Positions 1 through 64,000 of a stretch of DNA of 64,000 nt are shown piece after piece. Positions within the stretch are counted from its first letter, which is position 1. The number at the start of each line of letters is the position of its first letter. The stretch covers positions 881,213 to 945,212 of the forward strand of contig CALSQR010000002.1 of the NCBI GenBank assembly GCA_943788505.1. The letters run 5' to 3'. The position numbers and the translations under genes are program-made. Under the pieces are notes generated by a model that made no database searches, was not told the origin of the DNA, and saw only the letters and a program-made list of their open reading frames with translations. The stretch is from an uncultured bacterium (GTDB taxonomy: Bacteria > Bacteroidota > Rhodothermia > Rhodothermales > UBA10348).

Positions 1-1153
1 CGGCGAGCGGATCTACCGGATCTTCCTTCTTACGGCGGCCGGCGCCTAATTCCACCATGGCCCGGCCTACTAATCGAGCATCGATCCGAGCAACGTAATC
101 GGCTGCATCACTAGGTGCATGTATCAACAGTTCTTGCACACCTTCTTTGCGCACGGCCGGATGTCGAAGTGAGGACACACTTCCTCCTTGATGGCTCACC
201 ATTTGCTCAAAGCGGTCCATAGCCCTACCAGATGTCACGGCATCGATCGCCAGTGCGCGTGCTTCATCTAGATTATCGGTGCGCCCACCCGAAAGCAGCA
301 TTTCTGCGGCAAGAGCCATGGTGACTTCCACGAGATCCGCCGGACCTTCCCCTTGCAGAACCTCTAAGGACTCTTCGATCTCTGGCCAATTACCAGCATA
401 GCATCCGAGGGGCTGATCCATGTCTGTCAGAAGGGCAACCGTCGGCTTTCCAAACTTCTCACTAACCCGAACGAGTGTTTCTGCTAGGAATCGCGCATCG
501 GATTCCCGTTGCATGAAAGCGCCAGATCCATGCTTCACATCTAGAACAAGAGCATCGATTCCCTCTGCTAACTTTTTTGACAGGATTGATGCCGCAATAA
601 AGGGCACGAATTCAACCGTTCCCGTTACATCTCTAAGAGCGTACATCTTCCTATCAGCGGGCGCAATGTCGTCTGTCTGCCCGATCATGACAAGACCGAT
701 ATCCGCGAGCTGCTTTCGGTACCCTGCAATGTCCATGTCTACGGAAAAACCAGGAATAGACTCCAGTTTATCAAGCGTTCCGCCTGTGTGCCCAAGTCCG
801 CGTCCGGAAATCATCGGGACAGGTACACCACATGCTGCCACAATTGGTGCTAAAGGAATAGAGACTTTATCCCCTACTCCCCCGGTGGAGTGCTTATCGA
901 CCTTGCGCCCCGGGATATCCGACAAATCGAGTACTCTTCCTGAGTTAAGCATTGCATCGGTCAGCGCAACCATTTCTTCGTCGCTCATCCCTTTCAGAAA
1001 AGCGGCCATCAAAAATGCCGAAACTTGGTAATCGGGAATATGGCCAACGGTATATCCATACACCAGTGTGGCAATCTCGAATTCGGTCAAGGCTCCTCCA
1101 TCCCGTTTCCGCAGGATGAGGTCTATGATATTGATACTCGGATCGTACTGCAT
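1..1153 (-). CDS. deoA: Thymidine / pyrimidine-nucleoside phosphorylase, 3' end cut by window edge
   Basis: The reading frame starts at an ATG whose complement is 1151-1153 and stays open to base 1, so the C-terminus is missing. It phosphorolyses thymidine (and perhaps uridine) to base and (deoxy)ribose-1-phosphate in the cytosolic salvage pathway. The family's glycine-rich phosphate-binding segment STGGVGDKVS and the following SGRGLGHTGGTLDKLE segment are both present, then KHGSGAFM in the substrate-binding domain. The N-terminus (MQYDPSINIIDLILRKRDGG) is typical. Whether it is strictly thymidine-specific or a broader pyrimidine-nucleoside phosphorylase cannot be told from sequence. Family assignment is certain. 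Confidence 0.93.
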   Translation of the reverse strand, partial: MQYDPSINIIDLILRKRDGGALTEFEIATLVYGYTVGHIPDYQVSAFLMAAFLKGMSDEEMVALTDAMLNSGRVLDLSDIPGRKVDKHSTGGVGDKVSIPLAPIVAACGVPVPMISGRGLGHTGGTLDKLESIPGFSVDMDIAGYRKQLADIGLVMIGQTDDIAPADRKMYALRDVTGTVEFVPFIAASILSKKLAEGIDALVLDVKHGSGAFMQRESDARFLAETLVRVSEKFGKPTVALLTDMDQPLGCYAGNWPEIEESLEVLQGEGPADLVEVTMALAAEMLLSGGRTDNLDEARALAIDAVTSGRAMDRFEQMVSHQGGSVSSLRHPAVRKEGVQELLIHAPSDAADYVARIDARLVGRAMVELGAGRRKKEDPVDPLA

Positions 1154-1214
1154 ACGATTAACCTAGGGGCAGGAGGTAGACAATGCAATGATTGAGATGG
1201 TGTCAGGGCAGGCC

Positions 1215-1249
1215 AACAAAAAACGGGATGCCCTGAGGACATCCCGTTT
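1215..1249 (-). terminator. Rho-independent terminator
   Basis: Ten-base inverted repeat AAACGGGATG / CATCCCGTTT (1221-1230 and 1240-1249). On the minus strand it is followed by a T run (CCCGTTTTTTG). It lies downstream of the L31 gene and just upstream of the deoA start, so it separates the two transcripts on the minus strand. Confidence 0.8.
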
Positions 1250-1355
1250 CCAACCTGGTAGAGTTGCAAGTTGATAGGCCTCAGAACGATAATCGAACTG
1301 ATGAGCCTTCGGCCTTACGCATTCATCTATCAACCGACAGACGGTGCAAAAGCGT

Positions 1356-1589
1356 CTACTCTTCGCCGGCCGGTGTGCTGGCTTGGCCCTGACGATAGCG
1401 ACGGTTGAATTTCTCAACGCGACCTGCTGTATCCACAAACTGACGCTTTCCGGTATAGAACGGATGGTTCGTCGAGTCGATTTCAGACGTGTAGGTATCG
1501 CTATCCATCGTGGAGCGCGTTTCGATCGAAGTACCATCAGAGAGCTTGACAGTCAACTTCGTGTATTCGGGATGGATATCCTTTTTCAT
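1356..1589 (-). CDS. rpmE: 50S ribosomal protein L31 (zinc-free form)
   Basis: 77-residue protein beginning MKKDIHPEYTKLTVKLSDG and containing the diagnostic NHPFYTGKRQFVDTAGRV segment of bacterial L31. It is a component of the large ribosomal subunit at the inter-subunit bridge. There is no CxxC pair, so it belongs to the cysteine-less L31 forms that do not hold zinc. It appears monocistronic: more than 200 nt separate it from korB upstream, and an intrinsic terminator follows about 110 nt downstream. Overlapping longer frames on both strands are not coding. Confidence 0.95.
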   Translation of the reverse strand: MKKDIHPEYTKLTVKLSDGTSIETRSTMDSDTYTSEIDSTNHPFYTGKRQFVDTAGRVEKFNRRYRQGQASTPAGEE

Positions 1590-1800
1590 GCTGGGTTCCT
1601 CACGGAGGCGCGAAGGCCTTTACCGTTTGGTTGGGCTAAATTTGAGCAGGGATCGAAATCCCGGTGAGCCTAGAAAGATACAAAACCCCTGAAAGTTGTT
1701 CAAGAAGATTCGTTCAATCCTCGACCGAGTCGTTCTGGATTTGAATCGGCTCAATTAGGCTTAAAGCAGTACGAATTCTACCTATTCTGATTACATACGG

Positions 1801-3009
1801 TCAGCTTACTTCCCATGTGTCGCCTTCATTAAGCAGATCCTCGAGGGAGCCTTTACCTCTTCTCTCGATGACAGACTGAATCTGAGCATTTACCTGAGAA
1901 TCATACGAAGGACGGTTCTCCCGGAAAAAGACACCGAAAGGCTGAGGCAGATCTTCCCGCCAGTAGACTCTTGCCATGATGGTGGCTAACTCACGGGATG
2001 TTTCGTCGTAGACGAGACAATCATCGATCCCCCAATTTCCGTTCTCCAGATTTATTGTCTCAAGCCTGAAGCCATTCAGGCGAAGCCCTTTGGTGCCTCC
2101 CGCATACGTCAACGGCTTGCCATTCTCGAAAAAGATGGCCCGTTCCGACTTGGTAGCCTTTTCCGTGAAGTCGAAGAAAGCTTCATCGTTGAAGATGTTA
2201 CAATTCTGATAGACTTCCACGAATCCTGTACCCCGAAATTCATGCGCCTGTTTGAGCATGTCTTTCATGTGCTTCGGATCCCGGTCCATCGTCCGCGCAG
2301 CAAACGAAGCATCCGCACCAAGCACAAGAGCGATCGGATTAAACGGATGATCAATCGACCCAAATGGAGTGGACTTAGTGACTTTTCCGACCTCAGAGGT
2401 AGGACTGTACTGCCCTTTCGTGAGTCCGTAGATCTGGTTGTTAAACATGATGATCTGCAGATCCACATTACGCCGCATGATGTGGATGATGTGGTTACCT
2501 CCAATCGAGAGGCTGTCCCCATCGCCCGTAATCATCCACACATCTAATTCTGGACGCGATGTCTTAATACCCGTCGCAATCGTAGGAGCGCGGCCATGGA
2601 TGGAGTGCATTCCGTAGGTGTTCATGTAGTACGGGAAACGGCTGGAGCAGCCAATCCCTGAAATGAAAACCATGTTCTCGCGAGGTACGCCTAGTTCGGG
2701 CATCAACCGCTGGACAGTAGCCAGAATGGCATAATCACCGCAACCGGGACACCAGCGCACATCTTGATCGGAGGAAAAGTCTGCTCGTGTTGGCACGGAT
2801 GCCCCATCACCACCAGGAGGACCCGCAGGTGCCCCAGGAGGCATGGTAGGGCGCTTTCCTGCTCCCGGTGGGAGGGTTGGCTTCTTGCCCATACCAGGAG
2901 GCAGGGTTGGTTTCTTTGCTGCTCCCGGCGGAAGTGTCGGCTTTTTACCCATACCGGGGGGTAGAGTCGGTTTCTTCGTTCCGGGTTTTTTTGGATCCTT
3001 CTCTGACAT
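1801..3009 (-). CDS. korB: 2-oxoacid:ferredoxin oxidoreductase, beta (TPP) subunit
   Basis: 402 residues. From about residue 75 it matches the beta subunit of 2-oxoglutarate (or related 2-oxoacid) ferredoxin oxidoreductase: WCPGCGDYAIL, the FISGIGCSSRFPYYMNTYG segment and the TPP/Mg-binding GDGDSLSIGGNH. It works with the alpha/gamma fusion encoded 19 nt upstream to decarboxylate a 2-oxoacid to acyl-CoA with reduction of ferredoxin. The start is supported by an AAGGAG ribosome-binding site 6 nt before the ATG. The first ~70 residues are unusual: a Lys/Pro-rich extension made of five decapeptide repeats (KKPTLPPGMG type). Substrate (2-oxoglutarate versus other 2-oxoacids) is inferred from family resemblance. 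Confidence 0.93.
   Translation of the reverse strand: MSEKDPKKPGTKKPTLPPGMGKKPTLPPGAAKKPTLPPGMGKKPTLPPGAGKRPTMPPGAPAGPPGGDGASVPTRADFSSDQDVRWCPGCGDYAILATVQRLMPELGVPRENMVFISGIGCSSRFPYYMNTYGMHSIHGRAPTIATGIKTSRPELDVWMITGDGDSLSIGGNHIIHIMRRNVDLQIIMFNNQIYGLTKGQYSPTSEVGKVTKSTPFGSIDHPFNPIALVLGADASFAARTMDRDPKHMKDMLKQAHEFRGTGFVEVYQNCNIFNDEAFFDFTEKATKSERAIFFENGKPLTYAGGTKGLRLNGFRLETINLENGNWGIDDCLVYDETSRELATIMARVYWREDLPQPFGVFFRENRPSYDSQVNAQIQSVIERRGKGSLEDLLNEGDTWEVS
2827..2976 (-). repeat. Five 30-bp tandem repeats in the korB 5' end
   Basis: Five in-frame 30-bp units encode KKPTLPPGMG, KKPTLPPGAA, KKPTLPPGMG, KKPTLPPGAG and KRPTMPPGAP (residues 12-61 of KorB). Codons vary between units more than residues do, which fits selection on the peptide. 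Such an extension is not part of the usual beta-subunit fold. Its role is unknown; a basic proline-rich tail could be a flexible docking or surface-binding segment. Confidence 0.9.
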
Positions 3010-3028
3010 GATGATCTCCTTGGCGGAT

Positions 3029-4882
3029 TTAACCTACCATTTCTGCAATTTTGCGCTGGATCTCGGACGGACCAAAAGGCCGCCCTTGAATCTTGTTCAT
3101 GGCCTCGAAAGGCAGTAGGAAACGATCCCTAAGGATGCGAACCATCTGGCCATTGTTCATCTCGGGTACCAAATATTTCGAATACTGACTCAGCACTTCG
3201 CCAAGATCAGCCGGTAGCGGATTCACAAACCGCAGGTGAACGGCGGCTGCTTTGTGGCCATCGTTCAAGGCACGCGTCACACCGGCTTCAATGGCTCCTC
3301 GCGTGGAGCCCCATCCGACAATGATTAGGTCTGCATCCGGGTCACCGAAAATATCGAGGGGCGGAATCTCCTGTTGGATGCGCTCAACTTTTTCGGCGCG
3401 AATCCACGTCATGTGCTCGTGGTTGCGAGAATCGTAGGACACGTTCCCCGTTCCATCCTGTTTTTCGAGTCCACCAATACGGTGCTCCAGACCCGCGGTG
3501 CCAGGCTTCGCCCACGGACGGGCAAGCGTTTTCTCATTGCGGACATACGGGTGAAAGACCGCTTTGCCGTCTTCCTCTGCATTCGTGCCTGTGGCAAATG
3601 TGACGTCAAAGTCATTCAGAGAATCCGCATCAGGGATGAGCCACGGCTCCGAACCGTTTGCGAGATACCCGTCGGAGAGTAGCATGACCGGTGTCATGTA
3701 TTTGACTGCAATCCGGCACGCTTCGTAAGCGACTTCGAAACAATCACCCGGTGTGCTTGCGGCTATGATCGGCAACGGGGCATCCCCATTTCTACCATAC
3801 ATCGCCTGCATAAGGTCAGACTGCTCTGTTTTCGTTGGTAGACCCGTTGATGGCCCACCGCGCTGCACGTTGATGATAACGAGGGGAAGTTCTGTGATGT
3901 GCGCCAAGCCCATCGCCTCTCCTTTTAAGGCAATACCCGGCCCAGATGTCCCGGTAATTCCCAACGAGCCGCCGAAGCTGGCTCCGATAGCAATACCTAT
4001 GGCAGCAATCTCATCCTCAGCCTGCACGGTCATGATACCGTGGTTTTTGTACTTACTAAGAGAATGAAGGATGTCGGATGCTGGCGTGATCGGATAGGAA
4101 CCATAGGTTAGCAATAAGCCACTCTTATTCGCCGCCGCTACCAGTCCCATCGCCATCGCTTGCACACCTTGGATAGCGCGATACCGCCCGGGAGGCAGGG
4201 TCGCAGGCGTGACTTCATACCGCGTAACGAATTGTTCAGTCGTTTCGCCAAAGTGATATCCTTTCTTGAGTAGTTCGAGGTTGGCGTCCCTGATGACCGG
4301 CTTCTTACCAAACTTGCTCGAGATCCATTTTCGAGCTGGCTCGACGGGTCTCGAATAGAGCCACAGTGCCAGACCCAGCGCAAACATGTTCTTGGATCGG
4401 TCGATCTCTTTTTGATTTAGCGATGAGTCCTTGAGCGTCTCGCGCGTCAGCTTGGTGAGTTCGACCTGAATGACGCGGTATTTATCCAGCGAACCATCCT
4501 CGAGCGGGTTCGTGTCCAAATTGGCCAAGTTGAGATCCTTGCGCTCGAACGCATTCGAGTTCACCAAAATCGTACCGCCTGCACGAACGCGCTCCACGTT
4601 GACCTTCAAGGCCGCCGGGTTCATGGCGACCAGCAGATCGACCTCATCGCCCGGTGTTCGGATATCAACCGACCCGAAGTGAAGCTGGAATCCAGACACA
4701 CCATACGTCGTACCGACGGGGGCGCGGATTTCCGCAGGAAAATCAGGCAAAGTGGCCAAATCGTTCATCGCGTAGGCCGTAGCCAGCGTGAACTGCGTTC
4801 CGGTCAGCTGCATGCCGTCTCCGGAGTCCCCTGCGAAAAGCACTGTGGCTTCGGGCAGGGTTTCAACAGTTTTCGTACCCAT
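3029..4882 (-). CDS. korA: 2-oxoacid:ferredoxin oxidoreductase, gamma-alpha fused subunit
   Basis: 617 residues. The N-terminal ~200 residues are the gamma domain (FAGDSGDGMQLTGTQF). The rest is the alpha (pyrimidine-binding) domain with TYGSYPITPASDILH and SGPGIALKGEAMGLA. This fused arrangement is typical of KorA/OorA in Bacteroidota and Actinobacteria. It forms the catalytic complex with KorB, feeding reduced ferredoxin and acyl-CoA in central carbon metabolism, for example as a TCA-cycle 2-oxoglutarate step. The next gene, korB, starts 19 nt downstream, so the two form an operon. A sigma-70-like promoter lies about 100 nt upstream. Confidence 0.94.
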   Translation of the reverse strand: MGTKTVETLPEATVLFAGDSGDGMQLTGTQFTLATAYAMNDLATLPDFPAEIRAPVGTTYGVSGFQLHFGSVDIRTPGDEVDLLVAMNPAALKVNVERVRAGGTILVNSNAFERKDLNLANLDTNPLEDGSLDKYRVIQVELTKLTRETLKDSSLNQKEIDRSKNMFALGLALWLYSRPVEPARKWISSKFGKKPVIRDANLELLKKGYHFGETTEQFVTRYEVTPATLPPGRYRAIQGVQAMAMGLVAAANKSGLLLTYGSYPITPASDILHSLSKYKNHGIMTVQAEDEIAAIGIAIGASFGGSLGITGTSGPGIALKGEAMGLAHITELPLVIINVQRGGPSTGLPTKTEQSDLMQAMYGRNGDAPLPIIAASTPGDCFEVAYEACRIAVKYMTPVMLLSDGYLANGSEPWLIPDADSLNDFDVTFATGTNAEEDGKAVFHPYVRNEKTLARPWAKPGTAGLEHRIGGLEKQDGTGNVSYDSRNHEHMTWIRAEKVERIQQEIPPLDIFGDPDADLIIVGWGSTRGAIEAGVTRALNDGHKAAAVHLRFVNPLPADLGEVLSQYSKYLVPEMNNGQMVRILRDRFLLPFEAMNKIQGRPFGPSEIQRKIAEMVG

Positions 4883-4982
4883 GTATCGTTCTGGATGGGA
4901 TGGTGGCGGATTTCCGCTGAGTGTTCAATCGGTTCAGCCGACTTTCTGGACGGCTCGCACCAGGTGCACAGCCCTAATGTAG

Positions 4983-5011
4983 AGTAAAATGTATTTTCTT
5001 GCGTACGTCAA
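4983..5011 (-). promoter_or_regulatory. Candidate promoter of korAB
   Basis: On the minus strand there is TTGACG (complement of 5006-5011), a 17-nt spacer, then TTTACT (complement of 4983-4988), about 100 nt before the korA start. The match to a sigma-70 type promoter is good by eye; no transcript evidence. Confidence 0.45.
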
Positions 5012-5097
5012 GAGTGTACATTCACGAGAGGACTTTTTGCTGACGGTCTTTGTTCGACGTATTCTAGCGTCAGCGTCCCGAACCAACCCGGACAATC

Positions 5098-5481
5098 ATG
5101 ATTCCCTACACAGCTATAACCCGAGATATCGAAGTGACCGTCCGACCCATCTATCTGGATGGTCAATCGGACGTGATCGAGAAAAAGTTCGTGTTTGGCT
5201 ACTGGGTACGTATTGAAAACCACGGACTCGAGGACATTCAGTTATTGCGCCGACATTGGCACATCACTGACTCCACGGGTCACGTCCAAGAAGTGGAAGG
5301 CGAAGGTGTGATTGGTCGTCAGCCTGTTATTGCCCCAGGCGAAATACACGAATACAACAGTTATTGCGTCCTTGAGACATTCACAGGGCATATGACGGGC
5401 CACTACACGATGGAGAAGGCTCGCGGCGAGCGTATGCGCGTCGAGATCCCACGATTTGACCTGAAGGCGGCGGTGAACTGA
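5098..5481 (+). CDS. apaG: ApaG family protein
   Basis: 127 residues, the usual ApaG size. It shows the immunoglobulin-like fold signature: GYWVRIENHG, LLRRHWHITDS, then VEGEGVIGRQPVIAPGE and YNSYCVLET near the C-terminus. In enterobacteria ApaG is linked to Co2+/Mg2+ efflux, but the biochemical role is poorly defined. The gene is divergent from korA and stands alone; the next gene is on the other strand. Family identity is firm; function in this organism is not. Confidence 0.93.
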   Translation: MIPYTAITRDIEVTVRPIYLDGQSDVIEKKFVFGYWVRIENHGLEDIQLLRRHWHITDSTGHVQEVEGEGVIGRQPVIAPGEIHEYNSYCVLETFTGHMTGHYTMEKARGERMRVEIPRFDLKAAVN

Positions 5482-5506
5482 AGCCGGCGGTCTAACTGGT
5501 CCGGTC

Positions 5507-5728
5507 CTAGATCATCTGGACAGATATTTCCAGATCGTCTGTCTTGATTTCGATACTCTGACCACCCATCCCTCGTTCGAACGACTTGATGGCGGCAGGC
5601 AATTCTTCCCTTGGCGTATCCATGTTGAAAAGGGTGTCTGCAACGACGTGCCAGTCTTCTGCGGTCAGAAAAACATCTGCTTTCCCGTCCTCGGCGACCA
5701 TCGGCGCATAGCCCAGCACCTTATTCAT
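5507..5728 (-). CDS. Small conserved hypothetical protein
   Basis: 73-residue soluble acidic protein starting MNKVLGYAPMVAEDGKAD. I chose this ATG because AAGGAG lies 8 nt upstream of it; a longer frame to 5785 exists but has no such site. It contains LTAEDWHVVADTLFNMD and ends in a short beta-like segment (IEIKTDDLEISVQMI). I recognise no family. It is convergent with apaG and divergent from thyA. Confidence 0.7.
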   Translation of the reverse strand: MNKVLGYAPMVAEDGKADVFLTAEDWHVVADTLFNMDTPREELPAAIKSFERGMGGQSIEIKTDDLEISVQMI

Positions 5729-5871
5729 GTGGTTCACTCCTTGCTGGCGATGGAGATTGGGGGGGATGTTGGTTCGCTCTTGCATTACCTTATAACTTCG
5801 GATGATGAGACCTTTCCGGGCGCTGATCTATCCGATGTTCAGCCAAAAGATCCTTCCTTTGCCGACGCTCC

Positions 5872-6684
5872 ATGAAGCAGTACCTCGATTTACTCCGCCA
5901 TGTCCGGGACAATGGGACCGAAAAAACCGACCGGACAGGCACCGGAACGCGCTCCGTGTTCGGTTATCAGATGCGGTTTGACCTTAAGGAAGGTTTTCCA
6001 CTGGTCACCACGAAGAAGGTCTATTTCAAAGGATTGGCTGTCGAAATGCTCTGGCTATTGAAGGGCAGTACGAATATCAAATACCTCGTCGACAACAACG
6101 TTCACATCTGGGATGCATGGGCCGAGGAAAACGGCGACTTGGGCCCTGTCTATGGTAAGCAGTGGGTCAATTGGCAGAAGCCCGATGGTGGGTTCGTCAA
6201 TCAGATCCAAAACGTTGTCGAGAGCATCAAGAAAAATCCGGACTCGCGTCGTCACATCGTAAACGCCTGGAATGTTGGGGAGATCGAGCAGATGGCACTC
6301 CCGCCCTGCCACATGTTTTTCCAATTTTGGGTAGCACCGGGCGCCGGCGAAGAGCGCGGCAAGCTGAGCTGCCAGCTCTACGTCCGCTCCAATGACCTAT
6401 TCTTGGGCGCCCCTTTCAACATCGCCGAATATGCGTTACTTACTCACATGATTGCACAACAGTGCGATCTGGACGTCGGCGAGTTGGTCTATACGATTGG
6501 AGATGCACACGTCTACCTGAACCATTTGGATCAGATTGAAGAGCAGCTTTCGCGTGACGCGTTTCCGCTATGCGAGTTGCGCCTGAAACGCAAACCGACC
6601 TCGATCTTTGACTACGAGTACGAAGACTTCGAGCTAGTGAATTACCAGTTCCACCCGAGCATCAAGGCGCCGGTGGCTGTATGA
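5872..6684 (+). CDS. thyA: Thymidylate synthase
   Basis: 270 residues, with no insertions by eye. It makes dTMP from dUMP using methylene-tetrahydrofolate. The start [15 protein letters not shown] is typical. The phosphate-binding [13 protein letters not shown], the catalytic cysteine in [10 protein letters not shown], and the [19 protein letters not shown] and [11 protein letters not shown] segments are all intact. Its stop codon overlaps the folA start by 4 nt (ATGA), so the two are translationally coupled. That is sensible, since DHFR regenerates the folate that this enzyme oxidises. Confidence 0.98.
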
Positions 6685-7211
6685 GCGAGGAGTTAGAATT
6701 TTCCGGCGAACGTGGCCCTGAGATTATCATTATCGCCGCGGTTGGGGCCGAGAGCCGCGTGATCGGGAATGGGCAGGACCTGCCGTGGCACATCTCTGAG
6801 GACCTGAAGCACTTCAAGTCGCTCACCTCCGGATGGCCATGCCTGATGGGAAAGCGAACGTTTGACTCCGTACTCCATCAACTTGGCAAACCCTTACCTG
6901 GCCGTCGTAATCTCGTTTTGACGCGATCCAAAACCTGGCCGGAGTGGCCTTCGGTGGAAGTCTATGCTTCGGTAGATGATGCGCTGGCGGCCGCAAGTGA
7001 TGTCGAGCGGTTATTCATAACTGGAGGGGCGACCCTATATGAGGCTTTTCTGGCGAAGGCTGATCGGTTGGAACTCACCGAGGTCTACGGTGACCACGAG
7101 GGAGACGTCTTCTTCCCCGAGTACCGAGACCTAATTGGCTCCACGTACGAAGAAACCCACCGCGATAAACGGGATGGGTATGACTTCGTGACCTACTCCC
7201 GACTGAAGTAG
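6681..7211 (+). CDS. folA: Dihydrofolate reductase
   Basis: 176 residues. It reduces dihydrofolate to tetrahydrofolate with NADPH. The active-site region [20 protein letters not shown], the MGKRTFDS cofactor segment and the [13 protein letters not shown] nucleotide-binding loop are present. A short N-terminal extension ([14 protein letters not shown]) precedes the first core strand [10 protein letters not shown]. It is coupled to thyA through a 4-nt overlap and converges on purB. Confidence 0.96.
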
Positions 7212-7216
7212 GCTGA

Positions 7217-8509
7217 CTAGAGCCCTACCCGCGCCAGAATGGCGTCGATGCGCTTGAGGTGATATTCGTCATCGAAGCAAGACCGGATCTCTTCTTCGCT
7301 AAGATGCTCACGGATGGGCGCGTACTCCAGCACAAGATCTAGGAACTGACGCTCGGTTTCCCACGCCTGCATGGCTGGCGGTTGCACGCGATCGTAGGCA
7401 TCCTCGCGCATCAGTCCCTTTTCGATGAGGGCGTTCAGAACACGCTGACTGTTGTACAGCCCAAATGTCCGCTGCATGTTGCGGCGCATATTGTTAGGGT
7501 ACACCGTCAGGTTGTCTATGAGGCCTGCAAAACGGCTCAATGCGTAGTGTAGAATCGTGGTGGCATCGGGCAGAATCACGCGCTCGGCAGAAGAGTGGGA
7601 GATGTCTCGCTCGTGCCACAAGGGGACGTTTTCGTAGGCCGTGACCATGTATCCGCGAAGGAGACGGGCGCAGCCGGTGATGTTCTCACTGGTGACTGGA
7701 TTGCGCTTGTGCGGCATGCTCGATGAGCCTTTCTGACCCTTACGGAAGGCTTCTTCCACTTCGCGCACTTCTGATTTCTGCAGTCCGCGGACCTCGACGG
7801 CCATTTTCTCCAGCGTTGCACCGACAAGCGCCAAGACGCCCACGTAATGAGCGTGGCGATCTCGTTGCAAGACTTGGGTTGAAACTGGAGCCGCTTCAAG
7901 GCCCAACAATTCACAGGTGTACTGCTCGACCTCCATGGGGAGATGGGCAAAGGTCCCGACCGATCCGGAGACTTTCCCGACGCGCATGCCTTCGGCGGCA
8001 TCGACGAAACGCTTGCGGTTGCGTCGCATCTCGTCGTAGTAGAGAGCGAACTTCGCGCCGAGCGTCGTGGGCTCCGCGTGGATGCCATGGGTTCTGCCCA
8101 TCATCAATGTGTGCCGATGTTCGTCAGCGCGGCGCCCTAGGATCTCAATCATTCGATCAATCTCAGCCAGGATCAGCTTGTTTGCTTTCTTCAGCCTAAC
8201 GGACCACGCCGTATCCACCACATCAGAGCTGGTCAGACCATAATGCACCCACTTGCGCTCGTCTCCCAGAGACTCACTGACAGCGCGCGTGAAAGCGACC
8301 ACGTCATGGCGAGTCACCTCTTCGATTTCGTGGATGCGCGCTACATCGAACGTCGCTTTCGCCCGAATCTTATCGACATCCTCTGCCGGGATTACCCCGA
8401 GCTTAGACCAGGCCGCAGCAGCAGCGATTTCAACTTCCAACCAGGCATCGAACTGAGCTTTCTCGCTCCAGAGTTCGGCCATTTCGGGACGGGTATAACG
8501 TGCAATCAT
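7217..8509 (-). CDS. purB: Adenylosuccinate lyase
   Basis: 430 residues. It catalyses two purine biosynthesis steps: SAICAR to AICAR, and adenylosuccinate to AMP. The fumarase/aspartase-superfamily signature [11 protein letters not shown] is present, preceded by [16 protein letters not shown]. The N-terminus [24 protein letters not shown] is typical of the shorter bacterial type. It appears monocistronic, with a long AT-rich region upstream. Confidence 0.97.
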
Positions 8510-8956
8510 GGGCTTTGGTGCGCTTTGGGGCTACGGCGTTCGGGGCGCCTGAGAATCAGAAGCTATAAAGATACCCTGTTTTGGCGAACCGGACGGTGAA
8601 TCGGGGTGGAAGAGTGGGCTTTCGGGGGAATCTGGTGATCGAAGCAGATTAAAAGGGGTGGTTATGCAACCAGCAATATTGGGGTCAGCATGGCGTCGTG
8701 GATCGGTGTGGAGATCAGATCCACAATGCCGTCTCCGCAAACAAAGTGACGAATAGGCGCAAGGAGTGACCAGATCGCCCGAGTCTCAGGCCGTGTTTGT
8801 CACGGCCATTTAGCCGCTACACAGTCATTACAGTATATAACACTGAACAATATCGATTTTTTTGGACTTTTTTATGGCCTACGGGCCTTGGGTTTTTGAC
8901 AATCATGAAACCGTTTCGGGAATTTGACCAAGGTCCATTTGACCCTACTTTCCAGT
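8510..8956. other. Divergent intergenic region between purB and the DUF1415 gene
   Basis: About 450 nt without a supportable gene. The right part (8815-8900) is AT-rich and presumably holds promoters for both flanking genes, but I see no element matching a consensus well enough to call. A small open frame here (8531-8740, minus) has no coding character. Confidence 0.5.
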
Positions 8957-9511
8957 ATGCCTGACGATCAACAAATCGTTTCCTGCACCCGCTCATGGGT
9001 TGAGGCCTTCGTTGTCGGACTAAATCTGTGCCCGTTCTCCAAGAAAGAGTTGGTCAATGATCGCGTGCGATTTGTTGTAACGGAGGCGGACAAAGAGGAG
9101 GATCTTCTGAAGGCGCTCGCTCAAGAGTTGGACCTGCTCTCTACAGACAATGCAATCGAAACCACGATTCTGATCCATCCTGCGGTGCTGCAGAAATTCG
9201 AGGATTACAACCAGTTTCTCTCATTGACTGATGCCTTGATCGCCGAGATGGATTTCGAAGGCGTCTTTCAGGTGGCCAGCTTCCATCCAGACTATCAGTT
9301 TGGAGGAACGCAATCGGAGGACGCGGAGAATTACACCAATCGGTCTCCCTATCCGATTCTGCACATCCTGAGGGAGGAGAGCCTAGAGCTAGCTATTGCA
9401 CATCATTCAGCCATCGACCAAATTCCAGTGCGAAATATTGCGTTGATGAACGAAATGGGATCCGAACGACTAAAGGAAATGCTTGGCGAAACCGGTCCCT
9501 CAACCAGCTAA
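8957..9511 (+). CDS. DUF1415 family protein
   Basis: 184 residues from the ATG at 8957; an in-frame ATG at 8924 would add 11 residues and cannot be excluded. It carries the DUF1415 features: a CPFSKKEL motif near the N-terminus and SFHPDYQFGGT followed by YTNRSPYPILHILRE. Function of the family is not established; the conserved cysteine and histidines suggest a metal or redox role (inference). It converges on the sigma factor gene with a 2-nt gap. Confidence 0.88.
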   Translation: MPDDQQIVSCTRSWVEAFVVGLNLCPFSKKELVNDRVRFVVTEADKEEDLLKALAQELDLLSTDNAIETTILIHPAVLQKFEDYNQFLSLTDALIAEMDFEGVFQVASFHPDYQFGGTQSEDAENYTNRSPYPILHILREESLELAIAHHSAIDQIPVRNIALMNEMGSERLKEMLGETGPSTS

Positions 9512-9513
9512 GC

Positions 9514-10125
9514 TTACATTGTGTGACGCTTGTCACGCAATGTTTTATAGAGCAGAGCACGGGCGCGAAAGATGTGCGCCTTGACTGTTCCCAGCGGCAA
9601 ATCAAGCTCTTGAGCGATTTCCTCGTAGGATTTTTCTTGTTGATGGCGCATGACAATCACGCGATGATATTTCTCAGGAAGCTGATTGATAGCATCCTGA
9701 ATGAGTGCTTTGCGCTCATCTTCTACGATATGACGATCCGGGCGATACGAAACATCCGGCAGCTCATATTCAACTTCGCCATCCTTTGTTTGGATGGGTC
9801 TGTCGATGGACATAGTCTGCAGTTTCTTCTTACGCAGGAAGTCGATCGTGTGGTTCGTCGCGATCTTGTAAAGCCACGTCGAGAAGGCATAGGCGGTCGA
9901 ATAGGATTTCAGCGCAGAGAAAGCCTTGATGAAACATTCCTGCACCAAATCATCGACTTCACCTTGCTTGCGTACCATCCGCTGTACGTGCCGGGATAAC
10001 GCACCGTGGTACTTGACCATCAAATCGTTGTAGGCACTCTGGTCTCCCTCGAGCGCGCGCGCTACCAGCAGTCGATCCTGTTCGCTCGACTGCGAAGGCG
10101 TGTTATCCTGTGCGCCTTTCGACAT
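9514..10125 (-). CDS. ECF sigma-70 factor (RpoE-like)
   Basis: About 203 residues from the ATG at 10125 (MSKGAQDNTPSQSSE); the frame stays open up to 10242. Region 2 is clear (DDLVQECFIKAFSALKSY and FSTWLYKIATNHTIDFLRKKK). Region 4 follows (LPEKYHRVIVMRHQQEKSYEE, then a helix-turn-helix with LPLGTVKAHIFRARALL). It directs RNA polymerase to a regulon, probably of the envelope-stress type. No anti-sigma gene with a membrane segment lies downstream; the divergent neighbour at 10380 is soluble. Regulation is therefore not evident. Confidence 0.92.
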   Translation of the reverse strand: MSKGAQDNTPSQSSEQDRLLVARALEGDQSAYNDLMVKYHGALSRHVQRMVRKQGEVDDLVQECFIKAFSALKSYSTAYAFSTWLYKIATNHTIDFLRKKKLQTMSIDRPIQTKDGEVEYELPDVSYRPDRHIVEDERKALIQDAINQLPEKYHRVIVMRHQQEKSYEEIAQELDLPLGTVKAHIFRARALLYKTLRDKRHTM

Positions 10126-10379
10126 CCGGTGCTTCGATGATTTGGGGGAAACTCGTGCCTTTGCGTCAGCCAAGATAGCCAATGATGACAACAGGGACGA
10201 TGATCCTCTTGAAACTGGAATATTTAGTGCTGTTGCTTTCATTGGCTATCCTTGGTGGCAGGAACTGCCTTCAAGACGGGATAATCCTAATCGAGTTGCA
10301 TTCGGGGTGAAAGAGAATGTTTTTGCACTTCGAAAACTCGTTCTCCCGTATACTTTGGCAAAGGAAGACACCTCAGAAA

Positions 10380-10832
10380 ATGAAGCTCTACAACGAAAAA
10401 GAAATCGGAGCTATCCTGAAAAGGGCAGCGGAAATGAGCCACGACAGTCCTGACAGCACAGCAGCGGGGCTCAGCATCCAGGAGCTCCAGCAAGTCGGCT
10501 CGGAGGCTGGACTGAATCCTGACTTGATCATGAAGGCGGCGGCCGAGATTCATTCTGCGAAACCGGCAAGGGAAAAGAATATTTTTGGCGGCCCCGTCCA
10601 GTACAATAAGGAGATGATGCTGGATGGAGAGATCGACGCGGCGCTCTGGGAAGAAATTCTGGCGTCTATTCGGGGCACATTCAAGGATCCAGGTGTGGTT
10701 ACCACCAGAGAGAACATCTTTGAATGGACTAGCCAAAGCGAGACGGACAAGGCGCAGGTGACGGCACATGTGATGAATGGCCGGACGACGATTCGTACAC
10801 GATCGGAGTCAATTGAGCTGAAAATCAGTTAG
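10380..10832 (+). CDS. Conserved hypothetical soluble protein
   Basis: 150 residues from the ATG at 10380 (MKLYNEKEIGAILKRAAEM), preceded by AAGGAAG. The N-terminal half (EIGAILKRAAEM ... LSIQELQQVGSEAGLNPDLIM) resembles a helical segment found at the start of various FCB-group membrane proteins. Here no membrane segment follows; the rest is a predicted alpha/beta domain ending in ESIELKIS. It is divergent from the sigma factor gene. TATACTTTG (10349-10357) just upstream resembles a Bacteroidota -7 element but is not exact. Function unknown. Confidence 0.75.
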   Translation: MKLYNEKEIGAILKRAAEMSHDSPDSTAAGLSIQELQQVGSEAGLNPDLIMKAAAEIHSAKPAREKNIFGGPVQYNKEMMLDGEIDAALWEEILASIRGTFKDPGVVTTRENIFEWTSQSETDKAQVTAHVMNGRTTIRTRSESIELKIS

Positions 10833-10859
10833 GCACGTTGTGATGCCGTTCAATTCGAG

Positions 10860-10894
10860 AAAAGGGGGCGCGACCGATGGTCGCGCCCCCTTTT
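10860..10894. terminator. Bidirectional intrinsic terminator
   Basis: Perfect 16-bp stem AAAAGGGGGCGCGACC (10860-10875) with its complement at 10879-10894 and a 3-nt loop. A/T runs at the base allow termination in both directions, serving the plus-strand gene before it and glnN converging from the other side. Confidence 0.92.
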
Positions 10895-10938
10895 CATTGC
10901 GCCTGTTTTGAGGCAGGCTATTTTTTGTAGTCCGCCTG

Positions 10939-13122
10939 TTACTTCACAAACAACATATCGCGGTACGTCGGCAGCGGCCAGAGGTCGCCGGCCGTGATGC
11001 GCTCGAGGCGGTCCGTTGCGTGACGCACTTTGTTCATCGCAGGAATCACATTGTTTAGCATGTGATGCGCTTTTTCATGAACCGTATCACCACCAAGATC
11101 CTTGTTGGCGTTGATAAGCACACTGAGAGCTTCTTGAAGCTCGTTGACGTAGGCTGCCATGTGGTCAGCAACTTCCTTAACACCGCTCGTTGACACCCCA
11201 ACCTTATCACCCCGCTTCATCGTTTTGACCAATGTAGACAGGTAGCGAGTCGCAGCCGGCATGATCATCGTCCGGGCTAGTGACTCCGTAGTTTCTGCTT
11301 CGATGTTGATGCGAATGAAGTACTGCTCGACCCAGATCTCCTCACGGCTGCGAAGCTCTGTTTCAGACAAGACGCCATAGGACTCAAAGAGCTTGATGTT
11401 CTTTTCAGAAATCAGCGTTTCAAGCGCATCAACTGTTGTCTTGAGATTCAGGAGACCGCGTCGCTCTGCTTCGGTATGCCATTCGTCCGAGTAGTTGTCT
11501 CCTCCGAAGATGATAGCCTTCGATTCGTGCACCGTTTCGCGAACCACTTCAGCAGCCGCTATTTCCATCGCCATTCCGCTGTTCATTTTTGCTTCGAGCG
11601 ACCCTGCCATGCCATCAAGTGCCTCAGCTACAATCGTGTTCAGCACCACGTTCGGAAATGACACGCTTTGGCTCGAACCGACCGCACGGAATTCGAATTT
11701 GTTACCTGTAAAAGCGAACGGGGACGTACGATTGCGATCCCCGGCGTGGCGTGGAAGATTGGGTAGAACGGGCGTTCCAAGCCCCATAAAGCCACCTTGC
11801 TTGCTTTCCGTAGGGGCTCCGGCGTCGATTTGATTGAATACATCCTCGAGCTGCTCACCAAGGAAAATGGACATGATGGCAGGAGGTGCTTCGTTGGCGC
11901 CAAGACGGTGGTCGTTAGCTGCCGAGGCAACGGAGACGCGGAGCAAATCCTGGTGCTTGTAAACAGCTTCGATGACCGCGGCGCAAAAGAATAGGAACTG
12001 CAGGTTGTCGTGCGGATTGTCGCCCGGTTCAAGCAGGTTTATGCCTGTATCGGTTCCGATTGACCAGTTGTTGTGCTTACCGCTTCCGTTGATGCCAGCA
12101 AATGGCTTCTCGTGAAGCAGGCACACCATGCCGTGCTGACGTGCGATACGTTGCAGAATGATCATCAAGAGCTGCTGATGATCACAGGCAATGTTCGTGT
12201 TTTCAAAGATCGGCGCAATCTCATACTGGCTCGGTGCGACCTCGTTGTGACGGGTCTTCACCGGAATCCCAAGACGATAAAGTTCTTTTTCCGTCTCGAG
12301 CATGCAGCTCAATACACGATCAGGAATCGACCCGAAATAGTGGTCATCCAACTCCTGTCCGCGTGGCGGCTTCGCGCCGACGAGCGTACGGCCGGTCGTC
12401 ATGAGGTCCGGGCGGCGATAGTAAAATTCCTCATCGATGAGGAAGTATTCCTGCTCAACACCGACCGTAGCCGTGACTTTTCCGACTTCTTTGTGACCAA
12501 ACAGCTCAAGAACGCGACGTGCCTGCTTGTCGACGGCACCCATTGAGCGCAAGAGAGGCGTTTTCGCGTCTAGAGCCTCACCACCCCAGGACGCAAAGGC
12601 CGTCGGAATAGCGAGATACGATCCGTTTTTGTTTTCGATGATGAAAGCAGGCGACGTCGGGTCCCAGATGGTGTATCCACGGGCTTCAAACGTGGCACGC
12701 AAGCCACCTGAAGGGAAGCTAGATGCATCGGGCTCACCTTGAAAGAGGTCACTGCCAGAGAACTTGGCAATAGCGCCGCCTCCTTTATTTGGAGTGATGA
12801 ACGAGTCGTGCTTTTCTGCTGTGTTGCCCGTCAAAGGCTGAAACCAGTGCGTGAAATGAGTAGCGCCGCGCTCCATCGCCCATTCTTTCATGGCATTCGC
12901 CACCTCGTTTCCAATTTCCAGATCGATGGCTTCTCCCTGATCAATCGTCGCAAGGAGGCTGCTGAAGGTCTCTGGAGCAAGACGTGTTTTCATTTCGTCC
13001 AGACCGAAGGCATTCTCTCCGAAAATGCGCTCGATGTCCATCGGGCTTTGTTTAGTGCCATTGCCATTGGACGTGAATTTCGTGGCGGCGGTTAGATTGA
13101 AATCGGAAGCTTGGCGACTCAT
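10939..13122 (-). CDS. glnN: Glutamine synthetase type III
   Basis: 727 residues, close to the ~730 usual for GSIII. It makes glutamine from glutamate, ammonia and ATP. The GSIII catalytic core is clear: VEQEYFLID, then NEVAPSQYEIAPIFE, HEKPFAGINGSGKHNNWS, and RNRTSPFAFTGNKFEFRAVG. I chose the ATG at 13122 (MSRQASDFNLTAATKF). The frame runs open to 13392, but that would overlap the upstream regulator gene, and the extra residues have no family match. The Lrp-type gene lies 47 nt upstream on the same strand, so the two are probably co-transcribed and the regulator may sense nitrogen status. Confidence 0.95.
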   Translation of the reverse strand: MSRQASDFNLTAATKFTSNGNGTKQSPMDIERIFGENAFGLDEMKTRLAPETFSSLLATIDQGEAIDLEIGNEVANAMKEWAMERGATHFTHWFQPLTGNTAEKHDSFITPNKGGGAIAKFSGSDLFQGEPDASSFPSGGLRATFEARGYTIWDPTSPAFIIENKNGSYLAIPTAFASWGGEALDAKTPLLRSMGAVDKQARRVLELFGHKEVGKVTATVGVEQEYFLIDEEFYYRRPDLMTTGRTLVGAKPPRGQELDDHYFGSIPDRVLSCMLETEKELYRLGIPVKTRHNEVAPSQYEIAPIFENTNIACDHQQLLMIILQRIARQHGMVCLLHEKPFAGINGSGKHNNWSIGTDTGINLLEPGDNPHDNLQFLFFCAAVIEAVYKHQDLLRVSVASAANDHRLGANEAPPAIMSIFLGEQLEDVFNQIDAGAPTESKQGGFMGLGTPVLPNLPRHAGDRNRTSPFAFTGNKFEFRAVGSSQSVSFPNVVLNTIVAEALDGMAGSLEAKMNSGMAMEIAAAEVVRETVHESKAIIFGGDNYSDEWHTEAERRGLLNLKTTVDALETLISEKNIKLFESYGVLSETELRSREEIWVEQYFIRINIEAETTESLARTMIMPAATRYLSTLVKTMKRGDKVGVSTSGVKEVADHMAAYVNELQEALSVLINANKDLGGDTVHEKAHHMLNNVIPAMNKVRHATDRLERITAGDLWPLPTYRDMLFVK

Positions 13123-13169
13123 GGTGTGTGATGTACAGCTTTGCTGATGAGGTATGTCGTGAGAAAAGG

Positions 13170-13655
13170 CTATTCGGCCGATGAATTGAGCGTCATTGGC
13201 TCTACAGGAACAGTGCGGGTATCCTTGAAGCTGGACAGGACAATCGAGGTAGACGTTCCGTGAACACCCGGCCAGGACTGGATCGTAGACAGAAGTTTTT
13301 CGAGCCCCGACGTGTTTCGGATCAACACACGAAGGATGTGGGAGCCATCTCCCGTGATAGAATGAACTTCTTGTACTTGGCTCAACTTGCAAGCCCGATC
13401 GACGAATGAGTCATAGTGTTTTGAGCTGTCCACCATCACGCGAATAAAGGCGGAAATGTCAAACCCGACGCGACGAGGAGTGACCACGGCGTGATATCCC
13501 TCAATAATGCCTCGCTCTTCCAGCTTTTTCATCCGTTCGGAAACGGATGGCACGGAAAGGGAGACCTCCTCCGCAATTTCATTGCGTTTGATGCGTCCCC
13601 GCTCCTGAAGCAACTCCAGGATGCGAACATCTATATCATCAATGCGACCCATCAT
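13170..13655 (-). CDS. Lrp/AsnC family transcriptional regulator
   Basis: 161 residues. N-terminal winged helix-turn-helix (DIDVRILELLQERGRIKRNE and LSVPSVSERMKKLEERGII) is followed by the RAM ligand-binding domain (VHSITGDGSHILRVLIRN). These proteins bind amino acids and control amino-acid and nitrogen genes. It is the first gene of a pair with glnN. A palindrome directly before its start (13661-13675) would suit autoregulation. A second in-frame ATG one codon later is an equally possible start. Confidence 0.93.
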   Translation of the reverse strand: MMGRIDDIDVRILELLQERGRIKRNEIAEEVSLSVPSVSERMKKLEERGIIEGYHAVVTPRRVGFDISAFIRVMVDSSKHYDSFVDRACKLSQVQEVHSITGDGSHILRVLIRNTSGLEKLLSTIQSWPGVHGTSTSIVLSSFKDTRTVPVEPMTLNSSAE

Positions 13656-13660
13656 CTATT

Positions 13661-13675
13661 CCTAATTTTATTAGG
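13661..13675. promoter_or_regulatory. Candidate Lrp operator
   Basis: Inverted repeat CCTAAT-TTT-ATTAGG, with 6-bp perfect arms, lies 6 nt upstream of the lrp ATG and immediately downstream of the predicted -7 element. The position suits a repressor site. Binding by the encoded regulator is inference. Confidence 0.45.
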
Positions 13676-13677
13676 TT

Positions 13678-13708
13678 CAAATATACGATTGCCTTCTTTT
13701 TTGATCAA
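13678..13708 (-). promoter_or_regulatory. Bacteroidota-type promoter for lrp-glnN
   Basis: Minus strand reads TTG (complement of 13706-13708), 20 nt, then TATATTTG (complement of 13678-13685). This matches the TTTG/TTG-N19-20-TAnnTTTG pattern known for the Bacteroidota primary sigma factor, and no better sigma-70 match is present. Confidence 0.6.
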
Positions 13709-13953
13709 CATAGGCGGTGCGAAGGTTATTTTAATTCATAAATCATCCATAATGAGCCTATTCTTTGCGAAGGCGTTGGCCCACAACGCCTCAGAAACAC
13801 CGGCCTTTTTCGCTTTATGGATCCAGTAGCAAAAAAATGGGTTGGATGAAATACTTGGGACACACGTCGTCCTACAATTTGCATGCTTAAATTTGCTGGT
13901 CGGGAAGACGATTTCCTACATATCCCTAACCAGACGTCTCAAGCCCATATTCT

Positions 13954-14970
13954 TTGGATTCCCTTACTCAAATCGCTTTAGGTGCCGCTTTTGGCGAGGC
14001 AGTTGTCGGACATAAAGTCGGCAAGAAGGGTGCTATTTGGGGGGCCGTGCTAGGAACCCTTCCTGACCTAGATATTGTTACGCGATTATTCCTTGACCCG
14101 GTCAACACGTTAGCGGCACATCGGTCCATGTCGCACTCATTGCTGATTGCGATAATTGTGGCACCGATCATCGGATGGGGGCTCAAACGCTTGTATCAAA
14201 AAGAAAAAGTGACTCGCAAGGAGTGGACATTTATGGTCCTTCTGGTGCTGGTCACCCACATCTTGATCGATCTGCTGACCATTTACGGTACCCAGATCCT
14301 TTGGCCAATATCGACCCATCCGTTCAGCATCGATTCAATATTTATTATCGATCCGCTATACACAATTCCCCTAGGCGCAGGGGTCATTCTCGCCCTTTTC
14401 CGAAAGCCAGGTACCCGCGCCCGATTCAGGGTTAATGCCGCCGGGTTGATCATTTCTACGATTTACTTGACGTGGGGCATGAGCGTCAAGCTATTTGTCC
14501 ATGGCGATTTTAAGCAGGGTCTCGCTGGCATTGGTATCAGAACGGAGGAAGTCATGACGGCTCCAGGACCGCTCAATTCATTGCTATGGATGGGGTTAGC
14601 GCAGAAACAGGACACGCTCTACGCTGGATTGCACTCCATTTTGGATGCTCGTCCACCAAGGTTTTTTCATTCCATACCCCAAAACTCCTACCTGCTCGCT
14701 GGGCACCGCACGGACAGAGCCGTGGAGCGGCTGATGTGGTTCTCCAAAGGATGGTATGCAATAGATCAAGACTCCCTTGGACTCACATTCGCAGACTATC
14801 GGTTCGGACGTTCAGATGGATGGATGGATGAAGAAGGCGTCCCAATTTTTCATTGGCGACTCATTCCCGATTCAACAGGGGAATATGTGTCCTTCGAGCA
14901 ACTACCCTCCTCATTTGATAACGTAGGAGAAGGGCTTAGGCGTCAGTTTCAAAGAGCTCTGGGCCAATAA
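13954..14970 (+). CDS. Membrane-bound metal-dependent hydrolase family (YdjM/DUF457-like)
   Basis: 338 residues. It begins with a TTG codon (no ATG fits): (M)DSLTQIALGAAFGEAVVGHKVG. The family features are GTLPDLDI, HRSMSHSLL with clustered histidines and aspartates, and THILIDLLT, between several hydrophobic helices (residues 55-75, 92-110, 130-145, 160-178). The C-terminal ~150 residues are soluble. Members are integral membrane proteins predicted to bind divalent metal; the substrate is unknown. It stands alone on the plus strand. Confidence 0.85.
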   Translation: MDSLTQIALGAAFGEAVVGHKVGKKGAIWGAVLGTLPDLDIVTRLFLDPVNTLAAHRSMSHSLLIAIIVAPIIGWGLKRLYQKEKVTRKEWTFMVLLVLVTHILIDLLTIYGTQILWPISTHPFSIDSIFIIDPLYTIPLGAGVILALFRKPGTRARFRVNAAGLIISTIYLTWGMSVKLFVHGDFKQGLAGIGIRTEEVMTAPGPLNSLLWMGLAQKQDTLYAGLHSILDARPPRFFHSIPQNSYLLAGHRTDRAVERLMWFSKGWYAIDQDSLGLTFADYRFGRSDGWMDEEGVPIFHWRLIPDSTGEYVSFEQLPSSFDNVGEGLRRQFQRALGQ

Positions 14971-15033
14971 TCATGCTTTTACCCTGACCTTCTCCCCCAT
15001 GCCTGTCGTCATAGTTCTATTCTCTGCCTGTTG

Positions 15034-15171
15034 ATGGTCTCATGGAATAGGCTCGGTAGGGTTAGTGGTCCAGCATTGAGCCGAATTGATCTTGAGGGCA
15101 GATATTGGCTTTTTGGCATTGAGAAAGATGTTGAAAGAGGGATTCCTCCGATTCCCGACTTCGATGTCTGA
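15034..15171 (+). CDS. Possible small protein of 45 residues
   Basis: ATG frame MVSWNRLGRVSGPALSRIDL... ending in PPIPDFDV-stop, lying in the 350-nt space between the hydrolase and the PQQ dehydrogenase genes. No ribosome-binding site is obvious and I recognise no family. It could be a remnant or chance. The rest of the space (14971-15321) shows nothing I can support. Confidence 0.2.
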   Translation: MVSWNRLGRVSGPALSRIDLEGRYWLFGIEKDVERGIPPIPDFDV

Positions 15172-15321
15172 CTTGGACGTAGAAAGACGGGGCGGACCGG
15201 ATGAGCGCCTCTCAAAGACCAAGGTGAAGTCCTGCGGTGAGTTTAGCCTTTATTGAGTCTGCCAATGTTTCGCCGGTTATAACGCCTTCAGGATTTGCGG
15301 TGGTTGCCGAGTTCTGATCAG

Positions 15322-17415
15322 TTATTCCGGTAAGGCAAATGCCACATACGTTCCGCCACTCGGTGCGCCGTTCTTGCCGCCACCCGCAGCGATTACGATG
15401 TACTGCTTCTCATCGACCATATAGGTTGATGGCGTAGCATTCCCGGCCGCGGGAAGATCTCCCTCCCAAAGCAATTCGCCTGTCAGCTTATTGAACGCTC
15501 GAATCTTTTTGTCGTAGGTCGTGGCGGCAATGATCAGCAGACCATTCTTCGTGACGATGGCGCCTCCGTAATTGTCCGTGCCAGTGTCGGTCATGCCTTG
15601 CTCAGCAAGCTCAGGATAAACGCCAAACGGAATGCTCCACGCAATATCTCCTTCATTCAGGTCGATGGCGTTGAGCGTACCCCAGGGAGTCATGTTGCCT
15701 GGATACCCCTCGTGGTCCTGAAAGATGTCGATGACCGTCGTGCGATACGGAAGATCGAAGGGCGTCGCGCCGACCTTTTCAGCAGACGCATCAATACCCG
15801 TCTCAATGAAGTTGACGACGTCGTTGATCTCTCGCCGACTCATGATGCCTCCAAGCGCGGGCATCGTTCCTGAGCCATTGCGAATCTGATTGGCAACGTC
15901 TTCTTTCGTGCTGCGCTCGAAGATGCCCTCGAGGGTCGGCCCCATTCCAGTCCCTTTACGATCGGCTCCATGACAGCTAGCGCATCGAGCACTATAGAGG
16001 GACTCGTCGCTAGGCTCTACCAATTTGAGTAGCCATCCCTGCTCGTTCGAGTTCATGTAGAGAAGGCCAGTCTCCGGATCGAAAGCAGGTCCGCCCCACT
16101 CGCCGCCGCCGTCCGTCCCAGGGTAAAGAATAATACCTGTAGTGTCTGGCGGGTCCCAAGCGTGAGTCACACTGTATTCTTCGAAGGTCGCCAGCGCGCT
16201 GGCCGCAGCTTCAGGTGTACGCGTTGTGAGTTCATCACGGGTAAGCGTCTGCCGGGCTACCGGGGGAGGAATTACAGGAAAGGGCTGCGTGGGTGCCGTC
16301 CATTCGCCGGGTAGCACGGGTCCAGGCATTTCTACCTCCTCAATCGGAAACAGGGGCTCACCCGTTTCTCTTGCAAGCACAAAGACATGGCCCGTCTTGG
16401 TGATCTGGGCGATGGCGTCGACCTGGCGTCCATCCCTTTCGACCGTAACAAGAGCGGGCGGCGCCGGGAAGTCACGATCCCACAGATCGTGACGGATCCC
16501 CTGAAAATGCCAAATTCGTTCGCCGGTGCGAGCATCCAGAGCCAAAATAGTATTCCCGAACAGGTTGTCTCCCACACGGTTGGCGCCATAGAAGTCGTAC
16601 GACGGCGAGCCAGTAGAGGCAAAGACGATGCCTCGATCGCGATCCAGACTCAATCCACTCCAAGCATTGGCGCCACCAACAATTTCCCATGCGTCGGGTG
16701 GCCACGTGTCATAGCCAAATTCTCCGGGGTGCGGGATGGTGTGAAAGCTCCAAGTCAATTCGCCCGAGTAGATATTGTAGGCTCTGATGTCACCCGGTGC
16801 GCTTGGCAGGGACTCGGACATCGAACTACCCATGACCAGTAAGTCGTCAAAGACTACGCCCGGAGAACTGGCACTCACCGAAATGCTTTCGACTGGTCGG
16901 CCTAATCCTGCGCGCAGATCCACCCAACCATCTGTACCGAAGTCTTCAAAGGGCACGCCCGTTTCACGGTTGATGGCATACAGCCGGTTGCGATAGTTGA
17001 ACATCACTCTGTCGCCCGTCACCACGATGCCTCGATGGCGAAACCGAGGAGATGAATCATTGCCCGCATTTGGATCGAAGGACCAAAGCAACTCACCCGT
17101 CGCCGCATTCAGCGAAATCACCTTCAGCTTGGGCGTCGTCGCATACATAATGCCATCGATAACGATCGGATTGTTCTGCATCTCGGACCCCTGGAAAGCA
17201 TCGCCCGTGTCATACATCCAGGCAACTTCCAACTGGGAGACGTTTTCCGGCGAAATCTGATCAAGCGTGACGTAATGCGTGTTGTTCGCATCGCCCCCGT
17301 AGACCGGCCAATCCCCTTGGGTAAAGGCTGTGCTTGGAGGGGTTTCGGGAGATGAACACGCTGCTACGAGGAGCAAGAAAAGCAGCGAATAGTGGGTAGC
17401 GGGTGTGGCCGGCAC
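15322..17415 (-). CDS. PQQ-dependent dehydrogenase lipoprotein with inserted cytochrome c domain
   Basis: 697 residues. N-terminal lipoprotein signal LLFLLLVAAC with lipobox Cys20. An eight-bladed quinoprotein propeller follows (WPVYGGDANNTHYVTLDQI, LNAATGELLWSF, TGKVF-like and GGGEWGGPAFDPETGLLYM blades). A cytochrome c domain is inserted at about residues 470-540, with CASCH heme site 478-482 and a candidate axial Met518. The propeller resumes to residue 697 (FNKLTGELLWEGDLP). It resembles membrane glucose/alcohol quinoprotein dehydrogenases that oxidise sugars or alcohols in the periplasm and pass electrons to heme. Substrate unknown. No PQQ synthesis genes are in the window, so the cofactor is made elsewhere or scavenged. 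Confidence 0.9.
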   Translation of the reverse strand: MPATPATHYSLLFLLLVAACSSPETPPSTAFTQGDWPVYGGDANNTHYVTLDQISPENVSQLEVAWMYDTGDAFQGSEMQNNPIVIDGIMYATTPKLKVISLNAATGELLWSFDPNAGNDSSPRFRHRGIVVTGDRVMFNYRNRLYAINRETGVPFEDFGTDGWVDLRAGLGRPVESISVSASSPGVVFDDLLVMGSSMSESLPSAPGDIRAYNIYSGELTWSFHTIPHPGEFGYDTWPPDAWEIVGGANAWSGLSLDRDRGIVFASTGSPSYDFYGANRVGDNLFGNTILALDARTGERIWHFQGIRHDLWDRDFPAPPALVTVERDGRQVDAIAQITKTGHVFVLARETGEPLFPIEEVEMPGPVLPGEWTAPTQPFPVIPPPVARQTLTRDELTTRTPEAAASALATFEEYSVTHAWDPPDTTGIILYPGTDGGGEWGGPAFDPETGLLYMNSNEQGWLLKLVEPSDESLYSARCASCHGADRKGTGMGPTLEGIFERSTKEDVANQIRNGSGTMPALGGIMSRREINDVVNFIETGIDASAEKVGATPFDLPYRTTVIDIFQDHEGYPGNMTPWGTLNAIDLNEGDIAWSIPFGVYPELAEQGMTDTGTDNYGGAIVTKNGLLIIAATTYDKKIRAFNKLTGELLWEGDLPAAGNATPSTYMVDEKQYIVIAAGGGKNGAPSGGTYVAFALPE

Positions 17416-17603
17416 GGTGGAATTTGGGTTTGGATGAAGTCCCGATGATAGGAAGCTTCCTCGCCAGTGTCCACAGGTTGCCTAGAGATTGGTCAGATTA
17501 GTCTTTTCATCATGAACACAATTTTCAGAGAACGCAAGGGAAAGAGTTGCGTATTTTTGCGCCGCGGTAGGCATGAAGATGTCCATCTTCGCCCCGCATA
17601 TTA

Positions 17604-17676
17604 GGGCCCGTAGCTCAGTGGTTAGAGCTGTCGACTCATAATCGATAGGTCGCAGGTTCAAATCCTGCCGGGCCCA
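17604..17676 (+). tRNA. tRNA with CAT anticodon (tRNA-Ile2 or elongator Met)
   Basis: Complete cloverleaf: acceptor GGGCCCG/CGGGCCC, D arm GCTC-GAGC, anticodon stem GTCGA/TCGAT with loop CTCATAA (anticodon CAT), T arm GCAGG-TTCAAAT-CCTGC, and discriminator A. CCA is not encoded. Body features (GTGGTTAGAGC, CGACTCATAATCG, GGTCGC) resemble the lysidine-modified tRNA-Ile(CAU) more than initiator Met, but elongator Met cannot be ruled out. It marks the left border of the accessory region. Confidence 0.95.
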
Positions 17677-17680
17677 CAAG

Positions 17681-17720
17681 AACCCCAAGTAAGTCGTTGT
17701 GCTGCTTGGGGTTTCTTTTT
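17681..17720 (+). terminator. Intrinsic terminator after the tRNA
   Basis: Stem AACCCCAAG (17681-17689) with CTTGGGGTT (17705-17713), followed by TCTTTTT. It begins 4 nt after the tRNA 3' end. Confidence 0.9.
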
Positions 17721-17723
17721 ATG

Positions 17724-17743
17724 GGTACAACATAGGTACAACA
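17724..17743 (+). repeat. Direct repeat GGTACAACA x2
   Basis: Two exact 9-nt copies (17724-17732 and 17735-17743), 11 nt apart, directly after the tRNA terminator. Short direct repeats one helical turn apart next to a tRNA 3' end are typical of integrase arm-binding sites. No integrase gene is present in the window, so this is a suggestion only. Confidence 0.4.
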
Positions 17744-17776
17744 AAGTGCCTAAAAATTGCCCGTTTCAGTACCCCC

Positions 17777-17793
17777 GGGGTAGAGGGGTAAAG
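17777..17793 (+). repeat. Partial copy of island repeat (copy 0)
   Basis: The 17-nt segment GGGGTAGAGGGGTAAAG matches 16 of 17 bases at 21346-21362, where it follows copy B of the 40-bp island repeat. The preceding 35 nt here (beginning GTGCCTAAAAATTGCC) are only loosely similar to the repeat core. Confidence 0.55.
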
Positions 17794-17836
17794 CCGGTGT
17801 CAGGGGTTGCGGTTACCCCCGCTCAGGAATGCGCGC

Positions 17837-17887
17837 CTATTTCAGCAGCACGACCTGCTGGGTAGCCACGAAGTCTCCCGCTTCCAT
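17837..17887 (-). pseudogene. Remnant of a type IX secretion sorting-domain tail (copy 1)
   Basis: Sixteen codons plus stop: MEAGDFVATQQVVLLK. The pattern (aromatic/E)-A-G-D-F-V-x-T-x-Q-V-x-L-L-K-stop matches the extreme C-terminus of Por/T9SS type A sorting domains in this phylum. The upstream part of the domain is missing. It lies immediately after, and in the same frame as, the TAG stop of the 309-residue secreted protein gene. A near-identical peptide sits at the equivalent place after its paralog (23819-23869). It may be a fossil tail or a 3' exchange point. Confidence 0.6.
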
Positions 17888-17896
17888 TCTCTTTCG

Positions 17897-18826
17897 CTAC
17901 AGTTCGGCAATACACTCTCCTTTTACTTTGTATTGTGCCTTTGGCATGCGAGCTTCCATAAGGTCATTCAGCATCACATACTTCGTTCCGTCCATAAACT
18001 CAATGACCACTCGGTGCAGTTCAATACATGAGACGGTCTTACTTGAAAAAAAAGTGTCAAAATCATCATAAGCGCCAGTCTCCAGCGTCTTTAAGGGCCC
18101 CACGGCTCTGACAGTGATCATACTCTTGCCGGAGAAGCGGTCTACCACAGGGTCGCCCACAGGGTTGAAGGGGTGAAGTTCAAAGCTGATATACTTAATG
18201 GTCTTCTGGCCAACATTAAGTACACCAATCTGTGGGTCCAATAGGTCCAGCAAGGCATCAGGGTTGTCCATCACTAGCAAGATGGCCAAAGGGATACCCC
18301 GATCCTTCATTAATTTAGTCCATGTATTTATCGCTAATGCTTCTGCTTCTTTTACTTTGTTTTCTCTTTCCAACTCGCGTGCGCGTCTTTCATCTGCGAT
18401 ACGTTGCCTCTCTTTTTCTTCCCTTTCTCTTTCCAACTCGCGTGCGCGCTTTATTTCTGGAGGCGCCCATAGATGGCCTTGTAACTTAACGTTGTTTCGG
18501 ATGTTACGAGTCACCTTTTTGGCTTTTGGACTCATGACATAATCAACGAACTGTTGGGGGTCTGACAAGAATTCCCACCCCGTTGGGCCAATCCATCCAA
18601 TTTCACCCTGACCATTTGTTAATCGCAACCTGTTACTTTCAGCCAGATCAAAAGTGCCAAATTCCCAAGCACGTCCCCATACCCCTCCGAAGGACGTGGT
18701 CGGTGAATCATACACCAAGGCACTCTTATTATGGATTCGCGGCGTTCTTGAGGATTGGTCCTGAGCAAATACAGGTGAGCTGAGGAAAAGCAGGACGAGA
18801 AGGGTGAGTGCTGCAAGCCGATTCAT
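17897..18826 (-). CDS. Secreted conserved hypothetical protein, paralog 1
   Basis: 309 residues. Signal peptide MNRLAALTLLVLLFLSSPVFA (cleavage after AFA-like FAQ). An SH3-like N-terminal part (QGEIGWIGPTGWEFLSDPQQF) is followed by a charged coiled coil at about 120-155 containing two RARELERE repeats, from a perfect 25-bp DNA repeat. The conserved C-terminal domain carries KTIKYISFELHPFNPVGDPV, VGPLKTLETGAYDD, TVSCIEL and FMDGTKYVMLNDLMEAR. The C-terminal domain is clearly homologous to that of the 317-residue protein at 23893-24846. Function unknown; exported by Sec. If the T9SS tail just downstream was once attached, it would have been a cell-surface protein. Confidence 0.85.
   Translation of the reverse strand: MNRLAALTLLVLLFLSSPVFAQDQSSRTPRIHNKSALVYDSPTTSFGGVWGRAWEFGTFDLAESNRLRLTNGQGEIGWIGPTGWEFLSDPQQFVDYVMSPKAKKVTRNIRNNVKLQGHLWAPPEIKRARELEREREEKERQRIADERRARELERENKVKEAEALAINTWTKLMKDRGIPLAILLVMDNPDALLDLLDPQIGVLNVGQKTIKYISFELHPFNPVGDPVVDRFSGKSMITVRAVGPLKTLETGAYDDFDTFFSSKTVSCIELHRVVIEFMDGTKYVMLNDLMEARMPKAQYKVKGECIAEL
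18361..18448 (-). repeat. 25-bp direct repeat inside the 309-residue protein gene
   Basis: Identical 25-nt copies at 18361-18385 and 18424-18448, exactly 63 nt (21 codons) apart, encode RARELERE within the coiled coil. Recent internal duplication of one 21-codon coiled-coil unit is the simple explanation. Confidence 0.85.
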
Positions 18827-18927
18827 GCCTATACTGGACTATTGATTAAGTAATAGCGGGGGTGGGGGTCTCTGAAAATGCTAACATCTGCTGACATCTG
18901 CTGACATACGAAGCAATAAGGCAATCT

Positions 18928-18966
18928 GAACCAACGCGCCAAAAGCCATCATTGCTGACGGCTTGG
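18928..18966 (+). repeat. Island repeat copy A (diverged)
   Basis: GAACCAA-n-GCGCCAAAAGCC, then a variable middle, then CTGACGGCTTGG. It aligns with copy B over 39 nt including the GAACCAA leader and lies between paralog 1 and the broken thermonuclease gene. The arms GCGCCAA(AA)GCC and GGCTTGG form an imperfect stem with unpaired A residues. Confidence 0.65.
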
Positions 18967-19127
18967 ATACAAGCCCGAGACAAGGAAGTAAAATCATTGA
19001 GGCAGTATCCGTATCATTGCTACCTTGAGAGGACAGTATTGCAAATCGGAGTGAGGAAATATCTTGAGCAAAAAAGCTCTCCAGTGCCCCGGATACCCTA
19101 TTTCATCTTTGAAAAACCAGACCTGTC

Positions 19128-20018
19128 ATGCGAGCATTTGCCTTGGGCCTTTTCATAGCCCTCACCCTTGTTGCAAACCCTGCGCTGGCCCAAAGGAACT
19201 GCGTTAAAGGGAAAGCCCTGTGGTAACTCTTGCATTGCCAAGAATAAGACCTGCCGAACAGCGACAGCCCAAGACGAAGAGTGCCACAAAGAGCACAGCT
19301 CGGCCCTCCACGCCAAGATCTGCGGCTGTTCCTTCGGGGATGAACTACGTTGCCTCCTCGCGGGGACGGGTCTATTACCCCACCGCGTGTGCCGCTTGGC
19401 GATCCTTGTCTAAGAACAATCTCAGATTCTTTGAAACAGCGGAAGATGCTGTTTCCGCGGGCTACACGTTTACTACCAACTCAGCTTGTGGAAAAGACCC
19501 GTTGATTGGTAAAGAAAAGGAAGGAGACAAGCGAGGAGGCAGAACAGGCCGAATTACCGTTATCCTCCCTATCGCTCTCCTACGAATCCCTTGAGGACTT
19601 TTGTGTAGTAAAGTCGGTCACCGACGGAGATACTATAAAATGTGATGACGATAGAGTTGTCAGATTGCTACTTATTGATGCACCTGAAATGGGACAAGCA
19701 CCATTCGGGGAAGTGTCAAAGACGTACCTATCTCAGCTGGCTCCCCTTGGGGTGCGGCTTGGTCTTGCGAAGGATATTGATGAAACCGATCGCTACGGAA
19801 GAACCTTGGCTCATCTCGTTTCCCCAGATGGATCCATCGTCAACGAAAAAATGTTGCGTGCTGGATTAGCGGTGGTTTCAGTTTATCCACCAAATGTTTG
19901 GATGGTGGACGAGTACCGTAGTGTGGCGAAGGACTCTAAATCAAACAAGCGTGGATTGTGGGCATTGAACGGGTTTGCTTGTCTGCCATCGGATTTTCGG
20001 TCCAAATTATGCCAATGA
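19128..20018 (+). pseudogene. Frameshifted secreted thermonuclease (SNase) gene
   Basis: Three consecutive frames together make one sensible protein. Frame A starts at 19128 with a signal peptide (MRAFALGLFIALTLVANPALA) and NCVKGK. Frame B continues with KPCGNSCIAKNKTCR. Frame C has a Ser/Thr/Pro linker, then an Ada-like zinc segment YVASSRGRVYYPTACAAWRS to about 19500. The last frame (19506-20018) has a staphylococcal-nuclease domain with VTDGDTIKCDDDRVVRLLLIDAPE and DRYGRTLAHLV. All three shifts are in the same direction (one extra base each, near 19217, 19255-19330 and about 19500). The nuclease part alone could still be translated from an internal start. Read errors are the main alternative to true decay. 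Confidence 0.75.
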
Positions 20019-20125
20019 AGCCTGTACTTTCAAATAGTGCTACCAGAAATCGCCTAACCCTAATAGTTAGAAGCCATTTGAAAAGACACACGGGCCGAGA
20101 TATACCTACGTAAGAAATCGTTTAA

Positions 20126-20353
20126 TTGAGCAATTCATTAGTTACACGAACATGCCCGATATGTGGTGAACAGCGAGCTAAGGATCAGTCCCTTTGCTCA
20201 GGATGCGCCTATTCCTGTGAGGCGGGAAAGGTGATTGAAACGAGCGGGAAATCGGGACCTCAGGGTGACGATTCGGCAATAGGATGCGCCATGTTCGCCT
20301 TCTTTATTTTTATTGTCTTTTTGATCATAGCAGCTCATTATGAAAGATTATGA
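20126..20353 (+). CDS. Small zinc-ribbon membrane protein
   Basis: 75 residues from a TTG start. A zinc ribbon (CPICGEQRAKDQSLCSGC) is followed by a linker and a C-terminal transmembrane helix (IGCAMFAFFIFIVFLIIAAH). Its last codon overlaps the start of the next gene by 4 nt (ATGA), indicating translational coupling and a joint function. I recognise no named family; the layout suggests a membrane-tethered zinc-binding partner of the downstream protein. Confidence 0.7.
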   Translation: MSNSLVTRTCPICGEQRAKDQSLCSGCAYSCEAGKVIETSGKSGPQGDDSAIGCAMFAFFIFIVFLIIAAHYERL

Positions 20354-21234
20354 GGTCTGTAGACTACACCGCGATTTACAGCGCCCCTCTTGCCCGTCTA
20401 CAAAATTCAGACAGCAAGTTGATGATGTCAAATCTTCAGGAGGCATCCAAAATGCTTCAAGAAGTTGACCGGCGAATAGAAAAAGCAATATGCGATCGGG
20501 ATAAGATGGAGGCGAACTTGTCAAAAGTGAGCGCGAGTAAGCTTCGTCGCGTTTTGACCCGCTCTTCTACAATTGACCTATGGAACGACGCCAGTCTTAC
20601 CCACATGGTTGAGATTACCCAGCTGGAGGACGTCAAAACCGAGATTGAATCCACCTTATTTCTACCTACGCTACCTTACAGCGAAGAGAAGTTTCAAATT
20701 CTTCTGGAAGCATTTGAGCACGTTAGAAAATGTGAACGCATCTGGGATGTTACAGGTGTCTCTGGGGATACACACTACAAGTCGTCGGCAAACGAAGCCC
20801 TCGAAAGAGTTAGGGTCTCTCTTGGATACCGTTCGGTTTTGCAAGCTCACCCAAAGTACAGGGGACTTCATTTTCCCAATTCAAATGGGCCTGATATCAT
20901 CATTTACCCACGTCACATGGTCCTGTATAACTCGGGTGATGACTTTGGTGTCGTCTCATTAAAATCTGTGATCGTATCGTTTTTAGCCACACGCTTTCAG
21001 GAAGATGGATATGTTCCCTCAGACAGTATACAAGCCGGGTCAACATGGACTTACGTCAATCAAGATGGGTCGCCTGATCGTCGTTTTGCTCATAATCCAA
21101 TGGTCCCCATTATGCTGTATGGAGACATTGGTTTTACATCACCCAATGGTCTCAATGAAAGGGTTCAAGTAAGTAATCTTGCCAGTGCTGCCGAGTTTGT
21201 TAAAGCCTTTAATGAGTATTCAGCTTCTACTTGA
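20350..21234 (+). CDS. Hypothetical protein with conserved C-terminal domain
   Basis: 294 residues, soluble. The N-terminal ~120 residues are predicted coiled coil (LQEASKMLQEVDRRIEKAIC ... LEDVKTEIESTLFLPTLPYS). The C-terminal ~120 residues form a compact domain: PDIIIYPRHMVLYN, then TWTYVNQDGSPDRRFAHN, PIMLYGDIGFTSPNGLNERV. Similar C-terminal segments occur in several uncharacterised bacterial proteins, as far as I recall. Coupled to the upstream zinc-ribbon gene and located between island repeats A and B. A defence or regulatory role is possible from context only. Confidence 0.75.
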   Translation: MRSVDYTAIYSAPLARLQNSDSKLMMSNLQEASKMLQEVDRRIEKAICDRDKMEANLSKVSASKLRRVLTRSSTIDLWNDASLTHMVEITQLEDVKTEIESTLFLPTLPYSEEKFQILLEAFEHVRKCERIWDVTGVSGDTHYKSSANEALERVRVSLGYRSVLQAHPKYRGLHFPNSNGPDIIIYPRHMVLYNSGDDFGVVSLKSVIVSFLATRFQEDGYVPSDSIQAGSTWTYVNQDGSPDRRFAHNPMVPIMLYGDIGFTSPNGLNERVQVSNLASAAEFVKAFNEYSAST

Positions 21235-21296
21235 TTCAACTTTTTCACACCCGAGGTCATGCCAGATCCCACCGCCTCCCTTTTGCAGAACGCAAA

Positions 21297-21362
21297 GAAC
21301 CAAAGCGCCAAAAGCCGCCAGTAAACTGACAGCTTGGCGTGACGTGGGGTAGAGGGGCAAAG
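21297..21362 (+). repeat. Island repeat copy B with trailing segment
   Basis: The core is 21305-21344 (40 nt, GCGCCAAAAGCC...GCTTGGCGTGACG), 38/40 identical to copy C. It is preceded by GAACCAA (as in copy A) and followed by the 17-nt GGGGTAGAGGGGCAAAG (as at 17777). It can fold: GCGCCAA(AA)GC pairs with GCTTGGCGT, with an inner CAGT-AA-ACTG stem. It separates the module at 19.1-21.2 kb from the restriction module. Confidence 0.85.
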
Positions 21363-21422
21363 AGTGAAGATTGATATGTTGCTCCTCCTTCCTTAGTCTG
21401 TGAGAAATCAGACTTGGTTACT

Positions 21423-21773
21423 ATGGATATCACTCGTTGGCAGAGCCGATTGGCTGAATTCGCCAGAGAACGAGACTGGGATCAGTTTCACACGCCGAAA
21501 AATTTGGCGGCGGCCCTTTCCGTTGAGGCAGCAGAGCTTCTGGAGGTGTTTCAGTGGCTCACAGCCGAACAATCCTCTGCCTCAATACTGTCCGAGAAAG
21601 CTCGCGGCAAAGTAAAAGAAGAAATAGCCGACGTCGCCATATACCTGCTGCGCCTATGTGACATATTAGAGCTTGACCTTGAATCAGCGATTGAGGAGAA
21701 GCTGAAGATCAACGAGCAGAAATATCCTGTTGACTTGTCGCGGGGTAATGCTATCAAGTACACAGACCGATGA
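21423..21773 (+). CDS. MazG-like nucleotide pyrophosphohydrolase
   Basis: 116 residues from the ATG at 21423 (MDITRWQSRLAEFARERDWD); a TTG at 21414 would add three residues. It is a single all-helical MazG-like domain with the Mg-binding pattern SVEAAELLE (about residues 35-43) and KEEIADVAIYLL (about 65-76). It is closest in style to the small dCTP-pyrophosphatase/RS21-C6 group, which hydrolyse (modified) dNTPs to dNMP and pyrophosphate. Its stop overlaps the start of the EVE-like-HNH nuclease gene by 4 nt. The coupling to a modification-dependent nuclease suggests it acts on modified nucleotides in the same defence (inference). Confidence 0.88.
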   Translation: MDITRWQSRLAEFARERDWDQFHTPKNLAAALSVEAAELLEVFQWLTAEQSSASILSEKARGKVKEEIADVAIYLLRLCDILELDLESAIEEKLKINEQKYPVDLSRGNAIKYTDR

Positions 21774-22738
21774 ATGTCATTCTGCAACCCGCCGGGAATA
21801 AGGGAGGCAGGGAACACTACGTGGATACTGTAGCCAACTTGGTGCCACTTACTACAATAGTACCCCTTGCCCCCCTTGAAATCCGTGAATCAATCAATTC
21901 AACCTATCTTCAGGGCGCCGCGGCCATGTGGGGAGTGACAGCAGGCAAAAAGAACGTAAACGTTAGTAAGTGGGAGAAAATATCACCGGGGGACATGGCG
22001 TTGTTTGCACAAGACAAGTTCCTGCGATCTGCAGCCGTAGTAACCCACAAGTTCCACAGTAGAGAACTCGCATCTATGCTCTGGGGCGAGCTTCCCGATG
22101 GTGACACGTGGGAGTATGTGTATTTGCTGAAAGACGTTAGACAAGTAAACATACCCGATGAGCGCTTCAACCAGATTGCAGGGTATGCCCCAAATGCTCG
22201 CAGACAGGGTTTTACCGTTATGAAGCCGGAGGTCAGTGCGAAGGTAATAGAATACTTCGGCCTCTATGGTGATGTGCAGGCAGAAATTGAGGGTAGGTCG
22301 GCTCTTGAAGATGAAATAGACCGCGAGTATGCACCAGAGGGTTCGCTTGACTTGCCCCGCCTTAGTTCATCCCGCAAGGAACAAGCCTATCACCGATCTC
22401 GGCTACTAAGGGGAGGTGATATCGGGGAGTGCGCAATATGTGGCAAAACGTTGCCGAAGGAATTTTTGGTAGCAGCCCACATCAAAAAGCGTGAGCACTG
22501 TACGCGAGATGAGCGACTTAACAACCACGTCGTCATGCTTAACTGTAAGCTTGGCTGTGATACTCTCTACGAGGAAGGATACGTGGTAGTGATTGACGGT
22601 CTCGTGCAGGCTGGGCGTTCTGCGTCCGGCAACCTCGCAGTGATGGAGGCGGTCAAGATGGTTGCTGGGCGAGAGTGCAAGGCATGGAATTCAAGCTCAC
22701 AAACGTTTTTTGAATGGTACCATGGGTACCAATCTTGA
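21770..22738 (+). CDS. EVE/PUA-like domain HNH endonuclease, predicted modification-dependent restriction enzyme
   Basis: 322 residues. The N-terminal ~150 residues show an EVE/PUA-like fold (MWGVTAGKKNVNVSKWEKIS, PGDMALFAQDKFL, DTWEYVYLLKDV) as used to read modified cytosines. The C-terminal HNH domain has CAICGKTLPKEFLVAAHIKK, then NHVVMLNCKLGCDTLYEEG with the paired cysteines, catalytic His and Asn. The predicted action is cleavage of DNA containing modified bases (type IV-like). It is coupled to the MazG-like gene and followed 91 nt later by an SRA-HNH gene. Specificity cannot be read from sequence. Confidence 0.85.
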   Translation: MNVILQPAGNKGGREHYVDTVANLVPLTTIVPLAPLEIRESINSTYLQGAAAMWGVTAGKKNVNVSKWEKISPGDMALFAQDKFLRSAAVVTHKFHSRELASMLWGELPDGDTWEYVYLLKDVRQVNIPDERFNQIAGYAPNARRQGFTVMKPEVSAKVIEYFGLYGDVQAEIEGRSALEDEIDREYAPEGSLDLPRLSSSRKEQAYHRSRLLRGGDIGECAICGKTLPKEFLVAAHIKKREHCTRDERLNNHVVMLNCKLGCDTLYEEGYVVVIDGLVQAGRSASGNLAVMEAVKMVAGRECKAWNSSSQTFFEWYHGYQS

Positions 22739-22829
22739 GCTCTATGATCCTCAAGGGCGGATTGGCTTTAAGAAGAGAGCCGCTCGTTTCGTACTAAGCA
22801 GCCCAAAGTAGAAATTTGTCCTCGACATC

Positions 22830-23687
22830 ATGGCCCTGATCAAAAGTATTGCAATTGGAACGAGCTACGCGAGTCGTAGAGAACTTCATGACGCTGGCAT
22901 CCACCGTGGTCTGATGCGTGGGATCGCACCTAAGGGCGAGTCCATTGTTTTGTCAGGTGGTTACGTAGATGACCAAGATTTTGGGGATGAAATCATATAC
23001 ACAGGGGAGGGTGGCAGAGATGCTTCCTCTGGGCGGCAAGTTGGGCATCAGACATTGACAGGCGGCAATCTTTACTTGGCTCAAAACTGCCAGAACGGAG
23101 TGCTTGTCAGAGTATCTCGTGGCCACAAGTCAGAATCGTCCTTCCGGCCCGAAAGTGGTTATCGCTACGACGGTGAGTACCGCGTGGAGGAATTCTGGAA
23201 GGAGCTTGGTGTTGATGGCTTCAACATTTGGAGATTTCGACTCGTCGCGGTGGCCGGAAGAAGTAACGTCTTTAGCTCGGCGGCAGCAGTTGATTCCGAC
23301 CTGCACTTGACCCCGCTTGGTAGCAATCAGCCAGACCGTACTGAAAGCTTGGTGAGCCGTGTAATCAGGAACTCTGCCGTCAGTGAGCAGCTGAAGTCCA
23401 TGTATGACTTTACATGCCAACGGTGTGGGATTCGTATTGAAACACCAGCTGGACCATATGCAGAGTGCTGCCACATCAGGGGACTGGGTAGACCGCATAA
23501 CGGGCCAGATGTCATAGGTAATGTTCTTTGCCTGTGCCCCAATTGTCACGTTGGTTTTGACTACGGCGCTTGGAGCGTCGGGCCTGACCTAAAGGACACC
23601 TCAACCGGTAAGCAGTTGCTCGTTTCAAGCAAGCATGCGCTTGATGCTGAGCACATCAGGTACCACTACGCCAAAAGCCGCCAGTAA
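22830..23687 (+). CDS. SRA (YDG)-HNH modification-dependent restriction endonuclease
   Basis: 285 residues. SRA/YDG domain at about 25-160: YTGEGGRDASSGRQVGHQTL, VRVSRGHK, and the YRYDGEYRVEEFW signature. SRA domains bind and flip 5-methyl- or 5-hydroxymethylcytosine. A C-terminal HNH nuclease follows: CQRCGIRIE, ECCHIRGLG, then NVLCLCPNCHVGFDYGA. Together this is the typical build of type IV restriction enzymes. Its last codons (Ala-Lys-Ser-Arg-Gln-stop) lie inside island repeat copy C, so the module boundary falls exactly at the gene end. Confidence 0.93.
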   Translation: MALIKSIAIGTSYASRRELHDAGIHRGLMRGIAPKGESIVLSGGYVDDQDFGDEIIYTGEGGRDASSGRQVGHQTLTGGNLYLAQNCQNGVLVRVSRGHKSESSFRPESGYRYDGEYRVEEFWKELGVDGFNIWRFRLVAVAGRSNVFSSAAAVDSDLHLTPLGSNQPDRTESLVSRVIRNSAVSEQLKSMYDFTCQRCGIRIETPAGPYAECCHIRGLGRPHNGPDVIGNVLCLCPNCHVGFDYGAWSVGPDLKDTSTGKQLLVSSKHALDAEHIRYHYAKSRQ

Positions 23688-23707
23688 ACTGACAGCTTAG
23701 CGTGACG
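23668..23707 (+). repeat. Island repeat copy C
   Basis: 40-nt core, 38/40 identical to copy B (differences at the first base and in CTTAG/CTTGG). It overlaps the 3' end and stop codon of the SRA-HNH gene. Spacing of cores A-B and B-C is 2369 and 2363 nt. Confidence 0.85.
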
Positions 23708-23818
23708 CGTAGGACAAAGCACTGAGGCCAGTAACCCACGCGTCAAGTTAGTTGATATGTATCGCTACGAACGCGCCGTAGCGCTGGTCAGGGGCTATGA
23801 GGGGCTCATACGAGCCTG

Positions 23819-23869
23819 CTACTTCAGCAATGTGACTTGTCTGGTCTGAACGAAGTCACCTGCTTTCAC
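23819..23869 (-). pseudogene. Remnant of a type IX secretion sorting-domain tail (copy 2)
   Basis: Sixteen codons plus TAG from a GTG: (V)KAGDFVQTRQVTLLK. Compared with copy 1 the peptide is conserved while many third codon positions differ, so it was selected as protein. It lies 23 nt after the stop of paralog 2, in a different frame from it. It matches the C-terminal end of Por/T9SS type A sorting domains. Confidence 0.6.
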
Positions 23870-23892
23870 TTAAAACCAGCGGCCCCATTTGG

Positions 23893-24846
23893 TTATCTCA
23901 GCTGGCATTCGCCCTTGATCTTGTAATTCAATGGATTTCGCCTAGCATCGGCAAGATCATCCTGCATTATGTATTTGGAGCCATCAAAATATTCGATTTC
24001 CACTTTCAAGAGCTCTATGCAGCTAACAGTCCCAGCGTAGATTACAGGATCATTGCTCGAACCGTACACGGCAATGTCGCCCTCAGCAATCGGGCCGACA
24101 CCCCGGAATGAGAAAACTGAACTCTCAGAGTACCTACCGACGACAGGATCACCCACGCTATTGAAGGATCGCAGGCTAAACGTAGTGTACTTGACAGTCT
24201 TATCGTCCAGGTTTACCACTGATACCACTGGGGCCACGCCGTCGGCACTGTTCACGCTGAATCGCACGGAAGGGACATAAGCCGGAATTCCTTTTGATCC
24301 TAAGGCCTCGAGGAAAGCTGTTCTCTCTGTATCAAGATCGACTTTGCGAGAACTGGTACTGAATCGCTCAACTGCTTGGTCGAGATATTCCCTCGATGCT
24401 GCATTGTTTATCGTATCAGAATAAAGCGCCAGAAATGCCGTTGGGTCTTCCATGAAGTCGAACGCATTGGACGAAATCCACCCTTGTTCACCTGTGTCGG
24501 AAATGAAATACGCTCGTCTTGATTGGAATCTACCAGTCAGAGTGCCCTGAACGTCGGTTAGTGTTGTGAAAGACGAGAGGTTACGTGGCCCTGAATACAA
24601 TCCACTACCAATAGTCATTACTTTGATGCCACCATCGGAGTCCATTTCTGCAATCGCAATAATTTTTTTGAGAGAGTCAATCTTTCCCAAAGCAACGATT
24701 CGCAGTGCATCGAGGCTGTCAATTTTCTCCGATAACTCTGAAACAGTTGCTTCCAGGCTCACTTTCTCTATCAATGGCGATTGAGCGTTTCCAGTTCGAG
24801 AAAACAGCAGCAAAGTGAGAAGAAGAAGTCTTATCGAGTATGGCAT
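23893..24846 (-). CDS. Secreted conserved hypothetical protein, paralog 2
   Basis: 317 residues. Signal peptide MPYSIRLLLLTLLLFSRTGNA; short coiled coil at about 28-65 (VSELSEKIDSLDALRIVALG); SH3-like part with GEQGWISSNAFDFMEDPTAF; and the same C-terminal domain as paralog 1: KTVKYTTFSLRSFNSVGDPV, GVGPIAEGDIAVYG, TVSCIELLKVEIEYFDGSKY. The two proteins bracket the island and share the downstream T9SS-tail remnant. Function unknown; exported. Confidence 0.85.
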   Translation of the reverse strand: MPYSIRLLLLTLLLFSRTGNAQSPLIEKVSLEATVSELSEKIDSLDALRIVALGKIDSLKKIIAIAEMDSDGGIKVMTIGSGLYSGPRNLSSFTTLTDVQGTLTGRFQSRRAYFISDTGEQGWISSNAFDFMEDPTAFLALYSDTINNAASREYLDQAVERFSTSSRKVDLDTERTAFLEALGSKGIPAYVPSVRFSVNSADGVAPVVSVVNLDDKTVKYTTFSLRSFNSVGDPVVGRYSESSVFSFRGVGPIAEGDIAVYGSSNDPVIYAGTVSCIELLKVEIEYFDGSKYIMQDDLADARRNPLNYKIKGECQLR

Positions 24847-24902
24847 TCAAGTATCCTCCGTATCCATTATCCAATAATTACAAGTTGAGTGGCGAGACCC
24901 CT

Positions 24903-25455
24903 TTAAAAGGCAATCCATTGCCCGCACTCTTCGTCAGATTCAAAGCCCAGATCAGTTGAAGATATTTCAACAAGAACCTGCCCAGCCGAGTCGACATAAT
25001 CGTTTGCAAAATACACCACTGAGAATGCTTCCTCCGAAATTTCTAAGTCGAGCCCAGTAGCACCCCTCACTGTTTGTCGCCCGATATCTACCTGGTTGGA
25101 TTTGCTGGTTAACGAGCCAAACTCCTGGGCGTATACCGACCTGCATACCCTCAGTGGGAGTTTTTGACCATTCACCGCACTCTGTATCTGTGCTAAATGC
25201 TAAGTCTGTCTGGTCAATCTCTACAATCCACTGAACTGCGTCGAAGTCAATAAACTCATTTGCGAGAATATCGCTGAGTTCGCCCCCAAGACCTGATAAT
25301 CGTGCGAAATAACATCCTTCTTTGGGGTTTGTAAAGTACCTCCCAGGAACGATGTCTTCTCCTACCAAAAGAGTGCCTGTGCGGAAAGACTCTTTGGGAG
25401 GTTCAGCTTCAAAGGCAGACGGTTCGCTACCACTCCACAACAACCATAGCACCAT
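24903..25455 (-). pseudogene. Frameshifted two-repeat secreted protein gene
   Basis: Two tandem ~75-residue domains. The first is intact (FRTGTLLVGEDIVPGRYFTN, GCYFARLSGLGGELSDI, FSTDTECGEW). The second (GIRPGVWLVNQQIQPGRYRA, GCYWARLRNFGGS) breaks near 25015 and continues in another frame with FANDYVDSAGQVLVEISSTD and FESDEECGQW. Joined, the two frames give a complete second repeat. The 5' end overlaps the DoxX-like gene by 29 nt, so the original leader or lipobox may be lost. Such repeats occur in secreted lipoproteins of unknown role. A sequencing error would also explain the single shift. Confidence 0.7.
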
Positions 25456-25783
25456 ACACGGCTATCCAAACAGTGATGATGGCGAAAACGAGCGCCTGAA
25501 GCATCTCCACAAACGAATCGCGTTGTTGAATTCGTTGGATGACAACCATTGTCATGAGGATTCCGAGGCCGGCAGCCGCTATCACTCGAAGGGGAGGGAA
25601 TAAAAACCCGGCAGCAAGACCCACCGCGCCTGATATCTCTAGCACACCTGTGAGTACGCGAAAACGAGACAATCCGAAACGTTCGAACTCCAACCTCATG
25701 GCATCAGACCACAGGCAAGCTGCTCCGTAATAAAGAAACAGAAGACTGGTAAAAACGCTGATTACGTGGTATAGTAGAATCAT
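25427..25783 (-). CDS. DoxX-like four-helix membrane protein
   Basis: 118 residues, MILLYHVISVFTSLLFLYYG, with four hydrophobic helices (about 3-20, 45-62, 68-83, 93-114). It resembles the DoxX/DoxD-like superfamily. Function of these small proteins is unclear; some take part in quinone-linked oxidation. It is divergent from another DoxX-like gene 67 nt away, so the two may share a control region. Confidence 0.75.
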   Translation of the reverse strand: MILLYHVISVFTSLLFLYYGAACLWSDAMRLEFERFGLSRFRVLTGVLEISGAVGLAAGFLFPPLRVIAAAGLGILMTMVVIQRIQQRDSFVEMLQALVFAIITVWIAVYGAMVVVEW

Positions 25784-25850
25784 AGTGGGTCAACCTCGCA
25801 AAAGGGCATCCGTTTCACCCATACTAACAGTTCACAAGTCAAGACTAACC

Positions 25851-26219
25851 ATGCCTGATTTCTCCATAACTGCCGTTCTTCAACTCATTGTCGCTGTTGG
25901 CCTCTTAAATGTTTGGCTCATCCGGTCAAAGTCAGCCACCTCTTATCGTGGTGGACAGGCCAAATCACTGAAGGAAGAATTCGATGCTTACGGATTGCCA
26001 TCGGTCGCTTTTTTTATTGTAGGAGCCTTGAAAATTGGCGCCGCTGTTGCGCTCATTGTTGGCTTTTGGATGCCAGAGCTAATCCAGCCATCAGCCACTA
26101 TTGTAGCTGTTCTCATGGTAGGAGCCTTCGTCATGCATGTGAAAGTAGGTGATCCGATTGTGAAATCGGTCCCGGCCTTACTCATGCTTGCCATGTCAGC
26201 CGGTATTCTCTGGTTATAA
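25851..26219 (+). CDS. DoxX-like membrane protein
   Basis: 122 residues from the ATG at 25851 (MPDFSITAVLQLIVAVGLLN). The frame extends to 25785, but the added residues are not hydrophobic or conserved in style. Four helices, with KSLKEEFDAYGLPSVAFFIVG typical of DoxX-like proteins. It is divergent from the other DoxX-like gene, and the two are only distantly alike. Membrane location is certain; role unknown. Confidence 0.8.
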   Translation: MPDFSITAVLQLIVAVGLLNVWLIRSKSATSYRGGQAKSLKEEFDAYGLPSVAFFIVGALKIGAAVALIVGFWMPELIQPSATIVAVLMVGAFVMHVKVGDPIVKSVPALLMLAMSAGILWL

Positions 26220-26413
26220 CTCCAGAGCGGCTTCTGCGAAGAAAAATGCTGGCCTGTTTTGGTCCCCGATTCGATGTGGAATTCAGTGCGGGAGACTTGT
26301 ATATCTCTGTTTCCCAACATGGCAAGTCAAGCGGACGCTGGCCGTAGGCGCGTCCTGGTTCAGCGAGTCCCCTCGGTGCTGGACACCTCTCGGCCGCTCT
26401 AGACAATATCGTT

Positions 26414-26899
26414 ATGAACACACTTCCTCGTGCTCTCCTTTTCTTGCTTCTTGCCGTCGCTTTCCTCCTGCCGCAAAAGACGTTTGCTCAATCCGAGGAG
26501 GAAGCCGTTCTGGCGGTAGCCCAAAAAGTTTTCGATGGCATCAACACCAAGAATGCGGACCTTATTCGGACGAACATGACGCCCGAGGCTATTCTCTACG
26601 CGACGGTCAACGGAGTAGCACGCCATTCAAGTCTTGAAGATTTTACATCTCAAGTTGCCGGCGCCAGCGATGCATTTCACGAACGAATGTTTGAGTCCAC
26701 AGTCCACATTCAGGATGGAATCGCTATGATATGGGCTGATTACGACTTCCACGTAAACGGCACGTTCAGCCACTGCGGCGTGGACACGTTTTCACTCGTC
26801 AAAACACCAGAAGGCTGGAAAGTGGCCTCGTTGATCTACACCGTGCAACAAGAAGGGTGCGTATCACGCCCACCGATCCCGACCAGCCCAGGTAACTGA
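26414..26899 (+). CDS. Secreted NTF2-like (DUF4440/SnoaL-type) protein
   Basis: 161 residues. Signal peptide MNTLPRALLFLLLAVAFLLP...FAQ, then an NTF2-like cone fold: VLAVAQKVFDGINTKNADLI, MTPEAILYATVNG, MIWADYDFHVNG, and GWKVASLIYTVQQEGC. Periplasmic. Such domains are small-molecule binding pockets or enzymes of varied function, and nothing here fixes the substrate. Convergent with the CoA-transferase gene. Confidence 0.82.
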   Translation: MNTLPRALLFLLLAVAFLLPQKTFAQSEEEAVLAVAQKVFDGINTKNADLIRTNMTPEAILYATVNGVARHSSLEDFTSQVAGASDAFHERMFESTVHIQDGIAMIWADYDFHVNGTFSHCGVDTFSLVKTPEGWKVASLIYTVQQEGCVSRPPIPTSPGN

Positions 26900-26919
26900 G
26901 CGCCGCCGAGGAGCCAGTG

Positions 26920-28773
26920 TCATTCGAAGGGCATCGACAACGAATAAACATCTCCGTTCAAACGACTTTCGACGTGTGAAAAGGCGCGGTGAACCAGCGT
27001 CATCATAGCTTTGTTTTCGATGAGGACATCAGCCGTAAAGCCCGTGATACGGTTCTTCTTCGCTGCTGCTATCATCGACCCAAACAGCGCTGCCGCAATT
27101 CCTTGCCGCTGGTGGTCCCGTGAAACCAGTATGGCGATTTCAGCCATGTTTGTATGCTGATTCACGATATAACGGCCCACTCCGATAATCCTTGCATCCT
27201 CCCCTTGTCCGACACAGGCGACCATCGCCAAGTCATTTTTATAGTCGACTTGGGTGACCGATTGCAATTCCTTACGGGGGTCCGACTTGATGGTGGTGAA
27301 GAAGCGCTCGTAAATCGAGTTTTCAGGAGCAGAATAGTATAATTCGCGCATCTGCCCTTCGTCTGTTACTCTGCTGGGGCGCAACGAGATACGGATTCCT
27401 TTCGGGGTTTCATAGGACTCTTCCAACTCAAGTGGATAGCCGGTGTCGGAAAAGGACCTGTCTAGATGGTCAACGTGAACCAGGCGCCGTGCCTTAGCCT
27501 CTGCCATCAGCCATGGCCTGAATTTCGGATGCGCAATCTGGATCAAGGCGAGAGCCCGTTCGCGGACGGTTTTTCCGTAGAGGTACGCCGTGCCGTACTC
27601 TGTGACAACGTATTGAACATCGCCGCGCGTTGTTACGACGCCCGCGCCTTCATTGAGATGTGGTACGATGCGAGAAACCGTTCCTTTTGCTGCCGTGGAT
27701 GGAAGTGCGATGATTGCTTTACCTTCGTTTGCCCGCCTGGCGCCGCGCACAAAGTCTAGTTGCCCGCCAAAGCCGGAAAAGAAGCGGTCACCCAGAGAAT
27801 CCGAACAGACCTGCCCAGTAATGTCTACTTCAATCGCCGAATTGATCGATGTCATGCGGTTGTTCTGCGCGATGATAAACGGATCGTTCGTGTATTCGGA
27901 AGGACGAAACTCAATCAGTGGGTTGTTGTCGATGAAGTCGTAGAGCTCACGCGACCCCATCGCAAAACTGGATACGATCTTGCCGGGATGAAGTGTCTTG
28001 CGCGAATTGTTTACCACGCCAGACTTAATCAACGGGATAATTCCATCGGAGAACATTTCAGTGTGAACACCGAGATCTTTGTGATCCGTCAGAAAGTGCA
28101 GCACTGCATATGGAATCGAACCGATGCCAAGCTGAAGAGTGGCACCATTGGGGATTAGGCTCGCAATATTTCGCGCGATGGCCTTCGACAGATCGTCAGG
28201 CGTACCCTACTTTGCCTCGAGTAGAGGATCATCACAGGGCACCATTCGGGTAATGTTGTCCACATGGATGAAGCTGTCCCCTAAGGCACGGGGCGCGTTG
28301 CTGTTGACCTCAGCTATTACAACACGGGCTGCTTCAGCAGCGGATTTGACGATATCAGTGGCCACACCATAACTACAATACCCGTGCTCATCTGGCTCGC
28401 TGACCTGAATCAGAGCCACATCAATCAGCATGTGTTTCTTCCTGAACAACCGAGGTATTTCAGATAGAAAGATGGGTGTGTAGTCAGCATCCCCTCGCCC
28501 GATACTGTCTCGCACGTTTGTCCCGATGAAAAAGGCATTGTGCCGGAATCGTTTGCTCAGCTCAGGGCCCGCATATGGGGCGGTGCCAAGGGTCAAGATG
28601 TGGACGATCTCCGCATCGTGTACCGACGTGTTTGCAACCAGAGCGCGCACAAGGGATTGGGGTTCGGCGGCTCCCGACCCGATGAAGATGCGACGACCGT
28701 TTCCAAGGAAGGAAAGGGCCGACTCTGCATCATGGATCTTGTCCGAATAGACTTCTTTCCAGTTCGAGGACAT
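26920..28773 (-). pseudogene. Acetyl-CoA hydrolase/transferase with C-terminal GNAT domain, interrupted by in-frame TAG
   Basis: One frame of 617 codons is broken by a single TAG at 28207-28209 (after LLEAK, before GTPDDLSKAIARNIA). Both halves are collinear and in the same frame, and the join falls inside a conserved helix region. The N-terminal part (FIGSGAAEPQSLV, DVALIQVSEPDEHGYCSYG) and the middle (LQLGIGSIPYAVL, HTEMFSDGIIPL with the catalytic Glu, SGFGGQLDFVRGA) are a family I CoA-transferase of the 4-hydroxybutyrate/acetyl-CoA type. The C-terminal ~150 residues are a GNAT acetyltransferase (REDYYS-like start, DHQRQGIAAALFGSM). GAG or CAG to TAG would be one base change. Either a recent nonsense mutation, readthrough, or a sequence error. 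Confidence 0.85.
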
Positions 28774-28820
28774 GCTTCTGATCTGTGTGATTCCAAGGTG
28801 TCTACATGGGAAGTTGAAGA

Positions 28821-28997
28821 CTATTTCCCAAAGAGGTGTGTGTTGTGGATGAATCCGTGGATAGTAAACGGCTCACCGATACGAAAAAGGATCTTCTTCG
28901 TCGTTCCTCCTATGCCCATCCTGATTCGGTCCACTTGCTGGGCCAGACCAGGTACGGCCAGCAGGACGGTCAACAGTAGACTAACAATGATTCGCAT
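28821..28997 (-). CDS. Small secreted protein of 58 residues, possibly truncated
   Basis: MRIIVSLLLTVLLAVPGLAQ is a clean signal peptide with predicted cleavage after LAQ. The mature part is VDRIRMGIGGTTKKILFRIG... ending HNTHLFGK-stop. It sits 47 nt upstream of the CoA-transferase start on the same strand. The abrupt end after only 38 mature residues suggests the head of a longer secreted protein cut by deletion. I recognise no family. Confidence 0.45.
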   Translation of the reverse strand: MRIIVSLLLTVLLAVPGLAQQVDRIRMGIGGTTKKILFRIGEPFTIHGFIHNTHLFGK

Positions 28998-29452
28998 GGG
29001 TTCACGGGTTGGACTTCAAATTTCCTGCAGGCAAAATTGGTTGCAAGGCAGGATCTGGAGGGCACCAATGAACAGGCTTCCCGTCAGGCGGTGTAGGAGA
29101 CGGCCCGACAGGGATCGGGCCGCCGAGTGATTTTTTGGGCCATTCTGTCGTGTCTAGACGAACAAGATGTTTTTTGCTTTGATACTCACTGGTGGGGGGT
29201 AGCGGTCAAACGACGCGTCACCTGCTCAGAGAGGTTGCGGCTCCTGACACAACGTGATAGGTCAGCCACCGCGACAGTTGCTACGGCCATATCAACGGTC
29301 GTACTGGCGGGCTGCTAATTATCCTTTGGGTTATCGTTGCAGTCGCTACCCACACGTACAAGTAGTAGGAAGAGTACGGTGATCTTGGAAAATGCTGTTA
29401 TGGTTGATCGACAAGAGGAAACTAGGCGCGATGAACCGTTGAAAAGCACAGA
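28998..29452. other. Non-coding stretch with one hairpin
   Basis: No supportable gene. A hairpin CGGCCCGA/TCGGGCCG (29101-29108, 29115-29122) is followed eight bases later by a run of T on the plus strand, like a terminator with no gene ahead of it. Open frames here (for example 29127-29318) lack coding character. This looks like decayed sequence at the right end of the accessory zone. Confidence 0.45.
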
Positions 29453-29905
29453 TCAGCGCTGAAAGACCGTGTCCACCACTCGTTTGCGATGAGCAAAAAT
29501 GCGGCTCAACTGGAAACGGATGATGGGCCATGCGAGGTCTCCAAGGGGTGAGAGCGGAAGACTGTATTCGACCGTATCGACGATTCGTGTACGATCGCCA
29601 TGGTCTTCAAACGCGTGTGTATGAATCCACTTGGCGTAGGGCCCTTTGAGCTGTGTGTCTTTAAACGAGTGCGGAGGATTCCAATCCGTGATTTCCGTTT
29701 TCCATTTGAATGGAATACCTGCTAGCACGAGCTGATAGTCGATTAGCGCACCCGTCTTCATTTCGATGGGCTGCGGAGATAAGATCTTGAACTTGAGCTC
29801 GCTTGGTGTAATACGCTCCAAGTTGCTCGCATCGGAAAAAAACGAAAAGACCTCGTCTCGAGGTCTCTCAATCCACTGTTCAGATTGCAACGTATGCGTG
29901 ATCAT
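29453..29905 (-). CDS. SRPBCC-family (START-like) protein
   Basis: 150 residues: WIERPRDEVFSFFSDASNLERITP at the start is the typical SRPBCC opening, then a helix-grip fold ending in RFQLSRIFAHRKRVVDTVF. Members bind hydrophobic ligands or act as cyclases/dehydrases. Cytosolic, no signal peptide. Similar genes often occur with photolyase-like or nucleoside-sugar genes in other genomes, but none is adjacent here. Ligand unknown. Confidence 0.88.
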   Translation of the reverse strand: MITHTLQSEQWIERPRDEVFSFFSDASNLERITPSELKFKILSPQPIEMKTGALIDYQLVLAGIPFKWKTEITDWNPPHSFKDTQLKGPYAKWIHTHAFEDHGDRTRIVDTVEYSLPLSPLGDLAWPIIRFQLSRIFAHRKRVVDTVFQR

Positions 29906-29945
29906 GGTCGGATTGTAGGTAGGTCAGAAAATTTGGACAAAAAGA

Positions 29946-29976
29946 AAGGGGACGCCCCCCGCCGAGGCACCCCCTT
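29946..29976 (-). terminator. Intrinsic terminator of the fasciclin gene
   Basis: On the minus strand an 11-bp stem (AAGGGGGTGCC with GGCGTCCCCTT, two G-T pairs), a 9-nt loop, then TTCTTTTT. It lies 24 nt after the fasciclin stop codon. Confidence 0.8.
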
Positions 29977-29999
29977 ATGACAAGCGTCTTCCGTATTAG

Positions 30000-30485
30000 T
30001 TACGGGAGAAGCACTTTGTCAATCACATGAATGACACCATTGGATGCCATGATGTCCGCTGCGACAACGTGCGCCTTATCAATCATGACTGTACCGTCCA
30101 TGACCATGATGTCAACCGTAGTACCCTGAACCGTCGTTGCTTCAGTAAGCTTAACAACGTCAGCTGCAGTTACTTTGCCAGCGACAACGTGGTACGTCAA
30201 CACGGCGATCAGCTGATCCTTGTTCTCTGGTTTGAGTAGGTCGGCAACCGTTCCTTCTGGGAGGGCAGCAAACGCTTCGTCTGTTGGGGCAAAAACGGTG
30301 AATGGACCCTCGCTCTTCAGAACGCTGACCAAGTCGGCAGCTGTAACTGCTGCAACCAATGTCTGAAACGTACCGGCTTCAACGGCGATATCGACAATGT
30401 CTTTGTCTGTAGATTCCTGACCGTTGGCTGGCGCAACCGAGCCGACGAATAGGGCGACTAATGCAAGGAGGAGAAAGTTTTTCAT
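30000..30485 (-). CDS. Secreted fasciclin (FAS1) domain protein
   Basis: 161 residues. Signal peptide [22 protein letters not shown], then one FAS1 domain: [20 protein letters not shown], the H1 motif [32 protein letters not shown], and the H2-like [14 protein letters not shown] at the end. FAS1 proteins act in adhesion at the cell surface or matrix. It has its own terminator. An aminergic codon bias is not evident; it looks native. Confidence 0.95.
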
Positions 30486-30693
30486 AGGTAAGAACAGTCT
30501 TAAAGTGGGAAATGTAACAGCCTTTTGGGGCTCGGACGCATGGGACCGGCCTGGGGGCCTCTGTTTGATCTAATGCCAACCTACGAGCCAAAAAGGGCTG
30601 ATCCGACTCCATCTAGAGAAGAGGAGAGAGCGTGCGACAAGCAGAGGGAGGCTGCGACAAGTGGCTTTGAGCGGTCGCTTTCTCTAGTGGCAA

Positions 30694-31479
30694 TCACCCC
30701 CCCAGTGCTCCTTCAACGGTAGGCCAATACCGCCGACTCAGCTTCAATTCGCTCCCGTCTTTCATATAGACGAGATAGTCACCATGGAAATAGGGCTTCA
30801 GTTCTCGAATGGCTCCGATACGCACGATACTTGATCGGTGGATCCGTACGAACTCAGCTTCCGGGAGTCTCTTCTGCATACCCGACATCGTCTCGCGGAT
30901 CATGGATTTCTCCGAACCGCAATGCAGAAAGACGTAGTCACCGGCAGCTTCAACGCGGTCGATTTCAGATGCTTCGACAAATCTAATTGCGCCGCGCTCC
31001 TTGACCATGAATCTAGGATCAGGTCCTGTTGATGGCGCAGGAGTTGGCGATGCGCCCTGCAACAACTGACGCAATCGGTCCTCTAGGTCAGCGTGCCGGC
31101 GCTGTTGGAACGTGCCTCGGACGCGATTTAACATCGCTTCAAAGCGTTCATCCGAAAACGGTTTGACTAGATAGTCAATGGCGCTGGTTTCAAATGCTTT
31201 TACCGCATATTCGTTGTAGGCCGTCACGAATACGACTGGCGGCATGGATTCGGGACCGACTTCAGTTACGACTTCAAGACCTGTCAGCCCCGGCATCTGA
31301 ACATCAAGGAATATCAGATCGGGTCGCAGCTTCCTGATGGAGTCGACAGCCTGCAATCCATCGGCACATTCGCCAACAACATGCATGTCATCCTCCCCTT
31401 CAAGTAACAGCCGAATGGTATCCGTTCCAAGAGATTCGTCGTCTACGATGAGGACGTTGAGTCGTTCGTCTACCATCAT
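30694..31479 (-). CDS. LytTR-family response regulator
   Basis: 261 residues from the ATG at 31479, which overlaps the kinase stop by 4 nt; the frame extends 17 codons further inside the kinase gene but is not needed. REC domain with LNVLIVDDES, phospho-acceptor Asp59 in LIFLDVQMPG, TAYNEYAVKAFETSAIDYL and KPF. Then a linker, then a LytTR DNA-binding domain (DRVEAAGDYVFLHCG, FVRIHRSSIVRI, LKLSRRYWPTVEGAL). It is the output partner of the LytS-type kinase. Target genes are unknown. Confidence 0.95.
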   Translation of the reverse strand: MMVDERLNVLIVDDESLGTDTIRLLLEGEDDMHVVGECADGLQAVDSIRKLRPDLIFLDVQMPGLTGLEVVTEVGPESMPPVVFVTAYNEYAVKAFETSAIDYLVKPFSDERFEAMLNRVRGTFQQRRHADLEDRLRQLLQGASPTPAPSTGPDPRFMVKERGAIRFVEASEIDRVEAAGDYVFLHCGSEKSMIRETMSGMQKRLPEAEFVRIHRSSIVRIGAIRELKPYFHGDYLVYMKDGSELKLSRRYWPTVEGALGG

Positions 31480-32621
31480 GAGTCCTCCTGTGCTAATTGC
31501 ATTACCGGCTCTGAAGCTCGGGGAATGCAAATGTCGACCTGCAGCCCTCCGAGTTCACCGTTCCTGAGGCTGAACTCGTGGTTTGCCCCGTACAGATTCT
31601 CGAGTCTTTCCTGGGTATTGCCCACGCCAACCCCTTTTCGCAATCGGTCCGGATTCTTCAGGCCAGGACCGTTGTCGGCCACCGACATACAGAGCCTGTC
31701 CCCATTTACGGTAGCTGTAATCTTGATCATGCCATTGGAGACCGTCGGGGCGATCCCATGATGAATCGCATTCTCTACAATGGGCTGTAATATGAGATTG
31801 GGCACATAACACGACTTAACTGCATCATCTATTTGAATGTCTACACCGAGGCGGTCACCAAAACGTACCTTTTCGATGTCCAAATACCGCCGCAGGAAAT
31901 CTATTTCCTCTTCCAACGGGATTTCCTGCTGGCCCTTGTTTTCCAAGGCCAAACGCAAGAACTCACCGAGCTGCCCGAGCATGGTTACAGCTGAGCGGTT
32001 TTCGGATTTTCTGACTAGTGCGGAAATGGAATGCAGCGTGTTGAACAGAAAGTGGGGGTGAATCTGCATTTTCAGCGCCCGGAGATTTGCCTGAGCTAAC
32101 TGCACCTGCAATGACGCTGTCTGTGTTTCCCGGGACATGTATCTCCTGTAATACTCGTAGGAGAAAAACAGGCCGACGATGGCCGCATACGTGAAGATGT
32201 TGGCGTGCACTCTCGTGAAGAAGTGGACACGATACAGTCCGATCGTCATTTCATCATGCAAACCAGCTGTTCGGAAAAGAATCAGGTTAACCATCGAATG
32301 AACGAGCATACTGGCCAACAACGCTGGAAGATGAACGGTCAAAAGGGTCTTTTTCCAGTTGTCCTGATCCATCGGGTGAGTTCGAGTCACCCGAATGATG
32401 AGTGGCGTCAGGATGGCCCAAATGTACCAGTTGGGCAACGTCGAAATAAGGGCAAATGACCAGTTTAATGGCTGCGCCGTTACTGTCTGATTCAGATAGT
32501 AAAAGCTTAGGGCAGCTAGGCCTGGAAACGACCAGACAAGTAGATAAGCGGGAAGATTAAACCAATCGGCCCAAGGTCTCGGCGGCATCGCGGCCGAAGG
32601 AGTGAGTGCAGAAGTATGCAT
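31476..32621 (-). CDS. LytS/YehU-type sensor histidine kinase
   Basis: 381 residues from the ATG at 32621 (MHTSALTPSAAMPPRPWADW); the frame runs open to 32780 and the start is uncertain. Four hydrophobic segments in the first ~190 residues are followed by the His_kinase domain with KMQIHPHFLFNTLHSISALV (phospho-acceptor His) and an HATPase domain (LQPIVENAIHHGI, VADNGPGL, GVGVGNTQERLENLYG). Membrane sensor; signal unknown. Translationally coupled to the response regulator. Confidence 0.93.
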   Translation of the reverse strand: MHTSALTPSAAMPPRPWADWFNLPAYLLVWSFPGLAALSFYYLNQTVTAQPLNWSFALISTLPNWYIWAILTPLIIRVTRTHPMDQDNWKKTLLTVHLPALLASMLVHSMVNLILFRTAGLHDEMTIGLYRVHFFTRVHANIFTYAAIVGLFFSYEYYRRYMSRETQTASLQVQLAQANLRALKMQIHPHFLFNTLHSISALVRKSENRSAVTMLGQLGEFLRLALENKGQQEIPLEEEIDFLRRYLDIEKVRFGDRLGVDIQIDDAVKSCYVPNLILQPIVENAIHHGIAPTVSNGMIKITATVNGDRLCMSVADNGPGLKNPDRLRKGVGVGNTQERLENLYGANHEFSLRNGELGGLQVDICIPRASEPVMQLAQEDS

Positions 32622-32839
32622 GCTGCGGAAGTCGATAATGGAAGCACTGAGATCGCGCGAGGGTACCCTTTGCATGGATCTAACTGAACGGAAATACGAT
32701 AAGCGGAGGAATTCCGGGACGAGTGGCCTCAAAGGAGGGGCCGTTGACAAAGGGTGGGCTGGATCTGCCATCGACGACACTATGTGTAGCTCAGTCTCTT
32801 CTCGTTTCAGCTTTATGTGGCCGAACGTACCTTTATAAG

Positions 32840-33202
32840 ATGAATCTTTATCGTACTGTTCTACTTCTCACCTTCCTACCCGGTTGTGCACGAGATAATT
32901 TGGAGAATCATTCCCATTCGGCTGCTTTTTCCGATTCACTGGCTGAGTCCATCCCTCTGTTTGCCCGCACAACCATGCTTGGCTATTATGGCGACAATGC
33001 ACCTCGAGAACAGGCTTTCTGGGAGTATGAGCTGGAACGCAGTGTGCAGCGGCATGGCAACATGGCATACGTTTGGAGCACGTATGCCTCTTCGAGAGAA
33101 CCTGCAGGCGAAGCCTACACCACCGGCATAAATACCATTACTCTTTGGAACGATGGTACGCGGTGGTGGATCATGGGGTGGATGTTTGATACTTCTGCCT
33201 AG
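32840..33202 (+). CDS. Small lipoprotein, NTF2-like C-terminus
   Basis: 120 residues from the ATG at 32840. Lipobox LTFLPGC at residue 15. The C-terminal part (MAYVWSTYASSREPAGEAYT, then NTITLWNDGTRWWIMGWMFD) resembles the end of DUF4440/SnoaL-like domains, while the N-terminal half is short for a full fold. Probably anchored in the envelope. It is divergent from the kinase gene. Function unknown. Confidence 0.7.
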   Translation: MNLYRTVLLLTFLPGCARDNLENHSHSAAFSDSLAESIPLFARTTMLGYYGDNAPREQAFWEYELERSVQRHGNMAYVWSTYASSREPAGEAYTTGINTITLWNDGTRWWIMGWMFDTSA

Positions 33203-33313
33203 GCTCGATAAGTGCAACTCACCGATGTGAAACAAGCCGTGTAGTAGAACGTGGACGGTGCGCATCGCATCCTAGCACGAGTCCCCTAATTCGTAATCGC
33301 TTTTGCCTCGCCC

Positions 33314-34696
33314 ATGTTTATAAGCGCACTTGATCTGTTCAAAGTCGGCATTGGCCCATCCAGCTCCCATACCATGGGCCCCATGGTTGCTGCCGGTATG
33401 TTTCGGCGTCGCATCACGCGTCAACGAGCCGAAGGACTTCTGCCGGAGAGCTCCACCCTGCGAGTTCAGTGTGTCCTGAAGGGCTCGCTCGCCTGGACTG
33501 GCAAAGGCCACGCGACGGATCGCGCGATTGTGCTCGGTATGCAAGGGTATACACCTCGAGGGCTAATCCATCACGACGTGAATGAGCTTATGCAAGAGCT
33601 CTGGGCTGGGACGCGGGTCGATGTTGATGGTGCAGGATTTGATTTCGTGCCCGAAGCCGATGTCATTTTTGATCGATACGATCCGTTACCGGAGCATCCG
33701 AATGGGATGATATTCAGGGTTGTAGATGATGCTGGTCAACCCGTGCTAGAGCGTCGCTACTTTTCGATCGGTGGCGGGTTTGTGACTACAGAAGATGATA
33801 TCGATTCCATCGAGGCGCCCCTTATGATGGAAGATGCCCATTCCTTCCCGTTTCCGTTTGAATCGGGAAAGGACATGTTGCATATGTCCGCAGCGAGTGG
33901 ACTGTCGATAGCTGGTATGAAGCGCGAGAATGAACACCTGCACCATGGTGACGCGCAGCTTGATCGAGGTCTGGACGAGATCTGGTCTGCTATGAAGCAA
34001 TGTGTGGAGAACGGACTGGGCGTAGAGGGCACCTTACCGGGTGGACTGAATGTGCGCCGGCGAGCAAAGCAGTTATATCGCGATCTGCATGCCAGTCAAG
34101 AGAAGGTGACCGTTAATGACTGGCTCTGCGCCTACGCCATGGCCGTGAATGAAGAGAATGCTGCGGGGCACATGGTGGTCACAGCACCTACCAACGGCGC
34201 TGCAGGTGTTATCCCATCTGTTCTCTACTACATGGTGAAGCACGAGCGGATCAGCCGGGAGGCAATACATGACTACCTCTTAACGGCGGGAGCGATTGGC
34301 GGACTCATTAAACATCGTAGCTCGATTTCAGGCGCTGAAGTTGGCTGCCAGGGCGAAGTTGGTTCGGCGTCCGCCATGGCCGCCGCCGCACTTTGTGCTA
34401 TTCGAGGTGGCAGTGTTGCTCAGGTCGAAAATGCAGCCGAAATCGCCCTAGAGCATCACCTTGGCCTTACTTGCGACCCTGTGGCCGGACTCGTTCAAGT
34501 GCCCTGCATCGAACGAAACGGATTTGGTGCGATCAAGGCATTTACTGCCGCTTCGCTAGCGCTCCGCGGCAGCGGACATCATGTCATGACCCTGGACGCC
34601 TGTATTTCCGCCATGAAGCACACGGGCGAGGAGATGTCCCACAAGTTCAAAGAAACATCGCTCGGTGGATTGGCTGTTAGCATAACGGAGTGCTGA
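33314..34696 (+). CDS. sdaA: L-serine ammonia-lyase (iron-sulfur)
   Basis: 460 residues: the one-chain form with beta and alpha domains joined. The start [20 protein letters not shown] is the hallmark. Cysteines expected to hold the 4Fe-4S cluster lie in [30 protein letters not shown] and [15 protein letters not shown]. It deaminates serine to pyruvate and ammonia and is oxygen-sensitive. Stands alone, converging on rodA. Confidence 0.97.
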
Positions 34697-34747
34697 TTTG
34701 CCTCGCTCATGGACTCCGACACAAGTGGGCGTACGGATTACGCTTGG

Positions 34748-36007
34748 TCAATATCCGTAAATCGAGAAGTCGTCCTTTCGCAGATGAAGGGATAGTACGA
34801 TGGCTAGCAGGGCGGAGTTGGCCAACAAAGCCGATCCCCCGTAGGAAATGAACGGCAGCGGGATACCGATCACCGGTAGAAGAGACGTCGCCATGCCGAT
34901 GTTGATGAAAATGTGGATCAGGTACATGCCAGCCGTCGAGGAGGCAATCAAGACGCCGAACGGGTGCTTCATATTGGCACCTAATTGAAGCAGTCTAATC
35001 ATCAGAATCCCGAACAAGACGAGGATTACGATCGAGCCCAGAAAGCCCCACTCCTCGCCGATTACGGAAAAAATGAAGTCTGTGGACTGCTCGAATACGT
35101 ACCCACCTTGAGTTTGCGTGCCTTGGAGGAATCCTTTGCCGGCCCAGCCACCACTTCCAATGGCTGCCATGGAGTTAACCTGGTGAAAACCCACGTTTGC
35201 CTTGAACTCATCAGCTCCAGGATTAGTGAATGACAGAATTCGCTGAACCTGGTAGTCACTAAAAACAACCGTTAGGGCAACCTTTGCCATGGCAACGGTA
35301 CCGCCGGTGGCAACTCCAGAAAAAATGGCAATCCGTCTGTCGCGAGTGCGCCACCACATGAAGGCTGTAAATAGCACAGTCAGGACGATTGCCGTCGGTA
35401 GGGATACGATTGCAAAGTATCCGACAATAGCCGGAGAAATCATCAACATGAGCAAGTTGATGTCCAATCCACTCCAAAAAAGAATGATTGGGATTAGGCC
35501 AATAAAGACGAGGGCTGTTCCGGTATCATTCTGGAGAACAATTAGACTAGCCGGCAGCAAAATGATGCCCACTAAAATGAAGGCGAACTTCAGGTCCATT
35601 GTCTTGGGACGGCGCATTCCCACTACCTGAGCAACCGCCATGATCGTCCCAACCTTGGCTAGTTCGGACACCTGAAGGCTCATTGGGCCGAAGTGAAGCC
35701 ACGATTTAGCGCCGTTGATCTCGCGCCCGAATAAGAGGGCAGCAACTAACAGCAGCAAGGTGGCGCCATACACAGGAAATGCGATCGTTTGGAAAAAACG
35801 AATAGGAAGCATCAATGCTACTAGTAAGCCAACTACGCTGATGCCGAACCAGATGATCTGGTTGTCAAAATTCTGCTTAGGGTCTGAAGCAAAAAACTCT
35901 GAGGCTGGACCATGGGTCGCCGAGTAAATGGCGAGTATACCAATACCAACCAACGACAGCCAAGCAAAAAGGCTGATTAGGTCTAGATTGAGATATCGCC
36001 GCCTCAT
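34748..36007 (-). CDS. rodA: Rod shape-determining protein RodA (SEDS glycosyltransferase)
   Basis: 419 residues, about ten membrane helices. SEDS features are VLQNDTGTALVFIGLIPIIL, the long periplasmic loop with SNGGWAGKG-like GSGGWAGKGFLQGTQTQGG, STDFIFSVIGEEWGFLG, and GIPLPFISYGGSALL near the end. It polymerises glycan strands in the elongasome with PBP2, whose gene overlaps its start by 4 nt. The mreBCD genes usually found ahead of this pair are not in the window. Confidence 0.97.
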   Translation of the reverse strand: MRRRYLNLDLISLFAWLSLVGIGILAIYSATHGPASEFFASDPKQNFDNQIIWFGISVVGLLVALMLPIRFFQTIAFPVYGATLLLLVAALLFGREINGAKSWLHFGPMSLQVSELAKVGTIMAVAQVVGMRRPKTMDLKFAFILVGIILLPASLIVLQNDTGTALVFIGLIPIILFWSGLDINLLMLMISPAIVGYFAIVSLPTAIVLTVLFTAFMWWRTRDRRIAIFSGVATGGTVAMAKVALTVVFSDYQVQRILSFTNPGADEFKANVGFHQVNSMAAIGSGGWAGKGFLQGTQTQGGYVFEQSTDFIFSVIGEEWGFLGSIVILVLFGILMIRLLQLGANMKHPFGVLIASSTAGMYLIHIFINIGMATSLLPVIGIPLPFISYGGSALLANSALLAIVLSLHLRKDDFSIYGY

Positions 36008-37866
36008 TCTCCTCGGCCCGGATTAATCTCGGTAATTGTATTGAGCGCCATGAGCGTTTTGAGCTTGTCACGCCGGGTAGGGGTCAGTTCCAACGTTCCT
36101 TTCAGGTATCTCTCCGCAATAAAGCTTCCTATCGGACCCGCGGTATTCGAGCCAAATCCTGCATTTTCTGCCAAGACGGCGACCGCAATTTTCGGGTTGT
36201 CAGCAGGCGCGGCGAAAATAAACCACGAGTTGTCCTCATCCCGATTGTTCTGAGCAGATCCCGTCTTACCCATCGACGGAATACCAGGGATATCTAGCCA
36301 CCAGCTGTGGTCATGAACCACCTTTTTCATGCCTTCCTTCACGATATCGAGGTACACTGGATTCACTTCCAATTGGGTCGAAGGAGGGGCTGCTGGAATT
36401 CGTTCTTCTCCCGTTTGTGGATCGATAAGACCCCGCACCAAATGAGGCGTAACCAGTCTACCACCGTTTGCCATCGCCGCTATATACCGGGAAAGCTGCA
36501 AGAGGGATACGTTTACCTCGCCCTGCCCAACACCCAAGTTCATCACATTTCCCTGCGTCCAGCCCACTTTGAGGCCGCGATTACGCTCTGCGACCGTGCC
36601 ATAAATACGATTGTAATACGACGAATCGGGAATAAGACCCCGTTCGATCGACGAGGAATCAATATCTAGCCATGGCTCTCGCCCGAATCCGAACCGAGAC
36701 GCGATCTCATTGAGCGAGTTCACGTCAATGCGGTTCATCATTTCAAAAAAGAATGTGTTACATGACACTTCGAGCGCTTCGATAACATTGATTGAGCCGT
36801 GCTCTGCGAGGCAATTGAAGAAATTCCCCCGTCCAATAGGGTGCCCACCGCCACAGAAGTATCGGGAATTGCGATTGATAACACCTTGCTCCAGAGCGAG
36901 CATCGCAACGAGCGGTTTAAAGGTCGAACCCGGCGCTAGTACACTTTGTGTCACTCGATTAAATAAAGGCCTGTCTGGATGCGTCCTGATACTATCCCAC
37001 TCTGCCGGGTCTAATCGTTCCGTAAACATCTCTAGGTCGAAGTCTGGCGCCGAATGCATGGCCAGGACCTCTCCATTGGAAGGATCGATCGCTATAACGC
37101 CGCCGCGCTTGTTCACAAAAAGTGATTCGGCAAATGCCTGCAGGTCTGCGTCAATGGTTAGCGTAAGGTCCATCCCGCTCTGTGCAGCGCGGTTCTCTTG
37201 GCCTTCCAAGTAGTCTGCAACGACCTGACCCTTGATATTGATCATCTTGAACTCACTGCCAGGGGTTCCGCGAACATCTTGTTCGTACTGGAGCTCAAGA
37301 CCCCCCTGTCCAAACGGATCGCCCCGTATGTACCCTTCTTCCCGATGCTTTTCCAGGGCCGTTTCTGAAATTTCCCGGACATAGCCAAGCGCATGGGTCA
37401 ATCGTACGTCTGTTAAGTAGCGTCGCTTCTGAGAGATGTCATAGTCGACCCCGGGCAGATTGTGGCGTTGTTCGAGAACGCGACTCAACGCCTCGAACGT
37501 TATGTGAGGCTGCAATGGTGAACGCTGAAATGGTGCCTTGTTGGCAAGATCGAAACGTTGCTGGATCACAGAATCCGGTACCATTACCAACGATGAGAGC
37601 AGCGGGATGGTAGTCGGATCGAAATATCTTGGCGTCACATAGAGCGTGAAGCTAGGTTCATTTTCCACTAGCAGAACACCATTTCGGTCGTAAAACCGAC
37701 CACGAGGCGGCTGCACGCGGCGTTCCCGAACGGCGTTGGCGGTGGACTTACCGGTGTGGTCCGACCGCTCGATGATCTGTAGTTTGCCAAGCCGTAAAAA
37801 AAGGATTCCCAGAACAACGGCAATCAATGCGACAAATATTCTGAGGCGCGAACGACCCTCGTCCAT
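36004..37866 (-). CDS. mrdA: Penicillin-binding protein 2 (elongation transpeptidase)
   Basis: 620 residues from the ATG at 37866, chosen because GGAG lies 8 nt upstream; the frame extends 7 codons more. One N-terminal membrane anchor (about 10-28), the pedestal domain starting RGRFYDRNGVLLVEN, and the transpeptidase with Ser314 in APGSTFKPL, the SxN motif VSCNTFF at about 368, and KTGSAQN at 534. It cross-links side-wall peptidoglycan with RodA. Overlap with rodA makes a coupled operon. Confidence 0.96.
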   Translation of the reverse strand: MDEGRSRLRIFVALIAVVLGILFLRLGKLQIIERSDHTGKSTANAVRERRVQPPRGRFYDRNGVLLVENEPSFTLYVTPRYFDPTTIPLLSSLVMVPDSVIQQRFDLANKAPFQRSPLQPHITFEALSRVLEQRHNLPGVDYDISQKRRYLTDVRLTHALGYVREISETALEKHREEGYIRGDPFGQGGLELQYEQDVRGTPGSEFKMINIKGQVVADYLEGQENRAAQSGMDLTLTIDADLQAFAESLFVNKRGGVIAIDPSNGEVLAMHSAPDFDLEMFTERLDPAEWDSIRTHPDRPLFNRVTQSVLAPGSTFKPLVAMLALEQGVINRNSRYFCGGGHPIGRGNFFNCLAEHGSINVIEALEVSCNTFFFEMMNRIDVNSLNEIASRFGFGREPWLDIDSSSIERGLIPDSSYYNRIYGTVAERNRGLKVGWTQGNVMNLGVGQGEVNVSLLQLSRYIAAMANGGRLVTPHLVRGLIDPQTGEERIPAAPPSTQLEVNPVYLDIVKEGMKKVVHDHSWWLDIPGIPSMGKTGSAQNNRDEDNSWFIFAAPADNPKIAVAVLAENAGFGSNTAGPIGSFIAERYLKGTLELTPTRRDKLKTLMALNTITEINPGRGE

Positions 37867-38252
37867 GGTGGCTACTCCGGCGTGCAATGTTGGCTACGAA
37901 CTGTCTGCTCGATTGAGCAGAATCACCGTTCTCGTATCGCACGCGACACGTGCGGGTTCCGTTCATCTTCAAGATCGTCCAGATCACTTACCAAACCCTA
38001 CCATTGGTGCCGAATTGGCGGTTTATCGGTCTGGATTTTGCGACTTTCAAGTTGCATCCATTTTAATCCGGACGTGGCAACCGAGGCTGGGGCGCAGGCG
38101 TACGCTTTCCTCCAGATTCCTGAAACGATCGACTAGTCGTCGGCAACGTACATTCAGGATCCCCGTGACAGACACGGGTTGCCGCCCTTATCATGCTTCC
38201 AGGCGAATAATTTTACCCGCCAACGTCAGGAAGTCAATCAGACGGTTCCAGC
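37867..38252. other. Intergenic region between mrdA and the surface protein gene
   Basis: About 385 nt. A small hairpin TCTGCTC-GATT-GAGCAGA (37904-37921) lies upstream of mrdA. Open frames crossing this region on both strands lack family resemblance. Promoters for both divergent genes must be here, but none is clear enough to call. Confidence 0.45.
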
Positions 38253-41200
38253 ATGATGTCAACATTCCAGACCGGTCGTACTTCTCCCGTAGGACGTATC
38301 GTTGCCGCTTTTCTGATGATGCTGATCTCCGGCGCCCTGCTTACACCAGGCTCCGCTGAGGCTCAGTATTTCGGACGCAACAAAGTCCAGTACGACAATT
38401 TCGACTTCGAATCCTTTCAGACGGACCATTTCGAGTTCTACCTCTATCCAGAAGAACGGGAAGCGGTAAACGACGCCGCCCGCATGGCGGAGCGCTGGTA
38501 TCAGCGACACAGCCGCACCTTCTTGCGAGAATTCTACGAGCGCAAGCCCGTCATTTTTTATGCGAACGATGCTGATTTTCATCAGACCAATGCCATCGGT
38601 GGTGCCATCGGTGAAGGAACTGGTGGGGTAACGGAGTCGCTCAAGGAACGCGTCATCATGCCGCTTACGGGTAGTTATAAGGATACCGACCATGTCCTTG
38701 GTCATGAGCTCGTCCACTCGTTTCAGTACGACATAGCCCTTTCGCGAACAGATTCCATCCGATTTGCCTTTCAGCTCGTTCCCTTGTGGTTGACGGAAGG
38801 GATGGCCGAATATTTTTCTGTTGGACGGGTTGATGCCCATACAGCCATGTGGATGCGAGATGCTGCCCTTAGAGACGACCTACCCAGCATCGAGACCATC
38901 ACTCGGGATATGAGTTATTTCCCGTACCGCTACGGGCAGGCTTATTTGGCCTATATCGGTGGCAAGTATGGCGATGTAGCCGTTGCCAATCTCTTCAAGC
39001 TTACAGGACGGGTGGGTGTGGATTCTGCCTTTGTCTACACGATTGGCATCGACGCCGATTCTCTGTCAAACGAGTGGAGCGCCGCTGTCAAAGAGACCTA
39101 TCTGCCTCTGACCGAAGAACGCGATGATCCAGAAAAAGCAGGTCGGGAAGTCCTCTCCAAGGAAATAGATTCTGGAGATATGAACGTCTCGCCTGTCGTC
39201 AGCCCGGACGGTCAATACGTAGCCTTCCTGTCTGAGAAGGATCTCTTTGAAATCAACCTCTTCATTGCCGACGTCAACACGGGAAAAATTGTCCGTAAAC
39301 TGAAGGGCGGCAACAGGAACGAGCACTTTGATGCGATCCGCTTCATTGCCTCGGCTGGCTCCTGGAGTCCAGATGGACGAGACTTTGCGTTCATCACCTT
39401 CGTGGAAGGAGACAACGAAATATCCATCCTTGACTGGAGTAAAGGTAACGTCTCACAGCGCTTCAAAGTAGATGGGGTTTCAGCCATCACGAACTTGGCC
39501 TGGAGTCCGAACCGCGAGGAAATCGCCTTCTCTGGAATGGATGGTGGCATCAGCGATCTGTACATCCTCAATGTAGAATCAGGCGAGGTGCGCCAGCTAA
39601 CCAATGACCGGTTTGCTGACCTACAGCCTGCTTGGCACCCCGACGGGCGTACCCTTGGTTTCACGACCGACCGCGGGGAATCCGGTACAAATTTCCGTAC
39701 GCTCGAATACGGAGAGCCTCGGCTTGCGACCATCGACACCGAAACCCTAGATATCTCCGTTTATCGCCCCTTCAACGGACTGCATCACAATCCCCAGTTC
39801 TCTCCGGATGGCCGTCAGCTTTACTTCATATCGGACCACGACGGCTTCAAGGATGTCTACCGTCTCGAATTGGCGACAGACACTGTATACAAGCTGACCA
39901 ATCAGAAAACAGGCGTTTCAGGAATTACTGCGATGTCTCCGGCTATGTCAGTAGCAGGACAGAATGGCCGCATGATGTACTCGGTATTCTCTGATAGTAA
40001 GTACACCGTTTATGCTCGGGAATCCGACGATCTGGAAGGCACATTGGTCGATTTTAGCGAAGTCGACATGTCGACTGCTGTAGCCTCCATTCTGCCCCCA
40101 TCGCGTTCGCTGGAAGAAGGTCTTGTTGGATCATATTTGAATGATCCACTCACCGGTTTACCGCCCGATGAAGATTACTCTAGCGAAGCATACAGCCCTC
40201 GTCTCGTTTTGGACCACGTAGCCCCGCCATCGATTGGTGTGCAGGCAGGTGGCCTATACGGCGCTGGCGTATCTGGTGGTGTTGGCTTTTACTTTAGCGA
40301 CATGCTTGGTAACCAGAATCTTACGTTGATTGCGCAAGCAAATGGGACGTTTAAGGATGTTGGTGCACAAGCCGCTTACCTCAACCGAAAAAATCGCCTG
40401 AACTGGGGTGCCGTTGGTGGTCACGTTCCTGTGCTTTTCGGGTCCTCCTATTACGGCAATGATGGTCAAAGTATTCTCACGCTTAGGCAGCGAATCTATA
40501 TCGACCAGCTTGAGGGAATGGCGTCTTATCCGTTTACGACCACACGCCGATTGGAAGCCACAGCTGGCTTCACTCGATACGGATTTGATTACGAACTCGA
40601 CACCTTCCGCTTTGACCCGAATTCCGGATTCGTCACTCGCAATCGGGAGCAGCTCGATGATATTGAGCCGGGCGCGGAGTATTTCGGAATGGTCGGACTC
40701 GCATACGTGAGGGACTACTCAAATTTCGGTTTCACATCACCCATCCGTGGTGGTCGTTCACGGATCGAAGTCAAGCCCTTCATGGGCTCGGAAAAATTTG
40801 TGCGAGTGCAAGTCGATTATCGGAAATACATTCAATTCCGACCCTTCACACTCGCTGTTCGTGGACTCCACATTGGTAATTACGGAGCCGATGATTCCCG
40901 TAATTCGCTCTTTACACGTGAATATCTCGGGTACTCCAATAGCATGACCTTCGTGCGTGGCTATTCATTTACGTCGTTCAACAACATCGAAGAATGTACA
41001 CCGACCGCTAGCGGTACGTGTGCCGAACAAGATCGCCTGTTGGGTTCACGCATGGCATCGACTTCGATCGAGCTGCGTGTACCACTCTTCGGAACCGATG
41101 CCTATGGGCTGATCAACTTCCCCTATCTACCAACTGAAATCTCATTTTTCGTCGATGGTGGCGTGGCATGGAGAGGCGACTCGGCTCCTGTTTTTCCAAA

Positions 41201-41378
41201 AGTAAGCGAATGGTTCAAGAGCTCTCCTTCCTCGGAACGGATTCCAGTCTTCGCGACAGGTGTGTCAGGACGATTCAATCTTTTCGGGTATACCGTATTG
41301 GAGATTTTTTATGCCAAACCGTACCAGCGGCCGGCAAAAGGAGCTCATTTCGGCTTCCAGATCATTCCAGGCTGGTAG
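38253..41378 (+). CDS. Large surface protein: metallopeptidase-like, TolB-type propeller, beta-barrel end
   Basis: 1041 residues. Signal peptide ending SAEAQ (about residue 38). A gluzincin-like domain follows with HELVHSFQYD at 151-160 and WLTEGMAEYFS as the likely third-ligand helix. A TolB/PD40 propeller spans about 290-600 (SPDGQYVAFLSEKD, WSPDGRDFAFITF, FSPDGRQLYFISDHDGFKDV). The last ~350 residues have alternating strands with aromatic ends and finish FGFQIIPGW, like a BamA/surface-antigen barrel. The probable site is the outer membrane. A protease role is inferred; the HExxH variant here reads HELVH, so zinc binding is plausible. Confidence 0.85.
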   Translation: MMSTFQTGRTSPVGRIVAAFLMMLISGALLTPGSAEAQYFGRNKVQYDNFDFESFQTDHFEFYLYPEEREAVNDAARMAERWYQRHSRTFLREFYERKPVIFYANDADFHQTNAIGGAIGEGTGGVTESLKERVIMPLTGSYKDTDHVLGHELVHSFQYDIALSRTDSIRFAFQLVPLWLTEGMAEYFSVGRVDAHTAMWMRDAALRDDLPSIETITRDMSYFPYRYGQAYLAYIGGKYGDVAVANLFKLTGRVGVDSAFVYTIGIDADSLSNEWSAAVKETYLPLTEERDDPEKAGREVLSKEIDSGDMNVSPVVSPDGQYVAFLSEKDLFEINLFIADVNTGKIVRKLKGGNRNEHFDAIRFIASAGSWSPDGRDFAFITFVEGDNEISILDWSKGNVSQRFKVDGVSAITNLAWSPNREEIAFSGMDGGISDLYILNVESGEVRQLTNDRFADLQPAWHPDGRTLGFTTDRGESGTNFRTLEYGEPRLATIDTETLDISVYRPFNGLHHNPQFSPDGRQLYFISDHDGFKDVYRLELATDTVYKLTNQKTGVSGITAMSPAMSVAGQNGRMMYSVFSDSKYTVYARESDDLEGTLVDFSEVDMSTAVASILPPSRSLEEGLVGSYLNDPLTGLPPDEDYSSEAYSPRLVLDHVAPPSIGVQAGGLYGAGVSGGVGFYFSDMLGNQNLTLIAQANGTFKDVGAQAAYLNRKNRLNWGAVGGHVPVLFGSSYYGNDGQSILTLRQRIYIDQLEGMASYPFTTTRRLEATAGFTRYGFDYELDTFRFDPNSGFVTRNREQLDDIEPGAEYFGMVGLAYVRDYSNFGFTSPIRGGRSRIEVKPFMGSEKFVRVQVDYRKYIQFRPFTLAVRGLHIGNYGADDSRNSLFTREYLGYSNSMTFVRGYSFTSFNNIEECTPTASGTCAEQDRLLGSRMASTSIELRVPLFGTDAYGLINFPYLPTEISFFVDGGVAWRGDSAPVFPKVSEWFKSSPSSERIPVFATGVSGRFNLFGYTVLEIFYAKPYQRPAKGAHFGFQIIPGW

Positions 41379-41439
41379 TCATCTCTCTGCCTATCTCAGG
41401 TTGATGCACGCCAAGGAAAATCCGTCCACAATGGGAAAA

Positions 41440-41468
41440 ATTACTTAGGCAGAATTCTATAGCCTAAG
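41440..41468 (-). terminator. Intrinsic terminator after the PhzF-like gene
   Basis: Stem CTTAGGC/GCCTAAG (41444-41450, 41462-41468). On the minus strand it is followed by TAATTTTTCCC. It lies 57 nt after the phzF-like stop codon. Confidence 0.65.
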
Positions 41469-41525
41469 AAAAGACGGGACCGCTTTGGATGCTGAGTAAG
41501 GCGATAGAAATGGATTCCGGCCTAC

Positions 41526-42323
41526 TCAGATTGACAATTCAGCTGTCATGACGAGGACTGCGTGACCTCTAAGGATGACGCGATCCCCAAGTAGCTCAAC
41601 ATCTACCTCTCCTCCCCGGGCTGAAATCTGTTTTGCTCGCATCCTCGTCTTTCCAAGCTTCGCCCCCCAATAAGGTGCTAAGCAACAATGGGCCGAACCG
41701 GTTACAGGGTCCTCAGGCACGCCACATTGCGGGGCAAAGAATCGTGACACGAAGTCAAGTTCGGGGCTATCGGCACGAGCTGTCACAATGAGACCTCTAA
41801 TATCGAGCGCTGCAATGGCCGTCATGTCCGGTTTCAAGTTGCGCAGTGCGGTCTCATCTCTAACTTCGGCAATGGCATCCATCCGGTTGGCCCCGTGGTA
41901 AAGACAATCGAGGTTGAGCGCATTGTCAATGAGCTCTGACGGAAAGCCCTGATCGGCTGGCTCTGCTGGAAACACCATCTCAAGAAGACCCGCCGTATTC
42001 TGAGTCACTTTGAGTTCGCCGCTCAGCGTCCGGAAGCGAATGGTTGATCCTTGCGCTACGTGACCTAATTCAAACAAAGTGTGGGCTGTAGCCATGGTTG
42101 CGTGGCCACAAAGATCGACTTCTGCGACGGGAGTGAACCAGCGAAGGTGCCAAGAGTCGTCGGATTCTTGCCTCACAAACGCAGTCTCCGACAAATTCAT
42201 TTCATTGGCGATGGATTGCATCAACACATCATCTAGCTCAGCATCAACCACGCATACGGCGGCTGGATTGCCTTTGAACGGAGTACTTGAAAATGCATCG
42301 ACCTGGTGAAGCGTGAGTTTCAT
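41526..42323 (-). CDS. PhzF family isomerase-like protein
   Basis: 265 residues: HQVDAFSSTPFKGNPAAVCV at the start, the catalytic Glu in NEMNLSETAFV, FTPVAEVDLCGHATMATAH, and CGVPEDPVTGSAHCCLAPYW, all classic for the diaminopimelate-epimerase-fold PhzF group. No phenazine genes are near, so phenazine synthesis is unlikely. These are commonly isomerases of unknown substrate. Monocistronic with its own terminator. Confidence 0.92.
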   Translation of the reverse strand: MKLTLHQVDAFSSTPFKGNPAAVCVVDAELDDVLMQSIANEMNLSETAFVRQESDDSWHLRWFTPVAEVDLCGHATMATAHTLFELGHVAQGSTIRFRTLSGELKVTQNTAGLLEMVFPAEPADQGFPSELIDNALNLDCLYHGANRMDAIAEVRDETALRNLKPDMTAIAALDIRGLIVTARADSPELDFVSRFFAPQCGVPEDPVTGSAHCCLAPYWGAKLGKTRMRAKQISARGGEVDVELLGDRVILRGHAVLVMTAELSI

Positions 42324-42404
42324 GTCGTCTCGTCGTATCTAGCAAGCAGTTTGATGTATCTTGGCGAATCTCCGGCTGATTCCGCATGAGCACCAACAGA
42401 TCGT

Positions 42405-43508
42405 ATGTATTCGAGTCTTCGATCCGCCTTATTTGCCCTTGGGCCTGAGACGGCTCACAATGTAGCGTCTCTCGCAGCGCGTTTCTCCCAGAAATGTACG
42501 CCGTTTCTACTTGATTCGATGTACCAGTACGCGCACCCCAGCCTACATCAGGAAATACTGGGTAAGACCTTCGCTAATCCAGTAGGCTTAGCGGCCGGTT
42601 TCGATAAGAACGCCCGGATGATTCCTTTCTTCCAGAAGGCTGGATGTGGCTTTGTGGAAGTAGGTAGTGTCAGTGCCCGCAAGTCGAAAGGCAACCCTAG
42701 ACCTCGAGCATTTCGCTTGCCCGATGATCAGGCTCTCATCAATCGAATGGGGTTGAATAATGTAGGTGCACGGGCCGTAAGGCCTCGTTTGCAGCGCTAT
42801 TCCGGTCAAATTGCCTTTCCAGTGGGCGTCAATCTTGCCAAGACGCACGACCCGAAGATCGAAGGAGAAGCCGCTATTGAAGACTTCTGCATCAGTTTTC
42901 GCGAGCTGGCACCACATGCGGATTATGTAGCCCTCAACATCTCCTGTCCCAACACGGCTGAAGGCAAAACGTTTGAAGACCCCAACTCGCTGGATGATTT
43001 ACTCACCGCGGTCATGAAAGAGCGGAATGAGATGCAACGACGGGTCCCCATTCTGGTGAAGTTCTCTCCCCCTCATACGGACAAATTTGTCCTGGACAGC
43101 CTATTCGATGAGTTGCTACTGGTCTCTCTCGGACACGGGGTGAACGGATTCATCGCAACGAATACTGCCTCTGACAGAGAAGGGTTATTAACGCCTGAAG
43201 ATCGCATTGAGCAAATAGGTCGCGGCGGGCTGAGCGGCCAGCCCATTCGTGCCCGAGCCAACGGCCTGGTCAAATACCTGTACCGAAAAACCAAAGGACG
43301 AGTGCCTATTATTGGCGTAGGAGGCATTTCTTCTGCTGAACAGGCCTATGAACGTATCAAATCAGGCGCTTCTCTCATACAGGTTTATACTGGCCTTGTA
43401 TACCAAGGGCCTGGACTCATACGCTCCATAAAGGAAGGTCTCATTCGATTGATGGAAGAGGAAGGTCACTCATCCATCAGTAAAGTAGTTGGTATCGAGT
43501 CTGACTGA
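42405..43508 (+). CDS. pyrD: Dihydroorotate dehydrogenase, class 2-like
   Basis: 367 residues, the length and N-terminal layout of the quinone-linked class 2 enzyme (GLAAGFDKNARMIPFFQKAG, EVGSVSARKSKGNPRPRAFR, LINRMGLNNVGA). It oxidises dihydroorotate to orotate in pyrimidine synthesis at the membrane. FMN-binding VGGISSAEQAYERIKSGASL and VYTGLVYQGPGLI are intact. Oddly, the active-site motif reads NISCPNT, with Cys181 where class 2 enzymes usually have serine as catalytic base; class 1 enzymes use Cys. Function is still expected. Confidence 0.93.
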   Translation: MYSSLRSALFALGPETAHNVASLAARFSQKCTPFLLDSMYQYAHPSLHQEILGKTFANPVGLAAGFDKNARMIPFFQKAGCGFVEVGSVSARKSKGNPRPRAFRLPDDQALINRMGLNNVGARAVRPRLQRYSGQIAFPVGVNLAKTHDPKIEGEAAIEDFCISFRELAPHADYVALNISCPNTAEGKTFEDPNSLDDLLTAVMKERNEMQRRVPILVKFSPPHTDKFVLDSLFDELLLVSLGHGVNGFIATNTASDREGLLTPEDRIEQIGRGGLSGQPIRARANGLVKYLYRKTKGRVPIIGVGGISSAEQAYERIKSGASLIQVYTGLVYQGPGLIRSIKEGLIRLMEEEGHSSISKVVGIESD

Positions 43509-43566
43509 TTGGCAGAACCTCGGATCGGCCTCGGTCGTTGCAATGGACCCTTAATCTGATGCGCCC

Positions 43567-45456
43567 ATGTCACTTCTTGTAGATTTTAATACTGTCCCTC
43601 AGCTATTCAATCGGCTGATTACTCATCATGGCAACAATGGTAAAGTCGTCCTGCGCCATGTCGATAAGGAAACCAAGGAGTGGGTCGACATCCTTTGGCC
43701 GGAGTTTCGTGACAATGTCCATGCGATGGCTGGATATCTGTACGCACAGGGCGTTCGACCCGGTGATCGCGTGGCTATCCTTTCTGAAAATCGACCCGAA
43801 TGGGCTTATGCGGATATGGCAACGCAGATTCTCAGTGCTGTAAACGTCTCGTTGTATACGACTCTTCCGCCAAAAGAAGTCGCTTATATCGTCCACGATT
43901 CAGGCGCGTCAGTCTTCATCGTCTCTACGGGCATCCAGGTCAAAAAGGCCATGGAGATTTACGACCTCTGTCCAGATCTGAAGAGAATCGTGTCGATGGT
44001 CGAACCGCGTGGCGAGAAGCCAGATTATGTAGATCTATTTGAAGAGGCGATGTCCTCCGGAGTGGAGCTATACAAGGAGTTCAAGGATGCTATTCATGCC
44101 AACGAAGCGAATGTAAAACCGAATGACCTGTCGACCTTGATCTACACATCGGGTACAACGGGCAACCCGAAAGGTGTGATGCTAACGCATTTGAACCTGA
44201 GCGAAAATCTCAAGTCCGCCCTGCAACGTTTGCGCCTTCGAGAAGGAGGACGACACCTGTCATTCTTGCCCCTATGCCATTCATTTGAGCGGCTGGGCGG
44301 CTACCTCGGCAGTATTGCCTCCGGAATGACGATCTCATACGCCCGAAGTGTTGATACCGTCACCCGGGATATTCTAGACGTCAAGCCAACTGTTCTTCTA
44401 TCCGTTCCCCGTCTCTACGAGAAGATTTTCAATACCGTTAGCAAAGCGGTTGAAGAAGGGTCCCCGGCGAAGAAAAAGATTTTTGTCTGGGCGCAGAAGG
44501 TGGGCTTCAAGTACAATATGGCCAAAGCACAAGGCCGCTCTATTGGTCCCATTGTGGCCTTGCAGTACAAATTGGCCTTCAAACTCGTATTCTCGAAGCT
44601 ACATGAAAAACTAGGCGGGCACATCGAATTCGGCGTTTCTGGAGGTGCGGCTCTACCGAAATCAATCGGTGAGTTTTTCTTTTCAGCAGGCATCCCGATT
44701 GTTGAGGGTTACGGTCTGACAGAAACGTCGCCAGTGTTGTCGATTTCACCCTTTCATCAGCCCCGATACGGCGCCGTAGGTCACATCATTCCTGGTGTAA
44801 CGGTTGGTATCCAGCATCTGGACGATGGACGTATGCTGGGAGAGATTCTCGGTGACACCTACCCGAACGATCTCACAACAGAGGCCGGGGAGATCGTTGC
44901 GAAGGGTCCAAACATCATGAAGGGATACTGGAATAAGCCTGAGGCAACGAAAGAGTCTATTGATCCCGAAGGATGGTACCATACTGGCGATGTGGGGCGT
45001 TTCGACAACGGATTCCTGGTTATCACGGACCGTATCAAACATATGATCGTCTCTGCCGGCGGTAAGAATATCTATCCCGGTCCGATCGAAGAAGGATTCA
45101 AGCACGAACCATGGATTGATCAGATCATGGTCATTGGCGAAGCACGGGAGTTTCTTACCGCCCTTGTTGTCCCTGATGAAGACGTAATCCGCAGTTTTGC
45201 CAAAGAACAGAAGCTCGAAGCATCCTCGCTTGAAGACATCCTTGCAACAGACGAGGTCAAGCGGGTTTTTGAGCAGCTGTTCAAGTCGTACTCACGGCAG
45301 GCTGCAGCCCATGAGAAGATTCGCGACTTCAGGTTAGTGCTCGAGCCATTTACGATCGATAATGGCATGATGACACCTACGATGAAGCTAAAGCGCAAGG
45401 TCATTAATGCGCACTACGCCGACCTCATCGACTCTATGTACAGCCACATTATTTGA
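43567..45456 (+). CDS. Long-chain fatty acid-CoA ligase (AMP-forming)
   Basis: 629 residues. The AMP-binding signature LIYTSGTTGNPKGVMLTH, VEGYGLTETSPVL, and GWYHTGDVGRFDNGFLVITDR are present, and the C-terminal PTMKLKRKVINAHYADLID carries the catalytic lysine region. It activates fatty acids to acyl-CoA for degradation or lipid synthesis, in the cytosol or on the membrane. It is the long FAA1/FadD15-like type. Follows pyrD by 58 nt and may share its transcript; the gene product is unrelated in function. Confidence 0.95.
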   Translation: MSLLVDFNTVPQLFNRLITHHGNNGKVVLRHVDKETKEWVDILWPEFRDNVHAMAGYLYAQGVRPGDRVAILSENRPEWAYADMATQILSAVNVSLYTTLPPKEVAYIVHDSGASVFIVSTGIQVKKAMEIYDLCPDLKRIVSMVEPRGEKPDYVDLFEEAMSSGVELYKEFKDAIHANEANVKPNDLSTLIYTSGTTGNPKGVMLTHLNLSENLKSALQRLRLREGGRHLSFLPLCHSFERLGGYLGSIASGMTISYARSVDTVTRDILDVKPTVLLSVPRLYEKIFNTVSKAVEEGSPAKKKIFVWAQKVGFKYNMAKAQGRSIGPIVALQYKLAFKLVFSKLHEKLGGHIEFGVSGGAALPKSIGEFFFSAGIPIVEGYGLTETSPVLSISPFHQPRYGAVGHIIPGVTVGIQHLDDGRMLGEILGDTYPNDLTTEAGEIVAKGPNIMKGYWNKPEATKESIDPEGWYHTGDVGRFDNGFLVITDRIKHMIVSAGGKNIYPGPIEEGFKHEPWIDQIMVIGEAREFLTALVVPDEDVIRSFAKEQKLEASSLEDILATDEVKRVFEQLFKSYSRQAAAHEKIRDFRLVLEPFTIDNGMMTPTMKLKRKVINAHYADLIDSMYSHII

Positions 45457-45500
45457 GCAACGTTACTTGTGGGATAAGGGATAGACCGCGGAGAATGCAG

Positions 45501-45917
45501 ATGAAACAGGTAGTATTAGTATTGCTGGTCGGGTTCTTGATGAGTGGGTGCGAGATCCTCGGACCAGATGACGAAAAAGATGAGGCGAGGACCTATCCAC
45601 AAGCCATGGACCTACCCGCGGCAGATCTTCAGCAGCTGTTGGATGGGATTCACGAAAATGGCCGTTTCAACCTTACTGCCTTTGTGGTGGGGATATCAGA
45701 ATGCCCTCCCGACTACGCCTGCTTGGTTGCAGATAACATCCAGGTAGCTGGGAGCCCACATACTGACGGACCCTCCCTGATGATTAGCGCCGAAAAGCCG
45801 TCACAATTCGACCAAGACGAACCCTATGTCCTGTCGATTGAGGTCTTCGGTGAACGCTTTCCCGAATCCAGCCAGTCTCGTTTTGTTTTGCTACTAGCCT
45901 ACTCGGACGCTGACTGA
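45501..45917 (+). CDS. Lipoprotein of unknown function
   Basis: 138 residues from the ATG at 45501 (MKQVVLVLLVGFLMSGC), chosen because GGAG lies 7 nt upstream; other starts up to 45453 are in frame. Lipobox LMSGC at residue 17. The mature part contains GISECPPDYACLVADNIQV and ends in a beta-rich segment (FVLLLAYSDAD). I recognise no family. The 3' end overlaps the R2lox gene tail by 19 nt on opposite strands. Confidence 0.8.
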   Translation: MKQVVLVLLVGFLMSGCEILGPDDEKDEARTYPQAMDLPAADLQQLLDGIHENGRFNLTAFVVGISECPPDYACLVADNIQVAGSPHTDGPSLMISAEKPSQFDQDEPYVLSIEVFGERFPESSQSRFVLLLAYSDAD

Positions 45918-47212
45918 ACTGGCGCTCCCGAGGCGCCACTTTCAATTCGGCGCATGCGCTTACCGAACTGATCCATGGCGAAGCGCAGAAAGTCCTCCTC
46001 ACGTAGACCGAATGGTACTGGATCGTACTGGGAGAAAATTTCAGAAATGGTAGCCGTTGCCACAGGGATTAGTTCTCCCATCACCTGATGGAAAAGAGGC
46101 GATAGCTCGGGATTCTCTCGAATAAGCCGAGTGATGAGGTGCACCCCGTACGCAATGTGCCTCGACTCGTCACGCTGAAGTAACCGGATCCCTTCTGTAA
46201 CCCCGGGCATAATACCTCGTGATTCTAGCACGCTGTAGAAAGCGTGATACCCAGTTTCGGCGAGCGTGCCTTCCACAACCATATTGTAGGTAGCCGATGC
46301 CGTTAGCTGAGCGGCAGGTGAGGAATCCGCATCAAGGCGATTCATAGCCGTAGGAAGGGCCTCATAAAACAATGCTCTATACGAGGCAGAATGGTATCCG
46401 GATAGATCGTCGGTTCGAACAACCACCTCCTTGAATATCCTGCTAAAGAGCTCGACGTGTTTAGCTTCCTCAAATAGAAATGTAGTCAAATACATTTCTT
46501 CTTCGATTCGTCCCTCTTTCGCGATGACCCGCATGAGTGGAAGTAAATCGAGTGTAACCGCCTCCTCGCCCGCTTGGAACATGGCCAATAAACGAACCAA
46601 GATATCTTGCTCATCTTCGGTCAATCGCTGCCAATCCGCCCGGTCTTTCTGGAAATCGATATCCATCGGATCCCAAACACCCAGTTTCTTGGCTTTCTGG
46701 AAAAGCTGCATCGGCAGACTATCCTGATCCAGGCCGCCTGCTGACGTTGTGCGGAATGCTTGGTGTGCATCCGATATTTGAGCAACTGCCCCGAGAGATG
46801 GTTTAGCCTTCATCTCTTCCTGCGGCTGCACTTCTGCCTTCTCCAGTGATATGGCGGCCTGTAGCATCTCTGTAGCGGCCTGGGCATGACGGCTGAGCTT
46901 TAGCAAGGAGCCGCGCTCCAACGTTATCACACCTTGCATGATGGCTACGATCGGCGCTACCTCGCCACTCAGAATTCGGCCCCAGTCTTTTTCGGAAGCG
47001 GCGAGGATGATGTCGGTTTTCAACAGCTCGTCCGGTGTGGCTTGTCTAATATCTTTACACCTTCCCCGATCTAGATCCAGCCACCAGTCGACTTTAGATT
47101 CTATGCGGAGGACGACGGGCCATTTCCACTTTCGGGCGGCTTTTCGATAGGCGTCACTCTGGTTGAGTGCTTCCATCCAGGCAAGCGCCCATTCTGAAGT
47201 AAATCGTTGCAT
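45899..47212 (-). CDS. SCP2-like domain fused to R2lox (R2-like ligand-binding oxidase)
   Basis: 437 residues. Residues ~1-125 look like an SCP2 sterol-carrier fold (WKWPVVLRIESKVDWWLDLD, then ILSGEVAPIVAIMQGVITLE). From ~160 on is an R2lox ferritin-like domain. Metal ligands are all in place: Glu217 in QAGEEAV, Glu249/His252 in FEEAKHVE, Glu314 in NMVVEG, Glu349/His352 in RDESRH. Val219 and Tyr309 match the pair that forms the Tyr-Val ether link in characterised Mn/Fe R2lox. R2lox proteins hold a long-chain fatty acid, so a lipid-carrier domain fused to it is sensible. It lies 43 nt after feoB on the same strand. Confidence 0.9.
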   Translation of the reverse strand: MQRFTSEWALAWMEALNQSDAYRKAARKWKWPVVLRIESKVDWWLDLDRGRCKDIRQATPDELLKTDIILAASEKDWGRILSGEVAPIVAIMQGVITLERGSLLKLSRHAQAATEMLQAAISLEKAEVQPQEEMKAKPSLGAVAQISDAHQAFRTTSAGGLDQDSLPMQLFQKAKKLGVWDPMDIDFQKDRADWQRLTEDEQDILVRLLAMFQAGEEAVTLDLLPLMRVIAKEGRIEEEMYLTTFLFEEAKHVELFSRIFKEVVVRTDDLSGYHSASYRALFYEALPTAMNRLDADSSPAAQLTASATYNMVVEGTLAETGYHAFYSVLESRGIMPGVTEGIRLLQRDESRHIAYGVHLITRLIRENPELSPLFHQVMGELIPVATATISEIFSQYDPVPFGLREEDFLRFAMDQFGKRMRRIESGASGAPVQSASE

Positions 47213-47255
47213 CGCGTGTTGATGGATTTGGTGGCTTGGGGCAATCTAGGGCGAA

Positions 47256-49493
47256 TTAACCCAGCCCCAGCGCCTTCCCGCCCTGATAGATCACGAAGGA
47301 AAACAGCCACGCCAGGCCTGTCATGTAAAGCCACATGACAGCTGGCCATTTCCAGGAGTTCGTTTCTCGGCGTGCGATAGCAAGGGTACTCATGCACTGC
47401 AACGCCAGAACAAAGAAAACCAGTAGACTAACGGCAACAAGCGGTGTATAGACGGGCGACCCATCGGCGTACCGATCCGCTTTCAGCTTTTCGCGCAACA
47501 GCGGACTGTCATCATCTATGTCACCGACGCTGTAAAGAGTAGCTAATGCTGAAATAATGACCTCGCGTGCAGCAAAAGCTGAAATGATCCCCGCGCTGAT
47601 CTTCCAATCGAAGCCAAGGGGACGCATAATGGGCTCGATGGCATGCCCCATTCGTCCGATCACACTACGCTCAATCTGATAGGCTGACTCCCGAGCATCA
47701 AGGGTTCTGATCGCGCCATTCATGGCGACTTGCGCTTCGATGAGTGCATTGGATGCTGTCATTCCCGCCGCTTGAAGAGAATCGGCTCGGGTGTCAATTT
47801 GCAGATCGATGGTTGCCCGCTCTGCAATCATTTCGTCTGGAGTATTGGACCGCGGGAACGTGGCCAAGACCCAAAGCAGGACAGACATACCGAAAATGAT
47901 CTTCCCTGCTCGAACTACGAACGCTTTAGAGCGATCGATCATTCGCCATATAATTTGCCGAAACCGCGGCATCCGATACGGCGGAAGCTCCATCGCGAAG
48001 AAGGACGACTCCCCCTTGAACACGAAGCGGCGCAATACGAAAGCGGCAATGAAGGCCATCACCGTACCCAACAAGTACATCGAAAACATCGCGATGCCCT
48101 GGAAGGTAAAAATGCCTAAAACGGCCCCGGTCGGTAAGAAGGCAGCAATGAAGAGAGTATAAACGGGCAGGCGGGCTGAGCAGCTCATTAATGGGGCGAC
48201 CATGATGGTGATCAGCCGATCTCGTGGGTTGGCGAGCGTACGAGCCGCCATGATGCCTGGAATAGCGCAGGCAAACGAAGAAAGCATCGGCACTACGGAT
48301 CCTCCCGATAGCCCGACGCGATGCATGACTCGATCCATGATGAAGGCTGAGCGGGCCATGTAGCCCGTATCCTCCATGAGACCCAAAAAGAAGAACAGCA
48401 ACAGGATTTGCGGCAAGAAAACAACCACATTGCCTACGCCCGTAATGACGCCATCGACCAGTAGATCGGTGAACATGCTGGGCGGCATCCCAGAACGTAC
48501 GAGGTCACCTAGCCCAACAACGCCTGCCTCGATACCATCCATCACAGGTGTGGCCCAAGTAAACACGGCCTGGAATATCAAAAGCAATACGAGCCCGAAT
48601 AGTAGCGGCCCGAAAATGCGATGGGTCAGCACTGCATCGATACGATCAGAAACAGTCTGCTGATTGGGGTCCTTTTGCTTTATGGCAACCCGCGCAACGA
48701 GAGGGCTGAGCCAGTTGTACCGACCCATGATTTCTGCTTGGCGATATGGGGCCTTTCTCTCCTCAAGCCGTTCGCGAACAGCTAACACACGAGCATGAAA
48801 TCTTGGAGCGCGTGTTAACCAGCTCTCCAACATAGTGTCGCTCGTGAGACACTGAAGAGCCTCAATGAAGCGACTTTTCTCAGGAAGATGAGACTTGAGC
48901 TCTTCCTCTAGATCAGGAATTACTTCTGCCACGACGGGCATTAGCTCCCACTTTCGCTCTGCTGGTTCGGGAAGCTCCTCTTGTCGCATACGGTACTTCA
49001 GCTTGCCAATTCCATCATTACGAGACGCGACCATCGGAATGACGGGCACTCCTAAGGACTCTTCCAGCGCTTTTACGTCGATTGACAAGCCGGCTTCTTC
49101 GGCCGCATCGGTCATGTTTAATGCTACGATGACCGGCAATCCCACGTCTATGACTTGTGTGACCAAGTACAGGTTGCGTTCGAGGTTACTTGCATCCACT
49201 ACACAGACCGCAAGGTCTGGAGCCGTTTCACCAGGGAGGTGCCCAATGAGGACATCGTAGGCTATGCGCTCATCGAGTGACTTCGGACTAAGGCTGTAGG
49301 AGCCTGGCAGATCAATCAGATCGATATCCAGATCGCCGACGATCCGACCGACTTTTCTCTCAACAGTTACGCCGGGATAGTTACCCACTTTTTGACGCAT
49401 CCCCGTTAGGAGATTGAACACCGTGGTCTTCCCCACATTCGGATTGCCAATCAGGGCAATTTTCCGCGTTGGTCTTGAAGTAGATTCAGCCAT
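47256..49493 (-). CDS. feoB: Ferrous iron transport protein B
   Basis: 745 residues. N-terminal GTPase with G1 GNPNVGKTTVFN, G3 DLPGSYSL and G4 NMTD; a GDI-like helical part; then the membrane Gate domains (LLSSFACAIPGIMAARTL, VPMLSSFACAIPG, SAGIISAFAAREV). It imports Fe(II) across the inner membrane. It follows two feoA genes with a 20-nt gap and is followed at 43 nt by the SCP2-R2lox gene, so a four-gene operon is likely. Probably repressed by iron through the palindrome upstream of feoA. Confidence 0.97.
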   Translation of the reverse strand: MAESTSRPTRKIALIGNPNVGKTTVFNLLTGMRQKVGNYPGVTVERKVGRIVGDLDIDLIDLPGSYSLSPKSLDERIAYDVLIGHLPGETAPDLAVCVVDASNLERNLYLVTQVIDVGLPVIVALNMTDAAEEAGLSIDVKALEESLGVPVIPMVASRNDGIGKLKYRMRQEELPEPAERKWELMPVVAEVIPDLEEELKSHLPEKSRFIEALQCLTSDTMLESWLTRAPRFHARVLAVRERLEERKAPYRQAEIMGRYNWLSPLVARVAIKQKDPNQQTVSDRIDAVLTHRIFGPLLFGLVLLLIFQAVFTWATPVMDGIEAGVVGLGDLVRSGMPPSMFTDLLVDGVITGVGNVVVFLPQILLLFFFLGLMEDTGYMARSAFIMDRVMHRVGLSGGSVVPMLSSFACAIPGIMAARTLANPRDRLITIMVAPLMSCSARLPVYTLFIAAFLPTGAVLGIFTFQGIAMFSMYLLGTVMAFIAAFVLRRFVFKGESSFFAMELPPYRMPRFRQIIWRMIDRSKAFVVRAGKIIFGMSVLLWVLATFPRSNTPDEMIAERATIDLQIDTRADSLQAAGMTASNALIEAQVAMNGAIRTLDARESAYQIERSVIGRMGHAIEPIMRPLGFDWKISAGIISAFAAREVIISALATLYSVGDIDDDSPLLREKLKADRYADGSPVYTPLVAVSLLVFFVLALQCMSTLAIARRETNSWKWPAVMWLYMTGLAWLFSFVIYQGGKALGLG

Positions 49494-49513
49494 GTGGGAA
49501 GTGCGAGATCAAT

Positions 49514-49735
49514 TCAGGGACGTTCAATCCGGATCAGTGCAGCCTCTGTTTTCCGGATGGAAAGATGGTATCCCCGCACCTTGATGTCGATCGGATCTCC
49601 TAGCGGCGCAAATCGAACAAACTCAATATCGGTTCCGGGCAGAAGACCCAATTCCATCAACCGTAAAGGCGGTTCTACGGTGGTCCAGCCTTGAATGCAG
49701 GCACGCTGCCCAGGCTTGAGATCGAGAAGGGTCAT
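49514..49735 (-). CDS. feoA: FeoA domain protein (proximal to feoB)
   Basis: 73 residues, an SH3-like FeoA fold: LLDLKPGQRACIQGW, LRLMELGLLPGTDIEFVRFA, PLGDPIDIKVRGYHLSIRKTEA. It assists FeoB in Fe(II) uptake. Its ATG overlaps the preceding feoA-like stop by 4 nt. Two separate FeoA proteins ahead of one FeoB is less common than a single one. Confidence 0.95.
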   Translation of the reverse strand: MTLLDLKPGQRACIQGWTTVEPPLRLMELGLLPGTDIEFVRFAPLGDPIDIKVRGYHLSIRKTEAALIRIERP

Positions 49736-49974
49736 GCAGGCTGGAGGACAGCGAAAACATTCATCGCAACCTCCTTTCGCAACACAACACGACTGGCATC
49801 AACACCACAAACGAACGAATCCTGATTGCGCAGGATATGAATCGGATTGCCCTCACGAATTCCCAATTCACGCAAACGGTCAGCCTCTGCCGGGAGCAGT
49901 GCCAAAAAGGCAAGCTGCACCACGACGCCACAGGCGAACGACGTTAATGGTTGTGGAAGTGAGATTGGGCTCAT
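49732..49974 (-). CDS. feoA: Second FeoA domain protein (operon-first)
   Basis: 80 residues. Shares the FeoA core (LLPAEADRLRELGIREGNPI, RNQDSFVCGVDASRVVLRKE) with a longer N-terminus (MSPISLPQPLTSFACGVVVQ). It is the first gene of the feo operon and is coupled to the next feoA by a 4-nt overlap. The palindrome at 50072-50094 lies about 100 nt upstream of its start. Confidence 0.9.
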   Translation of the reverse strand: MSPISLPQPLTSFACGVVVQLAFLALLPAEADRLRELGIREGNPIHILRNQDSFVCGVDASRVVLRKEVAMNVFAVLQPA

Positions 49975-50071
49975 GGGTTAGTAGAACCGGTTCTGTTTGG
50001 GAAATCCGGGTGGGATCGGGTTTCCCGGCGAAATACCTCAAACGGAAACCGTTCGAAGAGGGTCACGGGGT

Positions 50072-50094
50072 TTATTTAGAACTAATCTAAATAA
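50072..50094. promoter_or_regulatory. Perfect palindrome, candidate iron-repressor operator of the feo operon
   Basis: Arms TTATTTAGA (50072-50080) and TCTAAATAA (50086-50094) are exact inverse complements around a 5-nt centre (ACTAA). The layout and the TTAG-N-CTAA core resemble DtxR/IdeR-type operators; Fur boxes have a different core. It is the only strong palindrome ahead of feoA. The identity of the binding protein is inference. Confidence 0.65.
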
Positions 50095-50213
50095 GAATCC
50101 GGTCAGTTTCAGGGTATGTTACGGTTAATTTTTAGACAACAAGCCACTCTGGGAGTCGCCTTACAGGGAATCTAGGGGATCCATTACGCTAGCCGCTCCA
50201 TTAAACTTGGGGA

Positions 50214-50975
50214 TCACGGATCTCGAACACAGCGCACACCGATGGTCGGTGTCGTGACTGTGCCAAGAGTACCAGCCCGCCAATAGGTCCGTGCCACGTG
50301 TTGTTCTGCAGAAAAACCGCCGCCTCGGGCTAGGCGCAATTCCCGGGCGCTGAGATCAATCCAAATTGGATCTTGACCTGGCTCAGGGTAGAATTCGTAA
50401 TACTCGCCTATCCATTCTGCCACGTTTCCGCCCATGTCAAAGAGCCCAAAGGCATTCGGCTTCTTGCGACCCACCGGGAATGATTCGGCCATGCTGTTTT
50501 CCCGATACCTGACAAATTCTTCCATTTGGGTTTCATCATCCGTGCCAGGATAGAGCTGTTTCTTTGACCCTCCTGCAGCAGCATATTCCCATTCCTGTTC
50601 TGTGGGCAGTCGACCGCCCATGAACGCACAAAAAGCTAGAGCATCCTCCCAAACCATGTTGCCTGCGGCACGCGTTCCACGATTAGATTCGTTTGGTAGG
50701 ACCGTCTCCCGCCCTGTCTTTTCTGCAAACAGATCGTACTGATCGAGTGTGGTTTCGTAGCGAGAGACATAAAAAGGCTGAATTCGAACGCCGTGTACCG
50801 GCAAGGCATCTTGAACGCTTTGCTCGAAGGAGTCACCCATCAGATAAGGCCCGCCTTCTAGGCGCACCCACTCGAATCCTACAGCCTCGAACTCAGCAGG
50901 AACGCTGACCGAGGCACAACCTGTGATGACTAGCAAAAAGAGAGGAAGGCTTCGTATTCGAATCATCGACTTCAA
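50214..50975 (-). CDS. Lipoprotein with sulfatase-modifying (FGE/SUMF1) fold
   Basis: 253 residues. Lipobox LLVITGC (residue 20). The FGE-type fold is clear: VRLEGGPYLMGDSFEQS, FYVSRYETTLDQYDLF, GGRLPTEQEWEYAAAGG, NAFGLFDMGGNVAEWIGEYY, and RLARGGGFSAEQH ... GVRCVRDP. The two active-site cysteines of formylglycine-generating enzymes are absent from the C-terminal part, so it is not expected to convert sulfatases; such proteins often serve as structural or ligand-binding domains. Envelope location. Confidence 0.88.
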   Translation of the reverse strand: MKSMIRIRSLPLFLLVITGCASVSVPAEFEAVGFEWVRLEGGPYLMGDSFEQSVQDALPVHGVRIQPFYVSRYETTLDQYDLFAEKTGRETVLPNESNRGTRAAGNMVWEDALAFCAFMGGRLPTEQEWEYAAAGGSKKQLYPGTDDETQMEEFVRYRENSMAESFPVGRKKPNAFGLFDMGGNVAEWIGEYYEFYPEPGQDPIWIDLSARELRLARGGGFSAEQHVARTYWRAGTLGTVTTPTIGVRCVRDP

Positions 50976-51025
50976 ATCTGATAACGGAAGTGGCCTCTAT
51001 TAGACAGACAAACATTGGTGCAGTT

Positions 51026-51055
51026 GCTGCGCGGGGCGATAACGCCCCGCGCAGC
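51026..51055. terminator. GC-rich hairpin, possible terminator
   Basis: Perfect 13-bp stem GCTGCGCGGGGCG (51026-51038) with its complement at 51043-51055 and loop ATAA. It lies just after the ABC permease gene on the minus strand and before the FGE-fold gene. There is no strong T run, so termination would be weak or need Rho. Confidence 0.5.
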
Positions 51056-51105
51056 CATATGTCGTTTTAACAGAATAGACCACAATACCGGCTAGTAGGC
51101 CGGCA

Positions 51106-53532
51106 CTATTGGTACTTAAGCGAGCGAACCGGATTAGCTACTGCGGCCCGAATCGACTGGTAACTGACGGTTAGCCATGCAATACTAAGAGAAACGGCAC
51201 CGGCCATGGCGAAGACAGCCCATCCGATGTCAGTCGCATAGGCAAAGTCCTGTAGCCACAAGTCCATTGCATACCATGCTATCGGAAATCCAACCGCGCA
51301 TGAGATCAGGACCAGAATGGTAAACTCTTTCGACAGTAAGAAGACAATACTAGGAACGGATGCGCCCATCACCTTCCGTACGCCAATTTCCTTCGTCCTC
51401 AAGGACGTGATAAAGGAGGCAAGACCGAAAAGACCCAAGCAAGCGATTAGAATGGCCAGAATCGTAAAGCCGATGTATATGTTACCCAGGCGCTGCTCCT
51501 GAGCGTAGTACTGCTGATAGTCCGCGTCCATGAAGTAGTAGCGAAAAGGGTATCCAGGCTCCCATTCCGTCCATATTTCTTCCAGTCCAGCTAAAGTCGA
51601 TTGCAGATTCTCTGGGCGAATCCGGACAGGTAAATAGCTTTGATTCATTTGCCATCCACCGAGCACTATTGGCATGACCTCCTGGTGTAGAGACTGGTAG
51701 TTGGCATCCCGAACAACGCCCAAAACGGTCATCGGGCGATCAGAATCATCAGGCATGCCGCTCAATCGGTAAATGGTTTGACCAACGGCATTTTCCACGG
51801 TGAATCCGAATGCCTCTACGGCCGCTTCGTTGAGTACCGTTCCTGCTGAATCTGATTTGACGTCACGGCTAAAACCACGACCAGCAATAATATCGAGGCC
51901 AATCGTCTCTTCGTAGCCAGGCGAGACTTCTCCCAGCGCTGCCACGATGGTGTCTTCCGGCCGCATGCCGTCCGCGCGGAAAATAGTGCTGTTGTGAATA
52001 TGGTCAGGTCCCGGAAGAATACCTGCGGAGGCTACAGAAACCACGTCAGATCGTTGTAAAAGCCTATTGCGCACCGTGTCCAAGCTCTCGAGTGCCTGAC
52101 TTGTTTCGATAGGGAGGACTACCACATGATCTTTGTTAAACCCAACATCGCGATTCTGAATAAAATCGAGCTGCTTGTAAACCACCGTCGTGCCTACCAA
52201 CAGCACAACAGAAATACCGAACTGAAAGACGACCAAGCTTGACCGTAGCCAGGTCCCGCTTCGGCTTGAGGAGAAAGACCCTTTAAGCACTAACGCAGGC
52301 TCAAATCCTGAGAGCACAAATGCCGGGTACAAGCCCGCAACAACGCCCGTCAACAAAGCCACCCCAAGAATGACGGCGGGGAGCCAAGGTTCAATGGACA
52401 GGTGCGCGTCAAGGACATTGGCGAAAACAGGCAAGAGCAATAGCACTAAGGCAAAGGCAATCACCATGGAGATGAGGGACATCGTGATCGACTCACCTAG
52501 GAACTGACGGATTAACTGGCCGCGTTCCGAGCCTAGAGTCTTTCTAATACCAACTTCGCGAGCACGCCCAGTAGCGCGTGCCGTAGAGAGATTCATGAAG
52601 TTGATACACGCAATCGTTAGTACGATTAAGGCGATGATGCCTAGGATGTACAGATAGCGAATGTCACCTGTTGGACCAATCTGATCCTGTGCTTTCGAAT
52701 ACAGGTAGATCTCAGAGAGTCGCTCCAGGTCCCATTGATACCTTATGCCAGAAGACAAGGCCTCATCGTACGGCATGCCTGTGAACTGTTCGATCTGTGG
52801 ACCTACGTAGGTGCGCAGGAAATCGGGAAATTTGGCCTTAAGCGCTTCTGAATTAGAACCGTCACTGAGACGGATAAACGTATTGAACGAGTTGTTTAAC
52901 CAGATTTGATCGTTCCATCTCTCACTGGTCAGGAACGAGGCTATGACCTCGGGTCGAAAAAAGCTTGTCTGGGGGAGATCAGCAAATACGCCTGTAATCT
53001 CGTAGTCATTCCGGTTGTCGTGACGAACAGTTTGGCCGATCGGATCTGAATTGCCGAAGTATTTGCGTGCGATCGTTTCGGAGATCACCATCGTGTTCGG
53101 CATGTTCAGCGCTGTAGCCGGATCTCCCGCGAGGAATGGTATCGTAAAGACATCAAACAAGGACGAGTCTGCCATGACGAACCCTGCTTCGTAGTACGGT
53201 GTCTCACCGACGGTTACGAGGGCGTCCGACGAATAGGCATTGATGCGCACGGCGGCTTCGATCTCAGGGAAATCTTCCTGAAACTTCGTGGCCATAACGG
53301 CTGGTGAACTTGATGTCAGAAATTCTTGGCCTGCGACAGCAGCGTCTAGAATAACTTGATAGACATTCTGGGCATGTTCGTTGTGCTGGTCAAAGCTGCG
53401 CTCATTCTGGATGAACAGAACGATTAATACAAAAGCAGCCATACCGGTCGCAAGGCCCGAAATATTGATAAACGAAAAACCAGGGTGGCGTTTCAAATTC
53501 CACAGCGTGATGCGGATATAGTTCTTAATCAT
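51106..53532 (-). CDS. FtsX/MacB-type ABC transporter permease
   Basis: 808 residues. Two repeats of the MacB_PCD plus FtsX arrangement: N-terminal helix (LWNLKRHPGFSFINISGLATG), a periplasmic domain (DSSLFDVFTIPFLAGDP), three helices with the FtsX motif MNLSTARATGRAREVGIRKT LGS-type region split at about 320-335, and a second copy ending with SLRTKEIGVRKVMGASVPSI and SYQSIRAAVANPVRSLKYQ. This single-chain ~800-residue permease type is characteristic of Bacteroidota. It would work with an ATPase encoded elsewhere. Substrate unknown. Confidence 0.95.
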   Translation of the reverse strand: MIKNYIRITLWNLKRHPGFSFINISGLATGMAAFVLIVLFIQNERSFDQHNEHAQNVYQVILDAAVAGQEFLTSSSPAVMATKFQEDFPEIEAAVRINAYSSDALVTVGETPYYEAGFVMADSSLFDVFTIPFLAGDPATALNMPNTMVISETIARKYFGNSDPIGQTVRHDNRNDYEITGVFADLPQTSFFRPEVIASFLTSERWNDQIWLNNSFNTFIRLSDGSNSEALKAKFPDFLRTYVGPQIEQFTGMPYDEALSSGIRYQWDLERLSEIYLYSKAQDQIGPTGDIRYLYILGIIALIVLTIACINFMNLSTARATGRAREVGIRKTLGSERGQLIRQFLGESITMSLISMVIAFALVLLLLPVFANVLDAHLSIEPWLPAVILGVALLTGVVAGLYPAFVLSGFEPALVLKGSFSSSRSGTWLRSSLVVFQFGISVVLLVGTTVVYKQLDFIQNRDVGFNKDHVVVLPIETSQALESLDTVRNRLLQRSDVVSVASAGILPGPDHIHNSTIFRADGMRPEDTIVAALGEVSPGYEETIGLDIIAGRGFSRDVKSDSAGTVLNEAAVEAFGFTVENAVGQTIYRLSGMPDDSDRPMTVLGVVRDANYQSLHQEVMPIVLGGWQMNQSYLPVRIRPENLQSTLAGLEEIWTEWEPGYPFRYYFMDADYQQYYAQEQRLGNIYIGFTILAILIACLGLFGLASFITSLRTKEIGVRKVMGASVPSIVFLLSKEFTILVLISCAVGFPIAWYAMDLWLQDFAYATDIGWAVFAMAGAVSLSIAWLTVSYQSIRAAVANPVRSLKYQ

Positions 53533-53891
53533 TGCGAAGGGCCTTTATGAATGTCGGAAGGTCTCGGTGCCTCTTGACCGATTCGTCTGATGCGGTGTAC
53601 ACGGGCAAAGTCACTGGATAGTTACAGTGCACGCCTTCTTCCTCACATTCAACACAGGGTGGAGTGTTGTCACTTTTCTACAAAACAGATCCTCGAAATA
53701 CTCTTTTTCGTCTTGTGAGCGGAACGGCAGTGTTTTGCTAACGAAACACTAAGGATGGCTCTGAACAAGCCAAAACAAGCGAATAAGGCCATTGAAGCCG
53801 AATTTTATTCTCTGAGGAAGGAATGGCACGCGGATTGAAAGGGGTAGGTCAGACGATCAAAACTCATGTTGCCTAAAACTACTTTCATACA
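53533..53891. other. Intergenic region, divergent
   Basis: About 360 nt between the permease gene and the divergent small secreted protein gene. No coding frame, no strong hairpin. Promoters are expected here, but no element is clear enough to call. Confidence 0.45.
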
Positions 53892-54365
53892 ATGAAACGA
53901 CTCCTCACCCTAGCCATCTTGCTTTTCGGACTTACAACGACTGCATATGCTCAGTCAAACGTTGCAACGCAAGAAGTGGAAATCAACGTATCCGAAATTA
54001 ATGTTATCGCTGTTCAGGGCGAGATCAGTATGACAATCAGTCAAGCCACCGCCGGCCAAGCTCCTGACGCCGCAACGGATGCTGGTACTTATGCCTTGAC
54101 GACGAATGGAACAAAGAAGAAAATTACGGCCGAACTCGATGAGGACATGCCAACGGGTTTGACGTTGAATGCGAACATGAGCGCACCATCCGGTGCTGAT
54201 TCTAAAGGCAAAAAATCACTTTCAGATGAAGCAGTAGATCTCGTAACTGACATCACGCAAGTACGCGGATCAGGTCTTGCCCTGAACTACGAAGCCGTGG
54301 CAACTGTAGATGCCGACCCTGACACCTACAAGCGGACAGTCACCTATACGGTCACAAGCAACTGA
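53892..54365 (+). CDS. Small secreted beta-rich protein
   Basis: 157 residues. Signal peptide MKRLLTLAILLFGLTTTAYA-Q. The mature part is low-complexity beta with many Thr/Ala/Asp (VEINVSEINVIAVQGEISMT, then TTNGTKKKITAELDEDMP and YKRTVTYTVTSN at the end). It resembles secreted structural or pilus-like small proteins with a repeated beta motif. I cannot name a family. It has its own strong terminator. Monocistronic. Confidence 0.8.
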   Translation: MKRLLTLAILLFGLTTTAYAQSNVATQEVEINVSEINVIAVQGEISMTISQATAGQAPDAATDAGTYALTTNGTKKKITAELDEDMPTGLTLNANMSAPSGADSKGKKSLSDEAVDLVTDITQVRGSGLALNYEAVATVDADPDTYKRTVTYTVTSN

Positions 54366-54422
54366 GTGGGATTGCCCGCACGGATCTGATTTATGATCAG
54401 GACGTCAGCTTCGGCTGATGAG

Positions 54423-54465
54423 AGAGCGGGGCGCGGGCCGAAAGGCCCGCGCCCCGCTCTTCTTT
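54423..54465 (+). terminator. Strong intrinsic terminator
   Basis: Perfect 17-bp stem AGAGCGGGGCGCGGGCC (54423-54439), GAAA tetraloop, complement at 54444-54460, followed by TCTTTG. It ends the small secreted protein gene 57 nt after its stop. Confidence 0.9.
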
Positions 54466-54606
54466 GTCTAGGATTTTTTCCATGAAAGACGCCTTCACTT
54501 GTGGAAGCACAACCACCATCCCATCAAAGTGCAGACCACCTGATACACATGGAACGCGCCATTCAACCCCATCAGCTTCGCTCAAGCTTTGGTTTCTTCT
54601 TTTGTC

Positions 54607-54640
54607 TTGATATACAATTGATATATCAGTCGTATATTAA
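54607..54640. promoter_or_regulatory. Candidate operator/promoter of the hydroxyproline cluster
   Basis: Two TTGATATA direct repeats (54607-54614 and 54618-54625), 11 nt apart, the second inside the palindrome TGATATATCA (54619-54628), then GTATATTAA. It lies 60-90 nt upstream of the DapA-family gene. A GntR regulator is encoded in the same operon, so it may bind here (inference). Confidence 0.4.
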
Positions 54641-54699
54641 GATCAAGAGGCTGTTATAGCCCCGTCCCATCTCGACTCTAACTTGATTCCCGACATCCG

Positions 54700-55608
54700 A
54701 TGAGCACTGACTGGAAAGGCGTATTCCCCGCCGTTACGACCAAATTTAAAGACGATTTCTCTCTCGACTACGCTGGCACCCAGAAAGGTGTGAACGCGCA
54801 GATCGACGCTGGCGTTCATGGCATCGTTACTACCGGCTCCCTGGGTGAATCCAGTACTCTTTCCTACGAGGAGAAGCAGGAAGTTCTACGCATCGCTGTG
54901 GAAACGGCGGACGGTCGTGTACCTGTCCTGATGGGTGTAGCCTTCAATACCACGGCCGAAGCATGTCGCGCGGTGGAGGAAGCTCAGCTTAATGGCGCGG
55001 ACGGTTTTATGGTACTGCCTGCTATGCTTTACCCCGCTGATCGCCGCGAGACCCTTGCCCATTTCCGCACTGTCGCTGACGCAGCTGGCAAGCCCATCAT
55101 GATCTACAATAACCCGGTCGCCTACACGGTAGACTGTACCGTAGATATGCTAGAAGAATTGGCCGACGAATCGATGTTTGTTGCTATCAAAGAATCTTCG
55201 GACGACGTCCGCCGCATCACCGATATAGTCAATCGCCTCGGAGACCGCTACCAGTTATTTACCGGCGTCGACAATTTGGGTATGGAAAGCCTCTTAATGG
55301 GTGCTGTTGGCTGGGTGGCCGGCCTTGTGTGTGCTTTCCCTCAGGAAACTGTCGCCATTTACAACTTGCTTCAGGCCGGACGCATCGCCGAAGCACGTGA
55401 GATCTACCGCTGGTTCAAGCCCCTCCTCGATCTGGATGTGAACGTCAAACTCGTACAGAATATCAAGCTGGCTGAAGTCGCTACCGGTTTAGGTACGGAA
55501 ACCGTTCGTCCACCACGCCTACCTCTGGTTGGTGAGGAACGCGAGCGTGTACTAGCCATCATCCAGGAGGGTCTAGACAACCGCCCTGACGTGTCCGACT
55601 TCGTATGA
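54700..55608 (+). CDS. DapA-family lyase/deaminase, candidate 1-pyrroline-4-hydroxy-2-carboxylate deaminase
   Basis: 302 residues, TIM barrel with the family residues: GSLGESSTLS, Tyr136 in IMIYNNP, and Schiff-base Lys164 in VAIKESS. Members include dihydrodipicolinate synthase, but this gene lies with a 4-hydroxyproline epimerase and an FAD dehydrogenase. That is the usual setting of the hydroxyproline-pathway deaminase, which makes alpha-ketoglutarate semialdehyde. Its stop overlaps the GntR start by 4 nt. The assignment to hydroxyproline rests on context. Confidence 0.82.
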   Translation: MSTDWKGVFPAVTTKFKDDFSLDYAGTQKGVNAQIDAGVHGIVTTGSLGESSTLSYEEKQEVLRIAVETADGRVPVLMGVAFNTTAEACRAVEEAQLNGADGFMVLPAMLYPADRRETLAHFRTVADAAGKPIMIYNNPVAYTVDCTVDMLEELADESMFVAIKESSDDVRRITDIVNRLGDRYQLFTGVDNLGMESLLMGAVGWVAGLVCAFPQETVAIYNLLQAGRIAEAREIYRWFKPLLDLDVNVKLVQNIKLAEVATGLGTETVRPPRLPLVGEERERVLAIIQEGLDNRPDVSDFV

Positions 55609-56282
55609 GCGAGGCGGCTACATCGTATTTGACAGGAGGTCGAACACAAGGCACATCGCTCGCCGAGCAAGCATATGATGCCGTCGAGCGCATGATAGTG
55701 ACCTTGGATCTCGCACCAGGATCAGTATTTACAGAAGCTGAACTTGCTGAAAGCATCGGCATCGGTAGGACGCCCCTTAGGGAAGCGCTACAACGACTAG
55801 CGGCTGCTCATTTGGTACAGGCGTTACCCCGGCGAGGGATGCTCGTTAGTGAAATTAATGCCTCTGAATACCTCAATCTCCTTGATACTCGGGGTGTTCT
55901 GGACCGATTGATCGCCGTACAGGCAGCGCGCAGGGCTGACCCGAACGCGCGAACAGCTTTACGAGCATGTGCTGCTGGATTTGGAGAAGTCGCGGAAACC
56001 AGAGACGAATCAGGCTTTTTGATGATCGACCGTCACGGCGATGCCCTATTGGAATCTGCCTCCCATAATCCGTATGCCTCGCAAGCAGTAAGCCCTTTGC
56101 ACGCTCATTGCCGAAGATTTTGGACGGTCCACCGGCACCACGGAGACCTGGGAGAAAGTGCGGTCTTGCATGCCCAAATAATGCTTGAAGTAGCCAACGG
56201 AAATGAAAATGGTGCTGGACAAGCCTGCGACGCGTTGATAGCTTATCTAGAATCCTTTGCACGACGGGCTCTGGACTTGTGA
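55605..56282 (+). CDS. GntR-family transcriptional regulator (FCD type)
   Basis: 225 residues. N-terminal wHTH (SLAEQAYDAVERMIVTLDL, FTEAELAESIGIGRTPLREAL) and an all-helical FCD effector domain (LLDTRGVLDRLIAVQAARRA ... HCRRFW). FCD regulators sense acids of the catabolic pathways they control. Coupled to the DapA-family gene; presumably represses the cluster. Confidence 0.9.
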   Translation: MSEAATSYLTGGRTQGTSLAEQAYDAVERMIVTLDLAPGSVFTEAELAESIGIGRTPLREALQRLAAAHLVQALPRRGMLVSEINASEYLNLLDTRGVLDRLIAVQAARRADPNARTALRACAAGFGEVAETRDESGFLMIDRHGDALLESASHNPYASQAVSPLHAHCRRFWTVHRHHGDLGESAVLHAQIMLEVANGNENGAGQACDALIAYLESFARRALDL

Positions 56283-56358
56283 AGGGGGCCCGTAGCTCTA
56301 ATAATGTGGTCATGATCCTATGACCGCCAACCAATAAACCTTTCATCCGGAGACCGGA

Positions 56359-57360
56359 ATGGCTGTCCATCATTTCGATTGTATTGATGCCCACACGTGC
56401 GGTAACCCAGTACGCGTGGTTCGTGTTGGTGGCCCAGAGTTGGAAGGCAACACAATGATTGAGCGCAGAGCACATTTCCTACGCGACTTTGACTGGATCC
56501 GCTGCGGCCTGATGTTCGAACCGCGGGGGCATGACATTATGTCGGGGAGCATCTTATATCCCTCCAATCGTGATGACTGTGACATCGGGGTCCTGTATAT
56601 CGAGACGAGTGGGTGCCTACCGATGTGCGGTCATGGCACGATCGGAACGGTGACGGTCATGATTCAGGAAGGCTTGGTTACTCCCGCCACCCCCGGCGTA
56701 GTTCGACTTGAAACGCCCGCCGGACGCGTGGACGCTTTCTACACGATGGACGGAGACCGCGTCGCGAGCGTACGGCTCGTCAATATTCCATCTTTTCTAT
56801 ATGTGGAAGGCCTAGAAGTAGAGTGCCCGGACCTTGGAAAGATCAAAGTAGATGTCGGATACGGTGGTAATTTCTATGCCATCGTAGACCCGCAGGAAAA
56901 TTACCGGGACCTTGCGGACTATACGGCTGGAGATCTCATCCGATGGAGTCCCATCCTGCGGCACCGCATAAACGAAGCGTACGATTTCGTGCACCCGGAA
57001 GACGACCGAATCCGAGGAATGAGTCATTTGCTATGGACGGGCGCACCCCGAGTGGAGGGATCCCATGCGCGAAACGCGGTGTTTTATGGCACGAAAGCCA
57101 TCGACCGATCCCCATGCGGTACGGGTACGAGCAGCCGGATGGCGCAATGGGCAGCATACGGAAAGTTGAAGAAGGGAGACGAATTCGTCCACGAGAGTAT
57201 CATCGGAAGCCAGTTCGTGGGCAGGGTAGAAGACACCACAAAAGTGGGTGCTTTCGACGCGATTATCCCCAGTATTGAAGGGTGGGCTCGCATCACGGGA
57301 TACAATCATATTATCATTGACGACGACGATCCGTATGCACACGGATTCTCTGTCGTGTAG
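56359..57360 (+). CDS. 4-hydroxyproline 2-epimerase (proline racemase family)
   Basis: 333 residues. HFDCIDAHTCGNPVRVV opens the family fold. Both catalytic cysteines are present: Cys90 in LPMCGHGTIG and Cys253 in SPCGTGTSSRMA. Having two Cys separates it from the trans-3-hydroxyproline dehydratases, where the second is Thr. It interconverts trans-4-hydroxy-L-proline and cis-4-hydroxy-D-proline. A GGAG site precedes the ATG. The next gene, an FAD dehydrogenase, would use the D-product. Confidence 0.92.
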   Translation: MAVHHFDCIDAHTCGNPVRVVRVGGPELEGNTMIERRAHFLRDFDWIRCGLMFEPRGHDIMSGSILYPSNRDDCDIGVLYIETSGCLPMCGHGTIGTVTVMIQEGLVTPATPGVVRLETPAGRVDAFYTMDGDRVASVRLVNIPSFLYVEGLEVECPDLGKIKVDVGYGGNFYAIVDPQENYRDLADYTAGDLIRWSPILRHRINEAYDFVHPEDDRIRGMSHLLWTGAPRVEGSHARNAVFYGTKAIDRSPCGTGTSSRMAQWAAYGKLKKGDEFVHESIIGSQFVGRVEDTTKVGAFDAIIPSIEGWARITGYNHIIIDDDDPYAHGFSVV

Positions 57361-57380
57361 GAGAGAACGGAGCAGAGGAC

Positions 57381-58628
57381 ATGAGCAGTAAGGCAGACGT
57401 CATCATTGTAGGAGGAGGCCTCGTAGGCCTCTCATGTGCCCATTACCTGAAAGAACAAGGGGCCGATGTGCTCCTGCTAGATAGAGGGCGATACGCAGAA
57501 AGTGCTTCAGCTGGTAATGCGGGCATGATCGTGCCAAGCCATATCATTCCCTTGTCGGCGCCGGGCGTGATCGCGAAGGGACTCAAATGGTTGATGAACC
57601 CCGAGAGTCCACTCTACATCAAGCCATCGGCTGATCCCAAGTTCATGAAATGGCTCTGGTTGTTTCAAAAACACTGCACAGTTGCCCACGTCGAGCGCAG
57701 CGTACCGATTCTTCGAGATCTCAGCCTCGCCAGCAAGGATCTACTTACGCAATTATGTGCGCTTCCTGGATTCGAAAACGTTGGTCTTGAGCAGGATGGC
57801 CTCTTGATGCTCCACGCGACTGAAAAATCGGCAAAGGATAATGCTGAATTGGCTGACATCGCAGAAGAGGCAGGCTTGGACATCGACAGACTGGATCGGG
57901 ATGCTACTATGGCCCTTGAGCCCGCCCTGAAAACCAAGGTAACCGGTTCGGTGTATTTCCGTCAGGATGCCAGCCTTGATCCGGAACGGCTCATGCGAGC
58001 GCTCGAAGCACAGGTTAGGAATGCTGGAGTTCGCTTCCTTGACGCGGCCGTAACGGGTCTAAAGCGTTCTGGTAATCGAGTGGTAGCCGTTAAGACAGCC
58101 GAAGGAACGTTCGAGGCAGACCACGTCGTGATGGCCGCAGGCTCATGGACCCCCTCTTTGGTAAAGGGTCTTGGCCTTTCCCTTCCCGTTCAGCCTGCAA
58201 AAGGCTATAGTGTGACAGTCCCGGTAGACGAGCCGTCCATTCGAATTCCGTGTGTATTGACGGACGAAAAAGTGACGATAACGCCCATGCCCGGGAGTAT
58301 CCGGTTTGCCGGCACACTCGCATTGCAAGGGTATGACATGTCGATTGACGAGCGAAGAGTTCGCCCCATTCGCAGGCTGGCTGAAGTGTATTGCCCGCCG
58401 GCTGATGTGGCAGCGCAGGAGACCTGGGCTGGCTTCAGGCCTGTCTCCCCTGATGGCCTACCTTACATTGGGGCCCTGTCTAAAACACCCAACGTGTATG
58501 TGGCAACAGGACATGGGATGATGGGTGTGACCTTGGCCCCGATCACCGGCCGCCTGATTGCGGATCGCATTGGTGGACACACTCCATCGCTTGACGACGC
58601 CCCATTTAGTGCCGAACGACATGCCTAA
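57381..58628 (+). CDS. FAD-dependent D-amino-acid (hydroxyproline) dehydrogenase
   Basis: 415 residues, DadA-like. FAD-binding DVIIVGGGLVGLSCAHYLKE at the start and GMMGVTLAPITGRLIADRI at the end, with AGNAGMIVPSHIIPLSAPGV as in D-amino-acid dehydrogenases. By position it oxidises cis-4-hydroxy-D-proline from the epimerase to the pyrroline that the DapA-family enzyme deaminates. Electron acceptor unknown. The stop overlaps the next gene start. Confidence 0.9.
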   Translation: MSSKADVIIVGGGLVGLSCAHYLKEQGADVLLLDRGRYAESASAGNAGMIVPSHIIPLSAPGVIAKGLKWLMNPESPLYIKPSADPKFMKWLWLFQKHCTVAHVERSVPILRDLSLASKDLLTQLCALPGFENVGLEQDGLLMLHATEKSAKDNAELADIAEEAGLDIDRLDRDATMALEPALKTKVTGSVYFRQDASLDPERLMRALEAQVRNAGVRFLDAAVTGLKRSGNRVVAVKTAEGTFEADHVVMAAGSWTPSLVKGLGLSLPVQPAKGYSVTVPVDEPSIRIPCVLTDEKVTITPMPGSIRFAGTLALQGYDMSIDERRVRPIRRLAEVYCPPADVAAQETWAGFRPVSPDGLPYIGALSKTPNVYVATGHGMMGVTLAPITGRLIADRIGGHTPSLDDAPFSAERHA

Positions 58629-61600
58629 ATCATCCGACACAACATCCGAAGGAGCCAAAACGCTGGACGGCCGGCCGAGGCTTTCCAATCAGGATGCCGA
58701 GCGACTTTATGAGGAGCTGTCCGGACAGAAAGGGACGGCCACGGAGCTACCAAGTGACCGGGACTTGAACTTTGCAATTCGGGCCACCGACGGGTCCCGA
58801 TCGGTGCTAAAGATTTCGAACGCCAACGAAGACGCAGCATTCCTGGCCCTACAAGCAGACGTCATGCAGCAGCTTTCTGAAGCCGGACTGCCAGTGGCCA
58901 AAGTTCTCGGAACGGGAACGACCCTCCTAGAAGGAAGACAACATGCCGTCCGACTGGTCTCATGGATCGAGGGGGTACCGCTGGGCTCGTCGAGACCGAT
59001 TTCGGATGACCTAATGCGCGACGTGGGAGCTGTTCTCGCTCGCGCAGACCAAGTGCTGTCAGATTTGGATGGCAAAGCTGCACCCAAAAAGTTTGTCTGG
59101 AATCTGTGCTATGCTCGTTTGACGATCGAGGATCGTTTGCAGCTGCTACCAAAAGGAAGGCGCGGACTGATCCTGCATTATCTAGACCTTTATGGACAGC
59201 TTGTCGAACCCTACCGCACGCAACTGCCACATCAATTGGTGCACGGCGATGGAAACGACTACAATATTCTGGTCGGACCACCCTCTGCGAAAGGGGAACG
59301 CAACCTGACGGCGCTAATCGATTTCGGCGACATGAGCGTTTCTGCTCGCATCACAGATCCGGCTATCGCCGCCGCCTACCTTGCGTTTCACCGGGAGGAC
59401 CCGATCGATGCCATGCAGGCTGTATTGTCTGGATATCACGCAGAATCACCGGTCTCAGAACTGGAGGTTGCCTCCTTTTTTGTATTTGTTGCCCTTCGTC
59501 TGTGCATCAGCGTCTGTTTGTCAGCTGAGCAACAGGCCGCCGAACCAGATAACGAGTATCTATCGATCTCCGAGGATGATGCCTGGACTTGCCTCTCCCA
59601 TCTCAGAGATATCCATCCAAACCTGGCACACTATCGCCTTCGGGCTGCCCTTGGGTGGGAGCCCGTACCGGGCAGTTCGCGCGTGAGTGATTGGATCGAG
59701 CAACATCGGCACGAATTCGCCCCGGTCATCACAGGTCCAGATGAAGACGCCGAGCCTGTCTATTTCGATTTCTCCGTTGCTAGTCTAGAGTTTGATCCAA
59801 CCTCGCTGACGGTCCCAGGACATGCAGCCGAAGCCCTCTGGAAAGCCACAGGAGATGGCGTCAGTATCGGTCGTTGGAACGAGCCTCGCCTTGCCTACAC
59901 AGGCGCTGCGTATGGTACGCTTTCTGGTGAAAGAAGAACCGTGCACATCGGGGTGGACCTGTTTCGACAAGAAGGCACACCGGTTTGTGCGCCCCTCGAT
60001 GGAATCGTGCATTCCACGTGTATCAGCCATGACCAATTCGACTATGGCGGATGCGTTTTGCTCGAACACCGACCCGATGAAGCACCGGTATTTTGGACAC
60101 TTTATGGTCATTTGAGCCATGATTCTGTGCTTCAGCTCGAAAAAGGGCAACGAATACGCAGCGGAGAAGCCTTCGTACAGCTCGGCGCTTTCGAGGAAAA
60201 TGGTGGATGGGTGCCGCATCTTCATTTTCAGATCGTCACGGATAGACTTGATCTAGAAGGCACCTTTCCAGGCGTGGCTGCTCCTAGTCAATTAGCCACT
60301 TGGCTTAGTCTTTCGCCCAGCCCAAAGAATCTGTTGGGCCTGGATGGGCGTGTCGATACACCGCCGAGGCTATCGACCGAAGACCTCATGGTGCGACGAC
60401 GCGAGCATATCAGTAGTACGTTGAGCGTGTCCTACGCGCGCAAGCTGCACATCGTCCGAGGACACAAGCAATTCCTTTTTGATGCCGAAGGCCGCGCTTA
60501 TTTGGATGCGGTGAACAACGTGCCACACGTCGGACATTCCAATCCGCGGGTTGTGGATGCCTTGCATCGGCAGATGCGAACACTCACGACCAACACCCGA
60601 TACCTTCACGAATCCATTCTAGACTATTCGGAGCGCCTCTGTGCGATGCTACCCGACCCACTCGAAGTCTGCTTTTTCGTCAATTCGGGGTCGGAGGCAA
60701 ATGACCTAGCACTTAGGCTGGCTCGTGTGGCCACTGGAAAGCAGGATATAATTGTGTTGGACGGCGCCTACCACGGCCATCTCACGTCCTTGATCAATAT
60801 CAGCCCGTACAAGTTCGATGGCGCTGGGGGCACCGGATGCCCGCCGGGAACGCGCATCGTGCCAATGCCAGATCCGTATCGTGGCGCGTACAAGGGAATG
60901 ACGCACGAAAGCGGTCTGGCCTATGCGGAGGCCGTCCGCGCGGCCAGCGATGATCGAGGCGTTGCAGCCTTCATCGCCGAATCCGTACCGGGCTGCGGAG
61001 GGCAGATCGTACCACCACCAGGATATTTAGCTGCGGCCTCTACGGCCATCCGCGAAGCCGGAGGGCTGTTCATCGCAGATGAGGTTCAGGTTGGAATGGG
61101 CCGGGCTGGAAGCCACTTCTGGGGATTTCAGATTCATGAAACAGACGATCCTTCAACGCACGTTGTGCCAGACATCGTTGTACTTGGTAAGCCAATAGGC
61201 AACGGCCATCCCCTGGCAGTCGTTGTAACGACCCGTGCGATTTCAGATGCCTTCACCAATGGTATGGAATACTTCAACACTTTTGGCGGCAATCCGGCTT
61301 CGTGTGCTGTAGGGCTGGCAGTTCTGGATGAACTTCGTGATCAAGGCCTTCAAAACAACGCCCATGTCGTGGGAAGCCGGTTGCTCAAAGGCCTAATCGC
61401 ACTGATGCCCAAACACTCCATAATGGGTGATGTCAGAGGCGTGGGCTTATATATCGGTGTCGAATTAGTCCGCAACCATTCTTCTCTTGAGCCCGCCGAC
61501 TCGGAGGCCTCCTACGTTGCCAATCGGATGCGAGATCTTGGTATCCTTATTTCGACGGATGGACCTCTGCACAACGTGCTTAAGATCAAGCCCCCCATGG

Positions 61601-61689
61601 TGTTCACGACTGAGGATGCTGATCATCTGGTAGCCGTATTGGACGACGTATTGGGAGAGGATGCGGTCCAGGCGCAGGTGAAGGACTAA
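58621..61689 (+). CDS. Trimodular kinase / M23-peptidase-like / class III aminotransferase-fold enzyme
   Basis: 1022 residues from the ATG at 58621 (overlaps the previous stop by 8 nt). Residues ~20-340: aminoglycoside-phosphotransferase-fold kinase with [12 protein letters not shown] (His208, Asp210) and LIDFGDMS (Asp234). About 430-570: M23 (LytM) domain with metal ligands His442/Asp446 in HIGVDLF and His533/His535 in PHLHFQI. About 590-1020: class III PLP enzyme with [15 protein letters not shown] and catalytic Lys857 in [11 protein letters not shown]. The last is of the AGXT2L phospho-lyase type. In animals, a kinase plus a phospho-lyase of these folds degrade 5-hydroxylysine. Here the fusion sits in a hydroxyproline cluster, so hydroxylysine is a likely substrate; ethanolamine is an alternative. 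The M23 role is unknown. Confidence 0.88.
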
Positions 61690-61839
61690 TCAGCTAGTCT
61701 TCTCGAGACCATACATCGCTTGCAATCGGCTCATCATCCTTTTGAGGAATCCTGTTCAGGAATCCTGCTCTGAAAACCTTTTCATTGTAGTGCGGCCTTC
61801 ACTATAATTGTCCATCCTTCTTCAAACTGCCGGACCACC

Positions 61840-63444
61840 ATGGAATTCACAGGACTAGACTATATCGTTTTTAGCATTTATGCCCTCTCTATCGTGGGTG
61901 TGGGCCTTTGGGTCTCCCGCCGCAAAGAAGGGCACGAGCGAGATACTACTGACTACTTCCTCGCAGGTAAAAGCCTTCCATTCTGGGCTATTGGTGCGTC
62001 CCTGATCGCCTCGAATATCTCTGCTGAGCAGTTCATCGGGATGTCTGGATCCGGATTCCGAGTCGGGTTGGCCATTGCCACGTATGAGTGGATGGCAGCC
62101 ATCACATTATTAGTGATCGCATGGTTTTTCCTACCCATTTATCTCGAAAAGGGCATTTTTACGATGCCGCAGTTTCTCGAGAAACGATTTGATGGCCGTG
62201 TGCGAACACTGCTAGCCGTCTTCTGGCTCTTGGTGTACGTTTTCGTCAACCTCACTTCGGTCCTCTATCTCGGCGCGTTAGCTCTTAACGGCATCATGGG
62301 GGTTCCACTTGCCGCCGGGATGGCGGGGCTGGCTATTTTTGCCACCGTCTACAGTGTGTATGGTGGGCTTCAAGCGGTAGCCTGGACCGATGTGGTACAA
62401 GTCATAGTACTAATCGCTGGAGGTCTGCTCACTACGTTCTTAGCCTTGGATGCCTACGGAGGAGGTGAGGGATTCATCGCTGGTTTTTCGGCACTACTGA
62501 CAGACGCATCGGACCGTTTCAACATGATCCTCTTCGAAGGAGAGCTCATGTATACCGATGATGCTGGGGTCACACAAGACGCCTACGACCTGCTACCCGG
62601 ACTGGGTGTCCTACTTGGCGGGATGTGGGTTGCAAACCTCTTCTATTGGGGCTGTAACCAGTACATCATCCAGCGCGCTCTGGCCGCAAAGAACCTCCAA
62701 GAAGCCCGTCGTGGCCTCGCCTTCGCTGGCTTTCTAAAGCTCATTCTTCCATTGATCGTCGTTATCCCCGGAATCGTGGCGTACGCTCTCGATGCACCCA
62801 TCGACAAAGCTGACCAAGCGTACCCATGGCTGTTAGGAACGTATATCGGTCCTGGCCTTCGCGGACTAGCTGTCGCCGCGTTGGCTGCAGCCATTGTGTC
62901 TTCGCTAGCTTCCATGATGAACTCTACATCGACCATCTTCACGATGGATCTCTATAAGACCATCATCAACAAGGATGCCTCCGAGCATTCACTTGTCAAT
63001 GTTGGGCGAACGGTCAGCGTAATCGCAATCGTCATCGCAGCTTTAGCCGCCTATCCGCTGCTTGGTGCGATTGATCAGGCCTTCCAGTACATCCAGGAAT
63101 ACACCGGATTTATCAGCCCAGGCGTCCTAGCCGTGTTCATGATGGGTCTGTTCTATAAGAAAGCTACTGCTAACGCCGCGCTTGTTACCGCCATTTTGTC
63201 GATTCCAATGTCGGCTGCCATGAAGTTCATGACGCCGGAAGTGCCGTTTTTGACCCGAATGGGCTATGTTTTCTTAATTTCGGTCCTCCTGATCGTTGTG
63301 ATCTCATGGTTCGAAGGAAAAGGAGAAGACAATCCAAAAGCAGTTTCCCTTAGCGGAACGAACTTCAAGGGCGAGCCGATTTTTGCGATGGCTTCTTTCG
63401 GCATCCTCGGAATCACTGCTGCTTTGTATGCCATCTTCTGGTAG
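61840..63444 (+). CDS. Sodium:solute symporter (SSS family)
   Basis: 534 residues, about 14 membrane helices, opening GLDYIVFSIYALSIVGVGLWVSRRKEG-type with the TTDYFLAGKSLPFWAIGASL motif and SNISAEQFIGMSGSGF characteristic of Na+/sugar (SGLT-like) symporters. ATVYSVYGGLQAVAWTDVVQ is the second signature. Sugar-type rather than amino-acid-type by resemblance. Downstream is a GH16 glycan hydrolase, so the pair may take up glycan breakdown products. Alternatively it may import the cluster's amino acid. Confidence 0.93.
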   Translation: MEFTGLDYIVFSIYALSIVGVGLWVSRRKEGHERDTTDYFLAGKSLPFWAIGASLIASNISAEQFIGMSGSGFRVGLAIATYEWMAAITLLVIAWFFLPIYLEKGIFTMPQFLEKRFDGRVRTLLAVFWLLVYVFVNLTSVLYLGALALNGIMGVPLAAGMAGLAIFATVYSVYGGLQAVAWTDVVQVIVLIAGGLLTTFLALDAYGGGEGFIAGFSALLTDASDRFNMILFEGELMYTDDAGVTQDAYDLLPGLGVLLGGMWVANLFYWGCNQYIIQRALAAKNLQEARRGLAFAGFLKLILPLIVVIPGIVAYALDAPIDKADQAYPWLLGTYIGPGLRGLAVAALAAAIVSSLASMMNSTSTIFTMDLYKTIINKDASEHSLVNVGRTVSVIAIVIAALAAYPLLGAIDQAFQYIQEYTGFISPGVLAVFMMGLFYKKATANAALVTAILSIPMSAAMKFMTPEVPFLTRMGYVFLISVLLIVVISWFEGKGEDNPKAVSLSGTNFKGEPIFAMASFGILGITAALYAIFW

Positions 63445-63480
63445 ACCCAATGATTGGGATATGATTACACGGCTTGAGAC

Positions 63481-64000
63481 ATGATAAAACGACCTCATTT
63501 TTTCTTGCTGGCATTCGGTCTGATTCTGGCCGGATGCGGAGCCCCCCCGACCCAAGACGCGTCGATGACGCCCGCAACGCCTTCCCCTGCTGGCGAGGTT
63601 CTGTTGTTCGATGATTTCTCGGACGGCCAATTGGACCGATCCGTATGGAACGTCGAGGGACCCGACTTCTGGGTAAACTTTGAGCAGCAGATCTATGTCG
63701 ACTCTTCGGCAACTATCCAATTCCTGGACGGAGTCGAAGGCGCAGAGAACGGTGTTCTGGCCTTAAAAGGAGACTATTCTCCAGGGCATGAGGCTCCCGG
63801 AGGCCGCATCGCAGACTTCATCTCAGGTCGTATCGACTCGCAGAACAAGTTCGACTTCACGTACGGCCGAGCAGAGGCCCGCATCAAGCTGCCCGATGCC
63901 GAAGGCATGTGGCCAGCGTTTTGGCTGCTCGGCAATGGCCGATGGCCTGACACGGGAGAGATCGACATCATGGAGTACGTTGGAGAAACAGACTGGACGG
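63481..64000 (+). CDS. GH16 glycan hydrolase lipoprotein, 3' end cut by window edge
   Basis: Open to base 64000 (173 residues visible). Lipobox LILAGC (residue 19). The GH16 start EVLLFDDFSDGQLDRSVWNV, then FDFTYGRAEARIKLPDAEGM, WPAFWLL and the catalytic GEIDIMEYVGE are present. Acts on beta-glucans such as laminarin. Surface-anchored. Which GH16 subfamily cannot be told from this part. Confidence 0.93.
   Translation, partial: MIKRPHFFLLAFGLILAGCGAPPTQDASMTPATPSPAGEVLLFDDFSDGQLDRSVWNVEGPDFWVNFEQQIYVDSSATIQFLDGVEGAENGVLALKGDYSPGHEAPGGRIADFISGRIDSQNKFDFTYGRAEARIKLPDAEGMWPAFWLLGNGRWPDTGEIDIMEYVGETDWT

Follow-up and report, generated by a model that had tools for sequence, protein, structure and literature searches.

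Type IV restriction enzymes are usually viewed as partner-free because the DNA of their host lacks the mark. Among them, EVE-HNH enzymes such as VcaM4I combine an N-terminal reader of the PUA superfamily with a C-terminal HNH nuclease domain and an H-D-D/E active site (PMC7897488). VcaM4I reads 5mC/5hmC, and mutation of H224, D250, or D254 causes its restriction to be lost or crippled. In TagI (6ghs, PMC6212794), the HNH domain is joined to an SRA domain instead. A different kind of reader is found in McrB of T. gammatolerans, an AAA+ GTPase whose N-terminal YTH domain senses 6mA (PMC7897488). On the side of the nucleotide pool, the closest described enzyme is human dCTP pyrophosphatase 1 (DCTPP1, or RS21-C6), which prefers dCTP and 5-modified dCTP (PMC4491611, PMC7162842). 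It hydrolyzes both dCTP and 5-methyl-dCTP, and a docking model has its His38 touching the cytosine (both PMC4491611).

Have such nucleases and such pyrophosphohydrolases been described together? A survey of EVE domains by Bell et al. mentions EVE-HNH but not MazG (PMC7641849), and the accessible text of the VcaM4I paper is silent on MazG. DefensePredictor lists MazG as a predicted, likely but unvalidated defense domain (PMC13092281); the accessible part of its main text contains neither this pairing nor a role. In the PMC literature searched, no paper was found on an EVE domain, HNH, and MazG together, on DUF2075 and MazG together, or on GIY-YIG, Schlafen, and a nucleotide pyrophosphohydrolase together, although a mention in a subscription journal is possible.

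The locus described here lies in a 64,000-nucleotide stretch of DNA from an uncultured Rhodothermales bacterium, hereafter the window. Its features are as follows.

17604 to 17677, plus strand: tRNA-Met, bordering the variable locus on its left, syntenic in the same-genus genome G217.
17718 to 26931, no strand: variable locus containing the module, from comparison with same-genus G217.
21299 to 21344, plus strand: left 46-nt direct repeat, the core of a ~65-bp element.
21423 to 21773, plus strand: maz, encoding a MazG-like all-alpha NTP pyrophosphohydrolase, DCTPP1-like (PF12643, PDB 6sqw, conserved residues).
21770 to 22738, plus strand: reader-HNH gene, encoding a predicted YTH/EVE-like reader plus HNH nuclease (phrog_14240, AlphaFold2 model, fold match, VcaM4I).
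22830 to 23687, plus strand: SRA-HNH gene, encoding a TagI-like endonuclease (SAD_SRA plus HNH_2, 6ghs), an extra nuclease beside the conserved pair.
23662 to 23707, plus strand: right 46-nt direct repeat, which includes the SRA-HNH stop codon.

An earlier note on this DNA had described three genes in a repeat-bounded module, and both parts of that description hold. The open reading frames agree with the gene positions, with a 4-nt overlap (ATGA) between maz and the reader-HNH gene, and with the start of the SRA-HNH gene 91 nt farther on. An in-frame TTG at 21414 precedes the ATG of maz at 21423, but relatives begin at the position of the ATG, which was kept as the start. Between the three genes, no promoter- or terminator-like sites above chance were found, and no PADLOC model matches the first two proteins. 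The 46-nt direct repeats on both sides of the module are 91% identical to each other, whereas none would be expected by chance. Genome-wide, the strict repeat pattern has no third occurrence, but diverged copies of the ~65-bp element are present in the window (~18928) and elsewhere in the source genome, on contig C2 (G000:C2:1096188-1096248). The two copies at the module lie at 21297-21362 and 23660-23707. The element has possible hairpin arms (CGCCAAAAGC / GCTTGGCG) and separates gene groups in the tRNA-Met locus. An Rfam search of the repeats matched no known RNA element.

The source genome and G217 have in common a PQQ-dehydrogenase-like gene, the tRNA-Met, and the gene at 26920-28104, but the DNA between these flanks measures 9.2 kb here and, in G217, 2.8 kb of unrelated DNA with a single Ser/Thr-kinase-like gene. 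The module therefore sits in a variable accessory locus. Other residents of this locus include two paralogous secreted-type proteins (17897-18826 and 23893-24846, both on the minus strand) that flank the defense genes, as though by duplication of the locus or by its assembly from cassettes. There is also a Staphylococcal-nuclease-like gene at 19506-20018 (PF00565, 59.9 bits; weak PADLOC match C3a212), and directly upstream of the module, at 20350-21234, a gene for a 294-amino-acid protein that matches phrog_17982 (E 3e-38). A second DCTPP1-like MazG, 67% identical, is encoded elsewhere in the source genome (L131:6418-6792; G000:C2:1092468-1092773). It lacks the C-terminal end and a neighboring nuclease, and a copy of the repeat element lies ~3.4 kb off.

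What kind of enzyme does maz encode? The product, ~116 residues long, scores 57.1 bits against the MazG-like family PF12643, above the family cut-off of 27, and its best solved relative is human DCTPP1 (6sqw, E 1.9e-26). In the 32 dereplicated pairs described below, the equivalents of DCTPP1 Trp47, His51, Glu63, Glu66, Trp73, Glu95, Asp98, Lys121, and Asn125 are invariant, the four acidic metal-site residues (EXXE/EXXD) among them; that of Tyr102 is present in 31. The metal site and the Trp47, Trp73, Tyr102, Lys, and Asn equivalents are thus held in common with DCTPP1/RS21-C6 (6sqw, 2a3q). The differences are that the maz product is smaller, is encoded in an operon with a nuclease, and has Leu in place of His38, a position occupied by Leu, Ile, or Val in all 32 pairs. 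It is not filed as DCTPP1 proper on account of this last substitution, despite the Trp and Tyr equivalents, and its substrate is a predicted one.

The reader-HNH protein yields only a sub-threshold HNH_2 match in Pfam and matches phrog_14240, an unnamed phage family, with an E value of 3.7e-50. An AlphaFold2 model built from 34 homologues (pLDDT 92, pTM 0.80) has VcaM4I as its first Foldseek match (E 4e-12). The best solved fold for residues 1-171 is the N-terminal domain of T. gammatolerans McrB (6p0g; Z 15.2, 2.7 Å, 154 residues). PH1033, an EVE protein, scores lower at Z 11.3, as does VcaM4I at Z 11.1, although the longer McrB domain inflates its Z and fold likeness does not give specificity. 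As modeled, the reader has a YTH/EVE-like fold, here fused to HNH rather than to an AAA+ GTPase. Its residues Trp54, Trp105, Trp114, and Tyr118 are invariant in all 32 pairs.

The HNH half gives a profile match to VcaM4I (E 4.9e-18), with H237, D264, and E268 aligned to H224, D250, and D254. H237 is found in 32 of 32 sequences; D264 and E268 are each found in 28, with His and Asp, respectively, in the other four. Could this be a degenerate HNH, given that the last His is replaced, and the Asn too in the window protein? VcaM4I itself uses Asp at that place, so the loss of the last His is a VcaM4I-type variant and not decay. The protein combines an N-terminal PUA-superfamily reader with a C-terminal HNH, as in the VcaM4I group, and has the same H-D-D/E active site. 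It departs from VcaM4I in a reader whose modeled structure scores higher against the YTH domain of TgMcrB than against EVE folds, in two Cys pairs in the HNH domain, and in the coupling to a MazG gene. Judged by its domains, the nuclease probably cuts DNA with modified bases.

The third protein is in itself ordinary. It matches SAD_SRA (126.6 bits, E 8.4e-37) and HNH_2 (34.3 bits), and it aligns with TagI (6ghs) over residues 10-281 (E 6.3e-59), so that the SRA plus HNH likeness runs along nearly the whole protein; what differs from TagI is the adjoining maz/reader-HNH pair. These domain and fold matches agree with the claim that two nucleases of apparently modification-dependent type and a nucleotide pyrophosphohydrolase are encoded together. 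Is the triple, which the earlier note singled out as a possible combined system, itself conserved? Here, the search of relatives gave a negative answer. Of those searched, only two have an SRA-HNH gene with the pair, as a frame 24 nt downstream in Streptomyces sp. NRRL B-24484 (L014) and, in a loose association, 3.3 kb downstream in S. lanatus (L023). In G229, the only same-family relative found to have the pair, SRA-HNH does not adjoin it and no SRA-HNH match was found anywhere in the genome. In the phylum sample, neither maz nor a reader-HNH gene was found within 1.5 kb of SRA-HNH genes. The triple is accordingly rejected as a general unit, and SRA-HNH is best regarded as a distinct type IV enzyme that shares the insertion. 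At L011:7284-8250, G229 has an intact maz and a reader-HNH gene with an in-frame stop. Two other loci were considered as further cases of an SRA partner and set aside: L167 has no SAD_SRA, and its sequence was judged to be that of a further EVE-like reader carrying a TagI-type HNH; in L081 an SRA domain is unsupported, the protein being HNH only.

The pairing of the first two genes fared differently. Pairs were gathered from plasmids, genome contigs, and viral contigs and dereplicated at 85% identity, which left 32. The coupling noticed in the window is kept across phyla, with maz immediately preceding the reader-HNH gene in Bacillota, Actinomycetota, Verrucomicrobiota, Pseudomonadota, and the source genome, as well as on plasmids and in prophages; the carriers are prophages, plasmids, and variable loci. 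In 30 of the 32 pairs, the distance between the genes is -32 to +15 nt, and it is +30 and +32 in the other two. Distances among the maz products and among the nucleases are correlated (Mantel r 0.89, with 0 of 2000 permutations as high; host phylogeny uncorrected). The pairing is not due to chance, and it is this pair, rather than the triple, that is conserved as a unit. It is not an obligate one. In the genome collection, maz lies directly upstream in 17 of 26 full-length reader-HNH loci; since the other nine have no maz immediately upstream, it is not essential. All nine are in Actinomycetota, and one of them has a frame-broken maz downstream.

MazG genes are also found away from nucleases, so how do the linked copies relate to these? 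MazG matches occur in 247 of 249 Streptomycetaceae genomes, and almost all are to a core copy ~57% identical to the query. Six accessory copies are 68-80% identical, and five of the six are beside a reader-HNH gene, compared with none of the core copies at 24 sampled loci. In a Pseudomonas sample, a nuclease adjoins 18 of 20 accessory copies (3 reader-HNH and 15 GIY-YIG plus Schlafen helicase) and none of 10 core copies. Core MazG thus probably serves in house-cleaning, and what sets the linked copies apart is their partners.

Those partners are of several kinds. In 32 loci, MazG of the same type directly adjoins a GIY-YIG plus Schlafen-type helicase gene (PF09848), and the phylum of the window supplies 16 of these. 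It is also beside MrcB_N-HNH (L121, L164), an EVE-like reader with a TagI-type HNH (L167), and an EVE-like reader with a nuclease-like C terminus (L106, which has no Pfam match and was judged from sequence). A second family of EVE-like-reader HNH proteins is partnered in L129 and the L132 group; its structure model is of low confidence (pLDDT 68.5) and supports only a fold of EVE/YTH type. Phages pair this type of MazG with SNF2-like/DNA-methylase proteins in 13 loci, the methylase being Pfam-confirmed in L157, and MazG may therefore also have a part in the modification of phage DNA. On a MazG tree of 122 columns, mostly unresolved, supported branches require five or more changes of the reader-HNH label, and partners have therefore been exchanged. 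A dedicated clade of nuclease-linked MazG is unsupported on the same tree.

Some of these loci deserve description in their own right. The GIY-YIG plus Schlafen loci with MazG directly upstream (L094-L104, L107-L109, L111, L112, L281, L284, and L286-L298) look like a separate conserved pair. The phage methylase-type loci include L137, L157, L166, L168, L171, L173, L176, L179, L184, and L196. In L129 (Vibrio phage 10N.286.55.A5_PE003, 1885-6636), the EVE-like-HNH and MazG genes overlap, with another HNH gene before them and genes annotated HEPN and REase after them, in a defense hot spot near an integrase.

What might the two proteins do together? The best explanation, held tentatively and at a little less than even chances, is a two-gene type IV restriction unit with a nucleotide-pool (sanitation) enzyme, accompanied by an independent SRA-HNH. 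The comparisons above show the coupling, its conservation, the folds, the conserved catalytic residues, and the exchange of partners, whereas the substrates, the defense activity, and the sanitation role are inferred. The HNH protein would flip a modified base into the aromatic pocket of its YTH/EVE-like domain and cut that DNA. The co-translated MazG would hydrolyze dNTPs with modified bases to the monophosphates, 5-modified dCTP being the likeliest substrate. Its most likely purpose would be to stop modified nucleotides from entering host DNA, whether they come from the breakdown of phage DNA or from synthesis by phage enzymes; without such sanitation, modified nucleotides in newly made host DNA would expose the host to the nuclease. 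SRA-HNH would act as an independent TagI-like enzyme on 5mC/5hmC DNA and widen the range of phages covered. Sanitation is preferred for four reasons, the last three of them inferential. (i) DCTPP1 enzymes favor 5-modified dCTP (PMC4491611, PMC7162842). (ii) MazG is presumably translated first, and in coupled fashion. (iii) Hydrolysis of modified dCTP as an attack would erase the mark that the nucleases need. (iv) The loci lacking a linked maz are all in the phylum in which core MazG is near-universal, at least in Streptomycetaceae. Several observations pull the other way. The His38 equivalent is Leu, Ile, or Val throughout, and the closest solved reader is the TgMcrB domain, which binds 6mA and beside which a dCTP enzyme makes less sense. 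The linked copy persists in prophage carriers and in Pseudomonas, even though the latter also has a core MazG, and the pairings with phage DNA methylases mean that MazG is not exclusive to nucleases.

The first two of these objections lead to a rather unlikely alternative, in which the mark read is N6-methyladenine or some other one not on cytosine, the substrate of MazG is another nucleotide, and SRA-HNH covers cytosine marks separately. In the fold comparison the reader scores higher against the YTH domain of TgMcrB than against PH1033 (Z 15.2 versus 11.3), this YTH domain senses 6mA (PMC7897488), and the missing His38 equivalent fits a MazG with another substrate. Nevertheless, fold does not give specificity, the length of the McrB domain inflates the Z, and the HNH half is like that of VcaM4I, an enzyme that reads 5mC/5hmC.

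Unlikely, too, is the attack envisaged in the earlier note, in which MazG strips modified dCTP or dCTP so that modified-cytosine phages cannot rebuild their modified DNA while the two nucleases cut incoming DNA. The action of DCTPP1 on dCTP and 5-methyl-dCTP (PMC4491611), the conserved catalytic and stacking residues, and the linkage to nucleases are all compatible with it. However, less modified dCTP would leave less of the mark for the nucleases, placing the two arms of the attack partly in opposition, and the cytosine specificity of the modeled reader is only putative with TgMcrB YTH as its closest fold. Because that closest solved fold is a 6mA-reading YTH domain, joint action on modified cytosine is unproven.

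Defenses based on dCTP deaminase and dGTPase halt replication by nucleotide depletion. MazG could conceivably be such an effector, triggered by infection or by the action of the nuclease to drain dCTP and stop replication. Co-translation, the switching among many nuclease partners, and the place of MazG among the unvalidated domains predicted in the accessible DefensePredictor text (PMC13092281) speak for this. It is improbable, since no sensor or switch is visible in so small a protein and a core paralogue is evidently tolerated in nearly all of the sampled Streptomycetaceae genomes. Least probable is that MazG is an ordinary house-cleaning gene functionally unrelated to the nuclease: unrelated genes do accumulate in defense islands, and most sampled Streptomycetaceae and Pseudomonas genomes have a core MazG without a nuclease partner, but this fits poorly with the fixed order and overlap across phyla, the correlated divergence, and the contrast between accessory and core copies in Pseudomonas.

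Overall, what is worth keeping from this locus is the maz plus reader-HNH pair and the recurrent pairing of this type of MazG with different nucleases, not the triple. The pair suggests an undescribed two-part anti-phage defense, with the sanitation reading named above as the preferred account of its second part. It is possible, if on balance doubtful, that MazG/DCTPP1-like enzymes serve modification-dependent restriction generally as its second component, acquired separately by several unrelated reader-nuclease types (at least two kinds of YTH/EVE-HNH, MrcB_N-HNH, and GIY-YIG with Schlafen helicase) and either protecting the host against its own nuclease or denying modified nucleotides to the phage. 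If true, type IV restriction would gain a two-component class. For MazG, flagged for defense without a mechanism, the pairing adds a role that can be assigned. For the nucleases, the recurrence of a nucleotide-pool enzyme beside type IV enzymes suggests that modified nucleotides in the pool either endanger the host or are a second phage target.

Follow-up and report, generated by a model that had tools for sequence, protein, structure and literature searches.

The window analysed here, a stretch of 64,000 nucleotides, codes for a protein in which a complete R2lox domain follows an SCP2 domain within a single polypeptide, and the same SCP2/R2lox pair occurs elsewhere as two separate, neighbouring genes. 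R2lox is an already known family; here it takes a multi-domain form and has a recurrent SCP2 partner. We somewhat favour the view that the window protein is a self-loading lipid oxidase, whose SCP2 domain would feed a hydroxylation carried out by the R2lox domain, the product then passing to acyl-CoA.

The fusion gene (45899-47212, minus strand, 437 aa), characterised with Pfam and NCBIfam profiles and a structure model, has an intact open reading frame that starts with an ATG at 47212 and ends with a stop codon at 45899-45901; the original prediction had placed it correctly and was silent on the strand. Its N-terminus, MQRFTSEWA, aligns with that of its relatives, which reads MDRF(T/S)xxWA in five Rhodothermales-type loci. 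The SCP2 domain covers residues 1-125 (46838-47212, minus strand). PF02036 matches residues 16-98 with 28.4 bits against a Pfam cut-off of 21.3 (E 2e-6), a phmmer search of the PDB with residues 1-125 hits nothing but 2cx7 (E 2e-16) and 1wfr (E 3e-16), both of them structures of Thermus SCP2, and a sequence search of the PDB with the whole protein returns the Thermus SCP2 TT1886 at E ~2e-15 for residues 1-121. The R2lox domain covers residues 150-427 (45932-46765, minus strand), as judged from NCBIfam, PDB and Foldseek searches and from a reading of its residues. The R2lox equivalog model NF006202 scores 396.4 bits on residues 149-426 (cut-off 315, E 8e-119), a second R2lox equivalog, NF006200, 272.6 bits (cut-off 194), and the Pfam family Ribonuc_red_sm matches residues 179-404, while the whole protein finds R2lox structures in the PDB with E-values down to 7e-68.

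The AlphaFold2 model of the fusion protein (39 aligned sequences, mean pLDDT 91.7, pTM 0.88) consists of two ordered domains and a low-confidence stretch at about residues 133-146, pLDDT falling below 50 at 133-136 and 138-146. This stretch lies in the linker (about residues 126-149; 46766-46837, minus strand), whose length varies among fusions and which, to judge from the model, is probably flexible. Thirty-four R2lox rows top the Foldseek list, with target TM-scores of 0.76-0.85 and about 40% identity to the R2lox entries, and the model aligns with 2cx7_A over 132 columns with a target TM-score of 0.85 and an rmsd of 1.2, as expected of an SCP2 fold. The claim that an SCP2-like domain precedes R2lox would have been in difficulty if such similarity were absent by profile or by structure, and both approaches found it; the R2lox domain likewise proved complete. 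The single-domain form is usual for R2lox without defining the family (at ~266-330 aa, the R2lox chains of known structure have the size of one domain), and the window protein departs from it by the added N-terminal SCP2. We also considered a class I ribonucleotide reductase R2 subunit and rejected it: R2 models reach at most 54 bits against 396 for R2lox, and the conserved C-terminal tyrosine of class I R2 subunits, described as absent from R2lox (PMC3824934), has no counterpart here, the last tyrosine being Y396, 41 residues before the C-terminus.

Read from the translation, the metal ligands E216, E249, H252, E314, E349 and H352 are all present, as is the cross-link pair V219/Y309. They correspond to E69, E102, H105, E167, E202 and H205 in the GkR2lox numbering given in PMC10867098, and A318 and Y322 are equivalent to A171 and Y175 of GkR2lox, the small residue and the conserved tyrosine of the R2lox channel (PMC4118035). 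The residue set originally proposed thus stands with one amendment, its Glu217 having to be replaced by Glu216. Residues 216 and 217 are each a glutamate that does not vary across 11 fusion proteins; the first ligand is E216 because Geobacillus E69 sits three residues before V72, and V219 fixes the spacing. In an alignment of 162 R2lox rows, 161 or 162 retain each ligand and cross-link position (the Val72 equivalent is valine in 161, the Tyr162 equivalent tyrosine in all 162) and 160 retain the equivalents of G68, A171 and Y175; every key R2lox residue is kept in all 23 fused rows.

The survey of fusions called for by the original prediction found the fusion in at least 24 distinct genomes from five phylum-level groups. 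Chance or misassembly was rejected as an explanation because the fusion recurs in these 24 genomes. A scan of genome contigs yielded 63 relatives, ten of them fusions (L002-L010 and L033), which come from metagenome-assembled genomes of Rhodothermales or Bacteroidetes, Calditrichia, Verrucomicrobia, Thermoanaerobaculia and Gemmatimonadota, plus one further MAG. Among 296 genomes of the window's own phylum, 13 carry R2lox at E <1e-80, and 11 of these have the fused form; one of the two unfused carriers has an adjacent SCP2 (L137, genome G070), the other none nearby (L136, genome G135). In 200 Gemmatimonadota genomes, at least nine bear a strong R2lox, five fused and four unfused; counting divergent proteins there are at least 13 carriers, so that 5 of 13 are fused among the matches listed. 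The four divergent Gemmatimonadota proteins (L116-L119, E ~1e-44 to 1e-52 against the fusion profile) keep all metal, cross-link and channel residues, and three of them have an SCP2 within about 1 kb. The 199 Acidobacteriota genomes gave at least ten R2lox, of which one is fused, one is SCP2-adjacent and eight are unfused, and the six looked at (L102-L107) of these eight, all at E ~1e-62, have no SCP2 in their 1.5 kb flanks. The counts from the subtype and R2lox searches of Bacilli, actinobacteria, Acidobacteriota and Gemmatimonadota are lower bounds, since these searches scored only 5 or 8 candidates per genome, and matches in Bacilli were considered down to E ~1e-84. On a FastTree phylogeny of R2lox, which has several long branches, the fused label needs six changes, at least two of them forced by starred branches. 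Two apparent fusions, in Bacilli (L148, genome G557) and Acidobacteriota (L155, genome G828), were discarded when gene maps resolved them into separate adjacent genes; the profile search does not halt at stop codons and had made them look fused.

That SCP2 is a working partner of R2lox is supported by the Bacilli, where 31 of 69 SCP2 genes have R2lox no more than 15 kb away, compared with 0.9 expected. These 69 genes, all over the Pfam cut-off, come from 52 R2lox-bearing Bacilli genomes with 62 R2lox genes; 15, 21 and 31 of them have R2lox within 1.5, 6 and 15 kb, where a Poisson expectation based on rounded genome sizes, with each genome taken as independent, is 0.12, 0.38 and 0.89. A search of 299 Bacilli genomes gave at least 14 standalone SCP2 genes of the fusion's subtype, with G557 counted as separate; 13 of them are within about 3 kb of R2lox and the remaining one is in a genome (G353) with no detected R2lox. 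Because many bacteria encode SCP2 on its own next to R2lox, the fusion unites two proteins whose genes sit side by side in other genomes. Within 6 kb, 60 Bacilli R2lox regions (a duplicate locus, L212, of L039 being left out) contain SCP2 in 20 cases, an ABC1/UbiB gene in 21, a zinc- or iron-type alcohol dehydrogenase in 28, an aldehyde dehydrogenase in 23 and an acyl-CoA ligase in 11, compared with 0, 0, 0, 1 and 1 in 18 control regions hand-picked on R2lox-bearing genomes, but these region counts are partly circular, R2lox clusters having been the source of the seed genes; the Pfam distance test is free of this circularity. SCP2 and ABC1 travel together: 19 of the 60 regions have both, one SCP2 only, two ABC1 only and 38 neither (Fisher 2e-12).

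Seen from the carrier's side, 19 of the 20 SCP2-bearing Bacilli regions include the ABC1/UbiB ATPase (L138-L148, L150, L151, L154, L017, L035, L038, L196 and L204). The gene order in Candidatus Carbobacillus is acyl-CoA ligase, regulator, R2lox, SCP2, alcohol dehydrogenase, R2lox, aldehyde dehydrogenase, ABC1, and in the named isolate Aneurinibacillus tyrosinisolvens (L038) an ABC1, aldehyde dehydrogenase, SCP2, alcohol dehydrogenase series is divergent from R2lox. In an Alicyclobacillaceae MAG (L017), a patatin-like phospholipase recognised by Pfam (3365-4312 of that locus) precedes SCP2, alcohol dehydrogenase, R2lox, aldehyde dehydrogenase and ABC1, and is a possible source of fatty chains. 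A large regulator, putatively with a LuxR-like C-terminus, is also found near R2lox in Bacilli, often divergently oriented (L017 1618-3228, L035 1436-2995, L141, L145 and others); it has matches in 35 of the 60 regions, some of them weak and possibly reflecting only a shared DNA-binding part.

The complementary comparison is between carriers in cis and in trans. Across 43 R2lox genomes that we chose, an additional SCP2 gene over the Pfam cut-off is present in 4 of the 24 genomes that have the fusion, and in every one of the 16 whose R2lox is unfused and non-adjacent (Fisher 1.5e-7, a contrast confounded by phylogeny and by our choice of genomes); in the remaining three, SCP2 is adjacent to R2lox. 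This contrast is consistent with R2lox requiring an SCP2 partner, which the fusion would supply.

Plasmids of actinobacteria show the pair in similar company. On Rhodococcus opacus pROB01 one strand carries, in order, an alcohol dehydrogenase, R2lox, an FAD oxidoreductase, a ferredoxin, an aldehyde dehydrogenase, SCP2 and an acyl-CoA ligase; Rhodococcus pRB11 has the same set with a two-component regulator pair in between, and on both plasmids the alcohol dehydrogenase of the set is NDMA-dependent and the SCP2 protein is annotated as such. On Mycobacterium pMyong1, R2lox is followed by a 136-aa protein whose SCP2 score of 18.8 bits falls short of the 21.3-bit threshold, then by a ligase and an alcohol dehydrogenase. 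The association is not universal. SCP2 is absent from the stretches taken of the Rhodococcus sp. 008, Geobacillus pHTA426 and Haloterrigena plasmids, from all 11 stretches examined among 197 actinobacterial genomes (at least 11 of which have R2lox), from the stretches examined around R2lox in Chloroflexota and Armatimonadota, and from 40 of the 60 Bacilli regions. R2lox can therefore work without an adjacent SCP2.

Nor is this type of SCP2 confined to R2lox. The fusion's subtype occurs without R2lox in more than 30 Gemmatimonadota genomes. Such TT1886-type genes (L120-L134), in many Gemmatimonadota and a few other genomes, stand beside unrelated genes, for instance those for a peptidase M14, a DUF5916 protein or an LPG synthase TM region, and no consistent neighbour emerged among those looked at. 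The idea of SCP2 as an R2lox-only factor was consequently dropped, on account of these many R2lox-free copies with mixed neighbours; TT1886-type SCP2 has other uses besides R2lox.

In the window itself, a gene for the ferrous-iron transporter FeoB (47256-49493, minus strand; TIGR00437, 551.8 bits against a cut-off of 315.65, and synteny) ends 43 bp before the start codon of the fusion on the same strand, and the two likely form one transcription unit. A feoB gene is upstream of the fusion in L002-L007 too, not always immediately; a functional tie of the fusion to iron uptake or supply is only suggested by this arrangement. On the other side, a long-chain acyl-CoA ligase of the FadD type (43567-45456, plus strand; Pfam/NCBIfam) is convergent with the fusion, and a close relative of it is convergent near the fusion in L003, L005, L006 and L007. 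Between them a small conserved protein (45453-45917, plus strand), which has no Pfam match and is also present in L002, L003 and L004, is encoded convergently, the 3' end of its gene overlapping that of the fusion; given its lipobox-like N-terminus we take it to be lipoprotein-like. In five loci (L003-L007; e.g. L003 3089-4762, minus strand) an FAD-dependent oxidoreductase, presumably exported in view of a Tat- and lipobox-like N-terminus, is divergent from the fusion; it was not seen beside the fusion of the window or of L002. An iron-type alcohol dehydrogenase and an aldehyde dehydrogenase adjoin the fusion in L004, and a zinc-type alcohol dehydrogenase lies 3 kb from it in L009, but in the window and most fusion loci neither enzyme is adjacent. 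No ABC1 gene stands beside the window fusion, the one ABC1 match of this genome being about 0.4 Mb off on the same contig.

Comparison with known systems helps to place the protein. The R2lox proteins of Geobacillus kaustophilus (GK2771) and Mycobacterium tuberculosis (Rv0233) share with the fusion the domain, the ligands, the cross-link pair and the channel residues, and TT1886 of Thermus thermophilus (1wfr, 2cx7) matches the whole SCP2 domain but is a lone protein. The GK2769-GK2782 alkane-degradation cluster puts GkR2lox I beside genes for alcohol dehydrogenase, aldehyde dehydrogenase and acyl-CoA ligase (PMC10867098); the terms "SCP" and "sterol" are both absent from the main text of that paper and, unlike in the fusion, no SCP2 is annotated in the Geobacillus plasmid R2lox region. 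The same 2024 paper reports that GkR2lox I degrades C10 and longer alkanes in crude lysates, and that mutating two metal ligands brings a modest, partial drop in activity (PMC10867098). We regard this evidence for an alkane hydroxylase as suggestive, not conclusive; in view of the published activity, the description of the R2lox reaction as unknown has to be qualified. Functionally, the closest parallel is the Ubi system, in which an SCP2 protein, UbiJ, binds hydrophobic ubiquinone intermediates and serves lipid hydroxylases together with UbiB, an accessory ATPase, and in which ubiT-ubiU forms an SCP2-hydroxylase fusion in Zymomonas (all as described in PMC6747719). The kinship would be limited to SCP2 and ABC1, the Ubi hydroxylases being flavin monooxygenases or U32 iron-sulfur proteins unrelated to R2lox. 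Our literature search retrieved no paper linking R2lox or Rv0233 with SCP2 or a sterol carrier; most subscription papers fall outside its coverage and an earlier mention is possible.

How might the fusion work? The SCP2 domain would load itself with a hydrophobic long-chain compound drawn from the membrane or a lipid pool and present it, be it a long-chain lipid or a hydrocarbon, at the substrate channel of R2lox, where the Mn/Fe (or Fe/Fe) centre would activate O2 for a two-electron oxidation, most likely the hydroxylation of an alkane-like or fatty chain. Alcohol dehydrogenase, aldehyde dehydrogenase and acyl-CoA ligase would then carry the product to acyl-CoA; all three partners lie beside R2lox in unfused lineages, and in the window the ligase alone does. 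A separate SCP2 would do the same work in trans, and the ABC1/UbiB-type ATPase added in Bacilli may help to extract the lipid. It is the neighbours of the unfused operons (alcohol and aldehyde dehydrogenases, acyl-CoA ligase and often ABC1/UbiB) that suggest such a lipid hydroxylation route. The original proposal of substrate delivery by a built-in carrier gains support from the SCP2 genes found next to R2lox in many bacteria, although delivery, lipid binding and the identity of the lipid are things that we infer. More tentatively, SCP2 and R2lox, with the ABC1/UbiB ATPase in Bacilli, may make up a widespread module for Mn/Fe oxidation of lipids extracted from the membrane, that is, a lipid-presenting soluble hydroxylase, Ubi-like but separately evolved, with its carrier in cis or in trans.

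The Ubi parallel can be pushed further, to a substrate that is itself an isoprenoid or quinone-like membrane lipid, with ABC1/UbiB, SCP2 and R2lox acting as do UbiB, UbiJ and the Ubi hydroxylases. In its favour are the tight co-occurrence of SCP2 and ABC1 around Bacilli R2lox (the Fisher value of 2e-12 given above) and the fact that in E. coli both UbiB and UbiJ are accessory factors of ubiquinone synthesis, some steps of which are hydroxylations that depend on O2 (PMC6747719). We nevertheless find it unlikely: these Bacilli clusters, like the Rhodococcus plasmids, contain alcohol dehydrogenase, aldehyde dehydrogenase and acyl-CoA ligase, which suit the degradation of a chain and not the hydroxylation of a ring, and the window fusion lacks an adjoining ABC1, the only match in its genome being elsewhere.

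One may also doubt that the carrier feeds the active site at all. SCP2 proteins such as UbiJ can organise complexes (PMC6747719), the linker is of low confidence in the model and many R2lox proteins have no SCP2 nearby, so that the domain could be a membrane anchor, a holder of product or an aid to folding or dimerisation. There is no need, however, for a structural aid to have its own gene next to R2lox in lineages that are unrelated, or for genomes with unfused R2lox to carry SCP2 genes in trans to match it, and this makes a purely structural role rather improbable in our eyes. Least probable, we believe, is that R2lox acts on a carrier-bound fatty acid as a desaturase or protective oxidase and not as a catabolic hydroxylase: the dehydrogenase and ligase neighbours in Bacilli and on the Rhodococcus plasmids favour an oxygenated product, as does the alkane degradation reported for GkR2lox I (PMC10867098), even though a desaturase role has been proposed from modelling (PMC4118035) and the Rhodothermales-type fusions adjoin feoB and mostly not alcohol or aldehyde dehydrogenase genes.

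Returning to the carrier-fed hydroxylase that we favour, its interest lies in R2lox being a structurally well studied Mn/Fe enzyme whose natural substrate is still debated. Fusion or adjacency makes SCP2 a natural bait, whatever it holds being a strong candidate for that substrate. The ferredoxin and FAD oxidoreductase of the plasmids suggest an electron supply for R2lox, and the Bacilli clusters put the ABC1/UbiB ATPase among its likely partners. The fusion gives a directly testable prediction on the substrate of R2lox.
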